A stretch of DNA of 64,000 nucleotides from Marchantia polymorpha subsp. ruderalis (lineage: Eukaryota > Streptophyta > Marchantiopsida > Marchantiales > Marchantiaceae). This document shows positions 1-64,000 of this stretch, one piece after another (within the stretch, counting starts at the first letter, position 1; every line of letters begins with the position of its first letter). Both the position numbers and the translations under genes were made by a program. The notes under the pieces were generated by a model, which saw only the letters and a list, made by a program, of their open reading frames with translations, was not told where the DNA came from and did not search any database. The DNA lies in the NCBI GenBank assembly GCA_037833965.1, contig AP031355.1, forward strand, positions 28,421,501 to 28,485,500, written 5' to 3'.

Positions 1-950
1 AGCTTTTGTATAGCTTGTTGTACATTGTCCCGTGGCTAGGTTGTGATGCGGTCCTGTCTCTGTTGAACGAGAGTTTTTGATTATTTCGTGTCACTTACTG
101 CAGTACCTGGGCAATAGTATACTTTTCGTACTCTGCAAACTAAGCAGAATATCATCTGGAAGAGAATATAGAACAAGCTTTTATCAGGCTCCGGACCTCT
201 GGAATAAAATTCAGATGGTCAAATAGGTGAAGAATCTATCCCGGCATGTCTTGACATAAGGTGAAGATGTGTTATGAGTTGTTGTAGTTCAGCGAGGAGG
301 TCTCTACAGTATGAGAGAAAAAAATAACAGGGACTATTCTGATGAGCAATGATAGAAAAATTATTCTTGTCATAAGTTCGCCAAAGACCTTCGCAAGTGA
401 GAGCAGTTTTTGCTGGCGCCCGAATTTGGCGGACTATGTCCAAATCAATCTGAGACAGTGTCACGAGACAATATAATCTTCTGCTGGTATCGCTTTTTTT
501 TTCTAATGAACATCTGTATCTGACATTCACAAATTATCTTTGAGACGTGAGATAATTCAGGTTATATATTTGGTCAGGGCCTGGGTCGAAGTTCTGATAA
601 CCTTCAGAATTCTGAACTCTTCTGAATTGAAACCGACTCCCACCAATGGATAGTGTTGCCCGAGCACTACATTTGAAAAATCTTTTACCTACAGAAAGCA
701 CCGGAGCCAAGTGTGTAAGAAGTGATGGGCAGACCCAATCGAGCACGATCGTAATTGGAAACTGTAAAATTCATTACAAACAAGAGGATGTTGACAATTA
801 CGTCAGGATCTTGCCCATTTGGTTTACGGTACTACTATAGACTTCATGCTTTGAGTAGTGGATGGAAAATCGGAAGCGTGAAGTGCAGGTGCTGCTTGGA
901 TTTGTCGAACTTCGCTTGACTTTTCTCTCCGTCGACCTTGTATCTTAAAT
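1..950. other. Unassigned left edge
   Basis: No gene, RNA or repeat was recognised. Short open frames exist on both strands, the longest about 100 codons on the minus strand at 219-530, but none shows a known motif or convincing codon use. The 5' end and any 5' LTR of the retroelement to the right could not be found here. Confidence 0.4.
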
Positions 951-1049
951 GGAGCTGCTTTTCACAACGGAGCATTGAATCAGGGTGGAGTCCTTACCAG
1001 CCCGACCAGCCATTGATCGTGAGAGGGTTGTTCCTGGTGTGTGTATGAT

Positions 1050-1780
1050 GGACAACAGGAGTGGTGTATTTTGCTTGGTGAGTGCTACAGGGCAGGTGTA
1101 TGTTCCAGGCAGAATGTTGCTTGATTCTAGTGCACAGCCCTTGATGTTGTAAAGACAGCCTCCATTGGTTTGGGAGTTCAGAGGTCCGAGTTGGAGCCTT
1201 GTCCATTCCAGATTCAGACATCACTCGGTGGCACCAGCGATAGGTCTTACATGATAACCAAAGAGCGCATATCAGTGCAATTGAGGCATGATCATGCTCA
1301 GGATAGCTCGCAGTTTGGAGTTTGTGCGGTGATTACATCAGCAAAGTCATACGATGTGCTTGTTGGTGAAGCCGTGTTATATCCGATGGGTTTTCGGATG
1401 GATTATTGGATAAAGACCGTTGCCTTACGTCTTGGTTGGCAGTCCGGCGATGGACGTATGAGCGAGCTGCCTGTGAGATTTATTTCAGGAGCTCGACCTC
1501 TTGGATTCTCTTCCGCGGTTCTGGAATCCGTTGCGGGTTTTAGCGGAGTGCTTACATGGCCCGATGACCTGTTGGAGGGGAACAGGTCATTCGACGACAC
1601 CTCAGTGTATGAGGATGTGGAGGAGGTGGTGAGTTTTGCAGCGGTAGTGTCTTCATCTTTGGATGTGCCACTTTGGAGTTCTTGCCATGCATTACAGCTG
1701 GAGGCTGATAGGTTGATGAAGAATGCTTGGAGTGAGGCCTCTTTACTAGCAGAGCCAAAGCGAGTCTCAGGTGGTCGGCT
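1050..1780 (+). pseudogene. Retropepsin-like region of the old Ty3 element
   Basis: The start of this stretch encodes an LDSSAQPL-like segment, resembling the LD(S/T)GA active-site segment of retroviral-type aspartic proteases. A region reading YDVLVGEAVLYPMGF follows, which resembles the conserved YD-VLG segment that ends Ty3 protease domains. The part after about 1430 is a linker of unknown function leading to the methyltransferase. Assignment rests on those two short motifs and on position just upstream of the other pol parts. It belongs to a fossil element and is not expected to act. Confidence 0.55.
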
Positions 1781-1859
1781 AGTATGTGTTCTAGCACGTT
1801 ATCACCATCGTATACATCGTATACATCGCTACACCTATCGTATGGGAGTATTCTCTAGA

Positions 1860-2880
1860 GGGTGTTTGTTTGCTGGATCTTTTCGGGAGGATCAGCAAGG
1901 GTTTGGCTGCAGTGTTGTAGTCAGGTATTCTTGTACGTAGATACTTGTACGTGGAGAAGGACGAGACTGCACGTCGAGTTTCTTCACGACATGTTATACA
2001 GTTAATGCAGTGTTTTCCTTTGCTGCTGCCGCAATCAGTTGTTCAAGGATATCAGAAGGCGTTGCCTTCAGACATTTCATTGTTGGGGGCGCCAGACCTT
2101 GATCGAGTTGGACATATTGATTTGGTGATTTCGGGATGGCCATGTCAGGGGCACACACGCGCCGGGCATGGAGCAGGGTTGCATGACCCGAGATCTTGGA
2201 TGTTTTGGGAGATGCTACGAGTGTTACGTCATCTCTAGGAGCAGCATACCCGTTCTCCAGCATACATCATAGAGAACGTACCATTGTTGGGTGACACTCG
2301 GACTTAGTAGATGACGAGTGTCCATGAGGTCAGGGCATGGATTGGATCAACAGTGTTGTTGGAAGCTGCGAGGGTTGGCTCGCGTGCTCGTCGTGCTTGT
2401 TTATGGTGGACCAACCTTGTGCCACGAGAAATATTGCGTCATGCGTATGATTCTGTGCATTGTGATCCTACACTCATCGTTGATAGGATCTTTGATGTCT
2501 CTCGATACTCTCAGGTGGTGAGAGTTGTTGACAGGTCACCTATGGCGTTGGAGAACCGCGTAGATCAGCCTCAGATGACTTTACCTACGTTGGTCAGTTA
2601 TCCGGCATCACATGCATATCGTGATGGTGGACCTGGACTCTTGTGTAACAATATCGTACATCAGTTGATGAAGCCCAACGCAGACGAGAGAGAGCTTGCG
2701 ATGGGATTTATGACAGGTGTGACCGCGGCTTCTTCAGTTTTAAAGGCGTCACGTTGTTAGGTTTTGGGTCAGGCAATGGACCTGAATTGCTTGACATGGA
2801 TCGTGAGCTTGGGCTTGGTCGAGCAACGCCGGTTGCGCGTTGATTTGGTGGTTGTTACACCACTTGTTAGCTCATTACCT
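1860..2880 (+). pseudogene. Cytosine-C5 DNA methyltransferase domain inside the Ty3 element
   Basis: Several conserved C5-methyltransferase motifs appear in linear order. There is a DLFG-type SAM-binding motif I near 1875, followed by YVEKDE (motif II, acidic residue). The catalytic motif IV reads SGWPCQGHTRAGHG with the PCQ cysteine near 2145. DPRSWMFWEMLRVLRHL follows. EAARVGSRARRACLWWTNL resembles the GS-x-x-R-R-x-x-W-x-N-L region of DNMT3-like enzymes. TLPTLVSYPASHAYRDGG and ERELAMGFMTG resemble the late motifs (IX and the substrate-positioning end), and the final LGQAMDLNCLTW resembles motif X (G-N-[AS]). Known role of the family: transfer of a methyl group from SAM to cytosine C5 through a covalent cysteine adduct. 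The non-permuted order argues against plant DRM. The domain is part of the broken element. Confidence 0.85.
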
Positions 2881-3179
2881 ACCGAACGATAGTGGCAATG
2901 GCTGGGGGCGACAGGCGAGATATTCGTCATCCTTGGAGTTCATGGGACGTGACGAGAGGACTTGCTAGAGTGGCCGCCCATGCAGTTGGAGATGTTGGTC
3001 ACGTGGAGGTTGCTAGGAAGGAGGGTACGGAGAGCCCTTCTTTGGAGGATGTGGCATAGCAACCAGTGACAGTATCACCTCCCTCTTGTGTGTACATGGA
3101 GGAGTAGTGGGAGCCATCGATTGCTTCTTAGATCACCGGAGGAGAGAGGCGACAGTTGACACAATTCCATAGTGACTAT

Positions 3180-4160
3180 AGGAGTTGTTTTGCCTTCAGT
3201 ATGAAGGAGTTGGGTACTTTGATTGGATCCGGCATACGGATAGAGTTGGCTAGTGATACGCCAATCTTCCGTCGTCCCTATCGATATAGTGATATGGAAA
3301 GGGACTTGATTCGGAGTCAAACGTTGGAGTTATTGGCGGCTGGGTTAGTGGAATTGTCACATGGTGAGTATGCTTCAGCCACTATTATGCCGGCAAAGAA
3401 TGATGCACATGGCAACTACACGGATAGGCGCATGTGTGGAGACTACCGTACTATCAATCGGCAGACGAAGGCCGATAAGTATGCCATGCCTACATCTAAG
3501 GAGATCTTCGATGTGGTGGAACATGCGAGGATGTTTAGTACTTTGGATCTTTGGGCAGGATACCATCAGTTGCCGATTCAGGAGGAGGACAAGGCCAAGA
3601 CAGCGTTTTGGGGTGTCAACTTTCACGGCAAGTATTGTTTGTATCAGTGGCGATTCTTATCCTTTGGGTTGAAGAATGCACTTGCCGAGTTCCACAGAAT
3701 GATGGACAAGATTCTAGCGGGGCTAGAGTTCGTTTGATGTTACATTGATGATATCTTGGTGTTTAGTGACACGGTGGAGCAACACCCGATACATTTGCAG
3801 ATTGTGCTTGAGCTGTTGAGGTCTCATGGTTTGCGGTTAGATCATGGGAAGTGTAGGTTTTTCCAGGAGAAGGTGGAGTACTTGGGTCATGTGATCTATC
3901 CATGTGGTTTGGGAGTTCAGCAAGCAAAGGTGGATGCTATTGCGCGCATTCCTTGTCCAGCGGATGTGAGTAGAGTTCGTGCATTCATGGATTTGCCGAA
4001 CTATTACCGGAGGTATGTAAAGGGATTCAGCGCTATAGCGAAGCCTTTGAACCAGTTGCTGAAGTCGGATCAGAAGTGGCAATGGGAAGATGAGCAGGAG
4101 AGAGCTTTTGTTGAGCTTAAGGCCAGGTTGGTGGCCGCTCCCATCTTGAGAAGACCTATC
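3180..4160 (+). pseudogene. Reverse transcriptase of the old Ty3 element
   Basis: The fingers and palm are recognisable. RMCGDYRTINRQT matches the Ty3 R-x-C-x-DYR-x-LN motif, FSTLDLWAGYHQLPI contains the first catalytic aspartate region (LDL-x-x-GYHQ), and CYIDDILVFSDT is the YIDD catalytic box. The downstream thumb segment reads FQEKVEYLGHVI and NYYRRYVKGFSAIAKPL, typical of Ty3/gypsy RT. The domain copies element RNA into DNA. Order and motifs place it firmly in Ty3/gypsy (Metaviridae). It is part of the broken element. Confidence 0.92.
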
Positions 4161-4169
4161 ACAGGTCGT

Positions 4170-4550
4170 CCATACTAGTTGCACACTGATTGGAGTATGT
4201 TGGGACTTGGAGCGGTTTTGACGCAGTGTGATGATGAGGGCAAGGAGTTCGTGGTTGTGTACGCTAGTCGTTCGAACAATGCAGCAGAGTCACGGTATAG
4301 TTCGTACGAGGAAGAGTGTTTGGCAGCGGTGTGGGCTATGGCACACTTCAGGTGTTACTTGTTTGGTACGCAATTTACCCTTGTTACCGATCATCAGCCG
4401 CTCAAGTCATTGATGGAGTCCGACAAGCTCACAGGGAAGCAGGCACGGTGGGCTCTTATCTTACAGGAGTACGACTTTAAGGTGGTGCATAGGCCTGGAG
4501 TTGCGAACCTGGATGCCGAACTTTTGAGTCGGAACCCATGCACTAGCTAG
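4170..4550 (+). pseudogene. RNase H domain of the old Ty3 element
   Basis: HTDWSMLGLGAVLTQ corresponds to the TDAS-x-x-G-x-GAVL-x-Q catalytic segment. ESRYSSYEEECLAAVWA corresponds to the Y-x-x-x-E-x-E glutamate region, and LVTDHQPLKSLM to the TDH-x-x-L aspartate motif. ARWALILQEYDF and VANLDAELLSR close the domain as in other Ty3 elements (ARW-x-x-x-L-x-x-Y-F; N-x-DALSR). It would remove RNA from the RNA-DNA hybrid during copying. It follows RT directly, as in all Ty3/gypsy elements. Confidence 0.9.
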
Positions 4551-4919
4551 GAGGATGACACTGGAGCTAGATGGCATGGTGAGGTTGATGAGGAGATGGT
4601 GTCTGGTTTGCATGCATCTGCCTTCATGTGTTGGTTACGTGGAGCCTCTAGCAGTGAGGACCACTTGACATCTTACTCTAGTCAGAGAGTAGATAGTCAG
4701 TTAGAGAGCAAATAGTCAGTCTTCGGATCCTGAGGTTGACGATGGTGGTGTGATCAACGTGATGTTCACGATGATGCCTTGGTGTTGGAGTTCCTACGGA
4801 CTAGTATGGTGTCAGGCACAATGGGTGCCAAGGAGCGAGATCGTGTTCTCCAGAGGGCGAAGAGATACCGATTGGAGAGATCACATGTTCTCTGAGTGTG
4901 GGAGGACGGTAGGGTACGA

Positions 4920-6057
4920 GTAGTACCCCATCCATCTCAGAGAGCACGCATTGTGAGGCATGCTCATGAGGAGTTGGGACATTTTGGAGTGAAGCGTACG
5001 TACAACTTACTCCTTGGTCAGTATTGGTGGCGTGGTATGCATACGCAGGTACAGCAGTTGGTATCACGTTGCATGGTTTGTGATCGAGTGAGGGCATCGT
5101 TCAATGCCGCGACAAAAAGAGTTACATCCCTTACCTATCATGCGATTGGATTACCGTTGGAGTTTAGACTTTGATGGACCACTACCTTTAACTGCACGAC
5201 ATCATCGATATGTGTTGATGATGGTGGATCATTTCTCCAAGTGGATTGAGTTGGTGGCACTACCTAACAAGGCGAGTGAGGGAGTAGCGTATGCTTTACT
5301 TGACAGGGTGCTTAGTCACTTTGGTGCACCAGCTGAGGTGTTGACCGATCAGGGGACAGAGTTTCAGGTGGAGTTTCAAGTCTTGTGTGACAAGATACTG
5401 ATTGATCACCGGACCGCATCTCGAGATCATCCAGAGGCGGATGGTTTGGCCAAGCGTGTTGTCCAGACGGTGAAGAGAGCGTTGCGCAAGTATGACCTAC
5501 AGAAGGGTCATCTTGAAGATTGAGATATTCAGGTTCCATGGCTGGCCATGGGATATTGATTCAGTCGTCAAGCATCCTTGGCTTCGTTCTCACCATATTT
5601 TCTATTGTACGGCCGAGATCCAGACTTGCTAGCAGCGATTCGTCGTGAGTCTAGTGAGGTGATGAACCTTGATGACTCAGACATGTGTGTGAGAGTGTGT
5701 TCTGAACGTGCAGCACTCTTTCGGAGAGTTATGCCTACAGCGTTTGAGAACCTTGCGATTGCTCAGCACAGGGATACGTTGCGGTATGCAACCATCCGAG
5801 GAGAAGGTTATAGATCATCAATTCGTAGGTTCCGTGTGAGAGACTACGTCTATTTACAGCAGACTGCACCAACTATGTTGGATGTGACGGCAAGACGCAC
5901 TATCTTGCGAGTGCGAGAGGTGTTACCTTCTGGAGTTCTCATGTTGGAGGGTCGTGACGGTGTCGTTTGGAAGGATCATGTGCGCAACTGTGCGCCATGC
6001 CACCTACCAAACGTGGATGGTGTTATGGATCCAAGCTTGGAGATTGTACGTGCATGA
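4920..6057 (+). pseudogene. Integrase of the old Ty3 element
   Basis: An H2C2 zinc-binding part is visible: HAHEELGHFGVKRTYNLL, then RCMVCDRVRAS. The catalytic core follows, with WSLDFDGPLPLTARHHRYV (first Asp), LTDQGTEFQVEF (second Asp) and DHPEADGLAKRVVQTVKRAL, which corresponds to the H-P-x-x-[DN]G-x-x-ER segment carrying the catalytic Glu in intact relatives. The C-terminal part contains SPYFLLYGRDPDL (the SP-x-x-LLYGR-x-P motif) and RRFRVRDYVYLQQ (the GD-x-V-x-L region). It would insert the cDNA into the genome. It is part of the broken element. Confidence 0.9.
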
Positions 6058-6192
6058 GGTGCATGTTATGTGGATAAGCTGATCAGGCAACCCATTTGTT
6101 GGTGTGTGATAGGTGTTCTAGTGGATGGCACATGTCGTGCTTAACTCCACCTATCGATGTTGTTCCTACTAGACGATGGATTTGTCCTTGAT
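6058..6192 (+). pseudogene. PHD-finger-like C-terminal module of the old Ty3 element
   Basis: Just after the integrase, the sequence encodes a full C4HC3 spacing: CMLC, then LLVCDRCSSGWHMSC, then LTPPIDVVPTRRWICP. The CD-x-C-x-x-x-[WY]H-x-x-C-L-x-PP pattern and the trailing W-x-C are hallmarks of PHD fingers, which read histone H3 tails. Chromoviruses carry a chromodomain in this position, which steers integration into certain chromatin. By analogy a PHD finger here could have had a similar job, which is inference. The module lies within the broken element. Confidence 0.7.
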
Positions 6193-6357
6193 GTACTTCA
6201 GAGGGTAGATGACTTGATCTTCACATTTTATGAATTGCAGATAGGCGACTAACGATGGGGCAACATAACACCCGACCTACTGATTTGAGCACCCACGAAG
6301 GTGCATAGCATGTAGTTGTAAACATGGCTACCTGGGAGCCAAAGGGACATGAACGTC

Positions 6358-6371
6358 ATCTAGAGGGGCGA
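6358..6371 (+). other. Purine tract before the 3' LTR of the old Ty3 element
   Basis: A purine-rich run (AGAGGGGCGAG) lies a few bases upstream of a TGTGATACC start. This is the normal layout of the plus-strand primer and LTR edge in LTR retroelements. The tract is short and has one pyrimidine, so the call is moderate. Confidence 0.4.
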
Positions 6372-6373
6372 GT

Positions 6374-6485
6374 TGTGATACCTTTGTGTGTGTACACTCT
6401 CGTTCCTTATGTATGTATGTGTGAGTTGTGAGTAGAGCATGTCAGCGATGTATGATGTATGGCGATACCGAGTCGCACGACAAAG
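6374..6485 (+). repeat. Truncated 3' LTR of the old Ty3 element
   Basis: The segment begins with TGTGATACC after the purine tract and holds GT-rich, moderately GC sequence before passing into AT-rich DNA. No matching copy was found upstream, so this is called from position only. The right edge is approximate. Confidence 0.35.
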
Positions 6486-9343
6486 AAAATGATGCTATAT
6501 TTATTAACAGCTGATGAGTGATCTTTGAAACTTTGAAACACAAAGTGAACTTGAGTTGAAGTTGATTAAATTTTTTCAACTATGATCATGAATATTTTTT
6601 GCTACTGACTTTTTTGACCTAAAAAGAATTACTTCAAAATCTTGTGATAAATTTCTATTGAAGCTTGTGAATTTTTTCTGAGTCATCTCATGATCATTGT
6701 TTTTTCGGGGAGAATTTTTTATATTAGCAATTTAATAATGATTAGATTTTTTTGTGAATAATGAAATTCAAACCTGTCTTCAATATAATTTATTTTTTGT
6801 TTCAAATTTGTCAAGTTGTTGAATTTTCACCATAAAGAGTTCATGACTACCAATACAAGATTTACTGTAGACTCTGGACCAAACTTCACAAATAAATGAA
6901 TCGATGTTTATAGTGATCTTAAAATATTTTGATAATTTGTATTGCTTGAAACTTCGTATGATATATCATAGTACAATATGTATTTCTTGTGTAATAAAAA
7001 ACCCGTCATAAATTTCAAAAAATTGCTCCAACTTCATGAGAATATTTGTTGATCTTCAAAGTTTACTTCAAAAAACTTTTATCAAGAAAAAAATATTTGA
7101 TAACAATGACTTATAGCGACTGTGACAAAGCTGTATCAGTCAATGCTATCTTGCAAGTTTAGCTGCTTATACCAATTTGTAATCGCTATTTTGCAATCAA
7201 ATTCAATGGAAATGAGTCAAAATTTAATGACAGATTTCAAGCTGCGAGTGTATTAGCAACTAGAGATGACTTGAACACTTTTGTTGCATTATCCTGGTTT
7301 CAATTACCCTCTTCTTGGTCATTCATATTACTTGATGATTCGTTCGTATCACATAGTTATCAACCTTGTACTTTAAGTTACATACAGAGATTTAGATCTT
7401 GCATAAAAAAGAAGCGGATTTGAGCTTGGTAATATCTTGGAAGATGTTACGACACGATTGATGGAGGTTATTATAGGTTTACCAAAGGTACTGAAGTGAT
7501 TATTAAAAGTGATTACCAATTGATCGGAAAATTTCATAAAAGTTTTTCTCATGATGTAGTTCTTCAAAGTACTAGGAAAGTTGAATGATATAGGATAAGG
7601 ATTCTACATTCTTCAGTCCACCTGTGGCTTTGAAATTGTTTATTACAGAATTTGAAATGTTTGAAGATGGTTGATTAAAGTGAGTTAAAGTGTGAATCGG
7701 TTGAATACATTCTGTTTTTCCTCTGTAATTATTTCTCCCAGTCAACAAACTATAGGTCTACAATTGGTAAGAGCGACTACTCTTCAGTTAGCTTTCACGA
7801 TATATTTGGACTAACTAGTTGGGAAAAGTTCCAAAGTCCCATCGTTTGCAACATTCACCGAAGGTGGAGACTGAAAATATAGGGAACACTTGATGTTACC
7901 TGCGCTATCTCTAGCTGATGCCAGTACGATCAGAAGTGATGGTGCTTCAGGAGGATGAGCTCTACTCTGAGTGCAACAAAGAGCAATGTCGCAATGTCCC
8001 ACAGTCCATCAGCAACTAGCACACATTAGCCCTCACGATGACCTTGAACTTTAAGTGATATTTATCTGATATTATACAAGGCCTCGACAAATTATCACCT
8101 ATTGCAGTAGTCATACCAAGCATACCACGAATAAACCTCCAGCAGCCTCCGCACCAGAGGCTTTCATCTTTCATCCCCCATGATATGCTTCTGATCCGGT
8201 GTGACATCAACCTGCTCTCCATCGTCGAGACTTCACAGCACTCGGGTTTCGCATCTGTCAAGATACATTCGCCATGAGGCGACTATAATGACTCGTCAAT
8301 CGACTGTTCTCCACGCACTTGTTATGTACGATGTGTGGGCGGGCTCAAGCGGTGTTGTCTTCGGACACAATCATCTGTCACTTCCGTGTCCAGTCTTGCA
8401 AAGGTTTCAATCGAGCCCCTCGTGCACTTGCTGGTCTAAGGTCAAGTCATTCCTGCTTTTACAGTCATAACACTTTCCATCTCTCCTTTAAGAATGATAT
8501 TGAAGTCTATGGCCTCCACGCCTCTAGTGTCTATCCAAAGATGCCCAGCAGTGCAGCGCTGATGTGCCCTCACATGATGTGTTTTGCTGTTGTAGATACA
8601 GCGATTGTCTCAGACATGGAAGAGTCATGTGCATCTAGAGGCTGGGAGGTTCGATATGAATAAAATCAGAATTACGAGGACCCGCTCGATCCCAAAGTTA
8701 CAATTTCAGGAGGAAGTAATCAAATTAGCCTCTAGCAACAACCGATATTCGCAGATTCTCGTACAGGCGACAGCTGGGTCCCTGCATTTGATTCAGCTCA
8801 GTCCAACTTTCATGTTAACAGCAGCTCAAGCATCCACGGGCTTCAAAAATTAATGGGCCCAACACCTTCATAGTACTCACCGATTTTGTGAAGTCACATC
8901 CATACTTCCATATGGACTCGCGGCGCCAAGAGAGACATGGGCGTCGTGTATCCGCCTCCGGCCACGGATTTCTGATTGTAGCTCAACGCGCAAAGCAGGC
9001 AAGTGTTAATTCTGCGTGTAAAACATGGGACCGAGCTATAGAACAAGAGCAGTTCCAGACAACCTCAAGGTGTTTGCCTCGAGTGAATCGTGGTTGTCAG
9101 ATTTATACAAGACTTATCATATATCCCACTGAAATACAAACACGTGTCGATCTAATTCACTTTGAGATTTGCCTCTCTTTCAAAAAATATATACACGAGA
9201 TTTTTTAGATTGATCGATATAATTTGTGAAAAGAAGGACCTCAAAACTGAGCTGCGTAGGGTGTAGTATGCAGAGAGGAGAGAGGAATGTGTGTACAGTC
9301 ATTTATTGTGGACTTGGAACGCCGTCGGATAGGCATGAGGTGG
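6486..9343. other. Unassigned AT-rich to mixed region
   Basis: 6486-7800 is strongly AT-rich with no convincing coding signal. 7800-9343 has mixed composition with short open frames of up to 114 codons that match nothing I recognise and overlap on both strands. No tRNA, LTR or splice-linked exon series was recognised. The AT-rich part could be an old decayed repeat, but I see no motif that names it. Confidence 0.35.
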
Positions 9344-9352
9344 CTTGGCTTC
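9344..9352 (+). repeat. Left 9-bp target site duplication
   Basis: CTTGGCTTC directly precedes the left inverted end and recurs exactly after the right inverted end at 10592-10600. A 9-bp duplication is typical of Mutator-like elements. Confidence 0.85.
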
Positions 9353-9483
9353 CCTCGTCACTAAGGGCTCCTCAAAAATGAGGGAACGCGACCTCTGCCC
9401 GCCCGGGCTTTCTGCCCGCAGCCCGACCCCCCCCTCCTCATCCGGGCCCGCATCCCGACCCCCTCCCCCCGCAGCCCGACCTC
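9353..9483 (+). repeat. Left terminal inverted repeat of the MULE
   Basis: About 130 bp, near-identical in complement to 10469-10591 over the outer 80 bp and similar further in, with small length differences in runs of C. It holds the palindromic CCCGCCCGGG/GCCCGGGCGGG core. Confidence 0.82.
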
Positions 9484-9605
9484 CCGGTTACTAGTTATTA
9501 GTTGTGGAGACCCTCCCGCTTTAGCTCGCCCATCGGACTCTTTCCCTCGCGGCCTCCCTTCCCAGCAGGGAACTTGTACTTCGTAGTTTTTTCCTCCCCC
9601 ATGCC

Positions 9606-9642
9606 CCATTTCTCCTCCCCTCGGAAAGGGGAGGAGAAATGG
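9606..9642. repeat. Perfect 16-bp hairpin inside the MULE
   Basis: Arms 9606-9621 and 9627-9642 (CCATTTCTCCTCCCCT and its complement) flank a 5-base loop CGGAA. The structure lies inside the transposon, next to the left inverted end. Confidence 0.85.
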
Positions 9643-10468
9643 AGTAGCATGTTTGGGGCTTCCATTCTTCTTCCCCCAAAAAACAACTAGGTCTTTTTCT
9701 TTCTAAAGCTTTAGTTTCTAAGGAAATTATTTCTCTTTAATTTTTATATTTAACTAAATCTATTCATCTATCAACATGATGGAGAATCACAAGAGAAGGC
9801 ATAATGAAAGATTTCATAAAAGCAAAATTATAAAGTGATAACAAGATCAATGAAAAAACTCAAATTATAAAATTTATTTCACAAAAATCTCAGGGTCACA
9901 ATTTTTGCAAAATATAGAATTTGCTCCTTTGCAAAAAACGAATCTGATAAGCTGATAATCCGAATCGTGCTCTTTTCCCCACATGAAGTTAGGTAACGTC
10001 TTAAATATCGACGATTATATCCACTCTGGAGAGGACTCGCCCGTAATAATTAAGTTGGCAGCTACCTCAGGCGGGAAAAACACACTCAATACTCTCATTC
10101 TCTGAACTTACATGGCCAGACGAAGGACATAATTCTCAACACCATTGTTGGGCTCGATTGTTATTGCCAGCGTTTTTGATTAATCAGAAGTTTGATTTTT
10201 CCGATTTACTGCTTGAACGCAGCGCCTGCCTGCGTTCTAATTTTTCCAACAAAATTTCCGAAATGGAAGACATGACATGCCTCGCAGTACATTCGTCGTT
10301 AGCAGTTCTCTTCAGACGTGGGACAGAATCAGAAGGGGCTAAACTATTTAATAAAATTTAATGTAATTTAGCGTGAAGGACTCGGTGACTGGCATTGGCA
10401 GAACAGTGGACGCAGACATTTTGCGAAGGGACGGGAAAGGGAAAGTGGAGTGATCGGGAGGCGGCCAT

Positions 10469-10591
10469 CCCTAGTCGGGCTGCGGGGGGAAGGGGGGATG
10501 GGGTCGGAGGGGGGAGGTCGGGCTGCGGGCAGAAAGCCCGGGCGGGCAGAGCTCGCGTTCCCTCACTTTTTAGGAGCCCTTAGTGACGAGG
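10469..10591 (-). repeat. Right terminal inverted repeat of the MULE
   Basis: This is the complement of the left end, ending AGTGACGAGG. Several runs of C/G differ slightly in length from the left copy. Confidence 0.82.
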
Positions 10592-10600
10592 CTTGGCTTC
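10592..10600 (+). repeat. Right 9-bp target site duplication
   Basis: CTTGGCTTC, an exact copy of 9344-9352. Confidence 0.85.
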
Positions 10601-11530
10601 TCGCTCGTGGTCGGTGCCTGTGGTCTGTTCCGAGCTGAGAGCTTGTTGTTCTCGTGGACGGTCGAGTTTGGCTTCTAGCCCCGGCGGAATTGAATGCCCG
10701 GAAGGCAAGAAGACAAACTTGAGCCGGTAGCTGAGAACCAGAGTTCCGTTGGACATGAATTTGAAGGACAAGAGCCAGCTGCAAGGACAGCTTATCTGCT
10801 GATGTCAGAGGGAGGGGGGTAGGATCGGAGTGACGACGATCTGATTGTGTTCGCTCCTCTTCTTCGCCCCGTACTTGTGGAAAGGGCCCAGTAGCCCCAA
10901 TGTTCGACGTGGGCCTTCGGTGCCTGGTACCATCGTTCAAGATCAAAGAACGAACGATCGCCCTGTGAGAGAGAGAAAGACACGGAGAGAGAGAGGGAGA
11001 CTCTGATGAGCCAATGGTATGTGAGTCAAGAAGCCATGCATGCAGTCCGAGCACTGGGACGCCCCCGGATCAGAAGATCAAGCACGGCCTGCGGTGAAGG
11101 CAGCCGGCTGCGAAGAATAAGTAAGGACCGAGAGCGGAGCAGATGAAAACGAATGGCGTGCGTCAGAGAAGCCATAGGAATACGGGAAGGAAAAGGAGGA
11201 GAAAAGAAGAGGAATGTCACTCGCGGATATCAGATCTCTAGAACTGATTTGAAGCCTTAATATTATGGCTGGAGATCATAACAGAGAGACTATATTATGG
11301 CTACGAGACTTGTGGATCAGTGACAGAGCTAAATTGTACGTTATTAGCAGCTGGGTGAACCACAACACTGCGAGCTGTCATGAAGCATTAGTCCTTTGCA
11401 CGAAGGAGCTTCACCGAATAGTAGTCGTCTAATGTATTATCTAATTCACAAGATTGACACGTCGAGAAGCTTCCTTACTAGATTGGTTCATCCAGAGTCC
11501 TGTCGGATATGAGTTTTGGTCACAGGTCTA

Positions 11531-11566
<36 letters not shown>

Positions 11567-12190
11567 TAAAGAATATGTAAACTTGTTCCTATTTAAAAGT
11601 TATCTTATATTGATTTGATTCTATTCTAAACTAATTTTTTATATAACTTCTTTGACGTCATGAAAGGTTCAGATGTTTGAAGCAGATTACTTCCGAAAGT
11701 TCTTTCTGGTATGTAGATATGATTTACCTAATAATAAAATTCAATGTAATATTTTAGGGTCCAAATTTCTTAAATTTTCTAGTAAGAGAGTCGAAATATT
11801 TAGATATCCACAACTCACACACGCACGACACCGTGCAAGAAAAAATCTTATTGGGATCGGACGTACTTCAACTGGGTTCCGTTCGGGATTTCATGTTATT
11901 TGTTCGGAAACTGGAAAATGTTCAGGCTTACGTAGACATCACATGCTGTGCAGATACTGGGTCAACAGAGAGGTAGATGAAGAGGAAAGTTATCACTATA
12001 CCCGTCTATTGCTTGAGCGTGTTCTCTGGAGTTTAGTATCATTATCGAACCGAATACATACCCGATCCATGGGCTTTAGTAGCTCAGAGCTTACTTCCAA
12101 GGAGGTCACTATCATCAAGTAACTGGCAAGTATTCAAATTCCACACCAGGCTCCCATTCGATTATTATTTGGTGCCATCATCTGCGTTAG
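10601..12190. other. Unassigned region with GA-rich and AT-repeat tracts
   Basis: 10601-11260 is moderately GC-rich and holds a GA-rich run near 10968-11000. A minus-strand open frame of about 160 codons lies there but looks composition-driven and matches nothing I know. From 11260 the DNA becomes AT-rich. A 149-codon plus-strand frame at 11673-12122 also shows no recognisable domain. Confidence 0.35.
11533..11561. repeat. (AT)n microsatellite
   Basis: An almost uninterrupted run of AT dinucleotides, about 29 bases. Confidence 0.9.
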
Positions 12191-12198
12191 ACATTTGA

Positions 12199-12255
12199 TG
12201 CACCATTGATGCACGTGTTGGCTGGACTTCAGCCAACACGTGCATCAATGGTGCA
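12199..12255. repeat. Perfect 26-bp hairpin, 5-nt loop
   Basis: Arms 12199-12224 and 12230-12255 are exact complements (outer part TGCACCATTGATGCACGTG), with loop GACTT. The stem carries a nested CACGTG-like palindrome. No promoter or flanking coding sequence was recognised. A microRNA precursor normally has a longer loop and some mismatches, so a template-switch or recent inverted duplication is more likely. Confidence 0.9.
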
Positions 12256-15200
12256 GAACTATCTAAGTAAACACTAAAATGTAAGCCTTTTGTAAACTGC
12301 TGGTGGCTGGTTCGAGAGAGGCGCAGCCGCTTCTTTGATCTCATGCTTTATCACGTTGTATAAAATATCCTCTTCTGCAGTTGGAGAACGGGTGCCTCCC
12401 TCTTCAGAGAAGTAATCGGTGATCAGAGTCAACTCTGCTGCTCATAATCAACCCGATAACATGAAGTCCTATTATGGAAACAGAAATGCGTAATATATGA
12501 GCTTCATATAACAAGCAAAATATCGAAACGTGAACACAAAACGCTTTGCCTTCCGTCAACAACCGACTCCAAACCTCGCATCCTACAGCTTCACTGGATA
12601 ATAGCTCGTACTCTCAGAACCCCCGGTACGGTCAGTGCTTAATATGCGCCAGATTCCATCGAAAGAACAGGTCCTCGATCACCATTTCAATCTTTCACGA
12701 ATCTTTGAATGATCTCTGAGCTCTGCAGATTCTTTCAGACAAGTGATTGACTTCTCTAACTATCCTGGCCTACGCAGAATGCCAGGATAGTTGGATCACG
12801 TTTTCTGGGCTTATGCAATCTGATCTTCAGAATAGTCCCAACATATTTAATGACATCGCTGTCATTTTAAAGAAACTACAGTGTTATTGGAATCTTATCA
12901 ACGCTCCAGCAAAGCTGTCACTCAAAGATGACACATACAACCATCTCAAGCCATCTTAAGCTCATTTGGACGCACAGTTGCTTGGCAGTGGCCAAATCTT
13001 TTCTGAAGGTCTCGGGCTGGGTGTCCGGAACTCCACACTCCCAGATCAGGCTGGAAATACGTGGAGGCAAGTACGATCTACATACAGGCACTGCAGAGCA
13101 AGTGGATGGAATGACTACAAGTACTGATTTATCCATTGCTGAATTGTGCTCCAGAACATGTAAGGCCCTATGAATCATCCAACAAATTTGCTAAGGAAGG
13201 AAAAAATGTAATGCTGGAGTCTTCTGAAGCATAATACTTTGACATTACAAAATAAATTTATTCAATTTATAACTTTGTAAAAAGGTATTTCTTTCTCCTG
13301 CTCGATATATAAACAGAGAGATTGCTTCTGGTTACTCGGCATTTGTCCACATTTAAATTGGAGGAGGAATTTGACGGTTGTGATCATATGGCCCCAATTA
13401 TTTCTGCGCTGTCCACTTCAGCGGTTAGTAACATCCCATCTCTGCATCTGCTTTGGTAATTGGAACTAAGCCCTTCATGATATTCTTCTCAATGGATTCA
13501 GGATAGCAAACGTTCAAACTCAGTTTCACTATTCGAATGTACAAACTTATTCCTCATGCTACCATAGGATTTTCCAAGTTCAGATGAAGTTTATGTACAT
13601 TTTGAGGACTTTAATGCCAGAATATAAAAGATTGGAAGCAATATGTCTACAAAATCCTGTGTATCCCGATCTAAGACTTTGGAAGAGGGGACACTCCGAT
13701 AAATTCAATTCTAGACCTCTTGCACTCTCAGCAAAATTCATATATCTGGACCAAATGCAATCAAATGTTTTTGTCTGTATTAACTTACGATACTTTCGTG
13801 ATCACATGGGTTTGGGATATTGGCTTGACCGAAATCTGAACTCTTTGGGATGATTTGATTTTGTTCTGCCAAGTGTGTTCAACTGGGTGTACTTGCTTAT
13901 CAGGTTCTTTCAAGGTTCACGGAGACAAAAGTGATACAATGGTGTTGTATCGTGATCTCCAAATATATAATCTAAGGCTTCAAAATTTACACATACACAA
14001 TGGAACTGATGCAGTAATCACTAGTGTAGAAGGCCTTTTTCTAGTGTATTGAAAAGCATAAAGCCATACATTGTTTTCTTACTTTGCCGTTTTTGAACTG
14101 AATCTAAAACCTTTCAGTGTGACCCTCCACTTCTGCAGGTTTCTGTCAAATACACCCTACTTGTTATTTTAGATTGATTTTTCATTTGCTATTTCATGTC
14201 TCTAGAGATTCTTTCCGTGTCTTAACTCCAGATAGCACTCCACAAGGAAATTCAAGAAATCGAGTTGCACAGAACGTCCACATGAACACACGGATGAGTA
14301 ATATGAAGACATTCTATAGATTTTTGTGCTCATTTTGAAGCGGTGGAAAAAATGCGTAAGCCCTTCAGACGATGAACACAACAAAACCTGCTTCTGGCGC
14401 GCCAATCTTATGAAGTTTCTCAATTAATTCTCAATGTACTTCACGATTACAAATCTTATTTTCCTCATGTCTTGTCTCTATATTTTCTCATGGAGCATGA
14501 GCGCTATCTGTCAACTAGCTTCAAACCATTAAATAACCTAAACAACATGATATAGATAGTGTCATGATAAATTTCACTTGTAGAGTGTATAATATAATTC
14601 TGACTTCTTAATGTAGATATTGGTTACTTGTACTTATTTTAATTATGATAAGTTGAATTAGGAATGGTTAACATACTAATGTAATATTTAACACAAATCA
14701 TGTATTACATGTAATTTTTTCTTACATAATACAATCTACAGTTTTGAGAACAAATACGCTATGTTACATATACGTAGCATACGTAGGGTGCTGAGATTAT
14801 CCATGTATTTTTCATCTTGATGGAATTGTGATAGAAATTCATTTTGTATTATCGTTCCGAAAACAAGTTGGTCTCATTGATACAAGAATAAATCCTCTCT
14901 AATTTTCGTCAAGAGCAATGTATAAATAAGTGTCTGTCTGTCTATGTGAGTTATCTAATCTCAAGCGCTATTTCAATTATCACAACATTTCTGATATTCT
15001 GAGTGGATTTCACTGATATATTATGTTCACATCTATTAAAACTCAATAAATATAATGTTCAAAAAATTTATATAAGCCTAAGTAATAAATAATAAAACAA
15101 ATAAATGTTCACATCTATTGTAAAGAATACTGAAAGTGTGGTTATATCAAAATCGATTGTGTATCTACATTCCGATCTGTGTGTAGAAAAGGAGAAATTT

Positions 15201-16474
15201 ATAGTATGTATTGTATTTTAAAGTTAATATGTTCTAATGTAACATAAAACGACATGTAAGAAATTAAATTATGTATGCATATAATCTGCATACATTTCTA
15301 TAGATGTATCTATAGAAACAAAACAAATATATGGTAGGGATGCTTAGAGTGACCAACTTTATGCTAAAGCTGTAATTTTTTTAAATAAAAAATATCCATC
15401 CCTTCATGATAGATCCTCAAAAAAAGTTTGACTTTGTGTTAACAAAATAATCAGACATTCAGAATTCTTTAGTTTGATAATACCACTAAAAAAATATATC
15501 ATCTACTTATCAAAGACCTTCAAGCCTGAAAAAAATATTTAAAATTCAATGAACAAGAGTGAAAAAATGACCAGATGACACACGTGAATCTTGAATTAAT
15601 ATAAAAATAGATTTACATATTTATGATATGTATCATCAACCAGTAAAAAAAATTCATAGCAAATCGATGGACCCAATGGCACTCTCAAGTTACGGAAGTC
15701 TTTATTTAATATCATAGATAATTTTATTAATATTACAGTTAAAGCCTTAAATTTGAAGTTTGTAAGATGAAGTTTTGCAAGAAATATAAATGAAACAGAT
15801 GAGTTAGCGATACAATGTGTGAATAATCTGCTGAATAGTAAAATACAAACTTAATATCATCATAGCAATAGAAAAAATATCTCAATTGTAAATCATATGA
15901 ATATACTAATAAAAAATCAACAATAAAAAATAGTACAAAAGTAATGAGGTTTGATTGAGATCACCCAGCCTGAACAACCTCCATGAAATTTGATGCACAT
16001 GAAACATTGTGAATAGCGTTATCAACATCCATCTGCATCAACTTTCAATTTGTGTGAATATTCAAGTGAGCTTAAATGACCAAAATTTGTTTTCACCATC
16101 TTCTTGTGTGTCAACTTCAAATTGATAGATACAAAGATGCTACTGTAAAAAAATAAAATATCAAGAAATATATATTTCTTCCACTGATACTACAAGGTTT
16201 TTATGCGAAATTTATTCTAGGGATGCATGTAACAAATGACAATAGACTATAGTCCTACCTAAGATAAGCAGTTGACAAAAGATAAAGATAACTTATTTTT
16301 TTACTATGTTCTTCAGCTTTTTAAAGGATTGTTTTCTATTCTAATCATGTTGCATTGGAAATTGTAAACCCAAATCATCACTTGTGTCATTCTTGCAATG
16401 TAATACAATTCTCAACACAACAAGATCTTCAAATTTTAGGGAAGGATTAGTTATCTCTCACTTAGGCTAACTAT
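12256..16474. other. Long AT-rich non-coding region
   Basis: No gene was recognised over about 4 kb. Short open frames such as 13584-13853 and 13855-14052 lack known motifs. A 12-bp perfect hairpin (AACTATCCTGGC and complement) lies at 12758-12792. From about 14450 the sequence is strongly AT-rich with many poly-A and poly-T runs, typical of intergenic DNA. Confidence 0.4.
12758..12792. repeat. 12-bp perfect hairpin
   Basis: Arms AACTATCCTGGC (12758-12769) and GCCAGGATAGTT (12781-12792) are separated by 11 bases. Confidence 0.8.
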
Positions 16475-16507
16475 CCCTCACCCTACTATACTCTAGTAGG
16501 GTGAGGG
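16475..16507. repeat. Perfect 14-bp hairpin, 5-nt loop
   Basis: Arms CCCTCACCCTACTA (16475-16488) and its complement (16494-16507) flank loop TACTC. It is a GC-rich palindrome inside otherwise AT-rich DNA. Confidence 0.88.
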
Positions 16508-17091
16508 GTCGAGAGTTCTGTGATTGGTCAGAGGTAACCTGTGTGTGAGTTGAGAAGGTGAGAGTGTCCAAAAATAAATTGAATTTTTGACAAGCTCGTT
16601 CAAATTTCTTGCAAGCAAAAAGAAGAGTTCACACTTTTGTTTTCACTCTCCTCCGACTCGTGCTCTACTTTCTCAGATGTTTCGAAATAAAATAACCAGC
16701 TCGTTCACACTACAAGACAGAATTTTCCCTTGTCATCCACGAAAGATACGAGTAATTTGACTGGAAACTTTTATTTGCGCTCGTCTTAATCTAAATGCAG
16801 CAAATTCTCCTTCCGCCACTGCACTCAATCGGTCTCGATTTAATCCAAAAAGCAGCTGTCTGCACTACAGATCGGAACCTAATAAACATCTAGCCAACGT
16901 TTTCTGGATTTCTTTCTTTCTTTCATTTAGCAGCCTCGTGGCCAATTGCTCCCGAGTCCCCTCCATACATACATACCGTGGGAGAAGCTCTCAATGGCAA
17001 GGGCGTCATTTTGGCCAGATTCTACCCAATCATCGTGTCTGTACTCGTGAACCCTCGGGGCATTATCAAACCCTACTCTCACTCTCAATTC
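16508..17091. other. Unassigned mixed-composition stretch
   Basis: No gene was recognised. A 61-codon minus-strand frame at 16927-17112 has no known motif. Confidence 0.3.
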
Positions 17092-17520
17092 ACTTATTCT
17101 CTCGGTGAGCAATCACCTGTACAATGTGAGTGATAATTAAACTAAATTGAAACTTATTTTCTCGGTGAGCGATCACTTGTACAATGTCAGTGATAATTAA
17201 ACTAAATTGAAAGATTTAAAAACTAATTGTTTTTTGATTTTAATTATCATTACTTAATTCAATAAGTTTTAATTTGGTATGATACATATATTATTTTGAT
17301 AATTATAAAACTCATGTTCACATATTCTCTCGTTGATCAATCACACAGCTCTTATTGCTCAATCACTTGTACAATGTAGTAGGGTGATAAATAATTAAAC
17401 TAAATTGAGAGATGTGGAAACTAATCATTTTTAAATTTTAACTATCATTATCTAATTCAATACGTTTTAGTTTGGTATGATACACACATAATTTTGATAA
17501 TTAAAAAACTCATGCTCACT
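17092..17520 (+). repeat. Degenerate tandem repeat array
   Basis: A 60-bp unit beginning at CTCGGTGAGC (17101 and 17161) occurs twice in tandem with few differences, each with ATCAC-TGTACAATG and GATAATTAAACTAAATTGAAA. A larger unit of about 190 bp, beginning at ATCACTTGTACAATG (17172 and 17362) and ending ACTCATG-TCAC, also occurs twice, diverged. The layout suggests an old local tandem duplication followed by a newer 60-bp one. Confidence 0.75.
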
Positions 17521-19216
17521 CAATTGTAACATCACGTGTGAGAATATCGACCGAGAAACAAAACTATTTTTTAAAATTTTTTTATCCGCACGAGGAATCT
17601 TATGAAACAAACATAAACATGAGAATCCAATTTAGAAGAAAACCTTAAGATTGAAGTTGATTCAAACATTAAACACTATTGTAATCGGATTAAGAAGTCC
17701 GAAATGACCTTTGTAGGCATCGGCCTATGCTGCTTGGTCGAAACAGAAGTCATTCGGGCGCGTTTAAAATATTACAATCAAAATTTTTGTGATTATTTTG
17801 GACATGGGTCTTCACACTTTGCAATATAAAAATTTAACGGTGTATCACGCACCCCTTTGAAGAGTCCTATGAGAAGGTGAAATCTTCGTTAACATAAAGG
17901 TCTCATTAAGGACAATGCTGAATCCATAATGCATCTATTATCACTTGCAAAAACCTAAACATTATACATCCCTACCCCTCACATTCAAAAACCTCGTAAA
18001 GAAGGTTCACTGTTTTCTTTTCCAATCTCCGACATTATTTAAAAAGTATCAATAGCACCGGAGCTAAGAAAAGAAATTAGAAAAGAATGAATGAAATTGA
18101 AAAATCAAGAAAAAGTTGCGATTAAAGTGCAATGAAAATAATTCCAATTGCAATGGAATAAAAAAAGCACCGCAAAGAAGAAACTGTATCGAGCGACCAA
18201 CGTAGTCAACGACGCAGTCAGCATTCTCCCCGCCAATCCGTCCGTACTTCCTACCGTCAACGTCCGAATGCAAGATCGGCATGGCCGCAGCAAGCGAACG
18301 GGCGATCTGAAATATGCGCCCGTAATTTTCGTGGTCTCGTCCCGTCAGTCGCAAACGCGAAGGCAGGACCAATATCTGAGCGAGGCATTAAGAATATCTG
18401 AGGTTGATGGAATATTGCGAGAACGCCTGGGATGAGGCCAAACCACACGACCGGCAGCGAATCCTCGCTTGTTATTGGCACCCGAGGTTCCCCCTTTACC
18501 ACACGGGATATATTCTAAAGGTGGTAAAGAAATCGACTTCTAAAAAACTACGAGGCACTTCCGACTGGAAATCCGGTTTTTCCGGAATATATATACTCCA
18601 CGTGTACTTTCGCGCCTTACTGTGTTACTCTTCCAAAGACTTCTCACCGATGCGTTGCAATTAGTAGACATATTTTTCCCTTTTCACTCCAAAGGCACGA
18701 CCGGTAGTGTGGTAAAGGTTATGGAATTCTCTCCAGCTGGCCAACTTAGGCCTACGAAAACCTGGTTTTCTTATAGCTAGGAGCTTGGTGCTGGCTGCCG
18801 GTAGTGTGGTAAGGCCCTGAGTCATGTTCAACCGCCACCATGGACCAATGGGTCTCACCCTCTGCCGTGGTGTCATGGCCACACGGGAGTCACCATCTCT
18901 TGCATCGAACTACGTATAAGCCAAGCTCTATGCAGTTTCTACATTCACAAGACACAACTCGACGACGTAGGGTTGAGGAGGCAGGAGAGAGAACACCACT
19001 CTAGGCAGGATCCAGCAAGATGCAGTAGCCGTGGTAAGCCGTCTGCTTTTCTCCAGAACAGCAGGCGGCTTAGGGCGTAGCACTTAAAGCCAATAATGAA
19101 TAAAGACGAGCGAGGAATCAAGGTCATAGAGTTGGGAGATATTCTGCTCTCATTTTTTTAATTCCCATGGTTTTGAAGATTCAGGATAAAAAATTTAGGT
19201 TTTTAGGATAAAATTT
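17521..19216. other. Unassigned region
   Basis: No gene was recognised. 18148-18435 (plus) and 18064-18372 (minus) are open but lack known motifs. A 15-base segment CCGGTAGTGTGGTAA occurs twice, near 18700 and 18800. Confidence 0.3.
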
Positions 19217-19276
19217 CTTGATGGATACTCTACATAGCCATGTACGGTACATGGCCGTGTAGAAGGATTCATCAAG
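19217..19276. repeat. Imperfect 28-bp hairpin, 3-nt loop
   Basis: Arms from CTTGATG at 19217 to CATGTA at 19244, and from TACATG at 19248 to ATCAAG at 19276, pair with a few mismatches and one unpaired base around loop CGG. Confidence 0.78.
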
Positions 19277-19289
19277 GGTATGATGCAAC

Positions 19290-19344
19290 TTACCTTCAGC
19301 CATGTTTCAATAAAAAACTTTTATTGCAACATGGCTGAAGGTAA
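19290..19344. repeat. 26-bp hairpin, 3-nt loop, one mismatch
   Basis: Arms 19290-19315 and 19319-19344 pair over 26 bp with one mismatch around loop AAC. It lies 13 bases after another hairpin, so the two form a pair. Confidence 0.85.
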
Positions 19345-21640
19345 CATGATTCGATAAATTGTGTTCCAGTGTGGGGGAAGGATGGCTAATATAATCTCGC
19401 AGAAGAGATTATTTTTGTAATTCTTTTCCAATCATGTTCTAAAATGTATATTCAAATGAAAGTTTTTATAACCTAATAATTTGCGTTTTAGTGTGGGAGA
19501 AAGATTGCTAGCATACTCTTGTGGAGGAAATTTTTTTTGCAACTCGTTTGCAATCATGTTCTAGAATTTATGTTCCAAATAAAATTTTTCATAATTTGAT
19601 AATTTGCTCTAGGTGTGAGAAAAATATTGCTAACATACCCTTGCGCGAGAGATTATTTTGGCAACTCGTTTGCAATCATGTAGGAAAATTTATGTTCATG
19701 TCTGAGAAAAAAATAGGCATTTAATCGCACAAATATCAATCTCATTTCACAATATACAGCAAGATTTAGACTTTCTTGTGAATCTGGGAGTAGAGACGGT
19801 TTGGCGGTGATCCCAACAACTTCCAAAGAGTAGAAATGAGATGAGCTACAAGAGATGATGATGATGATTCTAGCGGAGAAGGAAACACAATCTTACGACA
19901 AATAATTTTCTTAAAGCATGAAGCATGCCTAAATCCAAATTCTATTGGAACATCGCTACCAAAAGAATCCTATCAAGTAAAATGAAAGTTGTTGGATCTC
20001 ATCAAGTGTTTTGCTTTTTGCAAGGGTACATCAAGTAATTTTCTAGTGTTTTAGTGACAAGACTTTTAATCTTACACTACGTTTTGAGTTTGCAATCAAT
20101 CAAAGTCTACGTACATCATTCTGCCAATTACAAGATAACTATAGCCATGTAATGGAATGATATTACTATGTTGTGGTATATCATCATATTATTTTGTTGA
20201 TAAACTAATAAAATTTAATGTCTAGTATAGAAGTAAAATTGTTTGAGCATTAAAGAATTATGAAAGATTCTAGTACTTTGTAGATGTTGATAGAGAGATA
20301 GATGATTCTGCTCTTGAAAATTACAACAGAAGAATCACTAACATGAGTTGTGAGATATAAAAATGCATGGCTTAACTTCAAGGTTTTCAGAGATATTTCT
20401 CACTTTTTATTTTTCAAATCTGAAAGATGGTAATATTATTTTCTTTTAGATAAGTTTTTCATTTAATAGTTATATTTCAAGCTAGGTGAAAAATATTGAA
20501 GATGACAACACTATTTATTGAATTTTTTTTCTGAGTTTTGATACTTGGCATTTGCTCATGAGATGTAGTGTCGATGAATCTGCACAAGTGGATGGATACA
20601 TCAAATTTGGTTTTTCTTTCACAAATTTTTTATTATGTTAGTTGTTGCATCACCTATAGTTTAAGTGAAGCAACAGTTATAATGAAGAACATGAAATCTC
20701 AATATTATCTTCACTTACTTACCATTATATTTAAAATGATGTTGTAGTACATCTTATATACTACATCATCGACTTTTTCATTCCTAAAGTATGATAAAAG
20801 CTATCTAAATCTCTATTATGAACTCTATTATCACACACAATTTGTTTGCGGAAAATTGCATTGACGTAGATGAATAATATACTTTTCAACATGATTTTAA
20901 AATTAATATTTCACCTTGTGGAATTAGACTCTCATTTTGGGATTTATAATTTTTAAAAGTTGTGAAGATTTATTAAATGTCTGTTGGAAATTAAAATCAC
21001 ATAATTCTTGAATATTCATTAATAAATGATACATAGTTAGCTCTTTTCAAAATATAAATCTTTAGAGGAAAATTCTCTCACCTAATTGTTTTCATAATCA
21101 GTATTCTTTTTTAAATTGTTAATCAAGAAACCTAGAATAAGAGTCTTTATTGATGACACGAAAAGAGGTCTATCATTTAGACACACTTCTATTGTTGTTA
21201 CCCAACATCGCAATCTGTCAGTTCTACACTTCCCCTTCATGTGTGTTGTAGTCCGAGGGGAGTTTCAAGCTGAGAAGCAATTTGTAACAATGACTTGCAG
21301 CTTATAACATAAGCCTACTAATTTGAGCTAGAAAACATATGATATTTAAGTCAATCAAAAAAGCTTCAGGCGGCGACGCTTAGCCAAGCTTCTCCGATGG
21401 CACATACAACCTCTAAGTACTTCCTTTCTATCAGCTCTCTCCACAAGGTCTCTTTCCTCTTCTCTCGAAGGTCTCTCTCCTTTCTGCAGATTTTTCACTC
21501 TCCCCAGTCTTCTCTCCACAAGTGTTTTTCACTCTTCCGAATCTCTCTCCCTCGCAGGTTTTTCAATCTTCCAAAGTTCTCTCACTTTCCTCCCGCAACA
21601 ACCAGCAGCATCACCAGATCTCTCTTTTCATGAAAATTGT
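19345..21640. other. AT-rich non-coding region
   Basis: No gene was recognised. At 19370-19690 a phrase resembling GTGTGGGAGAAAGATTGCTA and CTCGTTTGCAATCATGTT recurs three times at about 120-130-bp spacing with much divergence, suggesting an old tandem repeat. 21397-21633 is CT-rich and open on the plus strand but looks composition-driven. Confidence 0.35.
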
Positions 21641-22660
21641 CATCACCTGTAATAACCCACTAAAGGCTAAAACTGCAATATAGTGGTAGAAAGGTCGAAC
21701 CCACAGGGACAGAGGAACACACAGGGTACAAAGTGTCACGTTTTAACAGACTATTGAGGAGTTTGAATTCTCAGGCAACTGTCACTCCCAGAAATACTGC
21801 AAGTGTCCACTCGGAGCGCACTCGGAGGTCGCACAGTGCAGCGTAACACACACACACACACACACACACCTGAAACTACAGAAACACAACCCAGAGATCC
21901 GTTAGGACCTCTACTTCAAGATTTCAGGGGGAAAGTCTCTCAAGAGTACACTCTGCGAAGCTACGGGTAGTGACTTCCAACTCCGGCTTTTACAACACTT
22001 CCAGTAGCTTGCTGCTAGTGTAGGAAACCGGTTTGGACTGCCTACTTCGGATCGAAGTCACTCAGACGCGGTGAACAACACTCTCAACTCACAAAACGCG
22101 CAGAGAACACAGGTCCGCACTGAAGGACTCACGGAGAAACATTCCAGTAACACAACAACAGTCTATTGAAGAGTTTGAATTCTCAGGCACTTGTCATTCC
22201 CAGAAATACTACAGGGGTTACCCTGAAGGCACCTGCTGCAGCGTAACCTGAATTTACAACCAAGGCTTACACGAAGTAGCAAAACTTCACTTTGGCATTC
22301 AGGGGAAAAATCCCGAAGGAGTACAATCAGAAAGAAACACTCGAAGGTGTAGGGGCGAAACTGTTCAAGTATCTAACTAGTCACTGGTTCTGAGCATCGG
22401 CAGTCACCCGCAAGTGCAGTTCCGAACTACTCAAGTCTCTAACCAATGTACTAGCTCTGAACATTCGGCCGAAGGCCTTCAGCTACAAAATGCGGAACGC
22501 TAAGTTGTAACTCCTCGTGCGTGGTGACAGAATTCAAGGACACAAACACGCAAAGGAAATGGGTTCCTGATCTGCACTTCTGATGGGAAAGAACCCCAGG
22601 CAAAACGCATGGAACTATTTTATACCTTCTAAGTCCTAACTAACACTACACTGCACTACG
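21641..22660. repeat. Region downstream of the unknown ORF with a two-copy repeat
   Basis: A segment of about 58 bp (AACAG-CTATTGA-GAGTTTGAATTCTCAGGCA-TGTCA-TCCCAGAAATACT) occurs at 21745-21802 and 22157-22214. GCAGCGTAAC also recurs at 21838 and 22239, suggesting a diverged duplication of roughly 400 bp. The left end begins TGTAATAACCC and includes GGTCGAACCCACAGGGACAG, a phrase reminiscent of plant retroelement ends. It could be an element edge belonging with the minus-strand ORF beside it, but no matching second edge was found. A (CA)n run lies at 21846-21869. Confidence 0.5.
21846..21869. repeat. (AC)n microsatellite
   Basis: Twelve AC units in a row inside the two-copy repeat region. 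Confidence 0.9.
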
Positions 22661-25039
22661 CTACACGCCTGCACGGAACCACGCTACACTACACTCCGCG
22701 GAACCTGTGCTACGTCTCCTGCGCGACGGACTGCCGCGCACTAACTCCCTACCCTGCCAGTCTTCCGCTCGACTGCGCAGTCCCAATCGCTGCAACGCCG
22801 CGGACACCTCCACTTCGAGGGCGGACATGGTATCCTGCGCCTTCGACAGAAAAGCATCGAGCTTCTTTGCTACCTTCCGCCGACTCCTGCTGTCGCCTGA
22901 CAACAACCCGGCTGCGCGAAGTTCAAACTCACGCAGTGTGAGTTTCTCCTGCGCCGCCACTTCCCAGTGGGCGTAGCCCTTGAGACAGTGGGCGACACGC
23001 CTCGCCGTCTCCACCTTTGTGCGATCTGCCTCCTTCCTGCGATCCTCTTCAATTACCACTAATTGCGATTCGGCCTCAGCACGTTGCGCTCTCAATTCGC
23101 CACACTCTGACTGTAGCCTGCGGATTACCTCCTCATCCGCCTGCCGTGCGAGCTGACACTGTTCTAACAACCGCGTCTGTCGCACGAGCTCCTCTGACAA
23201 AATCCGATTCTGGGCCTGCTCAGAAATTAGTGCTTCTGTGACCTTCACCTGCTCCTTTGTGAGCTCTTCCAGTTTCCCATCCCTCACCTTCTCGGAATAC
23301 TTGTAGAATTTCTGATTGAGTTTATACTGAACCCACAAGCATTCATGCTTCTCCTTCAATTTCCTCAACTCCTGGTCCACTCTAGCTAGTAGCTTGCTGG
23401 TGTGGACTTTAGTGCGAGTCCGCCTACGCACTAACTCGATGTAAGATCCCGGCTGAAGTGGGTCGGCGTATTTATCGACTTTGCGATCCAAGTACCTTAG
23501 CAACGGAATCACCTGCTCAGAGAGCGCCGCCGCCGACGCTCCAACAATTTCCTCCTCCTCCTCCTCGGTGTCCCCTGCTCCTGACATTTCTTCGGTGGAG
23601 CCTCCGTCGTCATCATCCGAGTGGAGAATTTCAGTCGCCATTGATTGCGTTGGCGACTGACCCGAGTGGGGCTGCACGTCGTCGACGTGTGCTGCCTGCG
23701 AAGGCACGGCTGCAGCCTCGCTGCTCTTCGCCAAAATGTCTAAGGCGGTAGGCGAATGTGCCCGTGCTGCATTCCCGCCGCCCGCTTGTTGATCGTCAAC
23801 CGTATCCTCTCTACCGCCGACGTCCGCCGCCGAAGGCGATCGAGCGGAGGGTGGCTGCGCGGGGTTTGATTGCGCATCGCGCACCGAAAATTCATCCCGC
23901 GGACAGTCACTCCGCTCCTCCGCTAGTTGCTGCTCCCTTGATCGGCCTGCGGGGGCTGTGCTTGGTCTGTGCGCAGGCGCAAATGCCGGCACCTTGTCCG
24001 CCGCAGGCGTAGCGCCGCGGACATCCATCGCCAAAGGCGACATGGTCGGGGGCCGCTCGCCCGATGTCCCTTGGCCCTGAGGCCCTACCGCCGAAGGCGC
24101 ATCTACCGGCGGATTACCCGCCGATGGTGTGGCCTCCGCACACTCCCTGCTCGTATCTCCTCGGCTCGAAGGCCCTGGCGCCGAAGGCGCAAATCGCGGC
24201 GCGTGGTGCGCCAGAGGGTCTGGCCCCGAAGGCCGGTGTCTCGTAGGCGGCTCTTCCGCCGGCTCCTTCCCCTTCCTACGTTGGAACGGGGGTGATTCCT
24301 GCCTGTGCACAGGCGGCACGTGTGGAGGTGACCTGTGCACATGCGGACTGCTCCTTCCCACGCGTAAGCGTAGATCCACGTCCGCTTGTGATCGTCCGTC
24401 CGCGGAGGCTCGTCCGTGCGCAAACGGAACACCTGTCCGCAACGCACGTGGTAACTCCGGAGGCCCTTGGCCCGTAGGCGGCCTCTCGCCCGTCGAGGCT
24501 GCAGCGTGGTCCGTTGCTCCTGCGGACGTCCGCGCTTCCTCATGCTTCTCTGGCGACGCACTTCCTTTCTCCGTCGCAATCGTCGCCGTGTCCGCACTGT
24601 TGGCTGGTAACACCAGTCTGCGTGCCTTCTGCTTCGGCCGGCTGTATGACTCGTACAACGGCCGCGGTCGAATGGGAGCAGAGGGTTCTTGATGCTGCTC
24701 CTCTTCGGACTCTTCTCTCCATCGCCGCTTCCGCGGCACTCGTGCTGCAGGAGTGTTTCTCCCTTCGTCCCTCCGCCTTGATGGAGTAGAAGTCGGTGAC
24801 TCCTCTGCATCAGTGTCGACCTCATTCTCCCGCACATACTTCCCGGGATGGTCGACGGACAACGGCGGAAAACGCTCAAGCTCCGCCGCTGTCAAACAAT
24901 TCCGCTGTCGATAAAAATTGATGAGGAAAGGAGAGAGATGGTTTAGAGTTCCCCCCTTCTCCTCAAAAGCGTGCTGTCGCATCACCCTGTGCAGAATGCT
25001 CGCCCAGTGAATTGGAGTTCCCTCGATGACGCACTCCAC
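22661..25039 (-). CDS. Large unknown ORF, downstream (C-terminal) part
   Basis: An open frame of 792 codons runs to a TAG at 22661-22663. It has no ATG at its upstream edge: it stays open up to the retroelement junction at 25045, so it is the downstream part of an ORF split by that insertion. The first 60 residues look folded (GTPIHWASILHRVMRQHAF). Residues about 65-480 are low-complexity, rich in Pro, Arg, Ser, Ala and acidic runs, and probably disordered. Residues about 490-730 form a long predicted coiled coil rich in Glu, Lys, Gln and Leu (QELRKLKEKHECLW; ILSEELVRQTRLLEQCQLAR). Function is not recognised. From memory it resembles large repetitive-family ORFs in liverworts. It could be a host gene or a structural protein of an unclassified element. 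Confidence 0.6.
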   Translation of the reverse strand: MECVIEGTPIHWASILHRVMRQHAFEEKGGTLNHLSPFLINFYRQRNCLTAAELERFPPLSVDHPGKYVRENEVDTDAEESPTSTPSRRRDEGRNTPAARVPRKRRWREESEEEQHQEPSAPIRPRPLYESYSRPKQKARRLVLPANSADTATIATEKGSASPEKHEEARTSAGATDHAAASTGERPPTGQGPPELPRALRTGVPFAHGRASADGRSQADVDLRLRVGRSSPHVHRSPPHVPPVHRQESPPFQRRKGKEPAEEPPTRHRPSGPDPLAHHAPRFAPSAPGPSSRGDTSRECAEATPSAGNPPVDAPSAVGPQGQGTSGERPPTMSPLAMDVRGATPAADKVPAFAPAHRPSTAPAGRSREQQLAEERSDCPRDEFSVRDAQSNPAQPPSARSPSAADVGGREDTVDDQQAGGGNAARAHSPTALDILAKSSEAAAVPSQAAHVDDVQPHSGQSPTQSMATEILHSDDDDGGSTEEMSGAGDTEEEEEEIVGASAAALSEQVIPLLRYLDRKVDKYADPLQPGSYIELVRRRTRTKVHTSKLLARVDQELRKLKEKHECLWVQYKLNQKFYKYSEKVRDGKLEELTKEQVKVTEALISEQAQNRILSEELVRQTRLLEQCQLARQADEEVIRRLQSECGELRAQRAEAESQLVVIEEDRRKEADRTKVETARRVAHCLKGYAHWEVAAQEKLTLREFELRAAGLLSGDSRSRRKVAKKLDAFLSKAQDTMSALEVEVSAALQRLGLRSRAEDWQGRELVRGSPSRRRRSTGSAECSVAWFRAGV

Positions 25040-25044
25040 AAAAG
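25040..25044 (+). repeat. 5-bp target site duplication, left
   Basis: AAAAG, repeated exactly at 31107-31111 after the 3' LTR. A 5-bp duplication is normal for Ty3/gypsy integrases. Confidence 0.92.
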
Positions 25045-25129
25045 TGTAACCATCTTTAGTTAGTTAGAACTAAAGTAGAGGTTACTCTGAATATGGATGT
25101 AGATACTTTAGTGTGCACTAGTCATAGCT

Positions 25130-25300
25130 GCCACATCAGCGATCCGCGCACTTGGTAGGTACAGAGTGGATGTGTTAGTTGACAGTGCCACGTCAGCAAT
25201 CCGTGTGCTTGTAGGTAAGGATTGAGTGTGTTAGTTAGTGTGTTAGTTGGGTGCGCCACGTCAGCGATCCGTGTGCTTGTTAGGGTTATCCGCCACGTCA
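25130..25300 (+). promoter_or_regulatory. Four GCCAC(A/G)TCA repeats in the LTR U3 region
   Basis: GCCACATCA at 25130-25138, then GCCACGTCA at 25187-25195, 25255-25263 and 25292-25300. The first three sit in longer repeats GCCACRTCAGCRATCCGYGYRCTTG. The complement TGACGTGGC is a classic ACGT-core site for plant bZIP factors. Repeated copies upstream of a TATA box look like an enhancer array. Diverged versions remain in the old LTR at 33532-33924. Binding is inferred from the motif. Confidence 0.6.
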
Positions 25301-25368
25301 TCCATCCACTAGGAGTGGGATGGATGGTGGGGATTAGATCTTATCACCTTGTATTTGTTGGTGAGAGC

Positions 25369-25375
25369 TATATAA
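25369..25375 (+). promoter_or_regulatory. TATA box of the 5' LTR
   Basis: TATATAA within GAGCTATATAAGGGAG, about 95 bp before the LTR end. The same box lies at 31011-31017 in the 3' LTR. Confidence 0.75.
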
Positions 25376-25465
25376 GGGAGAGGAGAACCATTGTTGGTAT
25401 CTCTCATCTTCAGAGTTTACGTTTCTATCTCCGAGTGAACTTCTCTCTAAACCCTAGTGTTACAA

Positions 25466-25477
25466 TGGTATCAGAGC
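25466..25477 (+). other. Primer binding site for initiator tRNA-Met
   Basis: TGGTATCAGAGC begins two bases after the LTR end and matches the complement of the 3' end of plant initiator tRNA-Met, the standard primer for these elements. Confidence 0.95.
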
Positions 25478-25628
25478 GACCTTGCTCTTTCCTTGAGTGT
25501 GGATTACCCCTCATGGAATAGCAAGTGAGTGATGATGGAGTGTAGTCTTGAGAGTGTATAGAGGCTGGCAGAGGTCATTCATCTGCATGTAGAGAGAGGT
25601 GGAAGGGGGAAATTGTGTTTTTGCAGAT

Positions 25629-25847
25629 ATGGACGGGATTGATTGGAATCCAGTACCGCACTGGCCAATTCCTAACCTATTCGATATTCACCTTCGTTGC
25701 ATGGAGAAACATCATTTTCGGATGTACCTTGTGGCTTGTTGGGGTGCAGATTTTATGACTAGAGTGATGGAGTCAAGAGTGCCACTGATTCTTCCAATAG
25801 TTACTTATGGAGAGACTTGGGATTGTACTATATACATTCTATACTGA
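25629..25847 (+). CDS. Leader ORF 1 of the young chromovirus (72 aa)
   Basis: This small ORF lies between the primer site and gag. It begins MDGIDWNPVPHW and ends TYGETWDCTIYILY, with VMESRVPLILPIV in the middle. The next ORF has the same plan, so the two look like tandem duplicates. An open frame extends 10 codons further upstream, but the internal ATG matches the start of the second copy and is preferred. No known domain is recognised. Chromoviruses usually have no coding sequence here. Whether it is translated is unknown. Confidence 0.5.
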   Translation: MDGIDWNPVPHWPIPNLFDIHLRCMEKHHFRMYLVACWGADFMTRVMESRVPLILPIVTYGETWDCTIYILY

Positions 25848-25854
25848 TTGTTTC

Positions 25855-26061
25855 ATGGATTTGAATCGCGAACCACCTGTCCCGGTTCGATTCAGCACTT
25901 ATGTAGAGATTAGAACAGTATATAGACAGAAGAGGATATGGAGAGATTTTCTTGTGAGGAATTATGGAGAGGAGTACTATAGAGCTGTGATAGAGTCACC
26001 TGCACCTTTTGTGACTCCTTTGTTGAGAGGTCACATAGTGATTATACTCACTTTGTATTAG
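25855..26061 (+). CDS. Leader ORF 2 of the young chromovirus (68 aa)
   Basis: It begins 7 bases after the end of leader ORF 1, in another frame. MDLNREPPVPVRF matches the start of ORF 1, VIESPAPFVTPLL matches its VMESRVPLILPIV, and both end in I-x-x-LY. The paired similarity suggests a duplicated small protein or module kept by the element. No known family is recognised; a short hydrophobic tail (HIVIILTLY) is visible. It ends 17 bases before gag. Confidence 0.5.
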   Translation: MDLNREPPVPVRFSTYVEIRTVYRQKRIWRDFLVRNYGEEYYRAVIESPAPFVTPLLRGHIVIILTLY

Positions 26062-26078
26062 AGGTATTGTGAGAAAGC

Positions 26079-27242
26079 ATGGGAACATCAATTGATATGG
26101 GTGAGGTTCTCAATGCAATCATGGCAGAGATGAAGGAGTTGAGAAAAGCAATAGTAGATGGGCATACCAAGCAGCAAGCCATGGAAGATAAAATCTTCGC
26201 ATTAGAGAGTGAGAAAGTAGAGAGAGAGAGAGTTGGAGAGATGGAAGTTGAACCTCAAGTTCAAGCTTCTCAAGTTCAGCCAGAACCAACTCCTATTGAT
26301 GCAGCAGAGGCAAATAGGAGACGTCTTCAAGAGATTGAAGATCAAGCAAATCTTTTGCTTCGAATGGGAAAATCCTGTAAGGTGGAAGCTTACAAAGGGA
26401 GTAGAGCAATGGGAGTGTTAGAGGGATGGATTATGAGGATGAATATTCATTTATCCCATTTTCATGTTTCTGATTATATTGCAAGAATGTTCATGAGATC
26501 TTATCTTACGGATAAGACTCTCACATGGTACACAACATGGGAGAGAATGCTTTCAGAACGAGGTGCTACCATTTCGTGGAGTGGAATGCAAGAAGGACTT
26601 CTGCAAAATTTTCAAGCGGTGGATTCTCTTCAAACTGCAAGAATGAAGTTGTGGGATTTGAAGCAGAAAGGAGGTATTCATGAGTACATTGAAGAATTTC
26701 GTGATCTTCAAGTATCTATCATGGATATGAGTGGAGCTGAAGCCTTGGACGTGTTCAAACGAGGCTTGAAAGATCAAATTCGAAAGGAGGTGATGGTAAG
26801 CAATCCATCTACTGTGAATGAAGCAATCGCAATTGCTCAACGAATTTCAGGTGCTTTTGGTGTCACACACGGTGAACCAGTGAGCAATTTTAGAGATCCA
26901 TCTGGTCCAACACCGATGGAGTTGGGAAATCTTCGACGTAGAGAAGGTTTTGCACCAACAAGAGGACCACCACCAAGATTTGGAGGTGAGATTAGGCGAC
27001 CAGGAGTTCCAAATTTGCAAGAAGGGTATGCAAATAATGGAATGGTTCGAGGAGGAGCTGGAGTTCGTGACAATCGCCAATGCTATGCATGTGGACGAAT
27101 GGGTCACATAGCCAAGTTTTGTCGAGTTCGGCCGACACAACAAGGAGGACGGCCCATGCAGCGACGACCGTTCAACAATATGGAGGGGATAGAGTATGAA
27201 GAGGTGGAGGAAGCAGTTTCGGGAAACGAAGATCACCAGTAA
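26079..27242 (+). CDS. gag of the young chromovirus (387 aa)
   Basis: This is the structural protein of the element. Residues about 10-75 are helical and charged. Residues about 105-265 resemble the Retrotrans_gag capsid domain ([54 protein letters not shown]). A Gly/Pro/Arg-rich stretch then leads to one CCHC zinc knuckle, [14 protein letters not shown], near residue 340, which binds RNA. The tail is acidic. Gag and pol lie in different frames, so pol expression would need a recoding step or another route. Confidence 0.93.
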
Positions 27243-27244
27243 TC

Positions 27245-30200
27245 TTGCCTCGCGACCTTACTGGTTCTACAAAGCGAAGAAAAGGCGAGGTTGGAAGAAG
27301 GCAATGGTTGGGAGCTCATGGAAGGAGTAAGAAGCAAGCTCAACTCATTGTCACTGATGGTTTCATGGAAGGACACAAGGTGAGAGTTTTAATTGATCCT
27401 GGAGCAACTGAGAATTTTCTATCAAGGAGTGTTGCTATGAAGTTAGGTTTGATGTTGATGAAGGACGTGAGTGAAGAAGTTGAATTGCCAAACGGGCAAA
27501 CTGAAGTGATAGAAACACTACCACGGAGTGTAGAATTATCCATAGGTAGATACAAGGAGAGCATTGAATGGAGAGTAATTCGTTTAGCTCGATATGATGT
27601 CATCCTTGGAATGCCATGGATGGAACAATATAATCCGAAGGTAGATTGGAGAAGAAAAGTGATTACAAGTAGTGGATGGAAGATCTATGGAGATAGAATT
27701 AGATCTCAGAATAGGAATTTACCCCTCTTTGTGATGGGTACAGCATCCATTTCTAGAGATGATGTATGTTTCCTTGGACTTATAAGAGATATTGGGTCCA
27801 CGGACAAACCTTACATCCCGGAGTCCTTGAAGGACATTTTTATGGAGTATAAAGATGTTTTTCCAGATGATCTACCTGCAGGATTACCACCAAAGAGGCG
27901 AGTAGATCACAAGATTGAGGTGATACCTGGAAGTACACCAACTTGCAAAGCTCCATATCGTTTGGCTCCAAACGAATTGGAAGAATGCAAAGCTCAAGTG
28001 GAGGAGATGTTGAGCAAGGGATTCATTCAACCAAGTGTTTCACCTTATGGAGCTCCAGTACTCTTTGTGAAGAAGAAGGATGGATCCATGAGACTATGTA
28101 TCGATTATCGCGGGTTGAATCAGCAAACGGTGAAAAACAAATATCCATTACCTCGTATGGATGATTTGTTTGATCAACTTCAAGGAGCGAAGTACTTCAC
28201 CAAGCTAGATTTGAGAAGCGGCTACAATCAAATTCGAATTGCAGATGAAGATGTTCACAAGACAGCTTTTCGTACTAGGTATGGACACTTTGAGTATCTG
28301 GTGATGCCTTTTGGTCTCACTAATGCACCAGCTACATTCATGGGATTGATGAACGATATCTTTTGCCCTTATCTAGATAAATCTGTCATTGTTTTTCTAG
28401 ATGATATATTGGTGTATAGCAAAACTTTGAGTGATCATAGAAGTCATTTACGAGAGGTACTTCAAGTTTTGAGAGACAATCAATTGTATGCCAAAGCTTC
28501 AAAATGTGAATTTGGCAAGTCAGAAGTAGATTACTTGGGTCATAGAGTTACAGCTACAGGAGTCCAAGTGATGAGTGAGAAGATAGATGCCATTCAGAAA
28601 TGGATAGCACCTGAGGATCAAACTCAATTGAAAAGTTTTCTAGGGCTCACTGGATTCTATCGTAGATTTGTGAAAGGTTTTGCTCGACTAGCTCAGGCCT
28701 TGACTTCCATGTTAGGGAAAGGTCAAAAGTGGAGATGGGGAACAGCTCAAGAGTTAGCTTTTCAAGCATTGAAAGATGCTTTGTTACACGCACCTATTCT
28801 CAAGTGGTATGATCCTAACCGTTCTATCAAGTTGGCCACTGACGCATCAGGTACAACAGTAGGTGGCATACTTCAACAAGAATGGGAGGATGGATGGCAT
28901 CCAGTTGCTTTCTATTCTCGAAAGTTGGTGGCGGCGGAACAAAATTATCACACGACAGAACGAGAGGAGTTAGCTATCGTGTTGGCAACCAAACATTGGA
29001 AGCATTATTTGGGTGATAAGGAGTTTGTGGTGGAGACTGATCATAAACCCTTGGTTTATTTGGAAACTCAGAAGGATCTGTCCAAACGACAAATTCGATG
29101 GGCAGAGTGGCGTCAACGCTTCAACATGAAGATTGTGTACGTGGAGGGAAAGAAGCAACTTGCGGATGCTCTCACACGCATGCCTTGTTTGAATCATGTT
29201 GCAGAAGTGAAAATTCAGGCGGATTGGTGGAGCAAGATGTCACAAGCCACAAAGGAGGATGAAGAGATCACTCGGGCACTACAAACTGGAAAGGCTGAGA
29301 AATCTCGAGGTTTGGCGTTTTACAATCAGCGTATATGGATTCCACAAGATCACGATTTGCGCACAATGATTTTGGCAGAAAGTCATGATACAGCCATTGC
29401 AGGTCATGTGGGAGTGGAGAAAACCGTGGAGAGTATACAACGAGTGTACTATTGGCCCAAAATACGTGAGGATGTGGAGTCTTATGTTCGAAGTTGTGTT
29501 GCTTGTCAACAAAACAAGGCAAGTAATCAAAAACTAGCGGGTTTATTACAGCCTCTTCCTATTCCCGAACAGCGGTGGGAACATGTCACCATGGATCTTG
29601 TATGTGAGTTACCAAGGACTTCGTTAGGACATGATTCAGTGGTGGTTTTTGTGGACAAATTGAGCAAGATGATTCACATCAGGCCAACCACAAAAACAGT
29701 AACAGCTCCACAACTAGCTCAATTGTATCTAGATGCAGTTTTTGTCAATCATGGCTTAAGCAAAGTGTTAATCACGGATAGAGGTACTCACTTCACTAGT
29801 TTATTTTGGAAAACTTTGTTTAGTTTTTTCAAAACAAAACTAGCAATGTCCACGGTCTATCACCCTCAAACTGATGGACAAACTGAGAGGGCAAATAGAA
29901 CCATAGAGGATATGCTACGAGCATTCACATTAGAAGAGCAAGAAGAGTGAGACAACCTTTTGCCACTTGTGGAATTTGCATATAACAATTCTGTTAATGC
30001 ATCCACAAAAGTGTCTCCATTTTTTCTTATGTATGGAGCTCATCCGATAACTCCTTCACGTTTGATGAGACTTCCCAAAGGAGAGGAGTTTTCGACCAAA
30101 GTTGCAGCAGTCAACGAATTCGTGGAGCATATTCACCGAGGACTACATCAGGCCAAGGAGAAGTTGGTAATAGCTCAAAATCGGCAAAAGCAGCATGCCG

Positions 30201-30673
30201 ATGCTCATCGTAGAGAAGTGATTTTTGAGGTTGGAGATCATGTTTGGTTATCTACAACGAATCTGTCTCTTGTAGGAACACCAAAGTTAAACCCTAGGTT
30301 CATCGGTCCATTTTTGGTTTTCAAGCGTGTTGGTGAAGTGTCATACAAGTTGGAACTTCCGTCACATATGAAAATACATCCAGTATTTCATGTGTCACGA
30401 TTGCGAAAACATGTACCACGACCAAAACAATTCACCAACCAACCAGCACCACCTCCTCTTCCAACCTTGATAGTAGATCATGAGGAGTTTGAGGTAGAAA
30501 AGATACTCAAGAAACGAATTCGAGGTCATAAATATCCCAAAGTAGAGTATTTGATTCAATGGAAAGGCTATCCATCGTATGAATCAACTTGGGAACCAGC
30601 TAAAAATTTAGCAAATGCACCTTTGATAGTTCAGGAGTTTGAACGTATGTGCAACGAGGACGTTGCATCTTAA
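27245..30673 (+). CDS. pol of the young chromovirus: PR-RT-RH-IN-chromodomain
   Basis: Protease: [13 protein letters not shown] is the active-site segment and [10 protein letters not shown] the closing motif. Reverse transcriptase: [27 protein letters not shown] and [14 protein letters not shown]. RNase [18 protein letters not shown] and [11 protein letters not shown]. Integrase: zinc part [14 protein letters not shown] and SCVACQQNK; core [24 protein letters not shown] and [16 protein letters not shown]-terminal [11 protein letters not shown] and VGDHVWLST. Chromodomain: [32 protein letters not shown]. Together these copy the RNA, cut the precursor and insert the cDNA, with the chromodomain expected to guide integration to methylated-histone chromatin. 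The region looks nearly whole, with about one break. Confidence 0.95.
30470..30660 (+). other. Chromodomain of the young chromovirus
   Basis: [15 protein letters not shown], then [21 protein letters not shown]. The Y-x-x-WKGY-x-x-x-x-x-TWEP-x-x-NL pattern is diagnostic of chromodomains and defines the chromovirus branch of Ty3/gypsy. Confidence 0.94.
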
Positions 30674-30686
30674 AAGGAGGGAGGTT
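30672..30686 (+). other. Polypurine tract
   Basis: AAAAGGAGGGAGGTTT lies immediately before the 3' LTR start TGTAACC and primes plus-strand DNA synthesis in this class. Confidence 0.88.
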
Positions 30687-31106
30687 TGTAACCATCTTTA
30701 GTTAGTTAGAACTAAAGTAGAGGTTACTCTGAATATGGATGTAGATACTTTAGTGTGCACTAGTCATAGCTGCCACATCAGCGATCCGCGCACTTGGTAG
30801 GTACAGAGTGGATGTGTTAGTTGACAGTGCCACGTCAGCAATCCGTGTGCTTGTAGGTAAGGATTGAGTGTGTTAGTTAGTGTGTTAGTTGGGTGCGCCA
30901 CGTCAGCGATCCGTGTGCTTGTTAGGGTTATCCGCCACGTCATCCATCCACTAGGAGTGGGATGGATGGTGGGGATTAGATCTTATCACCTTGTATTTGT
31001 TGGTGAGAGCTATATAAGGGAGAGGAGAACCATTGTTGGTATCTCTCATCTTCAGAGTTTACGTTTCTATCTCCGAGTGAACTTCTCTCTAAACCCTAGT
31101 GTTACA
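30687..31106 (+). repeat. 3' LTR of the young chromovirus (420 bp)
   Basis: Same length and, by eye, same sequence as 25045-25464, including the TATA box and the four GCCAC(A/G)TCA repeats. Confidence 0.96.
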
Positions 31107-31111
31107 AAAAG
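31107..31111 (+). repeat. 5-bp target site duplication, right
   Basis: AAAAG, matching 25040-25044. Confidence 0.92.
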
Positions 31112-31817
31112 AGACCTGCCACAATGTGATGTAGCAGGCGCGGTGTGGCTGCAGTAATTGCATCAGCGCCGCGGACAAAGTCCGGCGAAATCGATCCTTG
31201 TAATCGCGGGTCCTGTACCCATTCTTGGTAGACCTCCCGGTCTTGAACAGCTCCACAAATTGCGCCTCTTCCTGCTTGGTCACCTTGATGCTCTCACTGT
31301 CGAAGAGGAGATGCCCTGGCATGCCGGCACATCTTCCCAATGCCTGCGCCCAATCTTGGACTGTCCACCGATCAACATGCGGACGCAATCCGCGCGAGGG
31401 TGGTCCCTGTGGCTCTAGCCATTCGCGCACCATATCCGCACAGATGTAGTTCCATCCCCATAGCAAGAAATCGAGCTTTCTTGCTATCAAGCGCTCCTCG
31501 AAAGCGCGCAGCCCGTTCTGTGGTAGACGAAGCGGCAGCATCCGCAATCGGCCCGGTCTCGTCATTGCGTTCCTGGAGTTCGCTCGCCCGCTCATTCTAC
31601 TTCCGCACCGCTCGAGCTCCTTTCTCTCTCGGCAAACTCTAATCGCCCTCAATTCCAAATCACGCGCACTCACTTCTCCCTCAATCACCAAGAAATCCTC
31701 TGTGCGGCGATGTCGAGAATGCTTAGCAGCCAGCAGATGGACGCGCGCAGCTCGCACAAGAGAGTGGAATCGCGAATTCAAGAATGGGACGCTCTCCGCC
31801 GCCCGGTCGAAGGTCAT
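31112..31817 (-). CDS. Large unknown ORF, upstream (N-terminal) part
   Basis: An open frame on the minus strand from an ATG at 31815-31817 runs about 235 codons into the retroelement junction. The part next to the junction reads ACYITLWQVSF; the other half of the ORF continues on the far side of the insertion. Visible features are a basic N-terminal half (RAARVHLLAAKHSRHRRTE) and an aromatic-rich segment (FLLWGWNYICADMVREWLEP, RWTVQDWAQALGRC) that looks folded. The layout is loosely reminiscent of the plant-transposon-associated domain found beside some plant retroelements, but I cannot confirm this. The true start could lie further upstream. Confidence 0.55.
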
Positions 31818-32900
31818 GGTCGGCTCTTGCTCGTGGAGGACGTCTCAATTGATGGCCGCGCCGGCTCTACGCTGGAACGGTCTCCGCTCTCACGCGCGGC
31901 TTCACGCTCCGCCGTCGCCGATTAAACTCTCACGCTCGAATTGGCGGATTTGAACTCCGCGAGCGTACTACCCCGCGGACATGGATGCGCAGCGCCGAAG
32001 GCGAGTTTTCCGCCTTGCGCGGTACACTTGTTCGTACCGCGCCTCAGCCAATCCCCTTCTGCCTCGACGCGTGTGTCCGCATGTCGGACAAAAGTTCAAC
32101 TCCTGCCTGTGCGCCGGCAGACTCCTCGGCGGATTCTCCGCCGGCGCGGAACTTCATCCTCCTGTGCACAGGCGCTTGCCTGTGCGCAGGCGAATTCCGT
32201 CCGCGGCGACGCGCTGGCGCGGAAGGTGTTGACCGTGGTCAGCCGTCTCCGTCCAGACTGTCCGTTCCTTGTCTCTTCGTCGGCGCTTCCGCCGCCGCAA
32301 CTCCGTCCGTCCAAGAGCGCATCCACCCGTCCCGTCCGCATGGTCCGTACGGATTTGATTATTCTGGCGGCTCCTTGCTCGTCCGCGGCGCTGTGCTGGC
32401 GCAGAAGGCGCCGTACACTTTCTACCTCACAAGGCGCATTTCTAGGGCCCAAGGCGGATTTCCCGCCGACGCCGAAGCGCTTGTGCACAGGTGACCTCCT
32501 GTGCGTAGGCGGACTTCGCGCCTCCTCAAACCCTACTTCGCCTGTGCACAGGCGAACTTCCTTCGTCCGCGCATAGGGCAAAACTTGATCTCCCTTCCGC
32601 GTAGGCGGAATTCCCGCCGGTGGCGAACTCCTTCCGCCGAAGGCGAACGTCTACGTATCTTCCGATAGTGATAACTCCCTAAGTCCTCATCCGTTCCAAG
32701 CGTTCTTGGGCTCGTTGGAATCAGTGCGTCGAGCTCTTTCCAACGAGAACCTAACTAGGTCAAGGCGCCCGAGGGTTGACCTAAATATGAAGGATTTCCC
32801 TACCGCCGCGGACGCAGCTTCCGAAGGCGGGTTTTGCGCCTTGCGCCGTAGGGATCCTAACTGCAGAGCTCGCAGGGAGGGTGGTGCCCATCCTTACTGC
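31818..32900. other. GC-rich palindrome-filled flank of the unknown ORF
   Basis: About 1 kb of GC-rich DNA packed with short palindromes: CGCCTGTGCACAGGCG-like (near 32160, 32485, 32545) and GCCGAAGGC-like (near 31996, 32460, 32635, 32820). The same motifs are dense inside the C-terminal part of the ORF (23.8-24.5 kb). Open frames of up to 211 codons on both strands are by-products of high GC. This could be the promoter and 5' untranslated region of the unknown ORF or part of a repeat family. Confidence 0.5.
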
Positions 32901-33531
32901 TGCACCCAAATCCTAGATTCTACAAGATCCCTCGAGAATCCCCGCGATCTTCCGAATTCACTCTGTTTTGATGCACCGAAGGCTATTTACATTGCTGCCA
33001 GGGTACAGTTTTTCCAAAAATGTTTTAATTTCCTCAAAATTACCAAAAGTGGGGTACCACATCACCTCACTCTCTCTCTCCGTAGGCCAGCAACATCTCC
33101 TCTCAAGAATCACACTTCACAGGAATCATCTCAAAGCTCACAGGCACTTCTATCTATATGTACCACAACCTGCAACTACCACCTTCGTAGAAACGATATC
33201 TCACAATCTAGTTTCTCAAATCTACGGTAGCAACATCTCACTCCCAGAAACAACACTTCACAAGAACTTCAATCCCCATGAACCATCACACGCATATACC
33301 ATCATTTTGAGCCGCATACACTTTCCCGCCGCATCAACCGTCCTAACGGCCAACCTGCAGTCGTCCTAACTCTGAATCACCAGCCATCGCATCTTTGTTC
33401 TAACAGAACCCCCAATGTCTCTTGACCCTAGATCCATTCGCCGCATGCACACTAACTTCTTCACTTTCGCTATACTCATCAATTCCGTGACTCATAAGAG
33501 AAGTATCATCCTCAAGTTTTCTACTTTCATC
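32901..33531. other. Unassigned stretch between the GC-rich flank and the old LTR
   Basis: CA- and CT-rich plus-strand sequence with phrases such as CAACATCTC and CTTCACA-GAA recurring (near 33090 and 33230), suggesting a weak internal duplication. No gene was recognised. Confidence 0.3.
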
Positions 33532-33924
33532 TATAACACTAAGATTTAGAGAGAAATTCACTAGGAGATGAAACATAAACCCTGAAAAGAGTATATCTTG
33601 AATGGTTCTCCTCATACTTATATACTTCAAACACATATAAAAAGATAAGGTTTTCTCCCACCTCCCAATTTTCTCCTAATGATGACATGACGAATATACC
33701 TAATGAGCACACGGATTGCTGACGTGTCGCAACTAACTAACACACCAATTAGCACATTCAATCATCACCTAACAAGCACACTGATTGATGACGTGTTTTT
33801 TCCAACTAACACATTAACTAGTGCACAAATTGTTGATGTGGCACCGTAGATATTTCACTATAATCTACTATACTCAATATTGAATAACCTTTATTTTAAT
33901 TCTAACTGACTAAAGATGGTTACA
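33532..33924 (-). repeat. Old 3' LTR of the chromovirus family (minus strand)
   Basis: On the minus strand it starts TGTAACCATCTTTAGT and ends with a GTGTTATA-like edge, like the 420-bp LTRs at 25045 and 30687 but diverged and shorter (393 bp). A purine tract precedes it at 33925-33940. Remnants of the CACGTCA repeats survive. Confidence 0.85.
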
Positions 33925-35018
33925 AACCTCTCTTCTTTTGAGATGTAACGTACTCGTTGCACATAAGTTCAAACTCTTGGACTATCAAATGTGCATTTGC
34001 TAAATTATTAGTTGGTTATCAACTTGATTCACATGATGTATAGCCTTTTCATTGAATCAGATATTCTAGTTTGAGATATTTATGACCTCAAATACATATC
34101 TTGAGTATCTTGTCTATCTCAAACTTCTCATGATCTGCTATCAAGGTTGAAACAGTAAGTGGTGTTGGTTGGTTGGTGAATTGTTTAGATCGTAATACGT
34201 GTTTTTGCAATCATGACACATGAAATATCAGATATATTTTCATACGTGACGGAAGTTCCAAATTGTATGACATTTCATCAAAACGCCTCAAAATCAAAAA
34301 TAGACCAATGAATCTAAGGTTCAACTTTGGTGTTTTTACTGGAAACGTATTTATTGTAGATTATCAAAAATAATCTCTTAACTCAAAAATCAATTCTATA
34401 CGATTAGCATCGGCATGCTATTTTTGCCGATTTTGAGCTATCAGAAACTTCTCCTTTGCATGATGTAGTACTCTGTGAATGTGCTCCACAAAGTCATTGA
34501 TTGTTGCAACTTTGTTCAAAAATTTCTCTCTTTTTGGAAGTCGCATCAAATTTGAAGTAGTTATAGGTTGATCATCATACATGTGGTAAAATGAATATAC
34601 TTTTGTGAATACATTTACAGAATTATTATATGAAAATTTCACAAGCAAAAACATTGTGTTTCATTCTTCTTGCTCTTCTAATGTGAATGTTTGTAGCATA
34701 TACTCTATGAATCTATTTGTCTTCTCCATTTCTCCATCAATTTGAGTATGATAGGCCGTTGATATTGCTAGATTTGATTTGGAAAAACTAAACAAATTTT
34801 TCCAAAATAATCTAGTGAAGTGAATAACTCTATTCATGATTAATAGTTTGCTTAAGTCATGATTCACAAAAACTGTCTCTAGATACATTTAAGCTAGTTG
34901 TGAAGCTGTTAGTGTTTTTGTGATTAGTCTGATGTGAATCATCTTGCTCAATTTCTACACTAAAATCATGACTAAAGCATGTTCTAACAAAGTATTTGTT
35001 AATTCACATACACGCTCC
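33532..35018 (-). mobile_element. Old chromovirus fragment, minus strand (integrase C-terminus to 3' LTR)
   Basis: On the minus strand this copy runs from the integrase core through the C-terminal region to a 3' LTR at 33532-33924, and matches the young element segment by segment, for example SKLLIMNRVIHFTRLFWKNLFSF against the corresponding integrase stretch. The 5' two thirds are missing. It is broken throughout (many breaks) and AT-shifted, so it is old. It abuts a second old copy in the opposite orientation. Confidence 0.85.
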
Positions 35019-35026
35019 AAGGTTTG

Positions 35027-38000
35027 TAGGTGAAACTTGGCAATCAAGTATTTAAAATTTGCAAAAATGTAATGCAAATAATGGAATGGTTTGAGTATGG
35101 GAGGTACTTCGTGACAATCATCAATGCTATGCATGAAGACGAATGGATCATATTGTCAAGTTTTGCAAAATTTGACCAACATCATAAAGAAAAAGGTCCA
35201 TACAGCAACGACCGTTCCATAACATGGAGGGCATAGAGTATGAAGAAGTTGAGGAAGAAATTTTGGAAAACAAAAATCATCAATAAACTTGGCTTGTGGC
35301 CCTACTGATTTCACAAAACAAAGAAAAAGTGAGGTTGAAAGAAGACAATGATTGAAAGTTCATGGAAAGAGTAAGAAGCAAACTCAATTCATTTTTGCAT
35401 ATGATTTGATGAAAGTAAACAAGGTGAAAGTTTTGATTCATCTTGGAGCAACAAAGAATATTTTTTTCAATGACTGTTGCTATGAAGTTAGGTTTGATGT
35501 TGATAAAGTATGTGAATGAGTAAATTGAATTGCCAAACAGTCAAATTGAAATGACAAAAACACTACAACGGAGTGTAAAACTATCAATATGTAGATACAA
35601 TGAGAGCATTGAATGAAAAGTAATTCACTTAGCTCATATGATGTCATCATTGGAATGTCATGGATGGAGTTATATAATCGGGAGATAGATTGGAGAAAAA
35701 AAGTGACAACAAATAGTGGTTGAAAGATCTATGGATATAAAATTGGACCTCAGAGTAAAAGTTTATCACTCTTTGTGATGTATAAAACATCACTTTCTAG
35801 AGATGATGTTTTTTTTATATATAAAAAATATTAGATACACTAACAAACTTTATATACCGGAGTCCTTGAATGACATTTTTATGTAATATGAAGATACTTT
35901 CCTAGATGATCTACCTGTAAGATTAGCACCAAAGAGACGAGTAGATCACAAGATTGAGACGATACTTGGAAGTACACCAACTTGCAAACCTCTATATAGT
36001 TTGACTCCAAACGAATTGGAAGAATACAAAACTCAAATTGAGTAGATGTTGTGCAAAAGATTCATTCAACCAAGTATTTAATTTTATGGAGCTCCAGTTC
36101 TCTCTGTGAAGAAGAAATATGAATCCATGAGACTATGCATTGACTATCATAGGTTGAATCAACAAACGGTGAAAAATAAATATTCTTGTATGTATGATTT
36201 GTTTGATCCAACTTCAAGGAGCAAAGTACTTCACTAAACTAGATTTGAAAAACAACTATATTTAAATTTGAATTGCATATGTAGATATCCACAAGACTAT
36301 GTTTTGTACTAGGTATGAACACTTTGAGTATCTAGTGATGCCTTTTGATCTCATTGATGCACTAGCTACATTCATAGGATTGATGAACGATATTTTTCAT
36401 CTTTATCTAGATAAATCTCTCATTGATTTTTTAGATGTTTTTCTATTGGTGTATGGCAAAATTTTGAATGATCATAGATGTCATTTACGAGAAATACTTC
36501 AAGTTTTCAAAAAAAATCAATTGTATGTCAAAGCTTCAAAATGTGAATTTGGCAAATGGAAAGTAAATTACTTGAATTATAGAGTTACAAGCGCAGAAAT
36601 CCAAGTAACGACAAAGAATATAGAAAACTTTCCTAAATGGATAGCACTAGAGTATCAAACTCAATTAAAAAATTTTCTAAGACTCATTAGTTTCTATCGT
36701 AAATTTGTGAAAGACTTTGCTCGTCTAGCTCAAGTCTTGACTTCCATGTTAGAAAAAGGTCAAAATTGAAGATGAGCAAGAATTCAAGATTTAGATTTGT
36801 AAACATTATAAAATGATTTGTCACACGGACCTATATTCAAGTGATATGATCATAACCTTCCTATCAAGTTGGTTATTGATGCATCATGTATAACGGTGAG
36901 TGACATACTTCAACAAGAATGTAAGGAATGGAACATGTTATAGATGGAAACATGTCACCCTGGATCTCGTATGTGACTTACCAAAAACTTCGTTAGAAAA
37001 TAAGTCAATGATGATTTTTGTGTACAAATTGAGCAAAATAATTCACATCAGGCCAATCACAGAAATAATGTCGCCTCCACAACTTACTCAATTGTACTTA
37101 GATGTTACTTTTGTGAATCATGAATTAAATAAAGTCTTAATTACAAATAGAGATATTTATTTCACTAGTTTGTTTCGGAAAACTTTGTTCGGTTTTTTCA
37201 AAACCATATTAGCAATATCAATAGCTTAAACAAAGAATAGATAATATGCTACGTGCATTCACATTAGAGTAGCAACAAGAGTGATATAATTTTTTGACTC
37301 TTGTGAAATTTGCTTACAAAATTTTTTTAAATAAATCCAGGAAGATATTTCCATTTTACCTCAAGTAAGGTGGTACTTCCATTATTACATCAAGTTTGAT
37401 AAATATTTCAAAATGAGAAAAATTTGAAACTAAAATATCCACGGTTAACGAATTTATGGAACATATCCACAGAAAGCTACATCAAATAAAGGAAAAGTTT
37501 GTTGATTGCTCATGTTCAATAAAAATAGCATTTTTATGCTCATCGTCAAGAGTTGATTATTTAGGTTGGGTATCAGATTTGATTATCTACAACAAATTTG
37601 ATTCTTGTAAAAATACCAAAGTTTAATTCTATATTTATTGGTAATTTTGTAATATAAAAACGTGTTAATGAAATGTCATACAAATTGTAATTTCTGTCAC
37701 ATAGGAAAATGTATCCTGTATTTTAGGTGTCACGATTGCAAAGACATGTAACACGATCAAAAGAATTCAAAGACCTTCAAGTATTATTTTATTTACCAAC
37801 ATTGATAATTGATCATGAAAAATTTGAGTTAAAAAATATACTTAAAAAACGGATTTGAGGCCATAAGTATCCAAAGTTTGAATATTTGGTTCAATAGAAT
37901 TAATATACATACTACAAGTACACTTGAAAATTTTTAACTAATGCATCGTTAATAGTTCAAGAATTTAAACGAATGTGTAAAGAGATCATTATATCTTAAA

Positions 38001-38442
38001 AGTATTGAAATTTGTATTCATCTTTAGTTAACTGAAATTAAAATAAAATTTATTCAAAATGAAATTATAATCATTTTATTGTACACTAATCATAATTTTC
38101 AGATAAACGATTCGCATGTTTAATAGTTAGAATATAAATATGTTAATTGACAATAACATATTAACGATTCGTGTATTTATTAAATTAAAAAATAAATGTA
38201 CTAATTGATAACAACCTATCAAAAATTCGTATGATTATCAATGAAAGATTGAATGTGTTAATTAACAATGACATTTCATTAATATTCATGTTTATTAGAG
38301 TTATTTGTTCACATGATGAGAAGAAGATATTATTTTTATGTATTTGTTGATAAAAATTATATCAAAAAATAAAATCATTTTAATATTGTTCATTTTCATA
38401 ATTTTAATTTTATAATGAATTTTTTTAAATTTTAGTATTATA
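35027..38442 (+). mobile_element. Old chromovirus copy, plus strand (gag end to 3' LTR)
   Basis: Starting in the gag zinc-knuckle region, this plus-strand copy follows the young element through protease, reverse transcriptase (36.0-36.77 kb, including [17 protein letters not shown]), a shortened RNase H to integrase section, the C-terminal region and the chromodomain (about 37.8-37.98 kb). It ends in a decayed 3' LTR at 38013-38442. It is broken with very many breaks, lacks the 5' part, and is much more AT-rich than the young copy. It is old, and appears at least as old as the minus-strand copy it touches. Confidence 0.88.
38013..38442 (+). repeat. Old 3' LTR of the chromovirus family (plus strand)
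   Basis: Starts TGTATTCATCTTTAGTTAACTGAAATTAAA, aligned to TGTAACCATCTTTAGTTAGTTAGAACTAAA of the young LTR in shorter matching pieces, and ends GTATTATA. It is strongly AT-shifted along its length. Confidence 0.75.
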
Positions 38443-40051
38443 ATTTTAAATGTATTTTCAATACATACGAAAAAAATGTCATCAAAGGTTATTTATAATA
38501 CTGAGGAAAAAAACACAAAAAATTACTCAAAGCTTCAAAAATTAAACTTTTTAAAAATGGCCCTCCAAATTCACATTCTAGCAACACATTCAAAAACGAG
38601 ATTGCTTTGGAAAACGTTAGTACAAAATCGTCAAAAATACATTTTTTTTTAGTGAATGGTACGATGACAATCTTTACAAACACATGTTAGATCGAACCTG
38701 GAATGAAAGAAGACAATGCAATAGATATTCCACATGTTGTGTCTTGCCGAGATCATGCCAATATATAGTTTAGTAATATAGTATATATAGTTATCTTGAT
38801 GATTACAATACAAATATCACCATTCATAAATGTCAAATGCGTGATAAATCGAAAGTGATAAAATGACAAATACCACGTTTTGGGAGGCGTGCGTTGTATC
38901 CGTGCTTGAATGAATCAGCACACTTAGTGACATATGCACGGTATTCATCGCCAATTCCATTCGCTAAAGTCATAGATGCGACATGGGTTGCATTACAAAT
39001 CTAATCTTTTCCAACGCTTCACTGGTCCACATTTCGCTCTCGCTGAATCGGGGGTGAATGGGCGTATATACACGGCCTCATCACTGATTAGAGTTCACCA
39101 TGCTCTTCATTTGTTCTCATGCAGCTCGTTGCAGACTCAAATCAAAGCTTTTGGTGTACAATTTGCGACGAAAACATTAGTATGGTTACTGCTCCATGGC
39201 CTTCAGGCCACATGTCTCCATAGGATAATCAGTGTGGCTCAAAACTGATGTGTAATTTCAAGTACAGAAGTCGTTTGACTGACGCCAAGTTATATCCCAA
39301 GTCCAGCGGATTTTACCCGACAAAATAGTCTTCCCAAGAAGCATGTGCGGTTCGCGTTTACACCAAAACACGTTTATTTTGATACAACAACAGTCTGAAA
39401 CATCGTATTTAAGGGAACAAAATAAGATAATACACACATACTTTTGAAGATGCACGCAGTTTGTCTACATGGAAGGGCCGACCAGTCAAGGACGACGTGT
39501 CAGTCAGTTGGTGGCTGCAGCATCACACTTCAAGAACGATAATGTGGTTCACTGGATCTTAGTTTGCATCAGCTCTGGCAAAAATATGAAAGAATGACAG
39601 GGAAGCCTCTGCATGCCCTCTCTCTGTATGTACAATTCCTATGGACTACTGCCTCGTTCGTAGCACTCATATCGTGAGGGCTTCCCCTTCTGCACTAGGA
39701 CCTTTAAAGTAACTGAATTCATTGTTCAGACCAAAGCTAGCCCAGCTCCTCACATTTGCGTAACCTTTACTAGAGCGATGATATTAACCATCCAGGGCGA
39801 CTTCTAACACCGCCACCCCATTACTCTTACGTTGAGAAGTTTTTGTTAGTGCGAGGAGAAGTCTCTGTCTTTGAGGATGAACGGGCCAACCATGGTCCAA
39901 ACTGCAAGATACATCACCCAGAAACAAGTCAGTTACGAACAGAATGTGGAGATTAGTTTAGGGTGGAAGAGTGGCACCGTTTTCCGTGTGGCTGACAACG
40001 TTTTGATCTGCGACAGGAGTCAGTCAATGCACAGATGTACAAATACACACT
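38443..40051. other. Intergenic region downstream of the SERINC gene
   Basis: 38443-38900 is AT-rich. 38900-40051 has balanced composition and probably includes the 3' untranslated region of the minus-strand SERINC gene; a minus-strand AATAAA lies at 39373-39378. Open frames at 38976-39248 and 39871-40074 match nothing I recognise. Confidence 0.35.
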
Positions 40052-43019
40052 TCATACACTTGGACTTTTCATAATTGAAATCCATGAGACTGATCTTTTC
40101 GACACTGAAGTTGTAGTGAGGAAAAAAAGGCTAAATTGCTGGTTAGTAACATAAGTCATGGATAGGAACTCACTGTACAAAGCAGCTGCGAGCCACTCGT
40201 TCACGATCTTCACCCAAGTACTCGCCCAACCGACGTCAATACTCCACCTGCGGAATAAAGAGCAAAACACCGCTTAGCTCAAATTTCAAAACTAAATGTT
40301 CGGCTCTCATGATGATTGTTTGCGAGGCCTACAATCCGTTGAATCCTGTCTTCAGCTTTGCGAACTCTTCACAATATTCTGTACAAAGTCAGAAGACATG
40401 CACTATGATATGATGACTTACTCTTGTGTTGTTTGATGCAAATTCCACCCAACAAATAGCATGGCGAAGTACATTGCACCCATCGCGAAGACAAAGTGAA
40501 AGAAACCATATCCATACGGTACTTTGTCCTCGGATTCTTCCTCCACAGTCTTGAACTGGAAATTGTCAAGTACGCCGTATTGGTTAAAGATGGATCAAAG
40601 GTCTGAAACATATAATACATTGCAAGGCAAAGAGCAAAGGTAACAAATAGTGCTTGACATGAACTCACAGAAAATGCTTTCGAGTCGATTCCAGTGGAGA
40701 ATGTTGACATGACAATTGCACCGAACGCAATGAGAAAACTCTGTCATAATCACAGACAAGACCCAAGCGGTTCAGAACACTAACCACACGCCCCCACCCG
40801 AAAATATCGCTGCTTAGACCTAAACTTCGATACTACAAAGGTCGAAAGCTAGAATGGCGAATCAAAAACGATGTAATAGCAGGTTTCGATAGCATAAGAT
40901 CTTGATAATATACCACGATGGTCAGCCAATCTCCTTTTCCCGTTTGCCTATGCCTGGTATTGCAGGTCTCGGAAATAGGTTCACTGCAAGAAACATGAGA
41001 CATTCAGGGCACAGAGAGCTGTCTGAGAATTGCGACTTGCTTGCTCGACGGCAGTAAAACTAAAACCTTACTTCAACTGAAACTTGGTGAAACCTAAAAT
41101 CAGTTGTTACCTCATAATGGCTGACCAGCAGAGAAACACAAGATACAAACCCATCAGGCCTGACGTAAGGAGACCCGCATTGACCTACGGAAAGATGAAA
41201 GACTTTGTCAGAATTACTCCGTACGAGGCACCAGCTAACTGAAAACTTCCCAAATCAAAGAATCAGAACTGTCATTCCAGCGGCCACAGACAAGAAGTTT
41301 TGAGATGACCATGTACATAGAAACCTTCTACCGAGTTCCATCATTGATTCAAGATGCGCTTTGAGTCCAAATCCATCCTGAAAAGATAACGTACCTCGGG
41401 TTTCAGAGAAATAATTGTCATGATGATAATGAGTATGAGGGTCCACGTTATGAAGAAGATGTTCAGGCTACATGAAGGTCTCGGTGCGAACCATATGTAC
41501 ATCAAAACCATGACCGCGATAGAAGTCACAATTGAAAATGCAGACACCGAAACGATGGGCACCCGACTGTCAAATTGAACACATACAGACGGTAAGAAGA
41601 GGAACAATAATTAGCCGCAATTACAAGTTCCTCCAAGTGAAAGTCCCTCCAACCAGACGTAACGAACAAATTCTCACGACAATTAGACGAGTCGTACCAA
41701 CGGCGGATGTTCTTGTCGGAAAGCCAGCTCTCGTTCCACCAATATACGAAATTCAGTATGCTGATCAGCTGAATGATCAAAAACAGCCTGTTGTACCATT
41801 AAACAAGTGTCAGAATGTACAAGGACACTAAAATATGCAACGTTGATCCAAGTCTCATTTGATAAAAATACGTATGAACTCCAAAAGCCAGTCAGAAAAT
41901 TAGTGAGAATAAACGCATTTCCTAACTGTTGTGGAGTGCAGAGCTTACCCGGCACCAAACCTTGCTATTTCACCTGATGGGACACAAGGGACAAACACCA
42001 TAATCTCAATCAGCAAGACAAGACGTCAACTCGCAGAAATTCCACATAGCTACTGAGGTTCAAATTTGTAATCAATACACATGGCTATAAATATCTCAGA
42101 ATCTCACCGTATATCTGTATGAAGGACGATGGAATGAAGAATGGTATAACCATCAGAAAAACCCATAGAAGACTTTTGACTGGCCACCAACCGGAATGCC
42201 ACGCATCTCTAGGATCATCCGTTCTTGATGTTCGCACAGTTGTGAGGTACATTATGAAGAAAAACAGCTAGGACTTGGTCAAGGAGAATACAAGTTGACA
42301 GGCATCTCCAAACGCTGAATTACGTACTTCATAAACATGATTCACAGCTTCTTCGGACAAAGTCAATCATACACTCATTCAAGAAAAACTGAATACTTTG
42401 CGTGAAAATTCTCGTAAATCCTCGAGCAACCATCTCTCAAATGACAAGGATACGAAGCATCCCAAACTGACTCGCAATACACCCTCCGACCCAAGGCAAT
42501 CGAATTCCCCTTCACATCCACTGAGATCTGCAGGAACAATGGTCCAGAACTGAATGAGTATAAAACGGCAACTATTTATGGTGATTTGGAGCTATGCATG
42601 ATCTCAACCACAAAGAATCAAACTCCACCTCGGTTAGCAAAAATTGCTGGATGAGGACATTCTGACTTGAAATTTGAACGTGGAGAGCAAGACCCAGAAG
42701 ATGAACAAGATTACATAAACCATTATACTCCTCGGCTGCCTGTTTTCGGATTTCCCTTTGTATATCTTCCGCATATCTTACAACGCTTAGAAAAGCCTAC
42801 AGGTCTGAAACTACGAAAGGACAGGGAGAGTTCTCGACAGGTTGTAAGGAGAGACTGCTTACAATGAAGACTATCCAAGGCTCGGTGACTGTAGTCGCGG
42901 ACCATCCAAGCTACAACGCTCGTTAGAAGAAATATGACCCCGTACACATATCGTGCAACCATACGATTCGGTCCCACACATGAGTGACAAATGCAAGAAT
43001 CGGCCGAGCAGATGCCCAT
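40052..43019 (-). CDS. Serine incorporator (SERINC/TMS) family membrane protein
   Basis: SERINC proteins are multi-pass membrane proteins (about 10 helices) of the endomembrane system; plant members are poorly studied. Twelve coding exons, all with GT/AG ends and matching phases: 42863-43019, 42454-42527, 42108-42267, 41949-41973, 41698-41787, 41395-41566, 41111-41184, 40914-40983, 40669-40740, 40422-40555, 40174-40247, 40052-40104. Introns are 69-335 bp. The product is about 384 aa against roughly 400 for the family. Signature segments in order: YVYGVIFLLTSVVAW, EGVLRVSLGCF, DAWHSGWWPVKSLLW, EIARFGAG, MYIWFAPRPSCSLNIFF, DWLTIV, FSTGIDSKAFS, VPYGYGFFHFVFAMGAMYFA, WSIDVGWASTWVKIVNEW. The closest remembered relative is the Arabidopsis At3g06170 type. 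An in-frame ATG at 43098-43100 could extend it by 27 residues. The last exon (40052-40104) is the least sure: its tail does not match the usual end. Confidence 0.93.
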
Positions 43020-43100
43020 TGCAGCACAGCGGAGTATATTGAAAACTAATCGATCGAAAACCTTAAAACTTCCTGCTGAATACTCCCGCTCTGCCTTCAC

Positions 43101-46050
43101 CGTTCCTGATTCCAGACGTCGGTTGCATTACGGTTGGCAGCCAGCCAGCCAGCCAAACCTGTTGCGCAAGAGCACGATCTGAAATCGACCTCGTCCCCGT
43201 CGTTTCTTTCAGAGGAACATAGAAGACTTTGAGTCTGATGCTGCAGGATGTAGTTGTTGAAGTCGTAGATGTCTGCCAGCGATAACTAATCGAAAATCCA
43301 TCATCGACGCGTTCTACACAATCTGCGGGTCGATTACAATTTCAGAGAATGAAGACGGTTGCCAAATCTGAAAACCGTGCCCGATCAGCCCTGAGTTACA
43401 CTTGCAACGCCCTGGTGGTGGTGGTTTTAGTTCGAGCTCAAAGAGCTTCGTGGAGACTGTTTGCAACGTCCCCCGCACTTTTTCTCTCTCGGAGAATGTG
43501 GCTACTGCCCGCTGACTGTTAGCCCGTCCTCTGAGACCCCACCTCGTCCGCACACAAGGAAAATGCTTCTGATGGTGGCAAAGCTGCAATTGAGCTTCCA
43601 CGTGCTGGCCCGTATCACGGATAACTTATCGCCGTCGAACAAACGAAATAAACCTCGTGTCTCTTCCTTCGTTCCCTGCCAACTCAACTCCTCTCTCTCT
43701 CTCAGTGCAAATTAACGCTTTGGTACCTAAGCTTCCGTTCCACTCGGACTCGAGAATGTCTCGATTGCTTGAATAGGTGCGCAGAGCTACTGGAGCCTAA
43801 TCCGTTGGTAAACGGCACCAAAATCCGAAGAACATAAAATGAATGTATCTGTAAAACCAAAGCTGTAGTAGAGGGGTGAAAGCTTAGAAGAATAAGCAGA
43901 ATCGGGACTCTCCAGTAAATAATCTGCGCTTAAGCCCGGAAGACAAACTCGCACAATTGTTTTGATTTCTTCAAAATGGATCGAACTGCTCGACGAGAAC
44001 GCCGCGAGCTGCTCTCACCTGCTGGTACCGTGCATGATTCTCTTCGCAGGCTAGCAAGTCATACGTACTCGGGAGGTGGGATTCAAAGTTCCAAGCTTCA
44101 GCTCTAGACTAATTATCGGGACACTTTTCTCCCCACACGGATTTGATGTGCGAATTGATTGTGGTGGAACGCAGGTGCCAAAATGCACCGCTGCTGCGAC
44201 CAACAAACCGACCAACCGACCTCGGTGTCTGAGACTCTGACTACCACAGACCCAGCCACCACCACCCAGCCAGCCAGCCAGCGAGAGCGATCGAGCCAGA
44301 GGTACAGGCGTGCGACGGTTCCTTGCTCTCTTCTATCCCTCCTCCCGTCCCTGAGTCCGTCCTGACCGACACCGAGTGCAAACACGAGAGCACAGGCGGA
44401 ACGCAATCACAAGCACCTGCGAGCCGTGGGACACAGCAGGCCCCCAGTTCAGAGGCACGGGCACGGTTCCGCTGCTCGCCTCATCCTCCCTTCGTCTCTC
44501 GCCTACTTGCCCCTCGTCCAGGCCTCGCAAGGTTCGCCTCGTGCTCAGTCAAGAGCATCTATAGCACAGAGATAAGGTGGGGTCTAGCAGTAAACAATTG
44601 CGAACTTGCCTGGGACCTGATAATCGCGCAAGTGTACAGATCGGGCCTGTCCACCCTCCACAGATTCAGTGCAGGGCAAGGCCGGTTAACAGATCAGTAA
44701 AATACAATCCCGTCTTTCGGCGGATGCAAATCCAACAATCCAGTCCAGTCCAGTCCAGTCTAGTCTAGTCCTACTACGTTTTGCATCAGCTACTGACTGC
44801 ACTAGACTCCCAACTGCAGCTTACGGCTGAGTGGCGACCCAAGGCCTGATGTTCGATAACATGGCTGCTCTGCTCGCAGGGAAAAGCGATGCGTTTAGCA
44901 CGACAGGGAGAAGCTGGCACCGAGCTGCGCTTATAATATTGCAGTTGTTTGTCCCATCGTCCGACGGGAATCTTTCGATTTCTAAACACGGCAGGTCGTT
45001 GATTGATTACGAACTCCCCGAGCTGGACAAAGAACATAACGGATCATGACATTCACGGCTGGCGGGCTGGCCGGAACGGAGTGTGAGTTGACTGAAATGG
45101 GAGTTGCCGTTGCACAGAGGGAGCATCCGAAGGGAATCCCTGAGATTCTATGGCCTAACATAGAAACCCTCTCACCCTTCTAAACAGGAAAACTGCCACA
45201 TAGGGGTCCCTAAATGCCGCTCTGTTTCGACAGTACCGTTGCAAATATGCAAGAGGCGGAGGCCACTCGAGCCCAAAACCAATCCCAACCCAATCCCAAC
45301 CCAAGGTCAAGCTAAATCTCAGCCCCCACGAGTTCAGCTGCCCATGCCGAATGGACGGGCAGGGGACCAGCGCAAAGTGTTCCCGTCCGGTGACCCGAAG
45401 GACTCACTCAATGACTCATTCGGCTACCTCACTCTTTCACTCCTCTACTCCACTCCTCCACTCGAGCCTATTGTTGCCAAAAATCAAAAGGACAAAAGAA
45501 GCATCAAATGCGTGACGTGACGTTCCCTGGAAGCATACAGAAGCAGAAGCCGCTGCGCTCTCTCGGAGCTCGCGAGCGCAGGCAGACCAGGTACCGAAAT
45601 GTACTGTGGCAGTTAAAGGCTACCACGACTTCGATGTCGTCTAAGGCAAAGAGGCAGCGCTGTAGATTTTCTAGCCTCTGCCATGCACACCAGCCCGTCC
45701 GAGGTACACCTTGGAGGACAATTCTACGGTCGGATGTGGTCGCAAACACGATTGTACTGTATAGATTTATGTACCTTGTAGTCGTACCTTTAGGCAGGAG
45801 GCGGGAGTCGGCAGTTCGCGAAAACTGTATTCCATCAATAAGTCCAGTAAGTTAACCGTAAAGCAAACTGTATTCCTTCTGTATGTAAGCAGAGTATCAT
45901 GTACTTATGAACACGGCTCTTAACTTCCAAACGTGCGGAACATTAACTTGCAGATGTTCTTGCATGATGCGACGAAGCGAATTAGTAATGGACGTAGCGT
46001 TAGTACGTTCGGTCGAAGCTTTAAACACATTTCTCATCTCACCTGAACCT
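43101..46050. other. Upstream region of the SERINC gene, no other gene recognised
   Basis: Balanced to GC-rich DNA with low-complexity pieces: CCAGCCAGCC near 43140 and 44270, CAATCCCAACC near 45280, and a CAGTC pentanucleotide repeat at 44741-44770. It probably holds the promoter and 5' untranslated exon(s) of the minus-strand SERINC gene. Open frames on both strands overlap each other and show no known domain. Confidence 0.35.
44741..44770. repeat. (CAGTC)n pentanucleotide repeat
   Basis: Four CAGTC units followed by two TAGTC units. Confidence 0.9.
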
Positions 46051-47350
46051 TCGACGACATCGCCACCCTGAGACAGAACGAGAGCATCGGGAGTCAGACT
46101 TCTGGGAGGAGATCCCTCTTCCCCTCCCGGCCCTTGCCCTTGGTGGGCTCTCCGGAGCACTCTTTGGGTATATTCAGGCTTTCAGGAAAGTTCCTCGAGA
46201 GGCTTCCTCCTTCCCGCTGGCTTATGGGCTGAAGACCTCAGTCGCGAGGAGATCTTGAGTGCCAAGTTATACTGCATAAAGGGCTGATCATTGAGTTAGC
46301 ACTTGGACTTGTTCCGAATGCGGCATAACGGCTGGTAGCTGGAAGTTACCGGTTATGGGCGTTTGACTTTATCCGGCTGATACGGGCGAGCGGGGAGCTC
46401 CCGTTGGCTCAAACGATCCTTCTCGGAGGTTTGGACCGGCTCGACCGGAGTGAGGGACGGTCGCCTCCAAAGTCGGAACTTGGACCAGAGCAGCGGAGGT
46501 GGCTAGCGTTGGAACCTGGAACTTGGACGCCGGTGCTGCTGGACGGATGACGCACGAGGCGAGAAGCCCGCGTGATGGGCGTCACGCAACTGCTGTCCGG
46601 CAAAAAGACGGGCCTCCGACGGGGATAGCTGGGGAGAAGAGAAGTTACCGCATCGCTTGCGGGGACGACTACGTCGGACGGACGGACTGGCGAGCGGCGA
46701 GGGAAGATCGCCGGAAGTACGAGAACAGGCGCCCAGCCCGCGCGCTGCAGAGCTCTCCACCGCACCGTTCCGGCGTCGGCCGCCGTACAGTGAAGACCGG
46801 TACCGCAACGGGGCTCTCACTGAAGAGAAGAGAGAAGATTTTCCTCCCGTGGATTGCATGCTCGAGCCTCGAATCACGGACTCTTGGATGGTGCCGAGCT
46901 CGGGGGGGACCCGGGAGCCCCGCGCTTCCTTCCTTCTTGCTGGAGACCGCGACGGGAAGATCCTCTTCTCCAGCATACTCCCGGCTACGTGTTTGATGTT
47001 TCGGGATTGTACGACGGGATCCGATTGCGGTCAGTCGGTCCTTCACTCCTGCGACGCTCGATGCCTCTCGGCGAATCAATGTAGCAATCAGTCAATTGAT
47101 TGAGCCCGAACACCGATGTACACAACCACGGAGCGGCGAGGGTGTTGGCGAGGAGATCTGTTGGATGATGACCGAATTTAATCCTGGCTCACAACTCGGT
47201 CACGAACGGGGGCCTGCTGACGGCAGAAATGGCCACATGTGGAGAACTGCTGAAAAGAAGTTGTAAATCGTCGAGCCACGAACCTCGTTGGGGCAGCGTC
47301 GGGCGGGGTCGGGAGGTGGAACTGTCGAGGTCAAATCGGTCACATGTTTT
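46050..47350. other. GC-rich block of unknown origin
   Basis: About 1.3 kb of markedly GC-rich sequence with long overlapping open frames on both strands (up to 165 codons), which is expected from composition. No protein motif, tRNA or rRNA segment was recognised. Candidates are a nuclear insertion of organelle DNA or a GC-rich promoter or untranslated region; neither is shown. Confidence 0.4.
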
Positions 47351-50300
47351 TATGTGATCTTCTGTTTGGTTTTGCTGGCGACTCTGACTTCCAACCGATT
47401 GGTCGTTTTGTTTAAGTCCTCATGCTGGTACTGATCTGACCTCCGTTGTCCTCCAGCAGCAGCTGCTGCCAAGTGATTGCTGTAATGACACACCGTCAAG
47501 AAACAACAACCTCCGCTAAAGAGTATGTATCCCCAACCACATTTACGGGTTCGGACAATCTATTTGACTACTTTTATCATCTCTACCAAAGGTCGAAATT
47601 ATCACATCAGACTCCATCAAGATAGTCCGGTGAAATGCCTGTACAGAATCTTTTGCTCTCTCCACTCCCATGATCCCATCTCAGTTAGCAAGCGTTAGGG
47701 TAGGGTGATCTCAATCGTGTTCGACTATCAATCATTGCATAGAGCGCAAGTCGATCGTACGTAGAAGCAATAACAGGGGCGGTAATACCCCAAGTGGAAA
47801 GTCAAGTTTACCACACTCGAAAATGCTTCAGAGTTAAAAGGTGAAAAAGAGATAGCGAAATCTCTCGGACGGGATGCCTTCCTGATCATATTGTCCACAA
47901 TAACGCACTTGCAACAACGTACTACTAAATCCGAGAAGTAAAAAACAAAAAGTAAAACAAAAAACTATAGCAAAGTACAGCAAAAAGAATTGTGGAAAGT
48001 TACACTGTAAGGAATTAAAAAAAGACTCAATGCGTGAATACCTTCGAATCCAGCGAGCACTGCTTTATGGTGAGCCTATCTGTCAAAGTGAAAAGCTTCC
48101 GTCAATGTTACTGGCAGTTGACTGACCATTCGTCATGGCTATAACCGCAACCTTGCTTCTTCAGGTTAAAGTCCTGAAAACTGGATTTCAATTCCAGCAG
48201 ATACCTGGTCCGATTGAGCTCATAGACCCTGGGAAAGCAGACTAGGGTTCCTACTTCATAGGTACTGTAGTAGTTGTTGTGCCCCTCACGCCATTTTCTT
48301 TTGTGCCTTGTGTCCCTTACACTTCAAACTTGGATAGAAAAATCAGAATTAGTCCCTGGCTTATTTCGATTATCAATGTAGGATTTGTCTCTCTCGGTTC
48401 ACTTATTCACAGCCTTCCATCTGTACTACTTTTCGCGAGAGCACCTCATTAGTGGCGTCATTACAAACAAAGAAATGAGGTACGGAAGATTCTCTTACCA
48501 CTACCGTGAAGGACGAAACCATCTCAATAGACATAAACTTAAAAACATTTGAAACAAGAAAAATTGCATCCCAGCTAAATAAAAATAGAGTGGTAAGATT
48601 GTAGAAGGCACCACCTCGAGTAGACAATGGACCCCCACCGTGGTGTTCTTCTATGTACTTTTTCCCCACTAATTTTTTAAGACATAAGACTACGAGGCTT
48701 GAATAATAAATTCGCAGATCCAGTATGGCAGAGATCTGAATGAATTACAGAGAAGTCTAGATCTCAACATGCGATACATATCGAAAAAATACTCCTGTTG
48801 ATTATAGGAACTGCGCTTCAACCTTGTCCATTCAATTAAAATTTATACAGAGGCCTAGAATAACGATTTAGTTATTCTAGACGTTAGTTTCATGGTCAAC
48901 TAGGTTTCGAATGTTCTTTTTGGTTACACGTTGAGACATCAGATGGCGTCGCATATGAATTTCATATCATATCTTCATCTTTAGATCTGAACCTATAACT
49001 TGGTATGAATCAGGCTGACCCGGTTCTTCAACGAACAAAGATGTTCTGCTATCATTAGGGATCTACACCGAGAAGGTTGAAGGTGTATGTTTAAGGCTCG
49101 TACCATTCTGCTTGAATCATACCATGCCAGATTGTGAGGTCAGTCACTGTTAAATCGTTCAATAGCTAACTGGATGCAAGTGACTCATGTTTGGAACTAA
49201 GTCAAAAAGCATGTCAAGTTAAGCATGAGAACATTCCATGCACACGATTCGGGCATCTCACTCCAAGTTATCTCTCGTCAACCGGCCTATATCCTCGAAT
49301 ACCTGGTTGGCGTTATGTAGCTCACAGGAATAATCAATGGAGATACATTTCATGGAGATTGCAACTATTTCAGTTCGTATTTGCTATCATGGCTCATATT
49401 TCGGGGATGCAAAATAATGAAACAGGAGCTCAAGCTGGGTGATGGATGTTATTTTACTGCCCAATAATTACCCCGCAGACTCACATCCTTCAGTACAATG
49501 CCGTAGTGTGAAAAAGCCCAACAATATCATATCATTCATTTGTTAAATCTACGATCAACGTCATCTTCACCCTCCACTTCGTCTATTCTGATGGGTCAGC
49601 AGCTGCCTAGAATTATTATCACCTTGAAGTTTATCATAACAAAGTGACGCAAACGAGTCAACCAGGTAGCGAGCCCAGTCATCAGCAGATGATGATGCGG
49701 TGGACCTGCGATATCCAATGTCGGCACATCTCAGTCACTACATTCTTGCGAGAGGCATTATTCCTAAGAGTTTATGCAACAATATACGGCATAGAAAAAT
49801 ACTGCAATTGTCGGCCTGGACCTCAATCAGGAGAAATTCATAAAACGTGTGCTCACTAGAATCCAAGATGATCGGTGTTTCATTACGACTTTTTGCGCAC
49901 TCCTGCCCACCCCTTTTCCGATACCCGGACGACCTGGGCATCATCTCAGGCACTGAGGTTGTGAGAGGTGTAGGGTTCAATCTGTCGGCTGCAAAATCTT
50001 TGCATCCAAACCGCTTATGTGAAGGACAATAATCCGTCGGCCTTCAATATACCGAGGTTATACCGCTCCCTTTCAGTCTCGTGATGTCCTGCACTGTTGA
50101 TGTGCAGACTCGCCATTGTCGGCCCTTCTCGGTCAACAAAGTTTAGAAAAGCAGTGTTCTGTGTCTATACAAACGGAAGAAGGGGACACGGTCCATGTCG
50201 AAAGATCTGTCCACTTTGCGGTTTTCAGAGTCAATGGTCACATGCCTGCCTACTCAGCCGATCACACAACCAAAAGATCCAAAGTGTCCGAACTTCACTC

Positions 50301-51500
50301 CAAAGCTTCCCAGAAGAGAACAAACAAAAAGACGCCGCCGATCAACGGACACTGCAGCATGGCTGCCAAGGCGACAGATCCTCCAGCGCCACTTACGCGG
50401 TGGAGTTCGTGGGACCATTAATGCGGTGGGACCACGCGAGCCACGATGCATTTCAGAAGCATGGAGAGTCGAACTAATGATAGTAGTTATATTAAAACAC
50501 CATCTATGCTCGCCTCTCTTGTGAAATTCCAACCTATCCTCTCTCAACGATTCATAGACACTTAATACTTCTCAATCCAAGCCATGAGTTCCATTTCGTA
50601 GCTTTTCATAATAGTTTCGACGGACTTTCCGAGAAAGGAAGGAAAAACTACCCGTTCCCAGAATCCAAGAAAACTAAGACAAGACTGCACTCGAAATCTG
50701 GAGCCAGCCGTTTGTAACTTTTCGCATCCATCCCAGAATCGAAATCTCCTTTACCTTCTTCTTTCTTCTCTCCGCGCTTCTGACTTTCCCAATGAAGAAA
50801 TGTCTGTTGCTCTGTGGGTTAGCGAAGCGCCTGAAACAAGATATTACCCGCACCGTATACATGCATACAGACCCTAAGCGATGTGAATAATTCCGCAGGT
50901 ATCTTTTGCTGCAGGTTCCAGGCCCAAAGGCTCCTCCTCTTCACGATATTTCACTTATCATCTTCCATATATTTCTTATTCTCCGTTCTCTCGCCCGAAT
51001 CATCCTTAAACGGAGACCTGCATGTGAGATCCAAGTGTTAGTAGAAAAGATATGGAGATGGAAGAAAAAATCTCCCCAGAAACATTCGGCACAGCAAATC
51101 TTTGCTCCAGATCGAGGAGCCGAAACTAGCAAGGAGGTGCGCAAGCGAGATAGTGATAAGCCCTGCTTAGCTCAGAGCTCTGTCTCAGGCTCGCATGGTT
51201 TCTTGATTTGTTGGGGCGGGAAACATTTCGATCGCCTTTGAGAGCTTTCGACGACGGCGGAGCAGCCGGAGGGTGCTAGAGGGAGCGCACACAGTCAGCC
51301 TCGAGAGGCAACCCACAGATCATCAGCTCATCAGCCCATCGGATGAGAGCAGAACGGCCGCACCTGCCGTGACGACAAAGACTCCGTCGCTGCAACCGGA
51401 AATTTGAGTCTCTTCGATTTCTAGAACTCCGAATTTTCACGACACCTCGGTTTTTTGGAATCGAACACACGAAAGCGATTTACACACGCGTCAAGTTTAC
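47351..51500. other. Unassigned region, balanced composition
   Basis: No gene could be supported. A possible short exon on the minus strand near 50752-50830 (RRFANPQSNRHFFIGKV) sits between a TTTCAG acceptor and a GTAAAG donor, but I recognise no family and found no partner exons. The GC rise at 51240-51480 with CGACGACGG-type sequence could be a promoter or 5' untranslated region. Confidence 0.3.
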
Positions 51501-53798
51501 ATTCGTCACCCTGAACCCGTGTACAGCTCAACCAAGTACTTGCTATTTTGGTGCAATGGTTGAGTTTAAGTAAGCAACCATCACTAGAGTTTTATTTTCA
51601 TTTGTAAAGGTCAAGTTCTCACAGTGGTATTTTTTCTGTGATTTAATAAAATCTGTACCAAATTTAACATCTAGCCCATGATCGGTACCTAACATGTATG
51701 TTTTGACACGGACATCCAACACTTACTAAACATTGCATGATCACTTCATGGTTAACAGTAGAACATGATGACATGAATCATTTTTCTTCAATTGATATGG
51801 CTATGGCACTTTAGGTCAAAGATGATATGCTGTCAATATGAGACGATAAATAACATACGGGTGTAAAATTTGGAAGTTCCGGGATGAAAAAAATGCTTCA
51901 AGATATCATCTCTTAAATTTTTCTAAACATGAAAAAAGGTCATGATGCAAAGGCAAAAATCTGGTCATGAATATACTTTATTGTGAAATTAATTATTTTA
52001 TTAATGATAGAGATATGATTCCAGATCGGGACAAACATCTAGAAGTGGTGTTTGTCTTTCCACTTGTGATTAAAAATGTATGTCTATCGTGGCTGTTGTT
52101 TTTGCACGAGGTTGTTAAAAGCGTTTATGCCGTAGAATTACTAAATTTCATAATTCTTTAAATTTTTCTTAGTCGCAATCTGGGATCTAATGATGTATTT
52201 ATTTCAAGATAATCTATACAAGTTTCAATGTTCTTAAAATGATGATTTAAACATTCATTTATAAATCTTCTCTATTGCTTTTTTTTAACAAAAGTTATAC
52301 AAAATTCAATTTCTACAATTTGGCAGAAGATAAAAGTATCAAATCATAAATTATTATTTTTCATTCGTGATCTTATTTATGATTATATTAAAGAAGTTGT
52401 GTTTTTGATCATTTATTTCATATAATTGAAGATTTTATTTCTTATAAATTATCAGAATATGTCTTTAAAAATAAATTCATTTTACATTTAAATCTTTTAG
52501 TTGAGATCAATAATATTTGATTTCATTAAGAAATTCAAATATCATTAGTGTTTCGACTGATGAGAGCATCTTTGAAATTTTATGGAGTGATGAGGACATA
52601 CTTGGAACACATAAACAAATTGGCTAATAATTACAATATGCGACCTGTCTAAGTTTCCACATACCGCAAAAATATTGGGGTTTAAGATTTGTTAAATGAG
52701 CGTGCTTCGTCTCCTACCTCTCCATGGAAAAAATATTTTTTGCAATCCACAGCATTATCTGAATCAACTAAACCATTGCTAAGATGACTTCAAAGTGAAG
52801 ATAAAAATAAGAAGAGAGGAAGCAATGTTCTTACAGGGATGAAAGATAACGAGCCATGCAGTTTGGCGCTGCTGTCTTTTCGAATGTAAAGCATGTCTTC
52901 AAGCTCATAAAATCTTCCAACAGATTGTCAAATGAGCTCTACTCAACATCTTCGGACCTCCGGACTCAATCAGATCATTCCATGATCGACTTCGGATTGT
53001 CTCACACCTTTCTGCTCATGCCTTCACTTATGCTGTAATCTTGAGCTAGAAAAATTTTACTTGGAGAATTTGTTTTGCTTAGTTTTTTCGAGATTATATA
53101 TTAGTCTTAATGTTATTTGAAACGCTGTTTCTTATGTTTTGACATTGTTGCAAAACGCAAGCGCTTTTAGAGTGGCAAATTTAAAGTAATGCAAGCTAAT
53201 TATTCATAAATTGGGCTAGTTCAAGTTGCATAATTTGACAAAAAGACTACTATCTAAAAAGCCAACAGCATGAGTTAGGAATATATTTTAAAATTTAAGC
53301 AATCATTCTTTTGATGTCCTTTCGGATGTTTCAAAATTGTAAAAAAATTAAGTTCGTAGATTAATTTTACGGAAAAAATAAAAAAAAATTACAATTGTCT
53401 TATGTAATCAAATTTAAGCCAAAACTTAGATTATATCTAATAAAAAATTTGATTCAACCTATATGAGTTTTGAGAGCAAAACGATTTTTAAAAAATCAAT
53501 AGATAAGACACAATGTGTTCAAATTTGGTATAGAAGATATGATTTTCTTGAATGACACTTTTTCACCATAGATTTTGGATGATAAGTGATCTTTCGATGA
53601 AATTTGGAAGCAATTGCAACTGTGTTTTGAGTATCAGATTGTTTTGTATAAATGCATCGTATCCTGGAATGAGTTGTTAAAATATTTTTATGATGCCGGA
53701 AACTGAGAATCTAGAACACTAAATATGAAAAAATATAATCTTATAAATGTTTTGCAATATATTTACACTTTGTTTACTACAACTCTAAACTCTATTCT

Positions 53799-53830
<32 letters not shown>

Positions 53831-56800
53831 TGCATACACACTCAATTAGATGATACCAGGTGTTTGCACTCTTTGAAAACAATTACAAAAGGAAGTAAGC
53901 AAATGGAAAAAACAAAAAGTAAAATAAAATTGCATCAGAATATCTCAGTCATTCATCATAACCATTTTCTACACGTAAAAATATTTCCTCATTTCTGATA
54001 GTATTTGTTTATTTCTAAAGAACTACAGAAGAACGACCTTAAATACGTGTACAAAGATCGACAAACATGTTGATGTCATGCTTCGTTTCTTCGTTCTGGC
54101 TCGTATCGTGTTGATATGCACGGGTTTCTGATACATATGAAGATTTTCTCGAGACCTACTAATACAAAGTCTGTACTACTTTCGTTTTACGAAGTCTCCA
54201 TTCGACAAATCGTCAAACTAATTTACATTGAACATCTTAACAAAAGACTGCCTTCAGAACATAGTTCCTCAGGGGACAACCTAGGGAACACCTGGCATCG
54301 CATTTGATTACTGTAGTCCTCCCCGTTTATAAAGTCAGACAGGACTCTGGCAATGCCGGTATGCCACGTGGATACGACGTTTGCTCTGACCAAATCTCAC
54401 CAACGCCAATTGTAGGCATCACGTATCCAGCCACGTAGATCTGCCGTGCATGACAATTGCATGGTCTTGTTTCCGACAAAGAGAACAAGCAAGCGCCAGT
54501 GACCCCACCAGCTGAAACCATGAGGATAAAATGGACAAGCTCATGTTTCCCTCTTCACCAAAGTTTCATCTACATTTCCTACATGTAATATAGCTGCCAT
54601 TGAGATATTTTTTCCAGACATTTATTACAATAATTCGTATCTTTTTCCGATTAGTTTTCGGAAAAAGATAAAAAACCTCCGTCTAAAAGCCAGAGGTTTA
54701 TGATTTCATCACGCTTTACATTCTCAATTAATGTATATGGCCATTTCTCAAGCTCTTCTTGAAACAGACTAATTTGAACTGGTCCTTTTGTAACTCTTGG
54801 GAAAACTTTCTGAGCTTGAAATAAAATTTAATGGCGATCATTGTTGGATAATTATTATCGTTCTCATTAATTATAAGTTATTATTTTACAACTTTATGCT
54901 TTTCAATCTAGGTCAATTCTTTAATCTTATAAGAGCTTTTTCGTAAATATTGCTAGTGTATCGTATGTTGGTATTTCGAAGCGTGAAAATTTGTGTCAAG
55001 ATGACATAATAACTGAAAATTTTAATTCTAATGAATCTCGTGAGTATTGCTGCTCATTTTTTATATAATGATTCTTCATCAAAAGAAAATTAGAAATTTC
55101 ATTTCACTAATAGTATATTTATTTTGCAAATAACTTTGTGAGACTGTGATTGAACAAAATATATCAACTTTGAGATTTGTGTGTCAGTTACGCCCAAAAA
55201 ACTAATGTAGTTGAGTAGTTGAGATTGACATTCAAGAATTATAAGTAAAAACTTCTATGTATAGAATAAATTTTGTTAATAATGGTTAGCGTACATGAGT
55301 CGGTAATCTTGAAATTGGTTGCTTGTTCAGCTTCTTTGCCATGCACAATACCGATACTATATATTTTTCTTGGCTTCTGATTGTTTGCAGGTTATCTATA
55401 ATATTCCATGTTTCCATCGGATTGAAAACATGGTATTGATGAAGTCCTTGGATTTGTATTTCTTGGTCAATTTCAAATTACTTGGAGATGCCTTAAAATT
55501 AGAATCTCATGTGCAATGGCCAAGTACAGTAAATTTGTTGGTTCTGCACATGCCCAATGATAAGTTGCAGTTTACATCTCTTATTACATTCATGTACTTA
55601 AATTTTTTTAAATACTTTGGATTTTCCACACCACGGACTTGCTATGTGTGATGAAAGTTATCAAAGTTGTTTTTCCTCTGTATATCATTAAGGAAAGTTT
55701 GGAGTTTACTTTTGACATCGGTGTAAAATTGGAGACTTCATACATTTATCTCCTTGGCCTATTGCCTACTAGCAAAATACTTTGAACATTTCATAATGTT
55801 ATCTATCCGTATATTGACAATTGTAAGAGCTTTCCTTGGCTTTGCATGTCTCTTAAGATCAATTTTTTACAAGTTTTGACAATAAATGACACAACGAGTA
55901 TAAACATATTGATAGCTTCCCATAGAATGAACATATAGTGCTTGGATGTCATTACAAGCACTATTTCATTCTGAGATGTGGTAGAAGTGATCTAATCATA
56001 CACAAAATTTTACAAAAGAATATTTGATAGTTCAACGGATGATGTATTTACAACGTACGATCAAGTCATTTCATCAAAGTTAATGTAAACTTTTATTGTT
56101 CAGGTTTCATCTAACTGTGCATCCTCACAATGGACAGTGCTGAAACAATGAAGATCCACTGAGATTGTTCCGAATCTGCGATCTTTGTTTGAGGTTTCTG
56201 ACCTTACAACAAATCTGGAAGTAAATTGCTTAATATCCAAGGCCATGAAAAACAAAATCTACGATGCTTAGATAGTAAAGTTGCTGAGGAGTGAGAAGCA
56301 ATTACACATGCAAGTTAGTCAATCTATTTCACGGATTAACATACAGCTCTTAGTATCATATGTTGTTACTCTTGTATTATAGAAAACAAAAGATGGGGAT
56401 ACATTTATTTATTTCAAGGAGCTCTTGCAATATTCGTGATACAATGTAAAAGGCCGTTCAAGCTTTATTTACCATTATGACGAAGGAAATGCTGAATACT
56501 TAAGGAAATTAGAGGGAAAATGAAATAAGCTCGCAGTTCAATTACAAACTCATGACCGGAAGAATAGTCAGAAAGAACAATAGAGAGTCAAGGAGTAGTT
56601 TGAGAAGACGATGAAGAGAAGAAAACATGCTGGAACTGCTCAAAATTGGAGGTGGCGGTTGAGTACAAGTAACAGTACTCATGTTTTTTAACAACAAACC
56701 AAGTCATTCATCTACATCTAGAGTTCGGGCTACCACAATAGTAGTTGTGACGTGGTCACTGATCATGAAGATAACGTGATTATATTCACTGTTAGATCAA

Positions 56801-57315
56801 ACATGTGTATTACTGAGACTTGTGATAGTATGTAAATTTTGCAGTATTCAGTGACATGTATTACATAATGTTAAATTAAATAGGTTAAGAGAGCAGGAGT
56901 TTGGTGTCGTACCAAACTCCAGCTCAACATCTGATAAGAAACTCAATAAATAAATAAAAAAAGTGAAGCACCGCCCAGGTCTAAAGGAATGAATCAAGGA
57001 GTATGATGTGGCTAGGCGCGAATAGCATCACCATGAGAGGTACGTCCATCCAGTCCAAGTAGTTAAAAACATCTCCCGTTATTTACTTCTTTTACAATTC
57101 ATTAACAAATGCTGATTATATATATTACTATAATCAACATATCAACGACTTTAAAATTGAATAATCTACAAGATATTGAATATCAAAAACAATGTCAATT
57201 GACATAATTATTGCATTATAGATTTCACCAGTTAATAGTTTAATATGATAATATTACATTTAATTCAATATTTCTTGCAAATCCATTCATAAAATTGTGA
57301 AATCATTTCTTCATA
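51501..57315. other. AT-rich intergenic DNA
   Basis: Strongly AT-rich with scattered short frames, none with a known motif. A (TA)n(CA)n microsatellite lies at 53799-53830. A slightly GC-richer patch at 54300-54560 holds nothing recognised. Confidence 0.4.
53799..53830. repeat. (TA)n(CA)n microsatellite
   Basis: Eleven TA units followed directly by five CA units. Confidence 0.9.
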
Positions 57316-57545
57316 ACTCCGTAGAGCTTTAGGTATAATAGACAAGGGACTTGACTTTTAAATTAAAATAAGATATGTATCAATTACACACATAATTATC
57401 CTTGACTATACTCCATTTATCAACATGACTACTCCGTAGAGCTTTAGGTATGATAGACAAGGGACTTGACTTTTAAATTAAAATAAGATATGTATCAATT
57501 ACACATATAATTATCCTTGACTATACTCCATATATCAACATGACT
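57316..57545 (+). repeat. 115-bp tandem duplication
   Basis: Two adjacent copies of a 115-bp unit (57316-57430 and 57431-57545), starting ACTCCGTAGAGCTTTAGGTA and ending CAACATGACT, differ at only a few positions. A recent local duplication. Confidence 0.93.
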
Positions 57546-60500
57546 GATAACACATCATTAAAACATTGTGCTAAAGTGAAGATATGTAATCACAATATCA
57601 ATTTTAAAATACTACTAACCTCATACTAGTCATTAACCTTGACTTTTAATGTATGTATCATAACTTAGTTTACTTGAAAATATATCAACAAGTTGTTCAG
57701 TTTCATAGTACAAAAAAAACATCTGCAATAAGGTTATAACATATATTATAAAATTCTAAAAAATCAACCGTATTTTCAGTATATTTAAAAATAATATTGC
57801 ATTTTAGTATGAATTGAAGATCTACTTGGATGTATTTTTGAAAAAATTAATGTCATCATTTCAATGACTATAGTTTATGAGTGTTTTAAAAATTGAACTC
57901 AAAAATAAATCAAAGTTTCATCAACACACAATTTTTTTTTCATACATGCACCTTATTAATTTTTTTACACGTATATAATAGTTATTGTTAAAATATTGCC
58001 TTAATCTAATTTATGAAAAAAATTATAAAAAAATTACACTATGACAAATGACATATTTATTTTTTATATGTAAGCTATGCATATAATTTATCTTGTAAAA
58101 AATGACTAAGTCATAATACAAAAAAATGCAAAGCTTTGATGATGATCATCAAATATAAGCAGTTAATTTTTATTCTAAAATAAAAATATATATGCAAACC
58201 AAATATTCATTCATTCTTCACGTTCAAAGTAATTATTCACATATGATGATTATCACAACACCGTATATGATCATACTAGAAACCATATATTTGCATGAGT
58301 ATAGTCTATTTGACGTAGTCAACTTATTAAGTCAACATTCAGCAATGAATATCAACATTTTTTTTTTCAAATCAACACATATCATGCTTGTCTCCAAAGT
58401 GCGCATAATTATTATTTTTCCATATTTGTTTCGTGTAAATATTTTCAAACTTGTAATTGTATACGATTTTTTTAAATTACTTGCACAAAATCTTTTCATA
58501 TTGATTTGTGCTATTGTATAAATTGAGTTATATCAAAAACACAATATTTTAACCATAGTAAATAATTCAAATTTTTTTTGGATTAATAAATTCACACATC
58601 AAACAAACTTCTTTTAAGAACTAAATTTCTTTTCACTTATTAAGTATTCAATGTGTATGTGTGTATATATATATAAATAATTTTTAAACCTTATCTTATG
58701 TGAAAACATCTTGCTACCTCTGAGTCATAATTCAAAAAATTACAAAAATTGGAGAATAGTAATCAATTAACATGATTGAGAAAAATTTTCAATATTAAAT
58801 TGTTTTTTTTCCATGTAGTCATTGTCAATTTGTAGCCAACTCAAAATATCCATACATTTTTTACAATCATAAGTATAATGATAGATTTCTTATCACATTA
58901 ATCATATTTTTTAGGGAAACATAGACAATACTTAAATTTCATAAAGATTTACTTTTTCTAACTTAAACATTAATTCATAATTATAGTACCTGAAATTGAA
59001 AAATTCAACAAGATTAATTTATTTCAAATATTGTGTTTTTAAATGTCTCATATTTACTTCCCATTCATCTTATTTTTATTGCAACTAATAAGGAAATGCG
59101 TTACTATGACAAAGTAAGAAAAAAAAAATTGGCGTTGATCAATTGTAGAAAATGACATATTCATTAGATGCCGTTTCTTTGTAATGTTTATCTTAAAGTT
59201 CAAAACACATCATGAAGATGCATATCAAACATTTAGGCAGCAGAATTTATACTTTTTACTATAAAATCAAATCAGTAATTAAAAAAATCATGCGTTTTTT
59301 ATTCATTTACAATATGTCTTAATAATCCAATTATTACAAAACATATAATTTCATTGTGTGGATTGCTAAAAAAATAATTTTATGCAATTCAAATTTTTGA
59401 AGTATAAAATCATTATTAATGATTTTATACTAAGTATATATTATACTTTACTTTACTTTACTAGCTTATACTATTTTATACTATAAGCTAAACAATATGA
59501 AAGAAAAAAGTAAGATTGGAGAGAAAAATCAAAATTCAAATTGGATGTCGCATTGAGAGCATTTTAAGATCATCATTAGGATCAACTCAAGACAATTTTT
59601 CCACAGTTCAAAGAAGTGAGCTGCATGATGCTTGTTTAATGATGTGTTAAAATATCTTGCGTTACAATGGATAATATTACAAAAAATTATATATTTTACA
59701 TCAATATCATTGCAAAATCTAATTTGATGCATCCAAATTACTTTTAAAATTTATATTTCACGGTTAATGACATGAATGATGTGAATTTTTTTTAATATTA
59801 GTTTTAATAATAGGAAAAAAAATATGAAATGAAAAAAAATCTAATCAATATCATAAAATCATGTAAGTGAAAATTTCATGTATGTTTATTCATCAATAAA
59901 TTCTTTTTATTTGTAGGTATATTTTCATTTTTTTAACTAGAAAAAATTGATATTTTTTATAAGATTAGTGATATGCACAACACATGTATTTTGTAGTTTC
60001 AGAAATCATTGTTAATCAAAAGTAGCTTTTTATTTTTATTTTTTTCAAAAAGAATTGAACTTGCTATATTATTTATACTTTATTCAAGTTTAAGAGTACT
60101 GTATGTATGTGATGTGGTAAAACAATGATTATTCAATGATCAATATGATATGAGAAAGATTTATGAAACTTATAATTGTACATTCATAATTTATGAATAT
60201 TAACTTTAATGTAATGTTCTTGTTGGCCTCATGCTCTCATAACAAATCTTGATAATATACAAATCAAAAATCATGTGTCTATATCTCTTTATGAATGTCA
60301 CATAATCAAAGCATTAAAAGATTTGGCTTTGGGCTATGGTTTTTATAAAGTTTTTTTTTGTTCAAAACTATATATTTGCAATCACCTCTTCTTGATTGAG
60401 TTAGTTATGAACACATATCAACTTTTTTCATGTTTTCAGTTAGATGAATTTCAATTTCAAAGACAGAAGTATATATTTTTCATATCATAAGTAAAGTATA

Positions 60501-60870
60501 GGGAAATCATTTGCAATGATTATGACGCTTACATTGATATTAGTGAACACATTTTCAGTTGACTTCTGAAATTCAAATTCGTAAACTTTCAAAATATGTC
60601 GTAATTGAATAATTATATATATTTTAACCTAATCTCATTCTTAGCATTTCTTACTACTTCAAAGAATTATGTATATTCTCTTTGATTTAGAAATGTTTTT
60701 TATATTGAATCAATTCATTTCATTTCATATTTGAAACTCCGAGTTTTTATAGTGAGGATTCTCTTACAATTCTTTCACTCTAATAAATACTTCTTCGTGC
60801 AAAGGGGGTGTTATTTATTATAAACAAATCATGACTCTAGGCAAATGAGCAAGTTACAATGACATTACTT
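57546..60870. other. Very AT-rich intergenic DNA
   Basis: No gene was recognised. It contains A/T homopolymer runs and small palindromes, including the pair at 59401-59490. Confidence 0.4.
59401..59490. repeat. Two adjacent AT-rich hairpins
   Basis: 59401-59431 is a perfect 14-bp stem (AGTATAAAATCATT and its complement) with a 3-nt loop ATT. 59462-59490 has 9-bp arms (TAGCTTATA and TATAAGCTA). Between them is a TACTT repeat. Confidence 0.8.
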
Positions 60871-63019
60871 TTACTCCATTGCCATTTAAACTCCTATTTG
60901 GTATGTACACCGAATTACAGCGTTATCACACCAGTCACCTCAAACCCCGGCTCTCGTATGGTCAGCTGCACAGCAATTACGAAAGAGGTTTGACGGGCAG
61001 AGTGAGTTACTCGGTTCGCTTGGAGAGGAAAGAGCCGTGGTCGCAGTGCAGAGGACGCCATGGTTGGCAGGAGGGGAGCCGCAGTAGACTATGAGTCGAA
61101 TGCTGGAGTACTTGAATTCATGGCAGCGATGCCTTCATCGTCTTCTCTCGAAGATTTTGTTCAGTAGCTGCTCCTCATTCAGCTCTTCGTTTATCTTTGC
61201 TCCGAGAGTGTTGAGCATACTTGGAATCTATTGTACTCATCAAGTTTTCAGGACTTTCAACTAACAGTTTGAGTGAAGTGGGACAAGGCAAAACCTGACG
61301 TCTCCGGTTTTAAAAGTGCTGAAGAATTCAAGTTTTCTTCATGCGATTCAGGCCCGCTATAGAGTTAATGTGTATCCTTTCCGGCCCGTCCCTTCAGCCC
61401 ATAAATTTTTCCGAAGATCGTAGCAATTAATTTATAAAAAAGTATAAAAAACTTCTAATTTGCATCCAGAACTCTAAATAGCTGTAAACTGAAGGCCATG
61501 AGATTCCAGATCTATGCTCTAAGGAATTTTGTGGCACAAAACCCTCGAGGACAGTGCACTCGAGTAACTGGCAGGAATTCTGGGCCTAGCGATGGTTAGC
61601 AAATATAAAATTTCTACCAACGTGACAAGACAATCCCAGTCTCAAGTCAGGGGAGCTGGCTGACAGTAAGAAAGCTCCTGGTGACAGTCAATTACATTGC
61701 AGTAACTTTACGTCGTCCAGTGATAGTCCAAGAAGTTGACAAATGTTGATGGAACTGCAATCCCACTTTCAGCTCCATTTGCAGTCTCTTACTCTTTCGA
61801 TATGACAGAGTTACCACGTGTTTACGAGTCAAAACCATGAACCATGCCATCTCATGATACAGACCAACGTGGTAAAATGCAAGCCCAATCTTCTTGAACC
61901 CCTTTCGGGAGCATGCCATTCCTGATATCCATAGAAACCATAACTACTGATTATCACAGTTGGATGAGACGACTTTTGCCTGGCTAATGTTGTGTACTTG
62001 TTCTTCGAGTGGTAATTGCCAGTAACCAAATGTACGCAACAACAACAGCCCCGTGCCTTGTAAAGAGTGTTGCTACAAAACTGAAGAAAACTATCATCAA
62101 AGTGAGCAAGCTAGATCGCCATGCTGCTCGTACATACATATGTGGATCAAACGTGGACTTAAAGACAGTAAAAGTATTTTTATTGAATCCAGCATTCCAC
62201 CGACACCGCTAGATGTTATTTGCGTCAGAAATAAATGAGACCAACCAATGGGTTGTACAATTGTATACCCAGTAGTCCAGGCACTTAGACTTCCTGTGCT
62301 CAACTCGTGAGGAATAACTTGAACGGTGGCAAATGTGACTCCATCCTCAGACAAGCATTGACACTGTTTGAAACGAACAGTGGCAATGCCTGTGGACCCA
62401 GACCATGCAGCTCGTGCTGAAAAAGCGGCCTAGAATACGCTATGACTTGAGAAGGACTCATTCTTCAGGTGAGCCTTCAACATTGAGGGCCTCCATCCCC
62501 ACCTACCATTTTCTCTAGCAAGCTAGTTGAACCAAGATTGCTGAAATGGAAAAACTGTAGACATAGAACCGGCTACTAGTGAGTCGGCAGACACAAAATC
62601 GAGTCGACTATACCAGTGTTCTCTAGGAGTCCTTAGCCCACCAGTTATACCTTATGCAAAGGGAAGTGTTCTAAACTATAACTGCCGTACTTCAGTGCTG
62701 CAACCACAGAGTCTGATCATAAGTGCTCAGTCTTAGTTCAAGCTAAAGGAATTGAACGAGATGATACCCATTAAAGTGAGTCGTTTTCGGTGTCAAATCA
62801 TGATCCTTAGCTACGAGGAACGTAGCGAACATTGTTGTATTCACAGATGGCCTGTACAAGATTTTAGAAGAAAAAATCAGTGCCAATTTGAATCTCAATG
62901 CAACTCGAAATTGATTTCTAGCCTTCAGACAATGATCGATACGTTGAACGATGTATCTTGTAGGGCTGAAAGCTAACGCCACCGATGGCGAGTTTATAAC
63001 GCGACGAGGACAAAGCATC
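60871..63019. other. Unassigned region downstream of SPT4
   Basis: Composition returns to balanced values. It may include the 3' untranslated region of the minus-strand SPT4 gene. No other gene could be supported; open frames of up to 91 codons occur on both strands without known motifs. Confidence 0.3.
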
Positions 63020-63076
63020 TCACGAGCAGAACACTTTACGCAGGTCCATGTCTATACTGAAATCCAGGTCGTGCAT
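63020..63076 (-). CDS. Candidate last exon of SPT4 (uncertain)
   Basis: An acceptor CACAG precedes 63076, and the phase fits the preceding exon (phase 0). It would add MHDLDFSIDMDLRKVFCS and a stop. This tail does not resemble the usual SPT4 C-terminus (a G-x-x-Y-x-x-RD-like end in animals, VQYV-type in plants), so the true last exon may lie elsewhere or the gene may use a different acceptor. Confidence 0.3.
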   Translation of the reverse strand: MHDLDFSIDMDLRKVFCS

Positions 63077-63140
63077 CTGTGAGGACTTGGAGGTGAGAGA
63101 AAAGCTAATCAACAATTTCACTCAGTAAGCTTTGACGTAC

Positions 63141-63932
63141 CGCCATTTCTTCCGGAAGCAAGCCAGTGACGGACAGAGCGTAACAGCCAGGAACAAACTT
63201 GCCTATAAGAAGAAACGAGAGATAAATCAGAATCTACATGACAGATTCTCAAATCCAGGCGTAGAGCTTTCGATTGATTCTGAATCGATTAATCAATCTT
63301 CTGCTTCATCCATTTTTAGGACCTTCACATAAGTCTATAAACGAAAAAGATTGAGAATCCTCATGTGCCAGAAGGTCCAGAAACTTCTCGCTGTACAAGA
63401 AGACGGAAAGTCAACCGTAACTCTTATCTCTCCAACTCATTAATAGTGGATAACCACACAAGATGCGAAAGATCAGAGGCGCTCTTACTTATTCTCTGCC
63501 AGCGTGCCGCCCAGCTGCTAGTAGGATCCATTGAAGCTATGACACTGCATATAAGCCGCAGGCACCCTTTTGATTAGAATATGTCAAGAGGTACTGATTC
63601 TGAGTTACCATTTATCTGAGATAAATGTATATCAAAGGAGACTTTCCAGAAGTTATCCGACATAAACGCAATAATTAGCTACTAAAATCGAAGAACATGT
63701 TCATAATTAGGTGACCTAGGAAGAAAAAGTTACTCCAACAGAGCCAGCTATGTATGTATAGTATGCTGGCTAGATTCGATCTGATATGTGCAGATTCCGG
63801 ACGCTGGATGAGAGACCAAACATGAGTACATTTAACAGAAAACTTACCCTGCAAAGTTGGGCGTAGTGCAATCAAGCACCCTATCATTGTCTTGATCCAT
63901 GTTAAAGAATGGACAATTCTCACATCCGACAT
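63141..63932 (-). CDS. Transcription elongation factor SPT4 (partial, 5' end outside the window)
   Basis: SPT4 is the small zinc-finger partner of SPT5 in the DSIF complex, which keeps RNA polymerase II (and Pol I) elongating in the nucleus. Three exons are clear: 63848-63932, 63489-63544 and 63141-63202, with GT/AG ends and continuous phases. Exon 1 here encodes VGCENCPFFNMDQDNDRV and DCTTPNFA; CENC is the second cysteine pair of the family's zinc finger. Exon 2 encodes VIASMDPTSSWAARWQRI, matching the highly conserved SVMDP-x-x-SWAARW-x-RI segment. Exon 3 encodes KFVPGCYALSVTGLLPEEM, matching FAPGCYTLAVS-x-x-LPEE. The first cysteine pair must be upstream, beyond base 64000. The extreme C-terminus is unresolved. 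Confidence 0.93.
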
Positions 63933-64000
63933 CTGTGAACTAAAGAGTCCAAGCCAACAACTACAGTGAGTCAAAACACTGAAGAATTCAGCTTTAGCAA

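What the first reader, a model, noticed from the sequence alone, without database searches (positions are those of the whole stretch)
950..6485. Ty3/gypsy element carrying a cytosine-C5 DNA methyltransferase between protease and reverse transcriptase
Motifs I, II, IV (PCQ), the GS-x-x-R-R-x-x-WTNL block and the late motifs of a DNMT3-like C5 methyltransferase lie in linear order inside one retroelement, flanked by protease and RT-RH-IN. Methyltransferase capture by retroelements is rare. An element that could methylate its own DNA might escape or shape host silencing, for example by maintaining tolerated methylation. The order argues for one ancestral pol polyprotein rather than chance neighbours. 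The element here is a fossil, so activity would have to be judged in other copies.
Basis: partly seen in the sequence, partly recalled or inferred. Interest (0 to 1): 0.88.

Follow-up and report, generated by a model that had tools for sequence, protein, structure and literature searches.

The report
Liverwort retrotransposon encoding a DNA methyltransferase
A broken copy of a liverwort jumping gene carries its own DNA-methylating enzyme and a chromatin-reading domain, and less damaged relatives in the same genome and elsewhere show that this is a real, conserved kind of element.

Summary
Confirmed and extended. Window 983-6482 (+) is a decayed Ty3/gypsy copy in what is Marchantia polymorpha or a near relative. 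The genome holds well over 100 related copies; 20 fetched copies have an open gag-PR-DNMT frame (~1,360 codons). An in-frame UAG-CAA-YYA, the TMV-type readthrough context, separates it from RT-RH-IN-PHD (~1,042 codons); a relative with 48% DNMT identity has it too. The methyltransferase is under purifying selection (dN/dS 0.13) and models like DNMT3A/B. Ends are split direct repeats (A1...B1-A2-B2) with perfect 4-bp target duplications in 7 of 7 copies checked. Retroelement DNMTs form one clade apart from host DNMT3, with two domain positions. The kind is known: KnitGypsy-Dnmt3 of Klebsormidium (de Mendoza 2018), with similar repeats. New, as far as my searches show: the liverwort family, DNMT on the gag frame before a readthrough-type stop, the PHD partner, the duplications, the one-clade tree. 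Self-methylation of element DNA is inferred, not shown.

The parts
983..6482 (+). remnant of the Ty3/gypsy element (sub-family B): end of gag frame to 3' terminus
   Evidence: 90.9% DNA identity to sub-family B copies over 983-6482
985..1480 (+). protease region (broken frame)
   Evidence: DNA identity to copies; the region in a representative copy models as a retropepsin; no Pfam hit on the window pieces themselves
1861..2808 (+). DNMT3-like cytosine-C5 methyltransferase, with in-frame stops at 1918, 2236, 2305, 2308 and 2758
   Evidence: PF00145 E=1.4e-6 on 1921-2235; frame read; motifs I, IV (WPCQ), VI (ENV), VIII (GSRARR..WTNL) by eye
3057..3059 (+). conserved in-frame UAG (context UAG CAA CCA) between the DNMT frame and the RT frame; inferred readthrough stop
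   Evidence: listed among the 77 sub-family B junctions; alignment
3132..4175 (+). reverse transcriptase (one stop inside, at 3735-3737)
   Evidence: RVT_1 E=1.8e-10 and 7.2e-13
4179..4547 (+). RNase H
   Evidence: RT_RNaseH E=1.8e-34
4896..5520 (+). integrase: H2C2 zinc-binding and DDE core, frame broken
   Evidence: Integrase_H2C2 9.1e-18, rve 5.1e-14
5560..6054 (+). integrase C-terminal region
   Evidence: no Pfam hit; homology to the copies' ORF2
6060..6188 (+). PHD finger (a stop at 6075-6077)
   Evidence: PF00628 E=4.5e-9 on 6078-6188
6371..6482 (+). terminal repeat B, ending ...CACGACA
   Evidence: 95.5% identity to B2 of two sub-family B copies; printed
6483..6486 (+). 3' flank AAGA, against AGGA before the 5' terminus outside the window: decayed 4-bp target duplication (3 of 4 bases)

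Best explanation
The window holds a dead copy of a Marchantia Ty3/gypsy family that encodes gag-protease-DNMT on one frame and RT-RNase H-integrase-PHD on the next, joined by readthrough of UAG-CAA-YYA. Shown by sequence: domain order, conserved stop and its context, purifying selection on DNMT and PHD, complete catalytic residues, 4-bp target duplications at the ends of a split-repeat element, recent insertions. Inferred, in order: most translation stops after DNMT, so the methyltransferase is made and packaged at Gag level, while RT-IN-PHD is made in the minority; the packaged DNMT methylates the element's new cDNA before or at integration; the integrase-linked PHD finger steers insertion to chromatin with unmodified H3K4, where methylated DNA is tolerated. 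The element would thus enter already marked as host-like silent DNA and avoid defences or damage aimed at unmethylated foreign DNA.
For: Anatomy. Stop: TAG followed by CARYYA in 20 of 20 fetched copies; TAG in 98 of the 100 listed of 172 sub-family A junctions and in 74 of 77 sub-family B junctions; in both patterns the stop codon was left free but the bases after it were part of the pattern. TAG CAA TCA in L043, a relative with 48% DNMT identity found without that pattern, again followed in frame by a 1,047-codon RT-RH-IN-PHD frame. RNA after the stop folds better than shuffles in L016 (z -3.85) and L043 (z -4.77 over 142 nt). Selection between sub-families: DNMT dN/dS 0.13, PHD 0.16. Catalytic Cys, ENV Glu and motif VIII Arg in 20 of 20 copies; integrase DDE and PHD zinc ligands in 15 of 15. 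DNMT3 fold. 4-bp duplications 7 of 7. DNMT and PHD on one protein in 9 distant relatives. Another element DNMT, SymbioDIRS-Dnmt3, methylates CG in yeast (PMC5890265, section 10 read).
Against: No activity, packaging, readthrough or histone binding was measured. The KnitGypsy-Dnmt3 domain, the nearest published case, gave no methylation in yeast (judged inconclusive there; PMC5890265 section 10). RNA structure after the stop is not clearly better than shuffles in L023 (z -1.23) or the window (z -0.40). The 12 codons between the stop and the first Met of ORF2 are poorly conserved in amino acids between sub-families (by eye), so re-initiation is not excluded. The window copy's decay shows excess C-to-T at CHG as well as CG, which points to host silencing; a CG-writing element enzyme would not explain the CHG part. 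Other RT-bearing families with long open frames are plentiful in this genome, so a DNMT is not needed to spread there.
Confidence: 0.45

Rival explanations
1. Self-restraint: the element's DNMT methylates its own integrated copies and helps the host silence them, holding copy number down and so protecting host and element.
For: Purifying selection on the DNMT; the fossil shows methylation-type decay at CG and CHG; a related idea is raised in the discussion of PMC5890265 (read).
Against: Needs selection at the level of the lineage; the host already has its own DNMT3 and DRM (L001, L002). CHG decay is better explained by host enzymes. The family has recent copies.
Confidence: 0.2
2. The domain is kept for a role other than DNA methylation: RNA methylation, or a nucleic-acid-binding part of the particle.
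For: It lies on the gag frame downstream of zinc knuckles and an RGG stretch (by eye), where an RNA-binding function would fit; RNA methylation is suggested for SymbioLINE-Dnmt in PMC5890265 (discussion read).
Against: Catalytic Cys, ENV Glu and motif VIII Arg are kept in 20 of 20 copies; among 46 retroelement DNMTs of the tree a simple pattern finds the Cys motif in 42, EN[VTA] in 45 and motif VIII in 43 (misses include rows with gaps). The fold matches DNMT3 entries.
Confidence: 0.2
3. ORF2 is not made by readthrough but by re-initiation or from a separate RNA, so the DNMT has no fixed ratio to RT-IN.
For: Amino acids between the stop and the first Met of ORF2 are poorly conserved.
Against: UAG with CARYYA is kept in a relative with only 48% DNMT identity; the frames abut with no gap in the 15 of 20 copies whose ORF2 is uninterrupted; relatives exist as one predicted protein of 2,358-2,531 residues (domain order in these not checked).
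Confidence: 0.15
4. Chance neighbours or a recent capture of the Marchantia host DNMT3.
Against: ORF1 with DNMT followed by the RT frame in the fetched copies, DNMT with PR, RT or IN in the relatives; host DNMT3 of Marchantia and Diphasiastrum fall outside the 46-row retroelement clade, support 100/100.
Confidence: 0.02

Closest known systems
KnitGypsy-Dnmt3 of Klebsormidium nitens (de Mendoza et al. 2018, PMC5890265; abstract, sections 9-11 and passages seen; figures not held)
   Same: Dnmt3-type, unrearranged DNMT inside an LTR gypsy element; repeats described there as DIRS-like with gypsy domains; purifying selection on the DNMT (Ka/Ks < 0.2 there, 0.13 here)
   Different: Described as part of the Pol polyprotein ORF; PHD is not mentioned in the main text (0 occurrences), and the sections I read mention no readthrough stop and no target duplications. 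I could not obtain its sequence, so membership of the same DNMT clade is untested.
SymbioDIRS-Dnmt3 and SymbioLINE-Dnmt of dinoflagellates (same paper)
   Same: Retroelement with captured DNMT; SymbioDIRS-Dnmt3 methylates CG in yeast
   Different: DIRS and LINE elements, reported as unrelated to the gypsy case
DNMT3A/DNMT3B
   Same: Fold and linear motif order
   Different: About 20% identity; fused to gag-protease; ADD and PWWP of animal DNMT3 (recalled, also stated in PMC12344493, passages) not found by Pfam in ORF1
Chromoviruses (for example the element at window 26073-30670)
   Same: gag-PR-RT-RH-IN with a chromatin reader at the integrase end (chromodomain)
   Different: PHD finger in place of the chromodomain; DNMT; conserved stop before RT; split repeats
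PAT/DIRS split-direct-repeat retrotransposons (recalled; search listing only)
   Same: A1...B1-A2-B2 repeat layout
   Different: Those use a tyrosine recombinase and make no target duplication (recalled); here DDE integrase and 4-bp duplications

Membership tests
Ty3/gypsy (Metaviridae) | PR-RT-RH-IN order with DDE integrase | tested here: met
   DDE residues in 15 of 15
Ty3/gypsy (Metaviridae) | identical LTRs at both ends | tested here: not met
   split repeats A1...B1-A2-B2 instead; L012 and the window copy have A1 at one end and a single B at the other
Ty3/gypsy (Metaviridae) | short target-site duplication and TG...CA ends | tested here: met
   perfect 4 bp in 7 of 7 copies checked, of 20 fetched; 3 of 4 bases in the window copy
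DIRS/PAT elements | split direct repeats | tested here: met
DIRS/PAT elements | tyrosine recombinase, no target duplication | tested here: not met
   rve integrase and 4-bp duplications; the leader was not searched for a recombinase
DNMT3 | C5-MTase motifs in linear order with DNMT3 fold | tested here: met
   PDB sequence best hit with the whole ORF1 is DNMT3A, 2.5e-7
DNMT3 | groups with cellular DNMT3 in a tree | tested here: inconclusive
   separate, long-branched clade; midpoint root only
DNMT3 | de novo DNA methylation activity | not testable with these tools
   none
DNMT-encoding gypsy (KnitGypsy-Dnmt3 kind) | Dnmt3 domain inside the coding region, multiple copies, purifying selection | tested here: met
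DNMT-encoding gypsy (KnitGypsy-Dnmt3 kind) | common descent with the K. nitens elements | not tested
Type I (TMV-type) stop-codon readthrough | UAG followed by CARYYA | tested here: met
   motif described in PMC3542737 (passages)
Type I (TMV-type) stop-codon readthrough | measured suppression of the stop | not testable with these tools
   none

The most novel reading that the evidence does not exclude
An old lineage of plant and algal retroelements carries a writer-reader pair: a DNMT made at Gag level ahead of a programmed readthrough stop, so that every particle methylates its own cDNA, and a PHD finger on the integrase that lands it in H3K4-unmodified chromatin. The lineage arose once, moved its DNMT between two positions in the polyprotein (before RT, or between RNase H and integrase), spread through green lineages, and replicates by a split-repeat, junction-templated cycle that nevertheless uses a DDE integrase.
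Probability: 0.3. Interest if true: 0.85.

Novelty: new variant of a known kind. Interest (0 to 1): 0.62.

Why it matters
Why a retroelement would keep an enzyme of the kind usually used against it is an open question. This family is in a genetically tractable model plant or its near relative, has young copies, and carries features that make specific tests possible: the ratio set by the UAG, the catalytic Cys, the PHD target, and the methylation state of fresh insertions. As far as I found, it also widens the range known for gypsy elements from one charophyte to a liverwort, a Sphagnum gene model, a partial green-algal match and many environmental sequences.

Tried and rejected
Chance neighbours and recent host capture: rejected. 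First look for ordinary LTRs at both ends of the fetched 10-kb stretches failed; the 5' repeat lies 3.4 kb (L011) and about 3.7 kb (L016, from the coordinates) upstream of ORF1. An early idea that GCGATGGAGATC is the true 5' terminus was dropped when A1 was found further upstream; it looks like a switch point between alternative leaders. One scan of viral contigs (query P0022) gave no relative. RVT_1 over the genome was filled by other RT families. The homolog search with host DNMT3 (120 of 5,382 listed) returned mostly nameless or bacterial/phage-type enzymes; 12 of the 120 served as outgroup. The DNMT model's best match in the viral library was a phage methyltransferase, E 5.1e-15, weaker than the DNMT3 entries. 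Rfam: no match in window or L043. The PDB search with the window piece 1921-2235 listed HaeIII, HhaI and a tRNA methyltransferase and no DNMT3. Papers: 10 searches listed no description of a Marchantia DNMT retroelement or of a PHD finger native to a Ty3 polyprotein; these are word searches of open-licence papers, so subscription papers and preprints are not covered. Passages only were seen of PMC6453930, PMC11244446, PMC12344493 and PMC3542737.
Full report
What is in the window. Stop-free pieces score against Pfam in the order DNA_methylase, RVT_1, RT_RNaseH, Integrase_H2C2, rve, PHD. Window 983-6482 aligns at 90.9% DNA identity with copies of one sub-family (B: L023, L027, L028) and at 86.9% with sub-family A (L016, L009). 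The 3' end is the 112-bp terminal repeat B (6371-6482). The 5' terminal repeat A1 begins about 900 bases before the window; flanks read AGGA and AAGA, an imperfect 4-bp duplication. The alignment to the copies starts within their ORF1, so most of the gag part is missing or unrecognisable, and the DNMT frame has stops at 1918, 2236, 2305, 2308 and 2758.

Where it is. The window is G000:C6:28421501-28485500 of a 241-Mb, 9-contig genome. P0003, named by its source as Mp_8g17980 of Marchantia polymorpha subsp. ruderalis, has a 100% identical match there in two pieces. The host is therefore M. polymorpha or something very near it.

Copies. PF00145 gives 123 scored matches of 290 candidates in that genome, including at least two host genes: L001 is host DNMT3, L002 is host DRM with the rearranged motif order (classes by eye). 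24 of the 123 rows lie in open frames of 1,351-1,365 codons; I fetched 20 of these 24. Junction patterns give 172 sites for sub-family A and 77 for sub-family B, with none for the reversed control patterns; the two sets may share a site or a few.

Anatomy of the copies. All 20 have ORF1 of 1,351-1,365 codons; 15 of 20 have an uninterrupted ORF2 of 1,042 or 1,045 codons directly after ORF1's stop and in the same frame, the other five a broken or interrupted one. ORF1 of the copy used as yardstick carries a weak gag match (E 0.012, below Pfam's cut-off), zinc knuckles and an RGG stretch (by eye), a protease region (RVP_2 only E 0.24; model pLDDT 76, best PDB matches retropepsins) and DNMT (PF00145 1.5e-9). 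ORF2 carries RT, RNase H, integrase and PHD. Sub-family B copy L027 gives the same order, without a protease match. Catalytic residues of DNMT and protease are kept in 20 of 20 copies, those of RT, integrase and the PHD zinc ligands in 15 of 15 (in one search my first choice of integrase Glu was the wrong position, corrected).

The stop. It is TAG followed by CARYYA in 20 of 20. Over the genome, TAG stands in 98 of the 100 listed of 172 sub-family A sites (the others TAA and CAG; 72 are not listed) and in 74 of 77 sub-family B sites (two TAA, one TAT). The bases after the stop belong to both patterns, so their conservation there is partly built in; within the mismatches allowed, 71 of the 77 sub-family B sites keep CARYYA. 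CARYYA is the motif described for TMV-type readthrough (PMC3542737, passages). L043, a contig filed under a cyanobacterial assembly, has a DNMT 48% identical, TAG CAA TCA after it, and in frame a 1,047-codon RT-RH-IN-PHD frame. RNA after the stop folds better than shuffles in L016 (z -3.85), L027 (-2.50) and L043 (-2.08 over 105 nt, -4.77 over 142 nt), but not clearly in L023 (-1.23) or the window (-0.40); the structures are not alike in sequence. Relatives predicted as one protein of 2,358-2,531 residues exist (P0177, P0180, P0183, P0184, P0191; order not checked), and 18 environmental proteins (P0019-P0036) end 97-182 residues after the DNMT, as ORF1 does (some ends could be contig ends). 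Readthrough is thus well supported as inference; re-initiation is not excluded.

The ends. The layout is A1 (about 292 bp), leader of 3.4 kb in L011 and about 3.7 kb in L016, ORF1, ORF2, B1 (119 bp), GC, A2 (about 293 bp), B2 (119 bp). Termini are TGTCATG...CACGACA. In 7 of 7 copies for which I fetched both ends (of 20) the flanks are perfect 4-bp duplications. A1 and A2 of a copy match at 292/292, 293/293, 294/295, 270/270, 288/294 and 290/293 (six copies), so several insertions are recent. GC stands between B1 and A2 in the 16 copies in which one search shows that junction; it looks like a joined-ends junction with two extra bases from which the two termini could be regenerated; this is inference. 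L012 has A1 and a single B with a perfect duplication.

Selection. Between sub-families, NG86 dN/dS is 0.13 for DNMT, 0.15 gag, 0.24 the RGG/linker part, 0.19 PR, 0.15 the linker before DNMT, 0.53 the stretch after DNMT, 0.05 RT, 0.04 RNase H, 0.08 IN, 0.04 the integrase C-terminal part and 0.16 PHD (64 pairs for ORF1, 26 for ORF2). Within sub-family A the ratios are mostly higher (DNMT 0.25, PHD 0.41), as expected once copies drift after insertion. The copies were chosen for open frames, which biases against nonsense but not missense changes.

Relatives. The DNMT region finds 54 proteins and, from a distant relative, 35, of which 17 are new: M. polymorpha gene models, Sphagnum fallax (50%), a partial match in Monoraphidium neglectum, and many nameless environmental proteins. 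Among the first 54, two orders occur: DNMT before RT (type I) and DNMT between RNase H and integrase (type II). Ten rows count as type II (P0041-P0049 and P0051): in eight RNase H is seen before the DNMT, and two (P0042, P0044) are fragments that start at the DNMT and run into integrase. Of 13 rows that reach the integrase C-terminal region, 9 show the PHD; two of the other four end right there. In a tree of 61 rows (9 of the 54 hits dropped for a DNMT span under 250 residues; the 17 new ones not included), the 46 retroelement DNMTs form one clade (100/100) and type II is one clade (100/99); host DNMT3 of Marchantia and Diphasiastrum, DNMT3B and 12 other enzymes lie outside. Branches are long and the root is by midpoint, so the deep origin within DNMT3 is not settled. 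No row named Klebsormidium appeared, so I cannot say whether KnitGypsy-Dnmt3 shares this capture.

Fold and class. The DNMT model (pLDDT 92.7) matches DNMT3A/3B/3C entries in all 50 listed of 201 PDB rows with E <= 0.001, TM-score by target length about 0.8 for catalytic-domain entries. PDB sequence search with ORF1 puts DNMT3A first (2.5e-7). The PHD finger's nearest PDB sequences include CHD4, KMT2D, PHF12, DPF3, PHF21A and KDM5B; several of these read unmodified H3K4 (recalled), hence the guess about targeting.

Decay. Against three sub-family B copies the window has 197 private C>T or G>A changes and 79 of the reverse kind; rates are 0.121 at CHG, 0.088 at CG and 0.052 at CHH. That fits a long-methylated copy, with host CG/CHG enzymes the likely cause. 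Two younger copies had too few private changes (31 and 40) to compare.

Known or new. DNMT capture by a gypsy element with DIRS-like repeats was reported for K. nitens in 2018 (PMC5890265). A 2025 paper repeats that some DNMT3 members lie in retrotransposons, naming Copia and DIRS (PMC12344493, passages). In the searches listed under Tried and rejected I found no account of the liverwort family, the readthrough-type stop, the PHD partner, the target duplications, or the single clade with two DNMT positions. Hence: new variant of a known kind.

Noticed in passing
window 26073-30670 (+): A nearly unbroken chromovirus: gag with Ty3 capsid, PR-RT-RH-IN, SH3 and chromodomain; the last frame is separated by one stop.
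   Followed up: partly
window 22664-25063 (-): 800-codon open frame without any Pfam match at E 0.01, GC-rich; by eye its C-terminal half looks like a charged coiled coil.
   Followed up: partly
window 36272-36766 (+): Fragment of another reverse transcriptase (RVT_1 5.1e-9).
   Followed up: no
L009-L028, upstream of ORF1: At least two alternative leaders joined at about the same point (GCGATGGAG); one carries a small open frame (133 codons stop-to-stop in L011) and an A-rich tract.
   Followed up: partly
L018: A second stretch of the element's 5' part directly after the first copy, at a period of about 8.3 kb.
   Followed up: no
L014: Three B units at the 3' end, an extra junction unit.
   Followed up: no
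L043 (CADCWO010000201.1): Apparently eukaryotic retroelement DNA filed in an assembly labelled Synechococcales cyanobacterium: contamination or misbinning.
   Followed up: partly
P0041-P0049, P0051: DNMT placed between RNase H and integrase; several of these run on for hundreds of residues after the PHD.
   Followed up: partly
L001, L002: Host DNMT3 and host DRM of the same genome.
   Followed up: yes
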